Shown here piece after piece: positions 1-35,703 of a stretch of DNA of 35,703 nt; the stretch's first letter is position 1, and each line of letters begins with the position of its first letter. The position numbers and the translations under genes are program-made. The notes beneath the pieces are model-generated. The model did no database searches. It had not been told where the DNA came from and saw only the letters and a program-made list of their open reading frames with translations. The DNA is from an uncultured bacterium. Its GTDB lineage: Bacteria > Patescibacteriota > Minisyncoccia > Phycocordibacterales > DATDWN01. The DNA is taken from positions 1-35,703 of the forward strand of contig CAIOTC010000010.1 in assembly GCA_903861205.1 (NCBI GenBank), in the 5' to 3' direction.

Positions 1-104
1 TAAAAAATTTTTAATTTATAATTTTTAATTTTTATTGAATTTTCAATGATTTAATTTTAAATTTTAAATTCATTTTAAATTCTAAATTATAAATTTTAAA
101 TTAC

Positions 105-593
105 CTAGACAATGACTAGGTCATCGATGCTCTTGTCGATTTCTTCCGGTGTTGATTCCGGTTCTGTCAGCTCCGGCTGAACATTTGAAAATTCTATTTT
201 CTTTTCTTCATCACCGCCTTTGAGCAACATTTTGCCGCTGATCAAAGTATTTTCACGCACAGTTTTCACTAATAAATATCGGAGGATGTTTTCGTCCGCG
301 TCGAGCGCCTTTTTTACAGCCACAATTCCTTCCTTCGGTATTTCAAATTTTACCCAGCCAAAATATCCCGTCACGCATTTGTAGCGGGTCGTCTGAATAA
401 CTTTTGTCATCGGATAAGCGAGATCTATGAGAGTCGGGGTCTCATGGGAGATCACTTCACCGCCTGCCTTTTGAATCATTTCTTTCAGTGATTCTACTTT
501 GGCAGGAACTTGCTCTACAGCAAGGGACGGAAGGAGGGTAAAGCCGGCTTCGAAAACGGCCAAATTCTCCTCGTTTTTTGTCTCTTTTTCCAT
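105..593 (-). CDS. rpsF: 30S ribosomal protein S6, with a C-terminal extension
   Basis: ORF MEKETKNEENLAVFEAGFTLLPSLAVEQV...LAYPMTKVIQTTRYKCVTGYFGWVKFEIP...LLRYLLVK has the S6 pattern (YE/FE start, LAY-I-K, FxYFxF-like, RYLLVK). Confidence 0.85.
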   Translation of the reverse strand: MEKETKNEENLAVFEAGFTLLPSLAVEQVPAKVESLKEMIQKAGGEVISHETPTLIDLAYPMTKVIQTTRYKCVTGYFGWVKFEIPKEGIVAVKKALDADENILRYLLVKTVRENTLISGKMLLKGGDEEKKIEFSNVQPELTEPESTPEEIDKSIDDLVIV

Positions 594-624
594 GTGGGAA
601 GATTAGCATAAAATAGCTGACGAC

Positions 625-798
625 GCAAATTCAGTTCCGGCATTCATTTCCGGATACATTCACCCGTCCAGCGACGGGTTCATTCCTGTCCTCGGCCTTG
701 ATTTGTCAATGAGCCCCGTCCCAAAAGGCGGGGTCGTTGACAAAACCATGCTCAAGGCCTGCGGAGTCTCCGTAAATGAATGCCGGAACTGAATTTGC
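625..798. repeat. 174-bp nested inverted-repeat element upstream of rpsF
   Basis: Terminal arms gcaaattcagttccggcattcatttcc (625-651) and gtaaatgaatgccggaactgaatttgc region (772-798) are 27 bp with about one mismatch; inner stems ggccttga/tcaaggcc and gtcaa..gccccg/cgggg..ttgac. Confidence 0.85.
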
Positions 799-903
799 TA
801 AGTGGTGATGTCGAAAATTTTTTCTCACTTGATGTCAACGGCGAAGCAACGTGGTCACCAAGTGTGGAAAATTTTTTCCACCATGACCAATTTTTTGCAA
901 AAG

Positions 904-931
904 AAAAAAGTGTCGGTTGCCCAAACACTTT
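904..931 (-). terminator. Putative intrinsic terminator of the 942-1217 ORF
   Basis: aaaagtgt...acactttt stem; on the minus strand followed by a T-rich run (cttttttctttt). Confidence 0.5.
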
Positions 932-941
932 TGTGTTTTTG

Positions 942-1217
942 TCAGACTTTTTTCCAGCCAAGTTTTTCTAATTTTTGAATTCTTAGTGCAAAGGACCCAT
1001 CCCCTGTCGCCCCACCCAACTTAACAGTTGGAATCGGATCATAAGCATTGAAAAGAATCCTAACAACACTTGCCCATGCAGACAAATATTTTTTTTCTTC
1101 CTCATATATTAAAACCTGATGATGCAATTCCGGTAGAAAGTTTTGCTCGCAAACCTTTTCCATTTCAAGGTTTGCACTATCAGATCTTACTAACAAAACA
1201 AAACGAACTTTATTCAT
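942..1217 (-). CDS. Small hypothetical protein
   Basis: ORF from internal Met (MNKVRFVLLVRSDSANLEMEKVCEQNFLPELHHQVLIYEEEKKYLSAWASVVRILF...), immediately downstream of tatD with a terminator-like hairpin after it. Confidence 0.5.
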   Translation of the reverse strand: MNKVRFVLLVRSDSANLEMEKVCEQNFLPELHHQVLIYEEEKKYLSAWASVVRILFNAYDPIPTVKLGGATGDGSFALRIQKLEKLGWKKV

Positions 1218-1260
1218 GTGTTTATCTCCGTTACATAGAGTACACTCAAAACAAGTTTTG

Positions 1261-2067
1261 TCAAATTCTAAAACTCCTGCCCGCATTCTCCACCAAAGTT
1301 TTTCGAACCAATTCAAAATCCTCGTTGCGGATTTCGGCGATTTTTTTGACTATTTCGGGTACGTACGGGGGCGAGTTGCGTTTGCCGCGAAATGGGGCGG
1401 GAGCGACAAATGGGGCGTCGGTTTCAGACATGATGCTTTCGAGTGGCGCATATTTGACCACTTCGTCGTATTCGTGGGTAAAGGTGACAACTCCAGCAAA
1501 GGAAATGGTAAAGCCGATTGCCAAAAATCTTTTTAGGACTTCGGTGTTGCCGACAAAAAAATGAGCGTTGCCTCGCAGTTTTTCACCATGCATTTTGTGA
1601 TATTTTTCCAAAATTTCCAGTGCATCAAAATACGCGTCAAAATTTATTTTATCCGATGGACGAATGTGGAGCATGAGCGGTTTCCCGACTTTCACCGCCA
1701 AATCAATCTGCGCCTCAAAAAGTTTCTTCTGTGCCGATTTTTGGACACCCGGTGTCAACGAAAAATAATCAAGCCCACATTCACCGATTGCCACCACTTT
1801 TTGATGTTTGGCCAACTCTGATATTTTTTCCATTTCATACGATATATCGTATGAAATGTCATTTGCTGATTCTGGATGAACTCCGACACATGCCCAGACA
1901 TTTTCATTTTTTTCAGCCAATTCAACTTCCTTTTTTGAAGTCTCAAAATCCACCCCGACTGAAATCGTGGCAATTTTTTGTTTTTGCATTTCCGAAATTA
2001 TTTCTTCCCTATCAGCGTCATAATCCGGAAACGACAAGTGGGAATGAATGTCAAAATAGTCGGACAT
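1261..2067 (-). CDS. tatD: TatD family metal-dependent hydrolase
   Basis: DIHSHLSFPDYDADREEII, VGVHPES, AIGECGLDYF, PLMLHIR, ETDAPFVAP motifs. Confidence 0.93.
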   Translation of the reverse strand: MSDYFDIHSHLSFPDYDADREEIISEMQKQKIATISVGVDFETSKKEVELAEKNENVWACVGVHPESANDISYDISYEMEKISELAKHQKVVAIGECGLDYFSLTPGVQKSAQKKLFEAQIDLAVKVGKPLMLHIRPSDKINFDAYFDALEILEKYHKMHGEKLRGNAHFFVGNTEVLKRFLAIGFTISFAGVVTFTHEYDEVVKYAPLESIMSETDAPFVAPAPFRGKRNSPPYVPEIVKKIAEIRNEDFELVRKTLVENAGRSFRI

Positions 2068-2091
2068 AATGAAAAATTAATTGAAAATTTT

Positions 2092-2182
2092 TGTCATTCC
2101 CGCGAAGGCGGGAATCTATTAATTTTAAAATCTAGATCCCCGTCCCCGATCAGGTCGAGGACAGGCTCTACGCGAGGATGAC
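2092..2182. repeat. dRS3/REP-like palindromic intergenic repeat (copy 1)
   Basis: tgtcattcccgcgaaggcgggaatct...gaggatgaca; core attcccgcgaaggcgggaat fits ATTCCCN8GGGAAT. Confidence 0.75.
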
Positions 2183-2184
2183 AG

Positions 2185-3627
2185 CTAATCTTTTCTCATA
2201 AACAATGGCTGTTCAGGAGATTTGTTTGATTTTATCAGAGCTTTTATTTTATTCGATGTTTCCGGCATTATTGGATTCAGCATTCTAGCTACGGAATACA
2301 ATCTGACAACTAGTTCAGAAATCATTTTTTGCCCGGCTTCTTTGTCAGTTTTGACGACCTTGAAAGGCTGATTGTTTTGAATGAATTTGTCCATTTCGGA
2401 AATCTCCGCCCAAATAAAATCGCAAGCTTTGGTAATTTCAAATTGATCCAAAAAAGAAAAATATTTTGACATGTCTTCTCTCTCCGAGATTTCTACCGGT
2501 GCATCCAAATTATTTTCCGCCATTTTCATGACGCGCGAAACCAAGTTACCGAGTCCGTTGGCCAGATTAGCATTATAGCTTTCCTTGAATCTTTCGTTTG
2601 AAAATGGACTGTCTTCGAAACTGGAAACTTCTCTGAGCAAGAAATACCGCAAAGCATCCACGCCATATTCGGCCGAAATTTCTTTCGGGTCTACCACGTT
2701 GCCAAGTGATTTTGACATTTTTATACCGCCGTCAGCCGTGATGTGACCGTTGACCACAATTTGGTAAGTATTCGGAATTCCGGCTGCAATGAGCATGGCT
2801 TGCCACATGATGGCCTGAAAACGCGTGTTATCCTTTCCGCAATATTGTGTCGGCGTTCCACCCTCCCAATATTTTTTGAAATTGCTGTCGTCGTCCGTCC
2901 CCCAACCGAGAGTGGAGATGTAATTTGTCAGAGCATCAAACCAAACGTACTCCACGTGTTCTTCGTCACCAGGCACAGAAATCCCCCACGGCATTTTAGA
3001 TTTCAAACGTGAGATGCTAAAATCCTGTAACCCACTTTTTACAAAAGCGATCGCCTCATTGTATCTGAAATCAGGAATAACGAGGTTCGGATTTTTTTCA
3101 TAAAAATCCAAAAGTGGTTTTTGAAATTTCGAAAAAGCGAAAAAATAATTTTCTTCATCCACTGTTTCCAATTCCCTGTCAGGGTGTATTGGACATTTAC
3201 CGTCCACCAAGTCGGAGTCGGTTTTTTCCTCCTCGCAACCAATGCAATATTTTGTCTTATAATTTTTTTTGTAAATAAATCCGTTATCTGCCACTTTTTT
3301 CCAAAATTTCTGAGCTGATTTCTCGTGTCTTTCATCCGTTGTCCGGACGAAATGAACATCGTCCGACATGCCGAATGATTTAGTTTGGATTTTAAATCTT
3401 TCAAACGCTTCGTCCACAAATTCTTGCGGATTTTTTCCTGCTTTCTTTGCACTTTCTAGAATTTTCATGCCATGCTCATCCGTGCCACTGTTGAAAAACA
3501 CGTCGAAACCAACCAGTTTTTTGTACCGGCTAATCGCATCTGCGCGTATAAACTCAAGCGCATGTCCCATATGGAGATCGCTATTCACATACGGTAAAGT
3601 TGTGGTGATGTAAAAAGTTTTTTGCAT
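2185..3627 (-). CDS. metG: Methionyl-tRNA synthetase
   Basis: FYITTTLPYVNSDLHMGHALEFIRAD (HIGH-like), CIGCEEEKTDSDL, GKDNTRFQAIMWQAML, KMSKSLGNVVDP (KMSKS). Confidence 0.95.
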   Translation of the reverse strand: MQKTFYITTTLPYVNSDLHMGHALEFIRADAISRYKKLVGFDVFFNSGTDEHGMKILESAKKAGKNPQEFVDEAFERFKIQTKSFGMSDDVHFVRTTDERHEKSAQKFWKKVADNGFIYKKNYKTKYCIGCEEEKTDSDLVDGKCPIHPDRELETVDEENYFFAFSKFQKPLLDFYEKNPNLVIPDFRYNEAIAFVKSGLQDFSISRLKSKMPWGISVPGDEEHVEYVWFDALTNYISTLGWGTDDDSNFKKYWEGGTPTQYCGKDNTRFQAIMWQAMLIAAGIPNTYQIVVNGHITADGGIKMSKSLGNVVDPKEISAEYGVDALRYFLLREVSSFEDSPFSNERFKESYNANLANGLGNLVSRVMKMAENNLDAPVEISEREDMSKYFSFLDQFEITKACDFIWAEISEMDKFIQNNQPFKVVKTDKEAGQKMISELVVRLYSVARMLNPIMPETSNKIKALIKSNKSPEQPLFMRKD

Positions 3628-3643
3628 TCGTTACTTCGTATAT

Positions 3644-4741
3644 TTAATTCGCCGCCTTCATCCGTTCGATTTTATCGATTTTATTTTTTTCCATGTCGTC
3701 GAAAAATTCAATGATGATGGCGGCAATCGGCACGGACAAAACGAGACCAAGAAACCCAGCCAGCTGGAAACCGGCCACCAGTGCGACAATCGAAACAATC
3801 GGCGGAACGCCAACCACTTTCTTGACCACAAGCGGATAGATGAGTTGATTTTCGAACTGGTGAACAATCAGATAAAAGCCGACGACAATCAAGGCCGATG
3901 TAAAACCGCCGCTGACAAACGAAATGGTAATGGCCGGAATGGACGCCAAAATAGGGCCAAACAGAGGGATAATTTCGAACACAGCCGCAAGAAAAGCCAG
4001 AAGCAAGGCGTTCGGCACACTAAGAAGCATCAGTCCGAGATAAACGAGCACGCCGATGATAACGGCCAAAATGAGCTGACCCTGCATCCAGCTGCCGATT
4101 TTTTTCTGCGATCTCCTCCATAGGTCGATGATGTAGCCTTCATGTTTGAGCGGAGTGATAATTTTGAGAAATTTCCCGACTCCGTCCTGCTCCACCGAAA
4201 GATAAAACGACATAACCACCATCAGAATGAAACTAAGGACGCCACCGAAAATAGTTGATATCGTGCTGAACGTGTTGGAAGTCAGATTGGTCAAAAAGTT
4301 ATTTATCGTTCCAACCATCTGGCTTAGATTGATACTGCTCTGAATGTTGCTGACGATTGGCTGCGAAGACAGAAAATCATTATTGGCAATAGTGTTGGAA
4401 ATAGTTTGAGAATTAAAATATGTCGGAACATTTTTCAGAAAATCGCTCGACTCGGAAAGAAGCGGAATGAGCAGAAAATAAATAACAACAAAAATAAAAA
4501 TGGCCAGCGTGAGGTATATGAGTATTATGGAAAGCAGACGCGGGAATTTGTGTCTGACGAGCCATTGCGCCCACGGCTCTATAGCCGAAGCGATGACAAT
4601 GGACATGAGAACAATGAGCAGCAAGTCACGCAGAAAGAAAAGCATCCAAAAGAAAAGAACAACCAAAATGGCTTTGACAATGGTCCCCGTGCCGATGTGA
4701 ATGACATTTTCGCGTAAATCCATATGTTTAAATGATACCAC
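3644..4741 (-). CDS. AI-2E family transporter/permease
   Basis: Multi-pass ORF with FFWMLFFLRDLLLIVLMSIVIASAIEPWAQWL...LAAVFEIIPLFGPILASIPA...IYPLVVKKVVGVPPIVSIVALVAGFQLAGFLGLVLSVPIAA. Confidence 0.9.
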   Translation of the reverse strand: MVSFKHMDLRENVIHIGTGTIVKAILVVLFFWMLFFLRDLLLIVLMSIVIASAIEPWAQWLVRHKFPRLLSIILIYLTLAIFIFVVIYFLLIPLLSESSDFLKNVPTYFNSQTISNTIANNDFLSSQPIVSNIQSSINLSQMVGTINNFLTNLTSNTFSTISTIFGGVLSFILMVVMSFYLSVEQDGVGKFLKIITPLKHEGYIIDLWRRSQKKIGSWMQGQLILAVIIGVLVYLGLMLLSVPNALLLAFLAAVFEIIPLFGPILASIPAITISFVSGGFTSALIVVGFYLIVHQFENQLIYPLVVKKVVGVPPIVSIVALVAGFQLAGFLGLVLSVPIAAIIIEFFDDMEKNKIDKIERMKAAN

Positions 4742-4747
4742 ACAAAA

Positions 4748-6016
4748 TTAGAAGTGAAAAATTTTCTCCAGTTCTTCTTTGTTTTTGATGTTGCCGACAA
4801 TGGCCATGTTCAGTTTGTTGTCACGCATAATTTCCTTGGCCACTTTTTGAATATCTTTGGCGGTCACTTTTTGGATTTTTTTTGCATACTCCTCCGGCGT
4901 CAAAATTTTGTCGTCAATGACATCTTGAATGGCATAGTATTCGGCCATGGCATCTGACGATTCCAGGCCAAGATACATGTTACCAAGCAGAAATTCTTTA
5001 GCTTTAACAACTTCTTCTTTTGGAACAAGTTCGCTCGCCATTTTTTTCATTTCATTCAAAACTGCTTTGACCACCTCCCCCACCCGGCCTTTATCCACAC
5101 CAGTTGAAACAGCTAGATAGCCATGATCCGTAAATTCATCCGTACCAGCCCGGACATAATATCCCACACCCATTTCATCGCGAAGTTTTTGAAAAAGACG
5201 AGAGCTCATTCCTTTCCCTAACACCGTGCAAAGAACTTCGAGCGCATAATTTTTGTTGTCTTTTGCTTTGAACGCACGGACGCCTAGCACGATATGCGTT
5301 TGATCCGTTTCTTTATGTTTTATTTTAATTTCCGACTTTAACTGTTTTTCTATAACTTTTTTCTTACCGGTTTTTTTGCCAGTCGGAATTTTACTGAATT
5401 GTTTTTTGATTTCTTCAATCGCTTTCTTCTCCACAATATCCCCGGCCACCAAAATTGTAGTAGCCTCTGCCACATAATGCTTTTTGCGATAATTCAAAAA
5501 ATCTTTCCTGCTAATTTTTCTGATGATTTCCTTTTTGCCGGCAATACTCCATCCAGCCGGCTGATCGCCGTACAAAAGATCCATAAAAACCTCATGGACA
5601 GAACGGTTTGGCAAATCCTCGTACATATTTATTTCCTCGATAATCACACCTTTTTCTTTTTCAATTTCTTTTTCGTCAAAAACCGGATTAAGATACATGT
5701 CGGAAACGACATCCAGAATTTTATGGAAATGCTTCGGATGAGCTTTGGCGTAATAACCGGTGTATTCCTGTCCGGTGAAAGCGTTGTTCTGAGCACCAAG
5801 TCCGTCCAGCTCCACCGAAATATCTTTGGCTGTTGGTCGTCTTGTCGTACCCTTGAAACACATGTGCTCCAAAAAATGCGACAGGCCACTGATATCTTTC
5901 GTCTCGTATTTCGAACCAGCCTTAACCATAACCAAAACGGTGACGGATGGGCTGTCCTTGATCGGTGCCGTGATAATGGTCAAACCATTTTTCAGCTTTG
6001 TTTTTTTGTATTTCAT
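4748..6016 (-). CDS. M16 family zinc peptidase
   Basis: GLSHFLEHMCFKGT (HxxEH inverted zincin motif), GYYAKAHPKHF, VIIEEINMYEDLPNRSVHE. Confidence 0.93.
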   Translation of the reverse strand: MKYKKTKLKNGLTIITAPIKDSPSVTVLVMVKAGSKYETKDISGLSHFLEHMCFKGTTRRPTAKDISVELDGLGAQNNAFTGQEYTGYYAKAHPKHFHKILDVVSDMYLNPVFDEKEIEKEKGVIIEEINMYEDLPNRSVHEVFMDLLYGDQPAGWSIAGKKEIIRKISRKDFLNYRKKHYVAEATTILVAGDIVEKKAIEEIKKQFSKIPTGKKTGKKKVIEKQLKSEIKIKHKETDQTHIVLGVRAFKAKDNKNYALEVLCTVLGKGMSSRLFQKLRDEMGVGYYVRAGTDEFTDHGYLAVSTGVDKGRVGEVVKAVLNEMKKMASELVPKEEVVKAKEFLLGNMYLGLESSDAMAEYYAIQDVIDDKILTPEEYAKKIQKVTAKDIQKVAKEIMRDNKLNMAIVGNIKNKEELEKIFHF

Positions 6017-6054
6017 AGTAGGAGAAATATAGCATACTTTGAGTAATTTAAAAA

Positions 6055-6087
6055 ATCAGTCCCAGGTGACACCTGGGACTGGTTTTT
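6055..6087 (-). terminator. Intrinsic terminator downstream of the DUF2283/DUF4258-like pair
   Basis: cagtcccaggt gac acctgggactg stem; on the minus strand followed by attttttaaat. Confidence 0.75.
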
Positions 6088-6096
6088 AGACAGAAA

Positions 6097-6327
6097 CTAT
6101 ACCACGACCTTCTTTGAATTTATAAAATCAAAATTATTCACTGATATTTTATCCGTCACATTTTTACCAAACTTTTCTTTAAGACCAATAATTTCCAAAT
6201 AAAGCGGTCTATTTTTACTATCCACATCCAAAATAACCTCTGGAGCAATTTCCATGGTTTTGTTGATTTTTCCCTCTTTGAAAACGATACTGAGGGCGTC
6301 TATTTCTTTGTCGTATGAAATTTTCAT
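6097..6327 (-). CDS. DUF2283-like small protein
   Basis: MKISYDKEIDALSIVFKEGKINKTMEIAPEVILDVDSKNRPLYLEIIGLKEKF has the DUF2283 pattern (YDxExDALxI...DxDxxxxxxxIEI). Confidence 0.75.
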   Translation of the reverse strand: MKISYDKEIDALSIVFKEGKINKTMEIAPEVILDVDSKNRPLYLEIIGLKEKFGKNVTDKISVNNFDFINSKKVVV

Positions 6328-6551
6328 GTTTCAATTTTATTTGTCCAATACTGTGTAATGACGGTTATGAAATTTGATTTTCTTTGAAAAATAACTTTCA
6401 AATAAAGCTTATTAAATTTCCTAAAAACAATCTGTCTGCCACCATAACTTTCCGCAGTATAATCCGGTTTTCGCAAAGTTGCAAACACAAAATTTTTACC
6501 AATTTTCCTCTGCTTTAATTTTAATAGAGAATGTTTGCTGAAACGAATCAT
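6324..6551 (-). CDS. DUF4258-like small basic protein
   Basis: MIRFSKHSLLKLKQRKI...LRKPDYTAESYGGRQIVFRKFNKLYLKVIFQRKSNFITVITQYW; overlaps the next gene by ATGA. Confidence 0.6.
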   Translation of the reverse strand: MIRFSKHSLLKLKQRKIGKNFVFATLRKPDYTAESYGGRQIVFRKFNKLYLKVIFQRKSNFITVITQYWTNKIET

Positions 6552-6576
6552 ATTCTATCAAATTACAATGAATTAT

Positions 6577-7905
6577 TTATGAGAATAGATTTTCTTCGTC
6601 AATTATCTTTTTAATGTTTTCTTTCAAATCTGAAATTTTGACTCTAATTTGCTTGGCTGTATCCCTATCTCGGAGTGTAACGGTATCATCTTCCAATGTT
6701 TCAAAATCTATGGTACAGGTCGTAACGGTACCAATTTCGTCCTGACGGCGGTAACGTTTGCCGATGTTGCCATTGTCATCGAACTCGCAGGAAAATTCTT
6801 TGCGCAGCATCTGAAAAACCTCGCGCGCTTTGGCCACCAGTTCCGGTTTGTTTTTAAGTAGAGGAAAAACCGCAACCTTAATCGGAGCAATCGCAGGTTT
6901 GAACGCGAGATATGTTCGAACTTCGCCATTCATTTCTTCTTCGCGGTAGGCATCGGTCATGACAGCGAGAATGGTTCGATCAACACCAAGCGACGGCTCT
7001 ATGACATGAGGAATGAATCTTTCTTTTGTTTCTTCATCGAAATAAGAAAGATCTGCGTTGGACAAAGCAGTGTGGCTTTTCAAATCAAAATCAGTCCTGT
7101 AGGCCAATCCGTACAATTCTTTTTTGCCGAAAGAATAATCAAACTCGAAATCAATCGTCCGTTTTGAATAATGAGCTCTCTCGCCGTCCGGCACCTCAAG
7201 CTCATGGACGTGTGATTTTTCCAAACCGATAGCCGAGCACCATTCCAGCATGACCTGTCTCCACGCATCAAAAGATTTTTCCCATTCACTAGGTTTTACA
7301 AAATATTCGACTTCCATTTGCTCAAATTCTCTGGAGCGGAAAACAAAATCTCGCGGAGCTATTTCATTTCTGAAAGCCTTGCCGATTTGACCCATGCCAA
7401 AAGGCAGTTTCGGATGAAGCGAATCCAAAATATTTTTGAAATTGACGAACATTCCACCGGCAGTTTCCGGACGCAAGTAAGAAACAGAGGAAGCGTCTTC
7501 CGTTGCTCCGACAAAAGTTTTAAACATCATATTAAACTGTCTTTCTCCCCCGAGTTTTCCGCCACAATCCTGGCATTTGTCTTTGTTTTCAAGTTGGTCA
7601 GCCCTGAATCGATGATGACATTTTTCACATTCCACCAAAGGATCGGAGAAGCCAGAAACATGTCCGCTGGCCACCCAAGCTTTCGGATTCATTATTATGG
7701 CCGCATCCATTCCGTACATATCGCCCCTGTCAGTGACAAACATTTTCCACCAAAGATTTTTCACATTATTTTTCAAAGCTACACCGTATGGACCATAATC
7801 CCAAGTGCCCGCCAGCCCGCCATAAATTTCCGAACCAGGGAAAATGAACCCCCGCCTTTTGCAAAGCGAGACAATCTTGTCCATCAAATCGTTTTTGTCA
7901 GTCAT
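6577..7905 (-). CDS. glyS: Glycyl-tRNA synthetase, alpha2 single-chain type
   Basis: RRGFIFPGSEIYGGLAGTWDYGPYGVALKNNVKNLWWK, KAFRNEIAPRDFVFRSREFEQMEVEYFV, PHVIEPSLGVDRTILAVM. Confidence 0.95.
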   Translation of the reverse strand: MTDKNDLMDKIVSLCKRRGFIFPGSEIYGGLAGTWDYGPYGVALKNNVKNLWWKMFVTDRGDMYGMDAAIIMNPKAWVASGHVSGFSDPLVECEKCHHRFRADQLENKDKCQDCGGKLGGERQFNMMFKTFVGATEDASSVSYLRPETAGGMFVNFKNILDSLHPKLPFGMGQIGKAFRNEIAPRDFVFRSREFEQMEVEYFVKPSEWEKSFDAWRQVMLEWCSAIGLEKSHVHELEVPDGERAHYSKRTIDFEFDYSFGKKELYGLAYRTDFDLKSHTALSNADLSYFDEETKERFIPHVIEPSLGVDRTILAVMTDAYREEEMNGEVRTYLAFKPAIAPIKVAVFPLLKNKPELVAKAREVFQMLRKEFSCEFDDNGNIGKRYRRQDEIGTVTTCTIDFETLEDDTVTLRDRDTAKQIRVKISDLKENIKKIIDEENLFS

Positions 7906-7980
7906 GGGTTAAATATAGCTGATTTATCCAAAATTACAAATTTTCGCATTCTCTTAACTCTAACTTCTTCTCTCTAATCT

Positions 7981-9897
7981 CTACCTTGTAACTGTATCCT
8001 GCCCAGTGACAAAATTCGGATCGCTGAATCGCGTGTTCACATCCATGGCCGAAGCGTGCAAAGTGGTCTGGGTGTATGTATCCGTTGCCACGCCCAAAAT
8101 GTTCGAGACCAAGCCAAGTATCTGTCCCGACTGAGTAACGCTTGGAGTTATGCCAACTTTAAACGAAACTGTTCTCGGTGAATATGTAAAACCGGTGCCA
8201 CTTGAGACATTACCGACAGACCATAGGAGTGTGCGCTGATCCGGATTGTACGTCACGCGTTCGCTCGATGGAGAAATTTCCCCTTTCCAAACTACGCCGG
8301 TCGGAAGCGTGGCCGAAACAGCCGTGCCCGTCAAATCGTTTACGGTATTTGAAAGCGTCCAGGTAATCGTGTAAGTCGTCTCTATGTCAGCTCGCGGTGG
8401 TATGGGCCCCGTGTTCGTTAGCGATCCGGCGGAGTAGTATGACTTGGCCGTAAGTCCGAGATCGGAGAGGAATTTTATGGTCATGTTTTGAGTGGAAGAC
8501 ACCGGCCCGGCCTCAGTACCGGTACGACTGCCATCCATCTCCACCGCGACGTCGATATGGGGATTTTTGATCGAACGAATTTGAACAAGATTTGAAAGTG
8601 ACGTAACAGAAAATGCCACTTGACCGCTGTCCCCCGGCGACATGTCGCTCAAACTGCCGGTGGTATTTTTGTCCCACAAAATGGTGTTATCGAGCGATCG
8701 GTAAAATCCGCCGCTGCCCGCAGTGACTTGCGTTCTGTCGAAAACATTCCCGGAAAGTTTAACTGTAATATTTCCGTTCGTTATTTTGTCCGGTAAAGTG
8801 TTTTGCCAGCCGATTGTCACGGGCACACTTTGTCCGATGGTTGCTACATTATTGTCGCCATTCGAAGCCGAAACGGACAAATCGAAAAATGATTTGCGAA
8901 TGCCGACCGTGGCCTGTTCCACCGCCAAGTCCGTATCAAAGTCCTTGGCGCTAGCATCGCTTCCCGTCCCGAGCGAAATACGGAAAGATCTGTCCTCCAT
9001 GTTTTGTCCGACCAGAGTTCCCGTGACTGTCAGAGTTTTTTTATCACCATCTTTCAGATCGCCCACTTTCCAAATATTGTTGCCGCTTGAAAGCGGTTTG
9101 ATGCTCGAATCTTTGTACGTAAATCCATACGGATATTCAATTTTGACCAAAGCGTTCTGGACCGCCACGCTGGAATTGGAAGTAACGTCGATTGAAAATG
9201 TCACATCCTGACCGGAATTGATTTCTATCGGATATTTAACGTCCAGCAAAAGCGGAGATGAGCTGATGGACACATCATATGTTTTTTCTTTCGAGAAAAC
9301 AGCGTTCGATCCGGTGACAGTGTATTCCAGTCGGAGCTTGAGAGTTTTCGTCGCACCTTTTTCTCCGAACATCAGAGCTCGGAGAGAATAATCCTTGCTC
9401 TGGCCATTTGCGATAGTGCCGAGGTCGGTTTTGTCTCGCACCAAAGGCGTGCCGGATTTGTCCACCGATTGCGTGCCTGTCGGATAATCAATCGAGAGTG
9501 TCACTTTTTCCAAGCTCGTGCGATTTTGGTTGACAACGGAAAGATTTAGGTCAAGTTCCTCGCCGGAAGAAATAGTGCTCGGTCCAACAATTTTAATATC
9601 AACATTGTTCGACGAAATCATATTCAATCCGCCAAAAAAGATGAAAGCTGCGGCGCCGAGAGCAAGGAAAAAAAAGATGATTGATCCCAGCAAAAATTTA
9701 TTAAAAAATGAATTACTTTTTCTTTTCATGGCAATGGCTTCGGCCGACATTTCGAACGATGGCGGATTTCCCCAACTGTTTTTGACGTCGTAATCAACTT
9801 CGGAAACAGGTGTCCGCTTTTCTTTCGGCACGTTCGATTCGTCCCGCGAATATAGCGATCTTTTCAAACGTTCCAACCGGCTTTTGTCGAATTCCAT
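7981..9897 (-). CDS. Single-pass membrane protein with large extracytoplasmic DUF11-like Ig-type repeats
   Basis: Basic cytoplasmic N-terminus, one TM (FLLGSIIFFFLALGAAAFIFFGG), then repeated SG/T-rich beta-domains (LDLNLSVVNQNRTSLEKVTLSIDYP..., TFSIDVTSNSSVAVQNALVKIEYPYGF...). Confidence 0.75.
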   Translation of the reverse strand: MEFDKSRLERLKRSLYSRDESNVPKEKRTPVSEVDYDVKNSWGNPPSFEMSAEAIAMKRKSNSFFNKFLLGSIIFFFLALGAAAFIFFGGLNMISSNNVDIKIVGPSTISSGEELDLNLSVVNQNRTSLEKVTLSIDYPTGTQSVDKSGTPLVRDKTDLGTIANGQSKDYSLRALMFGEKGATKTLKLRLEYTVTGSNAVFSKEKTYDVSISSSPLLLDVKYPIEINSGQDVTFSIDVTSNSSVAVQNALVKIEYPYGFTYKDSSIKPLSSGNNIWKVGDLKDGDKKTLTVTGTLVGQNMEDRSFRISLGTGSDASAKDFDTDLAVEQATVGIRKSFFDLSVSASNGDNNVATIGQSVPVTIGWQNTLPDKITNGNITVKLSGNVFDRTQVTAGSGGFYRSLDNTILWDKNTTGSLSDMSPGDSGQVAFSVTSLSNLVQIRSIKNPHIDVAVEMDGSRTGTEAGPVSSTQNMTIKFLSDLGLTAKSYYSAGSLTNTGPIPPRADIETTYTITWTLSNTVNDLTGTAVSATLPTGVVWKGEISPSSERVTYNPDQRTLLWSVGNVSSGTGFTYSPRTVSFKVGITPSVTQSGQILGLVSNILGVATDTYTQTTLHASAMDVNTRFSDPNFVTGQDTVTR

Positions 9898-9910
9898 GTC
9901 TTTTATTATA

Positions 9911-10498
9911 TCACAAATGACTTTCTTTCAAACCTTTGTTTATTTTTTCCACCATTTCTCTTTTGACCGGAGAAACCGACAGCAAAATGCCTTTGTTCCA
10001 CTCGGAAATCGGGACCAAAAATTTTTCTGCTTTGCTGTCTTTATTTATGTAGCCAAGCAAGTACAAAATGCGGAGCATCATTAAACATTCAAAATCAGCG
10101 ATTTCTTTTTCATCTACGCTATAGCGTAGATATGCAAATCCGCTTTGGACAACGGCGAAAATTTCTTTTTGTCTCTCCTCCCCCGGCATCATACGCACCA
10201 GTACTTCGGCTATTTGAGCCAGCAGTTTTTGAGCAAATTGTGGCAAATCAAAAAAGAAATTTTCATTCGGAATGGCACTGGTGATTTTCCAGCCATTTTT
10301 TCCTTTGACGGCGGAGAGTGTAACTAGAGAATATTCCTGAAGCGCCGATGAAAGTTTGGAGACGTTTGACCGCACCGCCTGGGCCGAAGCGATGACCATT
10401 CCCAGATCTTTGGTCAGTACGTAAAAAAGAGCGTTTGATTCGCCAAACGGTTTTCTCTTTAGAACAATTCCGTCCGTAGTGTAGATGTGGTAGGACAT
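9911..10498 (-). CDS. recO: DNA repair protein RecO
   Basis: MSYHIYTTDGIVLKRKPFGESNALFYVLTKDLGMVIASAQAVRSNVSKLSSALQEYSLVTLSAVKGKNGWKITSA matches the RecO OB-fold N-terminus. Confidence 0.85.
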   Translation of the reverse strand: MSYHIYTTDGIVLKRKPFGESNALFYVLTKDLGMVIASAQAVRSNVSKLSSALQEYSLVTLSAVKGKNGWKITSAIPNENFFFDLPQFAQKLLAQIAEVLVRMMPGEERQKEIFAVVQSGFAYLRYSVDEKEIADFECLMMLRILYLLGYINKDSKAEKFLVPISEWNKGILLSVSPVKREMVEKINKGLKESHL

Positions 10499-10503
10499 GA
10501 GGT

Positions 10504-10650
10504 TTCAATTCAAAATTTCTTACGATGAATTTCTTGTGTCATCCCCGCGCAGGCGGGGATCCAGTTCAAACTCTAGATTCCCGCATTCGCGGGAATGACA
10601 ACTAATGCGCCGGAAAAGTGTTGCCTCGACGAAATTTATGAATTTCCAAT
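10504..10650. repeat. Composite repeat: nested-palindrome element interrupted by a dRS3-like element
   Basis: aaatttcttacgat (10513-10526) and aatgcgccggaaaag...ctcgacgaaattt (10604-10637) match 27608-27621 and 27695-27728; between them tgtcatccccgcgcaggcggggatc...attcccgcattcgcgggaatgaca. Confidence 0.7.
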
Positions 10651-13600
10651 TGTTGAGATTGAGGTGGTATGACCATCAATATCAACTGAGTGAGTTTGTG
10701 TTTCCGTTGAATATTTTATTCCACTAACCAGTGTAGTTTGTTGAATCATTTTGGAATGGAGATCGAAAACTTTTTTGAGATAATCGTCGGTTGAAACGAC
10801 AATCTCGATTTTATCATTCGGATTGAGATTTTCTTTTTTGCGGATGTCTTGAATGGCGCGGATGATTTCACGAGCCAATCCTTCGGCTTTCAATTCTTCG
10901 GTGATATTTGTATCCAATTCAAAATCGCTTTCCATTTTTTCATCCACCACAATTTCTTTAACATTTATCTCATCTTTGATAATTTCTAGAATTTCTGAAT
11001 TATTCTTGAATCCTGAATCATGAATCTTGATTCTTAAAGTTTGCAGAGGTTGGCGGACTTTCAATCCCGCTTTCTGTCGCAGTTCCAAAGCGCTCGTGAC
11101 CATATTTCTTGCCACCTGCATTTCCTCAATCAGCTTGGTGTCAAAGGCCACCTTTGACATGTCGGACCAATCTTCCAGATGAACGCTCTCTTTCATTTTT
11201 CCGCCAGTTACTTGCAGATAAACTTCCTCGGCTAGAAACGGCATAAACGGTGCCATGATTTTGGCCAGTTCAACCAGAACAAAAGCCGTGGTTTGCGAAA
11301 CCATTTCTTTTTCTGATTTGTCTTCCAATTTGAAGCGGTCGCGTGAACGGCGCAAATACCAAGTCGACAAATCCTCGACAAAATCCATGATTGGCCGCGA
11401 TGCCCGATCCAATTCATACGCATCAAGCGATTTGGTTACAATGCCATGCAATTCCAATAACCGCGATAAAATCCATTTGTCCAGAATGTTCTCACTTTTC
11501 CGCAAGAACGGTTCTTGCGGAAAAGAGGCTCCATACATTTGGTAGAAAGACAAAACATTGTAAACTTTCTGGACGATTTTTTTGGAAACTTCGTCCACGC
11601 CTTTTTCGGAAAAGTTCAGATCCTCGGCTTTGACCGCCGGTGACGACATCAAATAATATCGCAAACTGTCCGCGCCGTATTTGTCGACGATGTACATGAT
11701 GTCCGGATAATTTTTCAAACTCTTGGCCATCTTGCGGCCATCCTCGGCCAAAACCATGCCGTTGACCACCACCCTTTTGTACGGACTTTTGTCAAAAAGG
11801 CCCGTACCCAAAACGATCATCGTATAAAACCATCCGCGAGTTTGATCCTGACCTTCGGCAATAAAATCGGCCGGAAAAATCGGGCTGTTTTTTTCTTCAA
11901 GCAATTCTTTGTTTTCAAACGGATAATGATTTTGAGCGAAAGACATCGAACCGGATTCAAGCCAACAATCAAAAACTTCCGGAATGCGCTTCATGACTTT
12001 GCCGTCTTTGTCATGCAAAACAACCTCGTCGATGTAGGGACGATGCAAATCGATTTCGAATTTTTCGTTGTGAGGTAGGGCAACGAAACCACATTTAATC
12101 ACTCCGGCGTTGTGAAAACCGCTTTCAGAATATTTTTTCAAAATATCTTTAAGCGAAACACCCGCAGCAAAGCGATTGGCCAAATTGAGAGGAGCTCCGT
12201 GAGACACCACCAAAATATTTTTGCCGTCAAACTTTTTGTCAGTCTCATACAAAAATTCCATAACTCTCGAGCTGACGTCACTCAATGATTCTCCACCGTC
12301 GATTTTTACGCCGAGTTCAAGCTCACCCCAATGATTTTTCCACGGCTGGCCGTCAAAATTTCCACAGCCAATTTCGCCAAGCCGGTCGTCAAAAATAATT
12401 TTATCTTTTTCCAATCCGATTTCTTTGGCCACGATTTCAGCCGTTTCTTTGGTGCGCAAAAACGGAGACGAGACGATCAAATCTATTTTCTCTTTGACCA
12501 AATTTTTGGCTGATTCTAGGACTTCCTCGCGACCTTGCTTGGTCAGTGGATCTTTGTTTTCTTTTTTGCAACTTATGATCCGCCCATTAGCATTCGACTC
12601 CGACTGGCCATGTCTCATCAAAAAATATTTATTTTTTCTGCCGATATAATCTTTCAAATCGGCAATCGAGCCGATAACAACACGCTCGCCGTTTTCCTTG
12701 TCCCAAACAGGAAGTGGTGCGCCCCAGTATCGCGAGCGCGAAATAGCCCAATCGCGCGCACCCTCCAGCCATTTACCAAACCTGCCCTCGCCGATTTCTG
12801 GCGGATTCCAAGCCACGCCACTGTTGATTTTGACCAGTTTGTCTTTCAAATCCGTCACCTTGATAAACCACGAAGTCGTCGCGTAATTTAGAAGCGGAGT
12901 GTCGCAACGCCAGCAATGCGGGTACGAGTGAATGATTTTTTCTTTTTCAAAAAGTGTGACGGCTTTGGCCAAATATTTTATAACTTCAATGTCGGCTTTT
13001 TGATGGTCGCCTTTTGGTTTTACGGACCCTGAAAAATCCGTCACTTCTTTTTTAAATGTGCCATCAACGTTCACGTGCTGAATGAATGGCAACTTTTTCT
13101 CTTTACCCAAATTGAGATCGTCCTCACCGAAAGCCGGCGCAATATGCACGATACCGGTGCCGTCAGTCGTAGTTACGAAATCTCCGTGGTAAACTTTGAA
13201 ACCGTTCTGGCGATTTTCCAATTGGTCGTTGTCGTAGTAATCAAAAAGCGGAGTGTAAGAAATTCCTAAAAGTTTTTCACCGGAAATTTCCGAGACAATT
13301 TCAAAATCTTTTTTCAAAACTTTTTCCGCCAACTCTTTGGCCATGATGAAAAACTGCCCGTCTTTTTTAATTTTGGCGTAAGTGACTTCCTTGTTTACCG
13401 CCAAAGCGACATTGCCCGGCAAAGTCCACGGCGTTGTCGTCCACGCCAGAAAATAAGTCTCTTCTTCGTCCCCACTTTCGACTTTTGACTTTTGACTTTT
13501 GACTCTGAACTTTACGTAAACGGAAAGGTCAGTTATATCTTTATATCCCTGATTGACTTCAAAGTTCGAGAGCGTCGTTTCGCAGTGCGGGCAAAGGTGC

Positions 13601-14136
13601 ATCGACTTGAAACTTTTGTAAACCAAATTTTTGTCGTACAGATTTTTGAACGCCCACCAAACAGATTCGGTGTAGGAAGTGTCCATTGTTTTGTAATCGT
13701 TCTCCATATCCACCCACCTGCCCACGCGCGGAATAATTTTTTTCCATTCGTCCGCGTAACGCATGACCACTTTTCTGGCCTCGGCGTTAAATTTTCCCAC
13801 CCCAAAAGCCTCAATGTCTTTTTTGGTGGCAAAGCCGAGTTCTTTTTCGACAATGTTTTCAACTGGCAAGCCGTGACAATCCCAACCCCACCGGCGTTCC
13901 ACATGCTTCCCCTTCATCGTTTGATATCGCGGAATGACGTCTTTTATCGTGCCGGGCAAAATGTGGCCATAGTGAGGAAGCCCCGTGGCAAAAGGTGGTC
14001 CGTCAAAAAAGACAAAATTGCCGTTCGGCGATTCTTTTTCCAGAGATTTTTCAAAAATTTTATTATCCTGCCAAAATTTGAGGATTTTCTCCTCTTTTAA
14101 CACAACGTCCGATTTGACCGGTTTTTCTTCGTTCAT
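10636..14136 (-). CDS. ileS: Isoleucyl-tRNA synthetase (IleS2-like) with internal histidine-phosphatase domain
   Basis: GLPHYGHILPGTIKDVIPRYQTMKGKHVERRWGWDCHGLPVE, WTTTPWTLPGN, SRSRYWGAPLPVWDKENGE, DLHRPYIDEVVL, KMAKSLKNYPD; insertion FLMRHGQSESNANGRI...VVSHGAPLN. Confidence 0.95.
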   Translation of the reverse strand: MNEEKPVKSDVVLKEEKILKFWQDNKIFEKSLEKESPNGNFVFFDGPPFATGLPHYGHILPGTIKDVIPRYQTMKGKHVERRWGWDCHGLPVENIVEKELGFATKKDIEAFGVGKFNAEARKVVMRYADEWKKIIPRVGRWVDMENDYKTMDTSYTESVWWAFKNLYDKNLVYKSFKSMHLCPHCETTLSNFEVNQGYKDITDLSVYVKFRVKSQKSKVESGDEEETYFLAWTTTPWTLPGNVALAVNKEVTYAKIKKDGQFFIMAKELAEKVLKKDFEIVSEISGEKLLGISYTPLFDYYDNDQLENRQNGFKVYHGDFVTTTDGTGIVHIAPAFGEDDLNLGKEKKLPFIQHVNVDGTFKKEVTDFSGSVKPKGDHQKADIEVIKYLAKAVTLFEKEKIIHSYPHCWRCDTPLLNYATTSWFIKVTDLKDKLVKINSGVAWNPPEIGEGRFGKWLEGARDWAISRSRYWGAPLPVWDKENGERVVIGSIADLKDYIGRKNKYFLMRHGQSESNANGRIISCKKENKDPLTKQGREEVLESAKNLVKEKIDLIVSSPFLRTKETAEIVAKEIGLEKDKIIFDDRLGEIGCGNFDGQPWKNHWGELELGVKIDGGESLSDVSSRVMEFLYETDKKFDGKNILVVSHGAPLNLANRFAAGVSLKDILKKYSESGFHNAGVIKCGFVALPHNEKFEIDLHRPYIDEVVLHDKDGKVMKRIPEVFDCWLESGSMSFAQNHYPFENKELLEEKNSPIFPADFIAEGQDQTRGWFYTMIVLGTGLFDKSPYKRVVVNGMVLAEDGRKMAKSLKNYPDIMYIVDKYGADSLRYYLMSSPAVKAEDLNFSEKGVDEVSKKIVQKVYNVLSFYQMYGASFPQEPFLRKSENILDKWILSRLLELHGIVTKSLDAYELDRASRPIMDFVEDLSTWYLRRSRDRFKLEDKSEKEMVSQTTAFVLVELAKIMAPFMPFLAEEVYLQVTGGKMKESVHLEDWSDMSKVAFDTKLIEEMQVARNMVTSALELRQKAGLKVRQPLQTLRIKIHDSGFKNNSEILEIIKDEINVKEIVVDEKMESDFELDTNITEELKAEGLAREIIRAIQDIRKKENLNPNDKIEIVVSTDDYLKKVFDLHSKMIQQTTLVSGIKYSTETQTHSVDIDGHTTSISTIGNS

Positions 14137-14175
14137 TCCACCATATTAGCATTTCTGATGATTTTTTCAAAAGAA

Positions 14176-14195
14176 AAGCCTCCCGAAGGAGGCTA
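14176..14195 (-). terminator. Intrinsic terminator of 14193-14501
   Basis: gcctcc cgaa ggaggc stem; minus-strand tail cttttcttttg. Confidence 0.7.
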
Positions 14196-14501
14196 GCGGC
14201 GGATATTTTTTAGCCATGAATAAATGCAGCAAACACCAATCACCAAAACAACTCCCGAAAAAACTATGATGTATGATGTTTCCTTCATTCTTTGAGGATC
14301 AGTTTCAAACAATCTTATCCAGATTAAAACCCAGATAATCATGCTCGCGAGCAGAGAATATAATCCGAAATATGCTGATTTTTTTGATGCCTCGACAAAA
14401 CCCTGTTCTTTCAATCCTGAAACAGCCAGAAAGGTAGCGATCAACCCAAAAACCAGTGCGATCCAAAAGCCGACAAATGGGAGCCATAGTTCGTCAAACA
14501 T
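14193..14501 (-). CDS. Small membrane protein, four predicted TM segments
   Basis: Hydrophobic ORF MFDELWLPFVGFWIALVFGLIATFLAVSG...; ATG at 14501 preceded by ggaggt. Confidence 0.7.
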   Translation of the reverse strand: MFDELWLPFVGFWIALVFGLIATFLAVSGLKEQGFVEASKKSAYFGLYSLLASMIIWVLIWIRLFETDPQRMKETSYIIVFSGVVLVIGVCCIYSWLKNIRR

Positions 14502-14548
14502 TTTCAAACCTCCGGTGGTAATATTACGAATTTTTTACAGTTTGTCAA

Positions 14549-14599
14549 CCCTGTGAAATCCAGCGAAGCTGGTAGGAGCGAAGCTCCTATTTCACAGGG
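14549..14599. repeat. Y-shaped (three-way) inverted repeat with two GCGAAGC mini-hairpins
   Basis: ccctgtgaaa / tttcacaggg enclosing ccagcgaagctgg and taggagcgaagctccta. Confidence 0.8.
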
Positions 14600-14605
14600 T
14601 CAACC

Positions 14606-16363
14606 CTACATTTCTTCCGGTACTTTGATTCCCAGCAAATCCAAACCAGTCGTCATAACATTGGCGAAGGCTTGTGTCAGCGCCAGTTTGTACGGTGATG
14701 TCGGATCATTTTCATCAATGATTTTGTGTTTGGCGTAAAAAGAGTTGAACTCGCCGGCCAGTTGGATTAAGTATGTAACAATATAATGTGGCGCGTATTC
14801 CTCGCCAGAGTGCTTCACCACGCTTTCAAATCTCTCTAACATTCTCTCCAAATCAGTCGTCTGCCAATTGTCTGGAAGTTCCGTGTCAAAGGTGTCCTTT
14901 GCCATTTGGCTTCGCATGGCAAGGGGCACCCTTGACACTTCAGCCTTTTTCAAAATCGAATTCGCCCTAACTGTCGCATACTGCAAATACGGGCCGGAGT
15001 CGCCTTCAAACGACACCGACTTTTCAAAATCAAAAATAATATCCTTGCCGGCCGCTTGTTTCAAAATGGAAAATTTTATCGCGCCGATGGCCACCTGCTC
15101 GGCAATGACATCTTTCTTGTCCTCATCCATCTCACGCTCTTTCATTTTTTCTAGTACTAAATTTTTCACGTCTTCAATCAAAGAAACTCCGGTGATAACA
15201 TTCCCTTTGCGCGACGACATTTTGCCGGAAGCAAAACGCAACATGCCGTGCCCAATATGAACAGTTTTGTCGGAAACTTCCGGTCGCAAAAGTTCCATCG
15301 CTTTCAACACTACTTTGAAATAATCATTTTGCTCGTTGCCTGTAATAACAATGGATTTATCAAAATTAAATTCATTCAATTTTTTCATTCCCAAGGCGAG
15401 CTCCTTGGCTTCGTAAACCGGAATACCTTTTGAATTGACAAAAACCCGCGTGTGCAATCCGTAATTCTCGCCTTTGAAAATCACCGCTTCCTCGCTTTTT
15501 TCCAAAATATTTTTTTCAAGACCTTCTTTGACGACTTCCAAAGCCGGATCCGTCACTTCGCTTTCCCAAATATTTTTATCGAAATTTGTCCCGAGCGTTT
15601 TAAATATCTCCTGAAAATGCAAAATGGAAACTTCCCTGCCCCAATCATAAAGCGCGTTTATTTTTTCGTCTGTTTTATCGAAAATTATTTTGTTTAACTC
15701 GTCGATTTCTTTTTTGGCTTCCTCATTTTCCTCGTACCTCGCCGAACCAAAAACATAGGCCTGCGCCCAAAATGAAAGTTGTTCTTTTGAACTTTTATTT
15801 TTTATTTCATCAATCTCGTCTTTTTTGGCCAACACGCCGAAAATAGCTTTGGCCACATGCAAACCAATATCGCCGCCGTATGAAAGTCTTTTAACGTCCG
15901 CGCCTTCGGCCGAAATAATTCGCGAAATCGATTCGCCAACGGCGTTCGACATCAAATGTCCGATGTGAAATTCCTTGAAAGGATTCGGGTCTGTGTATTC
16001 CACCAGAATCTTTTGCCCTTTCAGGTTTTGGATTTTTAAACACTGGGTGTTAAGGGAGCCCAAACACCCAGTGTTCTCCAATATACATTGAGCAAAATAT
16101 TCCGGTTTCAAAAAGAAATTAATAAATCCCGGTCCGGCCACTTCGATTTTATCAATTTCCGCAAGAACCGTTCTTGCGGAAAGCATCTGAACAAATTCCT
16201 CCGCCAACTCTTTCGGATTTTTATTTTTAGCCTTCGCTTCCACCATCGCCACGTTCGTCGAATAATCACCCAGCGACATCTGTGTCGGATACTCCACCAC
16301 AAAATCATTCTCAACCTTGAGCGTTTCCTTTATCCATTTTTTGATTTTATCTTGCATCTGCAT
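14606..16363 (-). CDS. argS: Arginyl-tRNA synthetase
   Basis: VEYTDPNPFKEFHIGHLMSNAVGESIS (HIGH-like), GDIGLHVAK, GMLRFASGKMSSRKGNVITG, DSGPYLQYATVRANSIL. Confidence 0.95.
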   Translation of the reverse strand: MQMQDKIKKWIKETLKVENDFVVEYPTQMSLGDYSTNVAMVEAKAKNKNPKELAEEFVQMLSARTVLAEIDKIEVAGPGFINFFLKPEYFAQCILENTGCLGSLNTQCLKIQNLKGQKILVEYTDPNPFKEFHIGHLMSNAVGESISRIISAEGADVKRLSYGGDIGLHVAKAIFGVLAKKDEIDEIKNKSSKEQLSFWAQAYVFGSARYEENEEAKKEIDELNKIIFDKTDEKINALYDWGREVSILHFQEIFKTLGTNFDKNIWESEVTDPALEVVKEGLEKNILEKSEEAVIFKGENYGLHTRVFVNSKGIPVYEAKELALGMKKLNEFNFDKSIVITGNEQNDYFKVVLKAMELLRPEVSDKTVHIGHGMLRFASGKMSSRKGNVITGVSLIEDVKNLVLEKMKEREMDEDKKDVIAEQVAIGAIKFSILKQAAGKDIIFDFEKSVSFEGDSGPYLQYATVRANSILKKAEVSRVPLAMRSQMAKDTFDTELPDNWQTTDLERMLERFESVVKHSGEEYAPHYIVTYLIQLAGEFNSFYAKHKIIDENDPTSPYKLALTQAFANVMTTGLDLLGIKVPEEM

Positions 16364-16381
16364 TGAATTATTCTTGGTCGA

Positions 16382-16804
16382 TTATTTCCCCGTACTACCT
16401 AGGCCGCCAGCGCCACGAGATGTTTCCGACAATTCAGCCGCTTCTTCTATTTTTACTGAAACTACCGACTGAATGAGCATTTGAGCAACTTTGTGATTTT
16501 TTTCAAAAACATAATCTTCACTCCCGAGATTTACCACCCCAACAATCAATTCGCCTCGATATCCCGAATCCAAAACTCCTCCCAAAACTTTTATGCCGTG
16601 GTTTATTGAAAGTCCGCTTTTATCCCAAAAGAGTCCAACATAACCATCCGGCACCTCAACGGAAATTCCCGTGTGAATCTTTGCAATTTTTCCAACGGTG
16701 ACAACCACTTCCTCGCAGGCAAACAAATCCATGCCCGCATCACCCTCCTTGGCATACTCAGGCAATTTCGCCTCCGGATTCATTTTTTTAACTTTCAAAA
16801 TCAT
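16382..16804 (-). CDS. dut: dUTP diphosphatase (dUTPase)
   Basis: EGDAGMDLFA, DKSGLSINHGIKVLGGVLDSGYRGELIVGVVNLG, C-terminal SRGAGGLGSTGK. Confidence 0.95.
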   Translation of the reverse strand: MILKVKKMNPEAKLPEYAKEGDAGMDLFACEEVVVTVGKIAKIHTGISVEVPDGYVGLFWDKSGLSINHGIKVLGGVLDSGYRGELIVGVVNLGSEDYVFEKNHKVAQMLIQSVVSVKIEEAAELSETSRGAGGLGSTGK

Positions 16805-16893
16805 GCATTCATATTATCATTTCGGCCAATATTTACAAAACCGCAAAAAAAGTATACTATCGCTTCGGAGCTGTACAAAAAGAAAGGACAAAA

Positions 16894-17520
16894 ATGAAAA
16901 TAATCGGACCGCCAGACGGAAGTGGTGGAGGAATGATCCGGATAAGTCACCCGGATGGAAGAGCTAGCGCAGAATTGAACAACAGAGACATCATTATGAT
17001 ACTTGCGATGTCTAGAAACAATTGCATCGGAAAAAATGGTGGCATCCCGTGGCGTATAAGCGCGGATATGAACCACTTCAAAGAAACAACGATCGGAGAT
17101 TCCAAAACTTCCGGCAGAAAAAACATTGTCGTAATGGGAAGAAAAACATTTGAGTCAATTCCTCCCAAATTCAAACCGTTGCCAGACAGAATAAATGTTA
17201 TTCTGTCGCGCGGAGCATTTGAAGCTCCATATGATGATTGCAAAGTAGTTCACGATTTCAGAAGAATTCTTGCAATCGCCAGACACAAGAAAGTTTTCAT
17301 CGCCGGTGGAGGAGATATTTACAAACTCTTCCTGCCATTCGTCAATCGCTTGATCATCAGCCACGTTGATCTTTTTGTCGAAAATGGCGACACTTTTTTC
17401 CCGGAAATCGGAAACGAGTGGTGCAAAGTTTTGTCCGTTTTCCACCCAGCCAATCTCGAGAAAAACACACCGTCTTTCACAATCTGCACCTACACCAGAT
17501 TGCCCCGACCGCGCCCATGA
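16894..17520 (+). CDS. folA: Dihydrofolate reductase with ~30-aa N-terminal extension
   Basis: IIMILAMSRNNCIGKNGGIPWRISADMNHFKETT, NIVVMGRKTFESIPPKFKPLPDRINVILSR, VFIAGGGDIYKLFLP; aaagga ribosome site before ATG. Confidence 0.93.
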   Translation: MKIIGPPDGSGGGMIRISHPDGRASAELNNRDIIMILAMSRNNCIGKNGGIPWRISADMNHFKETTIGDSKTSGRKNIVVMGRKTFESIPPKFKPLPDRINVILSRGAFEAPYDDCKVVHDFRRILAIARHKKVFIAGGGDIYKLFLPFVNRLIISHVDLFVENGDTFFPEIGNEWCKVLSVFHPANLEKNTPSFTICTYTRLPRPRP

Positions 17521-17536
17521 GCGCGGTTTCTTTTTT
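17509..17536 (+). terminator. Intrinsic terminator overlapping the folA stop codon
   Basis: ccgcgc-ccatga-gcgcgg followed by tttctttttt; the TGA stop is in the loop. Confidence 0.8.
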
Positions 17537-17549
17537 AAGAAAAAACACA

Positions 17550-17581
17550 AAAAGAAAACCTCACGGAAAATTCCATGAGGT
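17550..17581 (-). terminator. Intrinsic terminator of 17589-19358
   Basis: acctcacggaa aa ttccatgaggt stem; minus-strand tail tttctttttg. Confidence 0.7.
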
Positions 17582-17588
17582 ATTAAAA

Positions 17589-19358
17589 CTAGAACAAAAT
17601 GCTTGATTTGAACGATGTGTCTTGCTCGTATGGCTCGCCGGTTCGAAGCTTGAGTTCAGCTATGGCCAGTTCGGTGCCAAGATAAATTGCATGGGTGGTG
17701 GTAAGCGAAGCCACAACGCCTATTTTGTCTCGCAATTCGTAAGCAGTCTTGCCGACGAACTTTTCCAGAACGACGCCGCTTTCAGGGTGTAGCAGAGAAA
17801 CAACAATATTTCCGGCTTTGATTTGGATCTGGTAATTACCTCTGGCATCAGAGCAGGTTTTGATGTCAGCCGAATATTTTTTCAGCATCTCCTCGACCTG
17901 CTTGAAGTAATTATTGTAGATCTGGGCACTGCCGGAAATGATAATCAGAAGACCTGTCGGCAAGCCGATCGCCTTGGCGATTTCGGCCTGAATAGCCGCA
18001 CAGCCGTAAGCATTTTCCGGCCAACCCTGGGTCATGTCGTGACTTCTGAAAAAAACTGTCAAATTCAGTTTTTCATCCTGAACCAACGCTTGAATCGAAA
18101 CTAAACACGGCGACGACTTGTGCTTGCGCATCAGTTCATCGGCCGGATGCCAGGTCATAGCCACGCAGGCTTTGGAATACTTGTCGTGCCCTAAGACATC
18201 AACAATATCCTGGAGCTGATCGATTTCACAAAAGCCATCTCCGTAAGTAACATTCCGGTCAAGCCATGGACCTTGTTTAAAATCGAAGTCTTTGTACTCG
18301 GAAGTTTCGACTAATCTTTTGATCTGGTCCGGCGCAGGAAACGTGTAAGCCCGCAACTTGTTGCCGTAGGTGTAAGCCTTACCGGCGGGCAAAATCGGAG
18401 ACAAAATTTCAGCTTTATAGGCTTCAATTTTTTCTGCGGTCAGCGGAACCAGAAACGGATTCAACGACAAATCCATGTTCTGCGGATCATGAATGACCAC
18501 CGTCATGTCATTGATCTCTCTAACCACCCGATCAGTCTTGGCATTCATCAAATTGGTGCGACCATAACGCCAAACCTGAGCGATCATCTTGATCCAGCTA
18601 TCGGGAATACTACCACCGTGAACAACAATCGGACCACCTTCGTACGGGAAAGCTTCATCCGATTTTTCGTAGCCAAAAACTTTCGGCTCGGCAAACGGAT
18701 ATTTTTTGCACAAAGTTTTAATGAGATTGTTTGCCTCGGCAATTTTTTCTTCGAGTGAAGAGCCGGACATTCCCTTATTAAGATCTATGAGCTCAACTTC
18801 TCCCCGGACAAGCTCGATCAATTCCATCGGAATATTCTTGTCGACGTAAACAGAATTCCCAAAGCCATCGATTTTTCTGTCTTGGTTTATACCATTAGCA
18901 AAGAAAGCACGGATGGCATTTGCGCTAGTCAATTCGGATCCACTTTTTTCCAACGAACATCCTTCGCCCAACGACGAGTATTCATCGCCGAGCAAAATGA
19001 CATAGCGAATATACGGATTTCCCAATATGTTCCGAATCATCGGCTCGATGCCGGCCGGAGTGTAGAAATTAGCGGCAATGGCCAAATTTACTTTTTCCAG
19101 CTTGGGCAATACATCATCACGGATAGTCCACAGGAAAGCCACACCGACGTTTGCCTCTGTCACCCTCAGCTCTGATGATGACGGAAAAGCAATTCGGTCA
19201 CGAGAAGCAACCGGCCAACCGATTTCACCGCTGGAACCCACAAGACTCTTTATCTTTTCAAGCATACAATCCTCCGGGGTTAAAGATACCTTTATTGCGG
19301 AAAAAAGCAAACGATCACATCCTTCCTTGTCTCTGAGTGAAAAAGAAAAGTCGCCCAA
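17589..19358 (-). CDS. Fusion: N-terminal MtrA-like (DUF4346-like) domain + C-terminal archaeal-type thymidylate synthase domain
   Basis: N-terminal VNLAIAANFYTPAGIEPMIRNILGNPYIRYVILLGDE resembles MtrA; C-terminal YTYGNKLRAYTFPAPDQI, SSPCLVSIQALVQDEKLNLTVFFRSHDMTQGWPENAYGCAAIQAEIAKAIGLPTGLLIIISGSAQIYNNYF is TS-like with the catalytic PC and the SAQIY (SAHIY-like) motif. Confidence 0.8.
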   Translation of the reverse strand: MGDFSFSLRDKEGCDRLLFSAIKVSLTPEDCMLEKIKSLVGSSGEIGWPVASRDRIAFPSSSELRVTEANVGVAFLWTIRDDVLPKLEKVNLAIAANFYTPAGIEPMIRNILGNPYIRYVILLGDEYSSLGEGCSLEKSGSELTSANAIRAFFANGINQDRKIDGFGNSVYVDKNIPMELIELVRGEVELIDLNKGMSGSSLEEKIAEANNLIKTLCKKYPFAEPKVFGYEKSDEAFPYEGGPIVVHGGSIPDSWIKMIAQVWRYGRTNLMNAKTDRVVREINDMTVVIHDPQNMDLSLNPFLVPLTAEKIEAYKAEILSPILPAGKAYTYGNKLRAYTFPAPDQIKRLVETSEYKDFDFKQGPWLDRNVTYGDGFCEIDQLQDIVDVLGHDKYSKACVAMTWHPADELMRKHKSSPCLVSIQALVQDEKLNLTVFFRSHDMTQGWPENAYGCAAIQAEIAKAIGLPTGLLIIISGSAQIYNNYFKQVEEMLKKYSADIKTCSDARGNYQIQIKAGNIVVSLLHPESGVVLEKFVGKTAYELRDKIGVVASLTTTHAIYLGTELAIAELKLRTGEPYEQDTSFKSSILF

Positions 19359-19382
19359 CCAAAGCTGAACGACCGACTGATT

Positions 19383-20258
19383 TTATTTTTTCTGATTCCG
19401 CACAAGATCTTGCAAGGCGGCAAGCGATGCAAGCATTGCAAGTTGCTGAATCATATTATCGGCATTGTGGCACGAGAATTCATAACCACCATGACGACCG
19501 ATTGAACCATGAGACGGATGTAAGCCGCAAGCATTACCCGGACAACTAGTGTTGAGCCATCCGTCACTGCCTTGCGTGTAAGCTTTAAACTCATAGTCAT
19601 AAAATGAAGGAATTTTACCTTCCATTTTAAGCCACACACCTCGCATCGCTTCAACCATTTCTGAGATCATGCTCGTGGGCCCTTGTCGAAGAAAAGTGAC
19701 AATATCTTCACCATACTCACCACCAATTGACCCACCGTGTAAACTCTGAATGGTTACAGTGTGAATAGTCATCAGTTGAGAATTTGTTGCTGGTGTCTCA
19801 ATCTCAGGAAATCTCATATAATCAAAGAGGGTGCTGTGACTTGCTGAGACAGCGTAGGCTTCTTTGTAGTCATAAACTACTTCTCGTCCTTCGCCATCGC
19901 AATACAAACATTTGTCTTCACGGTCCTCGTCGTTTCCTGTGCCTTCACATTTCCAACATTTTACATCGGAAAGTTTTCGACACAGAGATGCTGGAACATG
20001 ATATTCAAGGAACTGACCAACCTGTCCCAAGAATTTCAACGAGTGTTCGTAACCCAAATCTTTTCCAAACTCTCCGCCAAATTCTTTGAAACCGAAGTCT
20101 GCTTTGAAGCTTTCCAAAATCGGTGCGTCTTGTCGAATAGGCTTGACGCCGGTGGCGAACTCTTGATGAATCCGCAATATAACACCAACTGCCGGCCTCC
20201 AAGACAACTCGTACCAACAAGGTATTCTGTCCATGATAACCGTCTTTATGTTATGCAC
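19383..20258 (-). CDS. Uncharacterised protein with paired CxxCxGxG-like zinc motifs
   Basis: KCWKCEGTGNDEDREDKCLYCDGEGRE (DnaJ-type zinc pairs); C-terminal SCPGNACGLHPSHGSIGRHGGYEFSCHNADNMIQQLAMLASLAAL. Confidence 0.75.
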   Translation of the reverse strand: MHNIKTVIMDRIPCWYELSWRPAVGVILRIHQEFATGVKPIRQDAPILESFKADFGFKEFGGEFGKDLGYEHSLKFLGQVGQFLEYHVPASLCRKLSDVKCWKCEGTGNDEDREDKCLYCDGEGREVVYDYKEAYAVSASHSTLFDYMRFPEIETPATNSQLMTIHTVTIQSLHGGSIGGEYGEDIVTFLRQGPTSMISEMVEAMRGVWLKMEGKIPSFYDYEFKAYTQGSDGWLNTSCPGNACGLHPSHGSIGRHGGYEFSCHNADNMIQQLAMLASLAALQDLVRNQKK

Positions 20259-20307
20259 AATGTGCCCCTTTCTAGGTAGAATACTACTTATATTTTATTA
20301 AAAAGCA

Positions 20308-20334
20308 AACAAAAGCGCATTTGTGAGATGCGCT
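20308..20334 (-). terminator. Intrinsic terminator of 20344-20895
   Basis: agcgcat/atgcgct hairpin; minus-strand tail tttgtttgctttt. Confidence 0.55.
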
Positions 20335-20343
20335 GTGCCTAAT

Positions 20344-20895
20344 CTATGTTTCGTATCTGATGTAGTTGTAAATCTCCCACCAAGAACCGACGCGAGTAAT
20401 TTCCTTCGGCTCAATTTCGTACAAATTCCACGGCCAAGAAAAGAACAAAAGATGTTTGACTGTGCCAATGAGCGGAATGAGTTTTTCCAAATCGTCGTCG
20501 ACATACACATCGAGACCTTCACACTCTTTGTTTTTTGGAAGACCATATCCTGTTCCAGCAATCGGGAAATTCAGACAATGTTCCCAAAGCCACATTTCGG
20601 CAACTTCCAGCATCTGACCAGTCCGACTTGTGACAAGTTTGATCGAGTAACCATGGCCGGCAAGAGCGTGCAAATAAAAAGTTGCTTGTTCAACTTCCGG
20701 TATGGGATACAAACCCCCCATCGCTCCTTGGCCAATCGTTCTATACTGCTCCAAAGTCATCAACCCGCGGCCAACGACTTTTTCCCTGCGAAATTCCGCA
20801 GGTAGAACATCAATTCCCATTTTTTCTTTAGCCAGCCAAACCTTAAGCATATGGGTGTTTGCGATAACACCGTCAAAATCTGATCCAATCCTCAT
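20344..20895 (-). CDS. HAD-superfamily protein, 5'(3')-deoxyribonucleotidase-like
   Basis: MRIGSDFDGVIANTH (DxDGV motif I), IKLVTSRTGQ (motif II T), YVDDDLEKLIPLI (DD motif); start ATG at 20895 behind ggaggt. Confidence 0.75.
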   Translation of the reverse strand: MRIGSDFDGVIANTHMLKVWLAKEKMGIDVLPAEFRREKVVGRGLMTLEQYRTIGQGAMGGLYPIPEVEQATFYLHALAGHGYSIKLVTSRTGQMLEVAEMWLWEHCLNFPIAGTGYGLPKNKECEGLDVYVDDDLEKLIPLIGTVKHLLFFSWPWNLYEIEPKEITRVGSWWEIYNYIRYET

Positions 20896-20951
20896 GGCCA
20901 CCTCCGGCGTTTAATCTATCACAAACTGATAAAAATAGTAAATAAAAGAAA

Positions 20952-20978
20952 ACCTCACCGGATAATACCCGGCGAGGT
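20952..20978 (-). terminator. Intrinsic terminator of 20983-22095
   Basis: acctcaccgg ataata cccggcgaggt; minus-strand tail tttcttttat. Confidence 0.7.
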
Positions 20979-20982
20979 GTTG

Positions 20983-22095
20983 TTACTTCCAACTTTTGAA
21001 ATACTTGGCGAGACCTGGACCATCCTGAACTTTGAATTTAGTTCCGGGTTGCTGGTCATAATGAACCAGTGGCCGTTCAATCATTCTGTCAAAATAAATT
21101 TTGGCAAAAGGTTGTCCTCTTCTGGCCATGAATCCGCTTTCAAAACATCGAACTTCCAGAGTCAATGGCCGGCCCTTACATGTCCCGTCCGGACCAACTC
21201 CCCAACCCGGAGCAATGTACCCGGCATAGTGAACACGGATTTCTCCATTTCCTTCATCCATAGGCATCATCTCACAAGCAAGTGTCGGCAGGACCCGCAC
21301 ACTTTCCTCTGTTGAAAGAATGCTGAAGGAATTAGGATTAAAATATATTGAGGAATCGTTCGATAAAAGTATCTCTCGGAAAAAACATCTGGGATCGTAG
21401 TAATTCGTCAGAGAAAGATTTATCGGTTCGCCGTTTTTGATAGCTTCAAACCCAACAACGGAAAAATCAAGGCCTAGCGACAAAGGAATGGAACCGTCCT
21501 CGCTGGGAGATTCCATGTCTTCGTAAAGTATTTGTTTCCCGTGCCGGTCAAACAACATACCACCCTGAGAATTAAATATTGTCCCAAGCCTAAACTCGTC
21601 CAAACGGGTCTCTTGGCTGAAGAAACGTATCTGGCTAAAAGACATGCCTTCGTTTGCGGTGACAGCAAAGGATCGCGCCTCAACCATATTCCATATCGAA
21701 CCGGTGTAACCCTTTGGTACAAAATTGAATTTTGGAACTCCGTCCGCCAAAAGGCGCGACATGATGTCCACTCGTCCAATATTTGATTTTGGGTTTGCGT
21801 GAGCGTGAACTCCGTCCGGAATCTTTTGTACAAATTTTTCAGCTAACCGAAAAATGTAACATACTCCAGCCTCCAATATTGAATCCGGTTTTACGCGAAT
21901 CCCATAATAGTGGACAAAATCCTCAACCCTTTCGTTGCTCTTTGGCAAAAATCCTCTGGGTAGCCTGTAGACCTCTCCCGTAGTAACCGGATCATAGGTG
22001 TCGGTACAAACATTTTTCGTGTTTGCATTTTCAATAAAACCGTTTTCCACCAACTCTGTTATGAGTTGGCCAGGCAAAGCTCCGCCGTATTTCAT
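20983..22095 (-). CDS. dcd: 2'-deoxycytidine 5'-triphosphate deaminase family (DCD type, tandem domain)
   Basis: GALPGQLITELVENGFI, AHANPKSNIGRVDIMSRLLADG, and second-half YAGYIAPGWGVGPDGTCKGRPLTLEVRCFESGFMARRGQPFAKIYFDRM. Confidence 0.85.
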   Translation of the reverse strand: MKYGGALPGQLITELVENGFIENANTKNVCTDTYDPVTTGEVYRLPRGFLPKSNERVEDFVHYYGIRVKPDSILEAGVCYIFRLAEKFVQKIPDGVHAHANPKSNIGRVDIMSRLLADGVPKFNFVPKGYTGSIWNMVEARSFAVTANEGMSFSQIRFFSQETRLDEFRLGTIFNSQGGMLFDRHGKQILYEDMESPSEDGSIPLSLGLDFSVVGFEAIKNGEPINLSLTNYYDPRCFFREILLSNDSSIYFNPNSFSILSTEESVRVLPTLACEMMPMDEGNGEIRVHYAGYIAPGWGVGPDGTCKGRPLTLEVRCFESGFMARRGQPFAKIYFDRMIERPLVHYDQQPGTKFKVQDGPGLAKYFKSWK

Positions 22096-22200
22096 GTAAA
22101 GAACTCCTTCCCATAAAGATATTACACATTTTTAGACAAAAGAAAAGTACCTAACATATAAAAAGAAAATCTGGTCTAAAATCAATCTAGATCAGATTTT

Positions 22201-22386
22201 TTAATATTGTGGTTTTTGACGGGAATGTAAATCGCAATCCCACGTATACCACTGCCCGTTTATTTTTATCAGCTCTTTACCACAATGGATGCAGGAACTT
22301 ACGCTGCCTTCCGCTTCCGGATGAGCCTCGCAGGTGTCAGAATTGTTACAACGAATATTTTGGTCATCATATTCTTCGTTTGTCAT
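22201..22386 (-). CDS. Small Cys-rich (zinc-ribbon-like) hypothetical protein
   Basis: MTNEEYDDQNIRCNNSDTCEAHPEAEGSVSSCIHCGKELIKINGQWYTWDCDLHSRQKPQY; ATG at 22386 preceded by gaggaga. Confidence 0.6.
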   Translation of the reverse strand: MTNEEYDDQNIRCNNSDTCEAHPEAEGSVSSCIHCGKELIKINGQWYTWDCDLHSRQKPQY

Positions 22387-22431
22387 ACACAAATTCTCCT
22401 CAAATACATTACCACGTAAACCAAAAAAGAA

Positions 22432-22461
22432 AAACCCCGCGCTATTGGATAGCGGCGAGGC
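22432..22461 (-). terminator. Intrinsic terminator overlapping the end of the 22442-22915 CDS
   Basis: Minus strand cctcgccgctatccaatagcgcggggtttttc: cgctat/atagcg stem then T tract; the TAG stop lies in the stem. Confidence 0.65.
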
Positions 22462-22915
22462 TTCGAACTTCGGTTTCAAATTTTTCGACTGCGGTTTTTT
22501 TGGTTTTTTTGGCTCGATATTTTACTTTCAATTCCTTATCGAACCTAGAACTAATGCGATCCAGATCGGCTTCTTGAAAATCATAGTTGTAATATTCATC
22601 CACAAACAGACGCGACATCTTTTCGTCCGGCAAAGTTATGCCAGGAACCAGAAGCAGCGAATCACCATTAAAACCGCTGTTTATTACAAAAAGGTCTTTG
22701 ATACCGAAGCCAAACGGCCTGTTCTGCGCGTTAATGGCACACACCGTCATACTGGTAGGCACTGCCCCAGTATTGCAACCTTTCAAAGTCGGCAAAAGCT
22801 CCTCGGCCACGTCCTGGGAAATCAGCAGAAGCTTGATGCCGAAACGGCGATATTTCCAAAACCATTCGGCATGATAAATCTCAAAATTCGGAATGTAAGC
22901 AACTAGTGTAACCAA
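22442..22915 (-). CDS. Uncharacterised protein with probable TTG start
   Basis: (M)VTLVAYIPNFEIYHAEWFWKYRRFGIKLLLISQDVAEELLPTLKG...; strong gggaggtg upstream of TTG at 22915; terminator overlaps the stop. Confidence 0.65.
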   Translation of the reverse strand: MVTLVAYIPNFEIYHAEWFWKYRRFGIKLLLISQDVAEELLPTLKGCNTGAVPTSMTVCAINAQNRPFGFGIKDLFVINSGFNGDSLLLVPGITLPDEKMSRLFVDEYYNYDFQEADLDRISSRFDKELKVKYRAKKTKKTAVEKFETEVRSLAAIQ

Positions 22916-22985
22916 AGAACACCTCCCGAAATAGATTAGCATTTTTTGCGGAAAATACAATGTTAACAACGGATTTTAGACGGTA

Positions 22986-23015
22986 TTGACTTTATGCACC
23001 CTAATAATGTACTAT
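22986..23015 (+). promoter_or_regulatory. Candidate sigma70-type promoter for secE-nusG
   Basis: TTGACT - 18 bp - TACTAT, 55 bp upstream of the secE start. Confidence 0.6.
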
Positions 23016-23069
23016 ATATGTATTCCCCCCGAGGGGTTTTTTAATAAGACAATATAAATTCAAATTATT

Positions 23070-23249
23070 ATGAGCCTCATTACTTACATCAAAGATACGC
23101 AAGGAGAATTGAAACATGTCAGCTGGCCGACACGAAACCAGGCCATTATATTTACGATTATTGTTGTTCTCATTTCTCTATTCATCGCTTTCTTTCTTGG
23201 ATTTTTTGATTATCTTTTCAATTTAATTTTGAAAAAATTTGTTCTTTAA
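23070..23249 (+). CDS. secE: Preprotein translocase subunit SecE (59 aa; below the ORF-track cutoff)
   Basis: Translation MSLITYIKDTQGELKHVSWPTRNQAIIFTIIVVLISLFIAFFLGFFDYLFNLILKKFVL; VSWPTR motif plus one TM; directly precedes nusG. Confidence 0.95.
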   Translation: MSLITYIKDTQGELKHVSWPTRNQAIIFTIIVVLISLFIAFFLGFFDYLFNLILKKFVL

Positions 23250-23261
23250 TTTTTAAACAAA

Positions 23262-23807
23262 ATGGCTAAACAACAAATCTCAGAAGGTAGAAATTGGTAT
23301 GTGATCCACACATACGCCGGATATGAAAACGCCGTTATGCGTAACCTCAAACAGCGCATCGAATCTTTGGGCATGGAAGATAAAATTTTCAATGTCATCG
23401 TGCCGACTGAGAAAAAAATAAAAATCAAAGGTGGCAAACGCGTCGAGGAAGAGGAAAAAATATACCCCGGCTACATTTTGGTGGAAATGATCGTGACCGA
23501 GGAATCGTGGTACGTTGTCCGCAACACTCCGCGAGTAACTGGCTTTGTCGGTTCCGGCGTCTATCCGGTTAAAATCGACAAGAAAGAAATTGATGAACTT
23601 TTTGCTCGCATGAACGCTCACACCGTCAAACACAAAATCGATTTGATGCAGAATGATGCTGTGACTATTGTCGACGGTCCGTTCAAAGATTTGGAAGGAA
23701 AAGTTTCCGAGGTGGACGAAGAGCGCGGCAAGGTCAAAGTGCTGGTGGCTATGTTCGGCCGCGAGACGCCGGTGGAGTTGGATTTCTTGCAGGTCAAAAG
23801 AAGTTAA
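23262..23807 (+). CDS. nusG: Transcription termination/antitermination factor NusG
   Basis: RNWYVIHTYAGYENAVMRNLKQRIE, YPGYILVEMIVTEESWYVVRNTPRVTGFVG, GPFKDLEGKVSEVDEERGKVKVLVAMFGRETPVELDFLQV. Confidence 0.97.
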   Translation: MAKQQISEGRNWYVIHTYAGYENAVMRNLKQRIESLGMEDKIFNVIVPTEKKIKIKGGKRVEEEEKIYPGYILVEMIVTEESWYVVRNTPRVTGFVGSGVYPVKIDKKEIDELFARMNAHTVKHKIDLMQNDAVTIVDGPFKDLEGKVSEVDEERGKVKVLVAMFGRETPVELDFLQVKRS

Positions 23808-23875
23808 CGAGCGAAGCGACTATAACTTCTTTGATGCCGCTCTATTATGCATTTGAGCGGCGCAGAAAATCATAA

Positions 23876-23904
23876 TTGAAATTTCAAAATTATTAGTGTA
23901 CAGT
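23876..23904 (+). promoter_or_regulatory. Candidate promoter for rplK
   Basis: TTGAAA - 17 bp - TACAGT, 39 bp upstream of the rplK ATG. Confidence 0.45.
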
Positions 23905-23943
23905 ATCGTTTCTCGCGCTTCTCGAGATTTATAATAAAAAACA

Positions 23944-24366
23944 ATGGCTAAAAAAATCACAAAAAAATTAAAGTTGGTTATTCCCGGCGGAGCGGCAACT
24001 CCGGCTGGCAAAACGGGTCCGGCTCTCGGACAAGCGGGCGTGAACATTGGTGAATTTGTCAAACAATTCAACGACGCCACGGCCAAAATGAAAGGCGACA
24101 TTGTGCCTGTGGAAATTTCCGTTTACGAAGACCGCACGTTCTCGTTTGTGGTCAAAACTCCGCCGGCTTCTTCGCTTATTTTAAAAGCGATCGGCAAAGA
24201 AAAAGGCAGTGGCAAAAACGCCACCTCAAAAGTCGGCACGCTCACCAAGGCGCAACTGCGCGAAATCGCCGAAAAGAAAATGCCCGACCTAAACGCCAAC
24301 GACATCGACGCGGCCATGAAAATCATCGCTGGAAGTGCCAGAAGTATGGGCGTCGAGGTGAAATAA
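23944..24366 (+). CDS. rplK: 50S ribosomal protein L11
   Basis: [68 protein letters not shown]. Confidence 0.97.
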
Positions 24367-24375
24367 TAAATAAAA

Positions 24376-24414
24376 AAACATTCCCCAGGGTGTCACCTTG
24401 GGGAATGTTTTTTT
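24376..24414 (+). terminator. Terminator after rplK, possibly bidirectional
   Basis: aaacattccccaggg...ccttggggaatgttt followed by tttttt; A-run on the left flank. Confidence 0.8.
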
Positions 24415-24420
24415 GTTTAA

Positions 24421-25293
24421 CTATCTGATCTCGTACGTAATTGAAACGTTGGAAGTTATTTTATTCTCCCCTGTCGGAATCTGCGGAGCAACACTGGCCG
24501 TGCCGCCGGCGCTCATGACATCCGACTTCATATTTAGATACGGCATCGGATAATTTCCATTTTCACTGAAGTTGACAATGTGATTTAGTTTGACACCGAG
24601 CGATTTGGAAAGTACGGACGCTTTGCTTTTGGCATCGGCGATAGCTTTGTCGCGAGCCTGCGCCTGAACAGCATCAATGTTGTCAACCGTGAAGCTTAGC
24701 CCGCTGATATTTGAAACATTGAGCGAACCGATTTTAGCCAAAATATTTCCGGCGTCAGCAGTTTTGCGAATTTTAACGGTAACTGTTTGGTCAACCTCGT
24801 AGCCGGTCAAAACAGATTTGCCGGGAGGACAATAAATCGCAGATCCACTAGAAACAGAACCTGATCCGGAAGACCCGGAATCAGAAACTGGATACATCAT
24901 CGGCACAGGCGTCGGGCAAACGGCATTTTGGTATTCGTATTTCGGATAAGAGCTGTAGTTGGTTGTTTGAATATCTTTCTCGGCGATTCCCAGGGCTTTC
25001 AGCGCACTGATGACTGAATTCATTTTTTTGCTGGCGGCATCCTGCGCGTCCGGCAAAAGCTTGGCGCTTTCAGTCACAGAAAAAGAAAATGTGGCAATAT
25101 CCGGCACCGCCAAAACTTCGCCGGTACCGTTTATGGTGATGGTATTTCCGGCCGGCAAATTGTGGCCGAGAACCGTAAAACCTTTAATGGCGTCAATGGC
25201 CATGACTGCCAGAAATACGGCGAGCAGTCCGATGGCGCTGACGATAACATTGAATAATATTTTTTTCTGCTTGTCAGTTAAAGATTGATACAT
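24421..25293 (-). CDS. SIMPL domain (DUF541/YggE-like) protein
   Basis: TITINGTGEVLAVPDIATFSFSVTESAKLLPDAQDAASKKMNSVISALKALGIAEKDIQTTNYSSYPKYEYQ...GYEVDQTVTVKIR; N-terminal TM. Confidence 0.88.
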   Translation of the reverse strand: MYQSLTDKQKKILFNVIVSAIGLLAVFLAVMAIDAIKGFTVLGHNLPAGNTITINGTGEVLAVPDIATFSFSVTESAKLLPDAQDAASKKMNSVISALKALGIAEKDIQTTNYSSYPKYEYQNAVCPTPVPMMYPVSDSGSSGSGSVSSGSAIYCPPGKSVLTGYEVDQTVTVKIRKTADAGNILAKIGSLNVSNISGLSFTVDNIDAVQAQARDKAIADAKSKASVLSKSLGVKLNHIVNFSENGNYPMPYLNMKSDVMSAGGTASVAPQIPTGENKITSNVSITYEIR

Positions 25294-25328
25294 AAAAATT
25301 TTGGTTAAAAAATTTTGATAAAATAAAT

Positions 25329-25457
25329 TTGAAATCTCTTATTAACCAAAGCAACTTTGGAGCACGCGTAAATTTTCTGCTGAAAATTTCGCTCACTCTC
25401 CGCTCGCCAGCGTCCGAGAGTCTCCAAAATTGCTTCGGCTAAACAAGATTTCAAGTT
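25329..25457. repeat. Long imperfect nested palindrome (intergenic element)
   Basis: Outer arms ttgaaatctcttattaaccaaagcaactttggag versus the reverse complement of ctccaaaattgcttcggctaaacaagatttcaa; inner aaattttctgctgaaaattt. Confidence 0.75.
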
Positions 25458-25472
25458 TATTTTAGCATATTT

Positions 25473-26036
25473 TTATAACTGGGGCACGTTGATGCTGGAT
25501 TTCAGTTTGAAGTGATTTAATTTTTTGAAAATAATAACAAAGATGTATGAAATGAGAAGGCCGAGGAAAATTCCACCCAAGACGTCGGAAAACCAGTGAA
25601 CGCCGAGATACAGCCGGCTGAAAGAAACCAGAACGATGCCAAAAACGCAGGCAAAATTGAAAAACTGGCGCCAAAATCCTTCGAAATACTCGTCAAAAAT
25701 AAAGATGAGCATGCAGAAAAAAATGGTGACAATAACGGCGTGATAGCTCGGAAAACTCTGACCGAAAGAGGCAAAAACGGCATCCGATGGGCGCGGAACG
25801 TTGAAGAAAATTTTTAAGACGTAGGCAATAATGGCGCCAAAAAGCATCGAACCGGCAAACAAATTGGCGTATTTCCTTCCGCGTGCATAATAAATAAAAA
25901 CTACAATCAGAATTGTAACGGCGATGGAAGCGAGAGAAACGTCAAAAACTTTGCTGACCAAATACATCGCCTCGGTCACGCCAGCCGTACGAATGTGTGC
26001 AAAATAATTTTGAACAAAAAGATCAATCGAGTGCAT
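25473..26036 (-). CDS. PAP2-family phosphatase
   Basis: KIFFNVPRPSDAVF, SFPSYHAVIVTIFFC, SRLYLGVHWFSDVLGG (three PAP2 signature motifs). Confidence 0.9.
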   Translation of the reverse strand: MHSIDLFVQNYFAHIRTAGVTEAMYLVSKVFDVSLASIAVTILIVVFIYYARGRKYANLFAGSMLFGAIIAYVLKIFFNVPRPSDAVFASFGQSFPSYHAVIVTIFFCMLIFIFDEYFEGFWRQFFNFACVFGIVLVSFSRLYLGVHWFSDVLGGIFLGLLISYIFVIIFKKLNHFKLKSSINVPQL

Positions 26037-26090
26037 AAGTTGAATAATTTTTAATTTTTAATTTAAAATTTTTAATGAATTTCCAATGCA

Positions 26091-27014
26091 TCAATTTTCA
26101 AAACGAGCGAAAATGCCGGCGGGTAAAAGTCTGTCGGAGTTGGACTGTGAAATAGCCAGTTCGCCGGAAGTGATTTTGCCTGACAAATCTTTTGTGATGT
26201 CGGAAAGCATTTGAGCATAAGTGACGTGCGAATAACCGGAAGCGTAGCCGTTCAGCAACACAGCCAGCGGTAGGTCGGAGAGCAGTTTTTTTATGTTGGC
26301 AAGCAACGGCACCAAATCTTCTTCCAATTTCCAAACCTCGTCTTTTGCCCCCTTGCCGTAGACCGGCGCGTCGATGCAGATGATGTCATATTTATTTCCG
26401 CGGCGAATTTCGCGCTCGACGAATTTTCTGACATCTTCGACAATAAAGCGAATTGGCGCATCGGAAAGTCCGGAAGCGTCGCGATTTGCCACGGCACAGT
26501 CCACGGCAAATTGCGAAGCGTCAACGTGAACAATTTGGATATCAACCATGGCTGATATCCCAGCTTTAGCGCAGGCAAGTGAGGCTCCGCCGGTGTAACC
26601 AAAAAGATTGAGAACGGAAATCTTCCCTTCTTCATTCGTAGCCATTCGTAGATTGGCATTATTCGTATATTCGTATTTTATTTTATCTGTCAACCATTGC
26701 CAGTGAACAGACTGCTCTGGAAAAACGCCAATGTGTTTAAAAACGGACGGTTTCAAAATAAAATTTATTCCGCCGAGCGAAATCTGCCACGGTTCTGGAA
26801 AAGGTTTGTTGTGATGCCACTTTCCCCTTCCCTCGGTTTGTTCGAAATGAGCGTCAACATTTTTCCATTCAGTTTCCGGCAAAGATTTTTGCCACAGAGC
26901 CTGTGGATCTGGGCGAGAAATTTTCACCACGCCAAAACGCTCCAGCTTTCCACCCTCACCGCTGTCGAGCAATTCATAGTCAGCAAATTTTTCAGCAATA
27001 AATATATTTTCCAT
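26091..27014 (-). CDS. Class I SAM-dependent methyltransferase (RlmI-like)
   Basis: VLNLFGYTGGASLACAKAG, VHVDASQFAVDCAVANRDASGL, IRFIVEDVRKFVEREIRRGNKYDIICIDAPVYG; start placed at MENIFIAEK. Confidence 0.88.
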   Translation of the reverse strand: MENIFIAEKFADYELLDSGEGGKLERFGVVKISRPDPQALWQKSLPETEWKNVDAHFEQTEGRGKWHHNKPFPEPWQISLGGINFILKPSVFKHIGVFPEQSVHWQWLTDKIKYEYTNNANLRMATNEEGKISVLNLFGYTGGASLACAKAGISAMVDIQIVHVDASQFAVDCAVANRDASGLSDAPIRFIVEDVRKFVEREIRRGNKYDIICIDAPVYGKGAKDEVWKLEEDLVPLLANIKKLLSDLPLAVLLNGYASGYSHVTYAQMLSDITKDLSGKITSGELAISQSNSDRLLPAGIFARFEN

Positions 27015-27018
27015 TTTT

Positions 27019-27588
27019 TTATAAACTATGCGCCACCAATGCCACGAGTAGCACACCGACAAAATTCATGACAAAAGAAATGGCAATGAGCGTGCCGGTG
27101 CGAATTCTGGAAACTCCGAGCATAGTAATACCCATTTCATCAGGCAGTGGCGAGGCGATGATAAGCGCGCCAATAATCGGCGAGAGCCAGTGGAAAAATT
27201 TGCGGTGAAAAAATCTGGTCAGCTTGCGGTCATGGTACGCGTGCAAAGCATTTTCCAAATCATCGGCGAATCTATCGCGAATAAATAGAAACAAAACCAT
27301 GTCCCCGATAACCGCCCCGAGAGCTCCGCAAAGCGCCACGATCCAAATGGGCGTTGTTTGTGACAGCGCGGCCAATGCAATCGAAGCCGGCGCCAACGTG
27401 AAAGCGGATGTGAAAAAAACGCCAGCCAAAAAACTGCCGATGATTTTGCCTTCCTGGGCCACACCGATGATATTTTTGATAACACCGAATCTGACCAGGA
27501 CGCTTGCAACCAAAACGGATAGCAAAACAAAAAACATGTCACGACCGAGGTTTTTATATGGATTTTCCGGACGAATGTGTTTTGTCAT
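27019..27588 (-). CDS. Multi-pass membrane protein of unknown function
   Basis: 189-aa ORF with several TM stretches (DMFFVLLSVLVASVLV, IVALCGALGAVIGDMVLFLFI, LIAISFVMNFVGVLLVALVAHSL). Confidence 0.7.
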   Translation of the reverse strand: MTKHIRPENPYKNLGRDMFFVLLSVLVASVLVRFGVIKNIIGVAQEGKIIGSFLAGVFFTSAFTLAPASIALAALSQTTPIWIVALCGALGAVIGDMVLFLFIRDRFADDLENALHAYHDRKLTRFFHRKFFHWLSPIIGALIIASPLPDEMGITMLGVSRIRTGTLIAISFVMNFVGVLLVALVAHSL

Positions 27589-27598
27589 GTTAATTTGT

Positions 27599-27737
27599 TT
27601 AAATTGTAAATTTCTTACGATCCAACACTTTTCCGTCGCCAGAATAATTTTCTGCTGAAAATTTTCTTCCTGCTCGCCTCTTCACGGGCTCCGCAATGCG
27701 CCGGAAAAGCGTCGGCTCGACGAAATTTCCAATTTAC
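27599..27737. repeat. Long imperfect nested palindrome (intergenic element, uninterrupted copy)
   Basis: taaattgtaaatttcttacgatccaacacttttccgtcgc pairs with gcgccggaaaagcgtcggctcgacgaaatttccaattta; inner aattttctgctgaaaatttt. Confidence 0.75.
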
Positions 27738-27739
27738 AG

Positions 27740-28231
27740 CTATTTTTCTGCCCTCTGCCATTCTGTTTTAATACCTTTCAATTTGTTTTCCGCCATGCAG
27801 AGCTCGTCGTAAATGCCGTCAAGAAGTTCGATATTTTTCGCTTCCTCCAAATCCACCCATTTGTACTGATCCGTTTCTTCCGGTTGCAAAGTAACTTCGC
27901 CGGAATCATAATCGGCCAGGCAGGAAATGACCAGCGACGGATTGCCGTCGCCATGCACCGTGGCCAGACTGGTAACATAATCGATGTTTTTTATTTCCAG
28001 CCCGACTTCTTCGCGCACTTCGCGGCGCAAAACTTTTTCCAAAACATTGTACCAATAATCTTTCGTCTCTTTTGGCAAATTGATGTAATCGTCCGTTTCC
28101 AGTTTGCCACCCGGCACCGTCCACATGCCCGGAAATCTTTTTTTGGTCATCGTTCGGCGCGTCACCAAATATTTGCCGTCTTTGACGATGATGGCGGTGA
28201 TGACCACTTCGTGCAAAAATTTATTTTCCAT
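27740..28231 (-). CDS. NUDIX hydrolase
   Basis: TVPGGKLETDDYINLPKETKDYWYNVLEKVLRREVREEVGLEI (Nudix box GX...REVREEVGL); start placed at MENKF (28231), alternatively 28276. Confidence 0.9.
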   Translation of the reverse strand: MENKFLHEVVITAIIVKDGKYLVTRRTMTKKRFPGMWTVPGGKLETDDYINLPKETKDYWYNVLEKVLRREVREEVGLEIKNIDYVTSLATVHGDGNPSLVISCLADYDSGEVTLQPEETDQYKWVDLEEAKNIELLDGIYDELCMAENKLKGIKTEWQRAEK

Positions 28232-28342
28232 CCCAGTAGTAGAAAATGGCATAGCTCTTCGAGCAGTACCACTCATTATTTTAAAATTAATAATATCGAC
28301 ATTTAAATGTTATAACATGTTTCTCATAATTCCAATGCCATT

Positions 28343-28410
28343 TTCACTACGGGATAGCCCTGTAGTGAAGTCGGCATCTTTTTATGCGCCTTTGGCGCAA
28401 TGCCGACTTC
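28343..28410. repeat. Tandem/nested hairpin element
   Basis: ttcactacggg/ccctgtagtgaa and gaagtcggcat/atgccgacttc with inner gcgcc/ggcgc. Confidence 0.7.
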
Positions 28411-28412
28411 TA

Positions 28413-28964
28413 CTACCGGGCATACTTATAGTTTATAAAATAATAAGCGGCGATAAAAAACATGGAAACCGCCCAGCCAAAAGCGACGAGCAGAAGTAAA
28501 TTGTCTTCGCGAATTTCCACTTCGCGGAGCGATCGGCCAACCAAGACGAAACCAGATTTGTCGCCCGCAGAATAATATTTCAAAACAACCGCGAAACGCG
28601 CGCCCGTCTCCGGCTGCCAGGTAAATTTGTTTTCGCCATTTGTTTTTGCATAGTCGAAAACGCCGATAGGCAAAGCAATGGACTGTCCATGCAAGTTCGC
28701 CGATGATTCCAAAAGCGTACCTTTGCCATCAAAAATCATGGTGAAAGGCGAAAGACTGAGCGTGATATCAAGTGCCGTGCGAGTCGGCGGCATAAAATCA
28801 GCAGGCACGGCGCCCGCCAAAAGTCCATTGGCGCCATCTTCAGCCATCTGAATTTGCGGATCATTGGCTGACTGGCGCAAAACTTGCTGTCCAACCGTGT
28901 AGATCGTACCTAAAATGACGGTTATAACGGCAACCAAAAAAATGAAAGTGAAAAACTTTTTCAT
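28413..28964 (-). CDS. Membrane-anchored hypothetical protein (TM at both ends)
   Basis: N-terminal TM (FFTFIFLVAVITVILGTIYTV), extracytoplasmic centre, C-terminal TM (LLLLVAFGWAVSMFFIAAYYFIN). Confidence 0.7.
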   Translation of the reverse strand: MKKFFTFIFLVAVITVILGTIYTVGQQVLRQSANDPQIQMAEDGANGLLAGAVPADFMPPTRTALDITLSLSPFTMIFDGKGTLLESSANLHGQSIALPIGVFDYAKTNGENKFTWQPETGARFAVVLKYYSAGDKSGFVLVGRSLREVEIREDNLLLLVAFGWAVSMFFIAAYYFINYKYAR

Positions 28965-29030
28965 GTGATAATTGTAACATATTTAAGCATCGTTGTTAAA
29001 ACTTTCATAATTTCGCCAAGGTCGCGTATA

Positions 29031-29088
29031 AAATAAAAAACCAAACTGGAGGCGTACAAGTGTACGATGACAGTTTGGTTTTTTATTT
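29031..29088 (-). terminator. Strong terminator, 18-bp arms, downstream of the GH18-like gene
   Basis: aaataaaaaaccaaactg / cagtttggttttttattt perfect arms with inner cgtac aagt gtacg. Confidence 0.8.
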
Positions 29089-29123
29089 TAGACGATGAGA
29101 TTGGTGAAATTTGGAAGTTTTTA

Positions 29124-30602
29124 TTAGAACCAGAGGTTGCCGCCAATATGCCAGACGGACACATTCTGTATCCCCAGAGATTCTAGCAAAGCCTTCTTTT
29201 TGTCGAGCGATGATTTCGGCTGGGCGCAATAATAAGTGCTGCCGACGGTCCAATATTCCTCGCCGTCAGCATTTATTTTTCTGGTTGAGTAGCCCGGAAG
29301 CGCCGTCGATTGCGCGTAAGTGTCGATGGTCATGCTGTAGCTCCCTGTCGCCCCGTGATAACCGTAGGCCGGAATGCCGATGACAATTTTTTCGACAGGT
29401 AATTTTGTTTTAGCGTAATTTGCCACACTGGTCAGCCAGTTTAGAGGCGTGACAGGTTGTCCAACACCGTAATCATATTGGTAGTCGTAAACCATAATGG
29501 CGACATAATCGAGGTTGGCAAAATCCTCATACTTGAATTGCGATCCGCTGCCCGTCAGAGCCGGCGCGTCAATCATCAATTTCTTGCCTTGCGTGTGCAA
29601 GCTGTTGGCCAAAGCGGTCGTGAAGCTTTTGAAATTTGAATAATCGGTGGCCGACCAACTGCCGAATTGTTCCCAGTCAAGTTCGATTCCGGTAAATCCG
29701 GTCGAAACAGCAAAGTTGGTCAGCGTAGTGATAGCGCTGTTTTGAAGTGTTGCCGATGAAAGCAGAGTTCGCACACTGGCGATGTCGCCGGAAACGGTTG
29801 CGTACTGGTGAACCGAATGAGCTTTGACATCGGCCGCGTTTGCGTCGCTGTAACCGTTACATCCGGCAGAACTGGCGGTTAGTTGGCTAATCGTACCGTT
29901 ACTTTGAACCTGATAATATTCCGGTTTCAACGTGTCGACTTGCCTGCCGTCGGAGTATTCGCTACCGGCGTTGCAAGCCGGAGAACCGGGATAAATCCAG
30001 CCTTCCGTCACGGCGCCTGTCGTTTGAACCGGCGCGGGAGTTGGGGCCGGAACGGGATCAGGCGTAGGTGCTGGGGTCGGTGTCGGCGTTGGAGTCGGTG
30101 ATGACACCGGCGCAGAAACGGTCGTGCCGGTTGGCGCGGGTGAAATCACGGAAATTTTATTGTTAACGCAAACATCGCTGGACCTTGTTGCCGACACACA
30201 AATAGTATCCACAACTTGAGACTCTTTTCCCGCGATATTTTGCGTCGTCAGCGATAATGGATACGATTTTCCTGGAGCGAGCCTGCCAATGAGCCAATAA
30301 AAACTTGGCGCGTTCGGTTTGACGCTGGAGCTGACATATTTTTCATTGCTTGGATAATAAGCCGTCAGTTCCGTCATATTGCAATTCGAACTACCCATAT
30401 TTTTAACCATGACGTTGTAATTTATTTTACCGCCCGACGGCACAGACATAGCAGCCGGCATAACGGATAATTTGAGAGAACATCCGGTGGCGTAAACGGT
30501 GGCTGTCATTCCCGCCATCGCCGCCAACACTAATGAGATTGATAAAATTCCACTAACAAAGACGCTCGCATACGAATGCGATTTTACCTTTTTGTAATTC
30601 AT
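29124..30602 (-). CDS. Secreted GH18-type glycosidase with DUF11-like N-terminal domain and Pro/Thr linker
   Basis: Signal-like N-terminus; PTPTPTPAPTPDPVPAP linker; FTGIELDWEQFGSWSATDYSNF, GKKLMIDAPALTG, VAIMVYDYQYDYG, KIVIGIPAYGY. Confidence 0.85.
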   Translation of the reverse strand: MNYKKVKSHSYASVFVSGILSISLVLAAMAGMTATVYATGCSLKLSVMPAAMSVPSGGKINYNVMVKNMGSSNCNMTELTAYYPSNEKYVSSSVKPNAPSFYWLIGRLAPGKSYPLSLTTQNIAGKESQVVDTICVSATRSSDVCVNNKISVISPAPTGTTVSAPVSSPTPTPTPTPAPTPDPVPAPTPAPVQTTGAVTEGWIYPGSPACNAGSEYSDGRQVDTLKPEYYQVQSNGTISQLTASSAGCNGYSDANAADVKAHSVHQYATVSGDIASVRTLLSSATLQNSAITTLTNFAVSTGFTGIELDWEQFGSWSATDYSNFKSFTTALANSLHTQGKKLMIDAPALTGSGSQFKYEDFANLDYVAIMVYDYQYDYGVGQPVTPLNWLTSVANYAKTKLPVEKIVIGIPAYGYHGATGSYSMTIDTYAQSTALPGYSTRKINADGEEYWTVGSTYYCAQPKSSLDKKKALLESLGIQNVSVWHIGGNLWF

Positions 30603-30894
30603 TTCTTATTTGGTTTGTCTTTCTTGTTACAAAAAAATTTTAATTATAAATTTTTTTAAAATTTTATAGATAGACAATAAATTTATTTGATAATTGCTTT
30701 CGACATAAGAGCCGTGTGACTCTTACAGCAAAATGATATCAATGTGAAGATGCGTTAAGCTACTTACCTTTCCAAAAAGTTAGTTTTATAATTTTTTTGC
30801 TTCATAAAGGAAAAAATATCGCTCAAAACTGCTTACGGAAATTTTCATGAAAAATGATTATTTTTAGTTAGAAATGAAAATTGTGTGAAGTCAA

Positions 30895-30922
30895 CAAAAA
30901 ATCCGCACAAAGCGGATTTTTT
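30895..30922 (-). terminator. Intrinsic terminator downstream of the deacetylase gene
   Basis: aaaaaatccgc acaaa gcggatttttt. Confidence 0.75.
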
Positions 30923-31002
30923 GGAAGTTTGAAAATAAAATCTCTTACTCGTCATTTTCTTTTTTGTCGCCACTCGCTCTCTCCTGCGGAGAGCTCGTTC
31001 TC

Positions 31003-31079
31003 GTCCTCGGCCTGAACTTGTCAATGAGCCCCGCCCAAAAAGCGGGGTCGTTGACAAGTCCAAGCTTCAGGCCTGCGGA
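31003..31079. repeat. Second copy of the nested hairpin found at 688-765
   Basis: gtcctcggcctgaacttgtcaatgagccccgcccaaaaagcggggtcgttgacaagtccaagcttcaggcctgcgga. Confidence 0.85.
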
Positions 31080-31132
31080 TGCGCCAAAAAGGAAAATGCC
31101 GCGACGAGATTTTAATTTCAAACGCAAATTCA

Positions 31133-32971
31133 CTACTTCATCAGATTCTTCACCACGTAATCAGTCGTGGCCACTTGCACGCGGGATTGGGCGAGGTAGT
31201 TGAGGATGGATTGGAGGGTTGACGGGGTGATTGTGTATTCGTCGATTGGGGTGTTTGACACGTCGTGGAAGGCTAAGATAAGCCATGTTTTGTTGGCGAT
31301 CGCTTCATCCACCCATGTTTGAACTTGAGCAAGCGTCGTGTTGGCTTCCACGTTTTCCGTTCTCAAATCGTATGGATCGCTGTTTCGAGTGTTGAAGCCA
31401 AGGTCGGTTGCCCGCGCGCCAATATAACCGCTGGCTTTGATAATATCTTCGACTCTGCCATCCCAGTCGCCATACGGATAAGCGAAGATCGATACCGGTG
31501 AAAGTCCCGCCGAGAGATCCGCTGCGCGCGAATTTTGAATTTCATTTGTGGCGTCAGCATCGGAAAGCGATGTCAAATACGGATGCGACAAAGAGTGCGA
31601 ACCGATTTCCACGCCATCTTTATTTATTTGCGCGATCTGACTCTCGGTCATGTAATCCGTCGTTCCGATAAAATCGTTGACAATATTTTGGCTGACAGCA
31701 AAATTTCCAGACATGAGAAGTGGCAAAGCGTTGTCGTAGAAAGTTGTGGCTCCGTCATCGAAAGAAAGCGACACCAGACCTTGCGCGAAACTTCCGTTTG
31801 ACAACTGCGAAAGCGAAACGTCGTCCACCGTCAAAGTTCCAACGCCACGTAAGACATCAAAAACTGTCACCGAGACCGTGCCGGGCCGGACGTTGAATTC
31901 CCTATCCACCCTGGTCCAGTCAGTGGCCGGAGGCAGAGTGATTAAATTTGTAAATTGTCTCGTGCCGTCAGACATGTTGAATTCGACAATGACCACACTT
32001 TTATAATCCGATTTGTAATATTGCGAAAAAACATAGTCGGCGTTGGTCGTCACGGGAACCGGCGCCCAAATCCACTTGGCATCACCGCCAGCCGGATCAG
32101 AGACCGTCAAATTCGTTTGAACGGCACTTCCCCCATTGTGACCCGGAACCACCGAAAATGTGGCGGTAGTTGCACCCTCGATGTCAGTGAACCAACCGTC
32201 CGGCACACCACCCGTCTGGCTTTCCGCTGACGGGTTTGAAATTAAATTAGGTCCGACGGAAGAAACTATTGGCGAAGGAGTTGGAACAGGAGTTGGAGCT
32301 GGCGCAGGAATTGGTACTGGAACTATTGGATCCGGTACTGGCGTAACTGGTGTTGGAATTGGCGCCGAATCAGTCGAAGAATTTGAATTCGAGTTAGTAT
32401 TCGTATTCGAATTAGAATTAGATGAGGACGATCCAGGCGAAGGATCGGTCAAAGAAAAATCATCCACAGTGAGCGATCCCGGTTGCATCAAACGCGGAAA
32501 AACTGAAACTTGGACCGCGCCTGCCGGAGCCAAAAACGAAGCCGTGAATTGATTCCAATCAGACGGAGACGCCCCGACACTTCCGAGATCTACATTTTGA
32601 AACCGTCCGTTTGACATGGTGAACTGCGCCATCACTTTTGTCGGAACATCGGATTTGTAGTAATAACTGAAATTATAATTTGCTCCCGGAGTGACAGGCA
32701 CCGGATCAAAATACCATTTCGAATCGCTTGTTTGTTTTGTCGAAACATCTATCTTGGCCGCACTGCCGGTATGCCCCGGAACCGGATACGAAAAAACTGG
32801 CTCCGAGTTGCCGGCAAAATCGCTGTCCCACGAATCGGGATAATTCGACGAATACGCCGAAGCATTCTCCAGCGAAGAATTATTTATCAAATTAACTGAA
32901 CTTTCCGCGTGAATAATGGTAGCAAAAGAAAAAAGACACGCGAAGAGCGCAACGTATGTGATTTTTTTCAT
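31133..32971 (-). CDS. Secreted polysaccharide deacetylase (NodB) with two N-terminal CBM-like repeats
   Basis: SLSFDDGATTFYDNALPLL, IGSHSLSHPYLTSLSD, FAYPYGDWDGRVEDIIKASGYIGAR; two NLI.N.S.E...VTVDDxSL repeats; SNSNTNTNSN/Pro-rich linker. Confidence 0.9.
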   Translation of the reverse strand: MKKITYVALFACLFSFATIIHAESSVNLINNSSLENASAYSSNYPDSWDSDFAGNSEPVFSYPVPGHTGSAAKIDVSTKQTSDSKWYFDPVPVTPGANYNFSYYYKSDVPTKVMAQFTMSNGRFQNVDLGSVGASPSDWNQFTASFLAPAGAVQVSVFPRLMQPGSLTVDDFSLTDPSPGSSSSNSNSNTNTNSNSNSSTDSAPIPTPVTPVPDPIVPVPIPAPAPTPVPTPSPIVSSVGPNLISNPSAESQTGGVPDGWFTDIEGATTATFSVVPGHNGGSAVQTNLTVSDPAGGDAKWIWAPVPVTTNADYVFSQYYKSDYKSVVIVEFNMSDGTRQFTNLITLPPATDWTRVDREFNVRPGTVSVTVFDVLRGVGTLTVDDVSLSQLSNGSFAQGLVSLSFDDGATTFYDNALPLLMSGNFAVSQNIVNDFIGTTDYMTESQIAQINKDGVEIGSHSLSHPYLTSLSDADATNEIQNSRAADLSAGLSPVSIFAYPYGDWDGRVEDIIKASGYIGARATDLGFNTRNSDPYDLRTENVEANTTLAQVQTWVDEAIANKTWLILAFHDVSNTPIDEYTITPSTLQSILNYLAQSRVQVATTDYVVKNLMK

Positions 32972-33071
32972 GTAAATTTTAGTAATTAATTATTTGTAAT
33001 TAAAAATTCCGGTTGCATTTCTGCTAACCTACAAACAAATTACCCCACGCGCATGAATTTTGCGTGTAAAG

Positions 33072-33929
33072 TTATCTCAGTTTTTTGAATTTTCCAATTT
33101 GCAAAAAATTTTCACCGGTCACCACTTTTTTGCCGGTTTTCTGTTCCAATTCCAGACGCGCTTTTTTTGATATATTTCCGCCCCGTTTTCCAGCGATAAT
33201 ATTCTCCGTCATTCCAACCGCTTGCATCGTCTCGGCGATTTGGCGAGTGGAAAGTTCCGCCAAAGCGGTGAAAATAAGTTCGGCCTCACTCATGTGGTCG
33301 CGCAAATTTTGTGTTTTCAAACCTTTTATATTTTTGTGCTGTTTGACCGACAGCCCGGACCATTCCTCATGAATAATATTTGTCAAAATGGCGTACTCAT
33401 CTTCTTTTTTGACTTCATGCTTGCTCCAATAATCAGTCAGTTTGTTGCGAGTTTCCTGTCCCATCATTCTCTGTTGTATCCATTTTTCGCTTCGGCCATA
33501 TTTTTTCCAATATTCTCGCGCCCTGTTGAGCGACAAAGCCGGATCCGCCATATCCTGCAATCTTTCGTAACCAACTTTTGCCAGCCATAATTTTATCGGC
33601 TCTGCTTTTGGACTGGGCACTATTTGGACAATTCTGAAAATTGTTTCCGTATCGGCCACGTCCGTCTCCCTCATTTTGCCGTCTTGAGCCACCATTTTCA
33701 ACCGGTTACAATTTGTAACCACTTGACTCCCCTCTTGTTTTAGGTGGATCTTAAGAACCTTCCAATAATTTCTGGCTGTCTGAAAATCTTTTTGATTGGT
33801 CAACGCCGCCACAATATCCACCACAGAAAAATACCATTTTTCTTTTTCTTCATCATAATGCCGACGTATCTTAAAATCCTCAAAAATCGCTAAACCGATT
33901 TTATTTGCATTATTTATTTTATTTTCCAT
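33072..33929 (-). CDS. Bro-N / DNA-damage-inducible protein D-like protein
   Basis: IRRHYDEEKEKWYFSVVDIVAALTNQKDFQTARNYWKVLKIHLKQEGSQVVTNCNRLKMVAQDGKMRETDVADTETIFRIVQIVPSPKAEPIKLWLAKVGYERLQDMADP. Confidence 0.88.
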   Translation of the reverse strand: MENKINNANKIGLAIFEDFKIRRHYDEEKEKWYFSVVDIVAALTNQKDFQTARNYWKVLKIHLKQEGSQVVTNCNRLKMVAQDGKMRETDVADTETIFRIVQIVPSPKAEPIKLWLAKVGYERLQDMADPALSLNRAREYWKKYGRSEKWIQQRMMGQETRNKLTDYWSKHEVKKEDEYAILTNIIHEEWSGLSVKQHKNIKGLKTQNLRDHMSEAELIFTALAELSTRQIAETMQAVGMTENIIAGKRGGNISKKARLELEQKTGKKVVTGENFLQIGKFKKLR

Positions 33930-34000
33930 ATAAAAATCATATCACAAATTTGTGATTATATTCCTCCACACCAATACTTGACATGACTAATTAAATGTTG

Positions 34001-34075
34001 TGGGGTAACTAGAGAGAATCGGACTCTCGATACCGGTTCCACAAACCGGAGTTTTGCCACTAAACTATAGTTACC
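34001..34075 (-). tRNA. tRNA-His (GTG anticodon), CCA encoded
   Basis: Reverse complement GGTAACTATAGTTTAGTGGCAAAACTCCGGTTTGTGGAACCGGTATCGAGAGTCCGATTCTCTCTAGTTACCCCA folds as a cloverleaf; anticodon loop TTGTGGA; G-1:C73 typical of tRNA-His. Confidence 0.93.
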
Positions 34076-34077
34076 AT

Positions 34078-34106
34078 AAAGACTTCAACAATAAGTTGAA
34101 GTCTTT
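34078..34106. terminator. Hairpin between tRNA-His and the SPFH gene; probable terminator
   Basis: aaagacttcaac aataa gttgaagtcttt, perfect 12-bp stem; weak T-tail. Confidence 0.55.
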
Positions 34107-34148
34107 AATTTATACCAGAAAAAAGCTTTAAAATCCAGTCAAAAATTA

Positions 34149-34901
34149 TTATTTCTTACTGTCATTCTTAATCATCGCAATCGCCTCCTGGACGGTCGTC
34201 ATGAATTGCGCTGGGAAAATGATAGTGGAATTTTTCTCCACGGAAATTTCAGCCATTGTTTGGAGCGTACGCAACTGCAATGCAACTGGATGTGCAGACA
34301 TGAGGTCGGCTGCGTCACCCAGTTTTTTGGCCGCCTGGAATTCGCCTTCGGCCGCCACGATTTTGGCTCGTCTCTCGCGCTCGGCCTCGGCTTCCTTGGC
34401 CATGGCTCGCTGCATGTTGTCCGGCAAAGTGATGTCTTTTATTTCCACGGCCGTCACCTGCGCGCCCCACGGTTCGGTGTGTTCGTCGATGACGTTTCTG
34501 ATTTGCAAATTGATCTGGCCGGTCTGCGAAAGTAGCTGGTCGAGTTGAAATTGTCCGACCACATTCCGCACGGTCGTCTGTGAAATTTGATTGACGGCCG
34601 AATAAACATCTTCAATGGCAATGGTCGCTTTGACCGGATCAACCACGTGATAGTAGGCCACTGCCGCGATGTCGATCGAGACATTATCTTTGGTGATAAT
34701 TTTCTGCGACGGAATATTCATGGTGATCGTCCGCAAAGTCACCCGGGTCATTTGCTCGAAAATCGGAATAAGAAAAATCAATCCGGGGCCCCGCGTACCT
34801 TTGCATTTGCCTAGGAGGAATATCACTCCCCGCTCGTATTCCTTGACCACCCGCATCGAAAGCGCCAGCAAAACGATTACAATAGCTATGAAGTACCACA
34901 T
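34149..34901 (-). CDS. SPFH/Band 7 (stomatin/slipin-like) membrane protein
   Basis: [82 protein letters not shown]...[21 protein letters not shown]. Confidence 0.95.
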
Positions 34902-34909
34902 ATTAGTTT

Positions 34910-34980
34910 ATCCGCACACTAACTTTACCATCGCTTCACCGTGTTTTGAAAAAACACAATGGCAAAGTTAGTGTGCGGAT
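34910..34980. repeat. Long hairpin immediately upstream of the SPFH start codon
   Basis: atccgcacactaactttaccat (34910-34931) / atggcaaagttagtgtgcggat (34959-34980), one mismatch; inner gtgtttt..aaaacac. Confidence 0.8.
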
Positions 34981-35065
34981 TAAGTTAAATTATAAAAATT
35001 TATAACGACTGTATTGTAGCACCAATTCACTTTTCTTTCACAAGCTTGGAGTAGGATGCTAAAAC

Positions 35066-35266
35066 ATGAAAATAAAAAAAGTTAAGTTTTTGCGCGCAGC
35101 ATATTTGATGCCAACTCTCTTTTTGACAGTAGCTGCAAACGCCCAATCACCAAATATTTCTACTGTTGGCTCGGAAGGTCTTGCGTTACTTAACATTGTG
35201 CTCATCGCTTTCTCCGCCCTGCTCATTTCAGCCGGCGTCGCCCGCGCATACAAGGAAAAAGGGTGA
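35066..35266 (+). CDS. Small hypothetical protein with signal-like segment and second TM
   Basis: MKIKKVKFLRAAYLMPTLFLTVAANAQSPNISTVGSEGLALLNIVLIAFSALLISAGVARAYKEKG; no strong family match recognised. Confidence 0.5.
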   Translation: MKIKKVKFLRAAYLMPTLFLTVAANAQSPNISTVGSEGLALLNIVLIAFSALLISAGVARAYKEKG

Positions 35267-35353
35267 GGAAGAAAAACTCCTGTTTTAAAAAATTTGTGTC
35301 TGTATTGTACCAAACTCGCACCTATTTCCAAAACAAAGTGAGGTAATGACTTC

Positions 35354-35618
35354 GCACGCTCCGCGTGCGTGGTGAAGCAAAATTGAATCGTACGCTCGGA
35401 GAAAGCCCCACGCACTGGCGAGTACGCCAGCAACCCCGAAAGAAAAAACACTCCTTGCTTTCTTGATTTGGCGGGGGTGAATTTTTTCTTGAAAAAGGAA
35501 AGGGTGTTTTTCTTTCGGGGTTCTGCCCTCCAAGTATTCGGGCAGTGCGTGGGGCTTCAATACGGACTCGGCAAAGCGAAAATCTATTTTTCTGGGGGAA
35601 AGGATTTTTCGCTTTGCC
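35354..35618. repeat. Dense nested/branched inverted repeats, apparently non-coding
   Basis: gcacgc/gcgtgc; gccccacgcactg/cagtgcgtggggc; aaccccgaaagaaaaaacactcctt/aaggaaagggtgtttttctttcggggtt; ggcaaagcgaaaatc/gatttttcgctttgcc. Confidence 0.75.
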
Positions 35619-35703
35619 TCGACTGAATTTCCGCCCGCAGGAGGGGTCTGGGGAGGAATGCGGGCGGGTTTCGGACTGGGGGTTTTCGGAAAATTCGCCG
35701 CCA

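Follow-up and report, generated by a model that had tools for sequence, protein, structure and literature searches.

Two large hairpins, at 688-765 and 31003-31079, lie far apart in a stretch of 35,703 nucleotides from an uncultured patescibacterial genome (the window hereafter). What are they, and how do their arms stay paired where their sequences differ? A preliminary description had read them as copies of a nested hairpin with compensatory stem changes. Its coordinates and sequences for both copies are correct, and the change of the outer stem from GGCCTTGA/TCAAGGCC to GGCCTGAA/TTCAGGCC is real. The hairpins are real too, and incomplete, each being the innermost helix (P3) of a larger unit at 620-803 or 30936-31114. 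These units fold at -102.3 kcal/mol (shuffled mean -47.4, z = -13.9) and -83.1 kcal/mol (shuffled mean -46.1, z = -8.7) respectively, which is not chance. Both hairpins belong to copies of a mobile DNA element, apparently undescribed, of about 180 nt with a three-way-junction fold: the arms of the long outer stem (P1) flank two inner parts, the small hairpin P2 and then P3, whose bulge is constant. The order is 5' P1, P2, P3, 3' P1 in all complete copies inspected. The features of the window are as follows, with '+' the consensus orientation as read in the preliminary description; the strand that we infer to fold is '-'.

620..803, +, whole element, copy 1, a three-way junction (RNAfold helices, z = -13.9)
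620..657, +, 5' arm of P1, copy 1, copy-specific outer stem (GCAAATTCAGTTCCGGCATTCATTTCCGGA at 625-654; RNAfold helix)
662..679, +, P2 hairpin, copy 1 (ACCCGTC / GACGGGT, loop CAGC; RNAfold helix)
689..765, +, P3, copy 1, the hairpin first described (RNAfold helices)
766..798, +, 3' arm of P1, copy 1 (inverted repeat, RNAfold helix)
799..808, +, 3' tail, copy 1, TAAGTGGTGA, a form of the TTAGTGGTGA motif
10507..10644, +, probable remnant (P1 ends AAAATTTCTTACGA / TCGACGAAATTT; fold)
25323..25460, +, probable related element of a short-P3 subfamily (fold; P1 end motif GAAATCTCTTA ... CAAGATTTC)
27604..27732, +, related element of the short-P3 subfamily, a three-way junction (helices; weak structure-model match)
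30936..31114, +, whole element, copy 2 (z = -8.7; structure model)
30976..30994, +, P2 hairpin, copy 2 (GCTCTCT / GGAGAGC; RNAfold helix)
31003..31080, +, P3, copy 2 (basal helix 31003-31015/31067-31080, bulge TCCAAGC at 31060-31066)

The structure model matches copy 1 at 631-791 (144.8 bits) and copy 2 at 30944-31105 (143.7 bits). P1 of copy 1 is an inverted repeat (625-657/766-798, complementarity 94%) that pairs, as folded, from 620-657 to 766-803. Its P3 consists of a basal helix (689-701/752-765), a 7-nt bulge (ACCATGC, 745-751) and a distal helix (702-720/727-744) with a bulged A at 712. In copy 2, P1 comprises two parts (30936-30944/31106-31114 and 30949-30970/31081-31104) separated by an internal loop, and the distal helix of P3 is 31016-31034/31042-31059. 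The TTAGTGGTGA motif adjoins P1 in part of the copies (AGTG at most 14 nt away in 23/124, about 3.6 expected).

The window holds further structures of this kind. The two short-P3 elements have three-way junctions and the same P1 end motifs, and their subfamily is mostly missed by our models: the structure model matches 27604-27732 weakly (27614-27722, E = 1.4e-4) and gives no match to 25323-25460. At 10507-10644, element-like P1 ends enclose a palindrome pair, GTCATCCCCGC/GATTCCCGC, and this is probably one repeat inserted into another. Two intergenic terminator-like hairpins, at 24367-24419 and 29025-29094, are very long and almost perfect (arms of 26 and 34 bp).

A DNA search found the 77-nt core about 20 times in this genome, which belongs to Parcubacteria related to Zambryskibacteria and carries about 22-23 copies of the element. 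The sequence model, built from an alignment of 30 copies, gives 23 matches here, including two at contig ends that are probably one copy. Both contigs concerned (G000:C15 and G000:C16) stop inside an element and seem to overlap, and the assembly break between them probably falls at that copy. Genomes of the same family have from 0 to 27 model matches each, with matches in 25 of 61 relatives, and the whole-structure model finds the element in 50 of 397 genomes of the order and 37 of 179 genera; all these genomes are drafts, one per species, and genes around the loci were called as simple ORF picks. An exact pattern run against a large genome collection matched solely in Parcubacteria/Zambryskibacteria. 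Viral contigs gave no exact core match, Rfam 15 no match near the curated (gathering) score, and the open literature, subscription papers and preprints being outside its scope, no description of the element. A second repeat (AAGGTCTGGCCTTGGGAAATTGG...) is found at the tip of P3 in two copies, L017 (G000:C17:37958-38177) and L026 (G000:C20:132686-132906), and also alone beside a third locus (L002).

That the element is mobile, as the preliminary description proposed, is borne out on an evolutionary time scale by comparison between species. Several sites, including those at fusA, rpoC, dnaE, a comM-like gene and mreB (genes identified by recognisable sequence rather than through a database), are used in more than one species, and several of these same-site pairs have the element in opposite orientation. 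Identity of P3 at the same site ranges from 0.56 to 0.78 between species, no better than the mean of 0.70 for random between-genome pairs, and the best relatives of these copies are at other, unrelated sites (P3 identity 0.78-0.98). For 49 of 107 copies, where 12.6 would be expected, the closest relative is another copy in the same genome. Copies at shared sites are therefore mostly separate arrivals, and vertical inheritance of orthologous copies is ruled out by the P3 identities; the mreB site of genomes G012 and G014, where the 5' arms agree over roughly their first 30 bases, may be an exception. In other species, the fusA and mreB sites are either without an element or occupied by an ordinary terminator, by a remnant or by a large hairpin of a different family. 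No true empty site was seen in our comparison set of one genome per species. Large branched palindromes of at least two other families (CTCGGGTCTTTTTCACGA... at L207, L246 and L254; CAAATCTGGCGAACTCCTCG... at L209, L248 and L250) sit directly 3' of fusA and mreB stop codons in related species.

Does the pairing of the arms reflect their structure? Across 108 copies, the covariation score is 0.518, against 0.157 +/- 0.004 for shuffled and at most 0.135 for slid alignments, and 89.8% of pair cells are paired, against 68.0% shuffled and at most 49.6% slid; these counts lean toward the structure to which the alignment was fitted, the margin being large, and are not counts of independent events, the copies being related by descent. 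In the same 108 copies, both partners vary at 48 of 55 pairs, so that pairing is indeed kept through paired substitutions, and unpaired drift in the arms is confined to a minority of copies (P1 is broken in a few, such as G000:C20:125186 and G007:C5:20136). Other parts hardly vary in the family: the P2 loop is nearly invariant (CNGC), P3 has its 7-nt bulge and a constant GTCAA/TTGAC stem, and the outer P1 stem ends in the consensus AAATYTC/GARATTT. The outer and inner stems of P1 are separated by unpaired positions in roughly half of the copies.

The mismatches that do occur point to the strand that folds. We counted isolated P1 mismatches, with three good pairs to either side, on the strand of the preliminary description: 62 were A.C and 15 were G.T (p = 6e-8), or 46 and 14 when each context is counted once (p = 4e-5). 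This excess is present in every gene context and most genomes, and also in the model alignment (81 A.C, 19 G.T), whose bias, if any, is toward G.U. On the complement strand, A.C mismatches in P1 become G.U pairs, and that strand is the more stable in 100 of 124 copies. The folding strand is therefore probably the complement of the one first read. The asymmetry is strong in inner P1 only, weak in P3 and absent from P2, and outer P1 has 11 mismatches of either kind; inner P1 is thus constrained as a complement-strand fold, and other processes may govern the drift of outer P1. Pure copying of one arm from the other does not predict such an asymmetry, which instead indicates constraint on one folded strand.

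Elements also have a preferred position relative to genes. Most (81/126) lie 3' of a co-directional gene, with the distance from its stop codon to the start of the model match having quartiles of 5-17 nt, while stops facing the other end of the element are 14-130 nt away (quartiles). As mere avoidance of genes would not give this difference between the ends, the elements have a preference for stop codons. The two copies in the window show another arrangement, being antisense to both neighbours. Three further ideas were set aside. Replication-strand bias is too weak to use ('+' strand G-rich in 30/43 convergent or divergent settings). That elements as a general rule insert into loops of native terminators, whose stem would then be P1, is rejected, as native hairpins seldom have the P1 foot AAATYTC/GARATTT (3/89); at fusA of G007, moreover, a terminator-like hairpin lies beyond the element. 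Intrinsic termination by P1 was discarded, a run of at least 6 T following P1 in only 5 of 124 copies.

We consider it fairly probable that these are non-autonomous mobile elements of Parcubacteria (Zambryskibacteria and scattered relatives) whose recognition occurs in trans, on a single strand that folds into a three-way junction and is the complement of the strand first read. The folded form would then be single-stranded DNA rather than RNA, and the enzyme acting in trans a recombinase. The likely recognition part would be P3, with its constant bulges and GTCAA/TTGAC stem; P1 would be held for its pairing and not for its sequence. Insertion would be mostly intergenic, one end often falling on the stop codon of a gene in the same direction, and stem pairing would be kept by selection on the fold, with help from arm-to-arm copying and from modules being exchanged among copies. 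One observation counts against the DNA part of this reading: tolerance of G.U is more typical of RNA.

The elements could instead be a structured RNA family, with the complement strand transcribed as a regulatory RNA, a 3'-end protector or a terminator, and with spread to new sites being secondary. Wobble tolerance on one strand, deep covariation and the location at gene ends all agree with this. In the commonest arrangement, however, the folding strand is antisense to the gene that the element abuts (51 '++' against 28 '--'), and the flanks beyond P1 show, in their composition, no sequence common to most copies that might serve the element as a promoter of its own. The scarcity of T runs after P1 makes ordinary intrinsic termination unlikely, the position of copies is not conserved between species, and the lack of an Rfam match near the curated score also speaks against an RNA family. 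We regard this explanation as possible, if unlikely.

The arms of P1 differ from copy to copy. In pairs of copies whose P3 identity averages 96%, identity falls to 0.75 in P2, 0.68 in inner P1 and 0.56 in outer P1, the last being close to the value for unrelated pairs (0.54). Each arm nonetheless fits its own partner: the median P1 duplex is -37 kcal/mol within elements and -16 kcal/mol across elements. Pairing continues into the flanks outside the conserved foot (mean 3.9 bp, 0.94 by chance; at least 5 bp in 16/57 copies, 1.1 expected), and in some copies the paired flank takes in the end of the adjacent gene. Among young copies with P3 98% alike, some have the same inner P1 but outermost pairs that are different, in both arms. 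Two readings remain for these self-paired, copy-specific arms: a short palindrome at the site led to its being chosen, or one arm is a copy of the other. Modules are also mixed between copies within this genome. The P3 of 31003-31079 is identical (76/76) to that of a copy at C16:18887, which has a different P2 and P1, and the P2 type of the latter recurs with another P3 in the same genome.

Could mutation alone account for the pairing? Quasipalindrome correction, in which template switching during replication homogenises the arms of long inverted repeats, is a known process (e.g. PMC7202029 and PMC8604942) and would need no selection on the fold. The many perfect copy-specific P1 arms (such as 29-31 pairs without mismatch) and the paired flanks are what it would produce. 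It predicts equal numbers of A.C and G.T mismatches, however, and inner P1 has 62:15; it should erase the constant bulges and the internal loop, which are kept in most copies; and it leaves the spread to new sites unexplained. As the whole explanation it is improbable, yet outer P1, with its 11:11 mismatches, may well evolve by this kind of arm homogenisation. The preliminary description had offered selection on the structure and gene-conversion-like homogenisation of the arms as alternatives. Both probably act, the A.C excess in inner P1 marking the constraint on one strand, and the copy-specific, often perfect outer arms with their paired flanks resembling arm copying or adoption of the flank.

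If the elements are mobilised in trans, which enzyme might do so? Four protein families were checked, and neither a mobilising enzyme among them nor an autonomous copy of the element was found. Reverse transcriptases and serine resolvases are rejected as necessary partners, since several genomes that carry elements lack them. A Xer-like tyrosine recombinase (PF00589), mostly one protein per genome, is encoded in 21 of the 22 element-bearing genomes searched, the exception being an incomplete genome; genomes without elements also carry this protein, so that its presence is compatible with a role and is not evidence for one. A single-strand recombination of a non-integron kind, in which the cell's own Xer-like recombinase acts on bottom-strand hairpins and the outermost arms adopt the sequence of each new site, all in bacteria whose genomes are very small, seems to us quite improbable as the full account.

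Movement of the element as a REP/REPIN-type repeat by a TnpA_REP (Y1, RAYT) transposase, a family to which the preliminary description had pointed, is not supported and is highly improbable, for although the palindromes are small and intergenic and this genome has several Y1 genes, no element (E < 1) lies at any of 33 Y1 loci, intact Y1 genes that were recognised are typically flanked by short palindromes of their own, three genomes that are 97-99% complete (G002, G006, G047) have 7-13 copies each and no Y1, and GTAG/GTGG is absent just 5' of the foot of P2 and P3 on either strand (0/79), occurring at P1 in 2-5 of 124. Among the Y1 loci (L271-L294), many genes have palindromes on both sides that are different for each; one locus (L279) has the palindrome ACTTGGAAACGCCGTTTCCAAGT downstream of its Y1 gene.

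The elements are apparently an undescribed mobile family in a large and barely cultivated bacterial group, whose genomes are thought to be stripped down and yet in many cases carry about 5-27 copies. The family is also a clear natural case in which the paired substitutions of a palindrome can be separated into those due to selection on one folded strand and those due to copying between arms, and the comparison of A.C with G.T mismatches by which this is done can be applied to any palindromic repeat family. Should the folded strand be DNA, the family would add an example, outside integrons and IS200/IS605, of mobile DNA that is recognised in folded single-stranded form.

Several known systems invite comparison. 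Like MITEs, the elements are small and non-autonomous and have terminal inverted repeats, but their terminal arms differ from copy to copy while being complementary within each copy, and no gene-bearing or autonomous relative with the same ends was found, contrary to the MITE pattern. GTAG-REPs and REPINs are likewise non-autonomous, intergenic, palindromic and present in many copies, many of them at the 3' ends of genes (PMC3733652, PMC3116915). They are hairpins of 20-65 nt or doublets of these, however, whereas the element is a three-way junction of about 180 nt with neither a GTAG tag nor a Y1 association. CGTC-REPs share with the element the lack of a known transposase, and C/TGTC precedes P3 in 29 of 79 copies (a CGTC-type tag is found at P2 in only 2/79). 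They have stems of 8-9 bp, loops of 4-5 nt and mostly a CCA tail (PMC3733652), as opposed to stems of 20-30 bp in a branched fold with P3 as a long bulged helix. The element belongs to neither of these REP classes.

Integron attC sites (PMC2727003) offer the closest parallel. They differ from the element in having AAC...GTT R'' and R' boxes at their borders, where the element ends in AAATYTC ... GARATTT, and in standing in cassette arrays, where the element occurs as single dispersed copies behind housekeeping genes; the sequence of P3, too, is strongly conserved, unlike in attC. No cassette array was seen among 126 element loci, and no IntI was identified. With boxes and arrays absent, we do not class the elements as attC sites. 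Both, on the other hand, have an outer stem that is little conserved in sequence and strongly paired, an internal loop without pairing that sets this stem apart from the inner one, bases that bulge out of the helix, and branching at the terminal end. These are represented here by the loop in about half of the copies, the bulged A, the 7-nt bulge, and P2 with P3. Both are found directly after a stop codon, in the orientation of the gene. Only the bottom strand of attC folds, and the A.C excess and greater stability of the complement in our sequences would point the same way. By anatomy and by strand, the elements may thus work somewhat like attC sites, which they resemble most among the systems compared here.

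Follow-up and report, generated by a model that had tools for sequence, protein, structure and literature searches.

A thymidylate synthase set between MtrA-like and DUF4346 domains in Patescibacteria

The gene, its domains and its neighbours

The window, by which is meant the whole 35,703-nucleotide stretch of DNA analysed here, comes from a Patescibacterium (CPR) with a genome (G000) of 883 kb that is 99.4% complete; of the named relatives, a Candidatus Zambryskibacteria MAG is the closest, with an orthologue at 73% identity. An open reading frame at 17589-19358 was confirmed on the minus strand and, read from TTG to stop, encodes 589 aa. Because relatives align only from residue 32 of the frame as read from TTG (orthologue comparison), and because direct reading of the sequence places GGAGG upstream of an ATG at 19265, the gene is probably 19265..17589 (-), encoding 558 aa, and the first 93 bp of the frame are probably non-coding. 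The features of the locus are as follows.

17589..19265, minus strand: likely MtrA-like / thymidylate synthase / DUF4346 fusion gene, 558 aa; frame open to the TTG at 19358
19271..19275, minus strand: GGAGG, resembling a Shine-Dalgarno sequence, 5 nt ahead of the ATG at 19265, from direct reading
18732..19220, minus strand: N-terminal MtrA-like domain (PF04208; 5laa-like), corrinoid triad lost
17898..18626, minus strand: thymidylate synthase domain, methanogen type (TIGR03283, 137.7 bits, cut-off 174.55)
18105..18107, minus strand: catalytic Cys387 (= E. coli TS Cys146), invariant in 24/24 fusions
17619..17849, minus strand: C-terminal PterinBD-DUF4346 domain (DxRG...LG.EL..AE...YxQD)
16894..17520, plus strand: dihydrofolate reductase (DHFR), convergent neighbour (PF00186, E 3e-42), the sole canonical DHFR in 25 fusion genomes
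16382..16804, minus strand: dUTPase-like gene (dUMP supply), motifs by eye; homologues near the L141 and L150 fusions
20983..22095, minus strand: dCTP deaminase, long form (DCD_N + DCD_C), 1.6 kb from the fusion

Three Pfam families are matched in the order MtrA (92-209, E 2e-8, 34.3 bits against a cut-off of 25), Thymidylat_synt (PF00303, 377-496, E 4e-19) and PterinBD-DUF4346 (PF14251, 504-580, E 1e-11, 45.7 bits against 29.6), and all exceed their curated cut-offs. The three thymidylate synthase (TS) motifs quoted in an earlier note on this DNA are all present in the frame and its identification of a TS holds, with catalytic residues that align; the domain was there placed in the C-terminal half, whereas it lies in the middle of the protein, flanked by the MtrA-like domain on its N-terminal and DUF4346 on its C-terminal side. 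Likewise, an N-terminal half resembling an MtrA-like/DUF4346 family had been proposed, of which the MtrA homology stands, while DUF4346 is a different domain, C-terminal of the TS. The flanks thus match MtrA and DUF4346 and not just a known TS extension.

The fusion frame is not due to chance: full-length orthologues are 73-74% identical to the window protein, dN is about 0.17-0.21 against two of them with differences mostly at third codon positions, and 24 fusion sequences could be aligned. An assembly or gene-calling artefact has a negligible probability and was excluded, in that independent genomes from 13 families, as well as a viral contig, contain the three-domain frame.

The genes around the fusions, with families named from their sequences, include a dCMP deaminase at 13 loci, a dCTP deaminase at 5 and a dTMP kinase at 6. 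In the window, a 291-aa protein (19383-20258, minus strand) is encoded with the fusion on one side and an NT5C-like 5'-nucleotidase on the other, and carries a CxxCxGxG zinc-finger-like motif that falls below the Pfam cut-off.

Distribution and possible history of the fusion

Of the genomes sampled (297 from the order and 380 from the phylum), 25 Patescibacteria of 13 families carry the fusion; in one of the 25 (G196) it is cut off by a contig end, and in two (G522 and G458) it is split over contig ends and was counted by inference. One full-length homologue is encoded on an 81-kb IMG/VR viral contig, and the phage and plasmid collections gave only partial, ordinary TS matches. On the viral contig (L151:5986-10368) the fusion is clustered with genes for a ribonucleotide reductase and a PduO-type adenosyltransferase-like protein, the latter two recognized by eye. 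In most other TS-bearing genomes the TS is an ordinary ThyA, about 270-340 aa long; these ThyA sequences make up a well supported clade of their own in the tree, and the tree may be compatible with the fusion TS having arisen once.

A genome of the same class (G631) encodes an unfused 281-aa MtrA-DUF4346 protein, which retains His84 and Glu54, with a 256-aa TIGR03283-type TS directly downstream; Planococcus and Paraburkholderia, too, encode stand-alone MtrA-DUF4346 proteins. Since the parts are unfused in G631 and the fusions have the TS between the two halves, the simplest history would be the insertion of a TS into an MtrA-DUF4346 gene.

Several related arrangements were observed. Two stand-alone MtrA-DUF4346 proteins (L152:3458-4837 and L153:4686-5867) have an N-terminal extension, Cys-rich in the second; both lie in a heavy-metal resistance context, the first beside genes for a P-type ATPase and an ArsR/SmtB regulator and the second beside a MerR-like regulator recognized by eye. 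Genome G308 carries a second, divergent TS-like frame (L125:7768-8718, plus strand) about 0.4 kb from its fusion, which groups with the short TS-like sequences L054, L057 and L060. In G530, which also has an ordinary ThyA, a 406-aa protein (L161:9113-10330, the same as L056:919-2136) combines a TS-like domain with an apparent SAM-methyltransferase domain (ALDLGCGTG).

The synthase and its two flanking domains

The best NCBIfam model for the TS domain is TIGR03283, the methanogen TS, in agreement with the archaeal type assigned in the earlier note; positions 2-200 of the 201 in the profile are covered, and the window protein scores 135-138 bits, below the threshold of 174.55. Scores across the fusions range from 85 to 167 bits, all under the cut-off, with 166.7 for the best fusion tested. 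The fusions thus resemble the methanogen enzyme in matching its whole profile and in having a short TS that lacks the ThyA tail, but differ from it in their sub-threshold scores and in being embedded between two other domains. TS, MtrA and DUF4346 are themselves known families, each recognized by existing NCBI/Pfam models.

In E. coli TS numbering, the catalytic Cys, Arg166 and Asn177 are invariant in the 24 aligned fusions, as are the YxYG tyrosines, the Arg126 position is K or R in all of them, and Tyr209 and Asp169 are each present in 21. The Arg127 position is variable and the His207 position is occupied by H, Q, E or S; in the window protein these are Ala and Gln, respectively, so that some dUMP contacts would differ from those of the E. 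coli enzyme. An AlphaFold2 model built with 24 relatives (pLDDT 76.8, pTM 0.71) retrieved thymidylate synthases with Foldseek (E 1e-12, probability 1.0), so that modelling, too, gives a TS fold.

Neither a second ThyA-like gene in the host genome nor a match to ThyX (PF02511) in the window frame or that genome was found, and both were rejected as the host's source of dTMP; the fusion gene is the host's only recognizable thymidylate synthase. The invariant catalytic residues, together with neighbours for dUMP supply and a dTMP kinase, indicate that the fusion very probably makes dTMP from dUMP. A TS-family enzyme with another product, such as a dUMP or dCMP hydroxymethylase for a modified base, is highly improbable. 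The CMP hydroxymethylase MilA is among the Foldseek structural matches, the His207 and Arg127 positions vary and one homologue is viral; against this, Asn177 is the uracil-selecting residue, usually Asp in cytosine-acting relatives, and is kept in every aligned fusion, the neighbours supply dUMP and phosphorylate dTMP, and with a sole TS homologue and no ThyX the host's dTMP would otherwise lack a known de novo source.

The N-terminal domain is homologous to MtrA of the methanogen Mtr complex (5laa, E 2e-9; see also 5l8x), in which His84 ligates the cobalt and is supported by Glu54 and a GAIPF meander (PMC4915002). His84, Glu54 and the meander are absent from all 23 fusions with a visible N-domain, and the triad is kept in four of four controls, namely M. 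jannaschii MtrA and three stand-alone MtrA-DUF4346 proteins. The fusions differ further from the Mtr-complex subunit in having no membrane anchor. A corrinoid-binding His, which the earlier note had proposed to look for, is accordingly missing, and corrinoid use by the N-domain was rejected; with the site missing from all fusions observed, B12-based C1 transfer finds no support. Comparison of these sequences indicates that the MtrA-like domain of the fusions is repurposed, its cobalamin site given up. The bacterial MtrA-DUF4346 protein (NF002128/PRK00964; e.g. WP_082707470.1) contains the two flanks in the same order but has no internal TS and, unlike the fusions, retains His84 and Glu54.

For DUF4346, 'PterinBD' is Pfam's name for the family. 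Its AlphaFold2 fold is beta-beta-beta-alpha-alpha (pLDDT 80), with no significant fold match of the model among PDB structures and no meaningful match of the sequence among solved structures. Within the fusions, D473 and E537 of DUF4346 are invariant, as are W46, Y68 and R78 of the MtrA-like domain, the last three being specific to fusions.

Folate enzymes and the proposed function

As controls for the 25 fusion genomes, 50 genomes with an ordinary ThyA were drawn from the same samples. Canonical DHFR occurs in one of the 25 (the host's own) versus a strong DHFR in 45 of the 50 (Fisher 1e-13, a p-value that overstates certainty, as the controls were hand-picked for high completeness and the genomes are not phylogenetically independent); at E<=1e-5 the counts are 4/25 and 49/50. 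The weak matches in G491, G297 and G561 are RibD_C-type reductases, not canonical DHFR, and were left uncounted. SHMT is found in 6 fusion genomes versus 48 controls, FolD in 7 versus 48, and ThyX in none of the 25. None of DHFR, SHMT and FolD is present in 17 of the fusion genomes, nor in G631 with its unfused pair. Among 4,581 CPR genomes, folA occurs in 54.8%, glyA in 81.3% and folD in 79.7% (PMC11974145), and the fusion genomes are therefore an unusual set. In the host, Fmt is present (L105:9577-10461) though SHMT and FolD are absent, which leaves the source of 10-formyl-folate unexplained.

The pattern is repeated among close relatives, the ordinary-ThyA genomes having been viewed over about ±10 kb around thyA. 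Within one genus, the fusion genomes G278 and G197 lack DHFR, SHMT and FolD, while the ordinary-ThyA genome G108 has DHFR adjoining thyA, with FolD close by; in family f5, DHFR lies beside thyA in three ordinary-ThyA genomes and is absent from the fusion genome G004; in f141, it lies beside thyA in G489 and is absent from five fusion genomes. Within the span viewed around thyA, G158 and G530 showed no DHFR. The association between the fusion and the absence of folate genes is not causation, and genome reduction could delete these genes independently.

This co-occurrence pattern favours the link to unusual C1-carrier handling suggested in the earlier note, and makes its term 'folate-dependent' doubtful, since most fusion genomes are without SHMT, FolD and DHFR. 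In the reading that we favour, to which we give an even chance, the protein would be a dTMP-making TS largely independent of the cell's folate enzymes, with flanks that handle a reduced-pterin carrier. The methanogen-type domain between the MtrA-DUF4346 halves would turn dUMP into dTMP by standard Cys-nucleophile TS chemistry, and the MtrA-like half, its corrinoid site lost, and DUF4346 would most likely bind and position a tetrahydropterin C1 carrier, which may let the TS work in cells nearly without folate machinery of their own. The carrier would probably be a reduced folate or a tetrahydromethanopterin-like pterin from other cells, and once oxidized it would be re-reduced in most fusion organisms by an agent other than canonical DHFR, the host having a DHFR next door. 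Some observations count against this reading: the adjacent DHFR suggests that, at least here, dihydropterin is produced and needs reduction; RibD_C-type dihydropterin reductases, as in three fusion genomes, or FolM-type enzymes could replace DHFR; and the six fusion genomes with SHMT and FolD are unexplained by a simple account of no folate at all.

The same observations bear on a simpler account, which we regard as unlikely but worth weighing: an ordinary folate-dependent ThyA whose flanks are structural only, a dimer or stability scaffold in place of the missing C-terminal tail of ThyA, in cells that lost folate genes by genome reduction and use a non-homologous dihydrofolate reductase. The largely standard TS active site, the RibD_C reductases and the DHFR beside the window gene fit this account, as does the stop of the TIGR03283 profile at the Tyr209-like motif, which leaves DUF4346 in the place of the ThyA tail. 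Yet the flanks are conserved over 13 families, their five invariant residues exceed the needs of an inert scaffold, and ordinary-ThyA genomes of the same phylum have retained DHFR.

Alternatively, methanogenic archaea serving as hosts could supply the carrier, in the form of tetrahydromethanopterin or some other C1 carrier of archaea; this proposal appears rather doubtful. The closeness of the TS to a methanogen equivalog, the affiliation of the MtrA and DUF4346 families with the tetrahydromethanopterin world (the fusion protein matches TIGR00284 in part) and a negative result of the same DHFR search in the control genomes of M. jannaschii and M. acetivorans are in its favour, and some Patescibacteria parasitize methanogens (PMC10936435, PMC9600506). 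Fmt and PurN-like genes, the latter at two fusion loci, imply folates in some cells, SHMT and FolD occur together in six fusion genomes, and the host DHFR argues for folate here because the DHFRs of M. extorquens reduce dihydrosarcinapterin in traces only (PMC6193120).

A ThyA-type synthase oxidizes its folate carrier and is for that reason generally considered to depend on DHFR, and ThyX, which has an unrelated fold and was not found in the fusion genomes, occurs in DHFR-less genomes. A bolder and improbable reading is that the fusion constitutes a third DHFR-free route to dTMP beside ThyX, in which the remodelled flanks would retain the carrier and either spare it from oxidation or re-reduce it in place, so that no dihydrofolate is released; this would explain the fusion genomes that have SHMT and FolD while lacking both canonical DHFR and ThyX (G045, G333, G491, G442, G586 and G515). 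The bifunctional DHFR-TS enzymes of protists are similar in that a TS is fused to a pterin-related domain, but the partner domain is unrelated, and DHFR is for the fusion a separate gene (window host) or absent. In a search of mainly open-access literature, no paper was found that mentions DUF4346 or describes the fusion.

The fusion represents a widespread TS family that is the only recognized thymidylate synthase in most of its hosts, which are nearly always without canonical DHFR and often without SHMT or FolD. It presents an MtrA-like domain without its cobalamin site, offers the uncharacterized DUF4346 a testable role, and sharpens the question of how CPR bacteria synthesize DNA with almost no folate metabolism.
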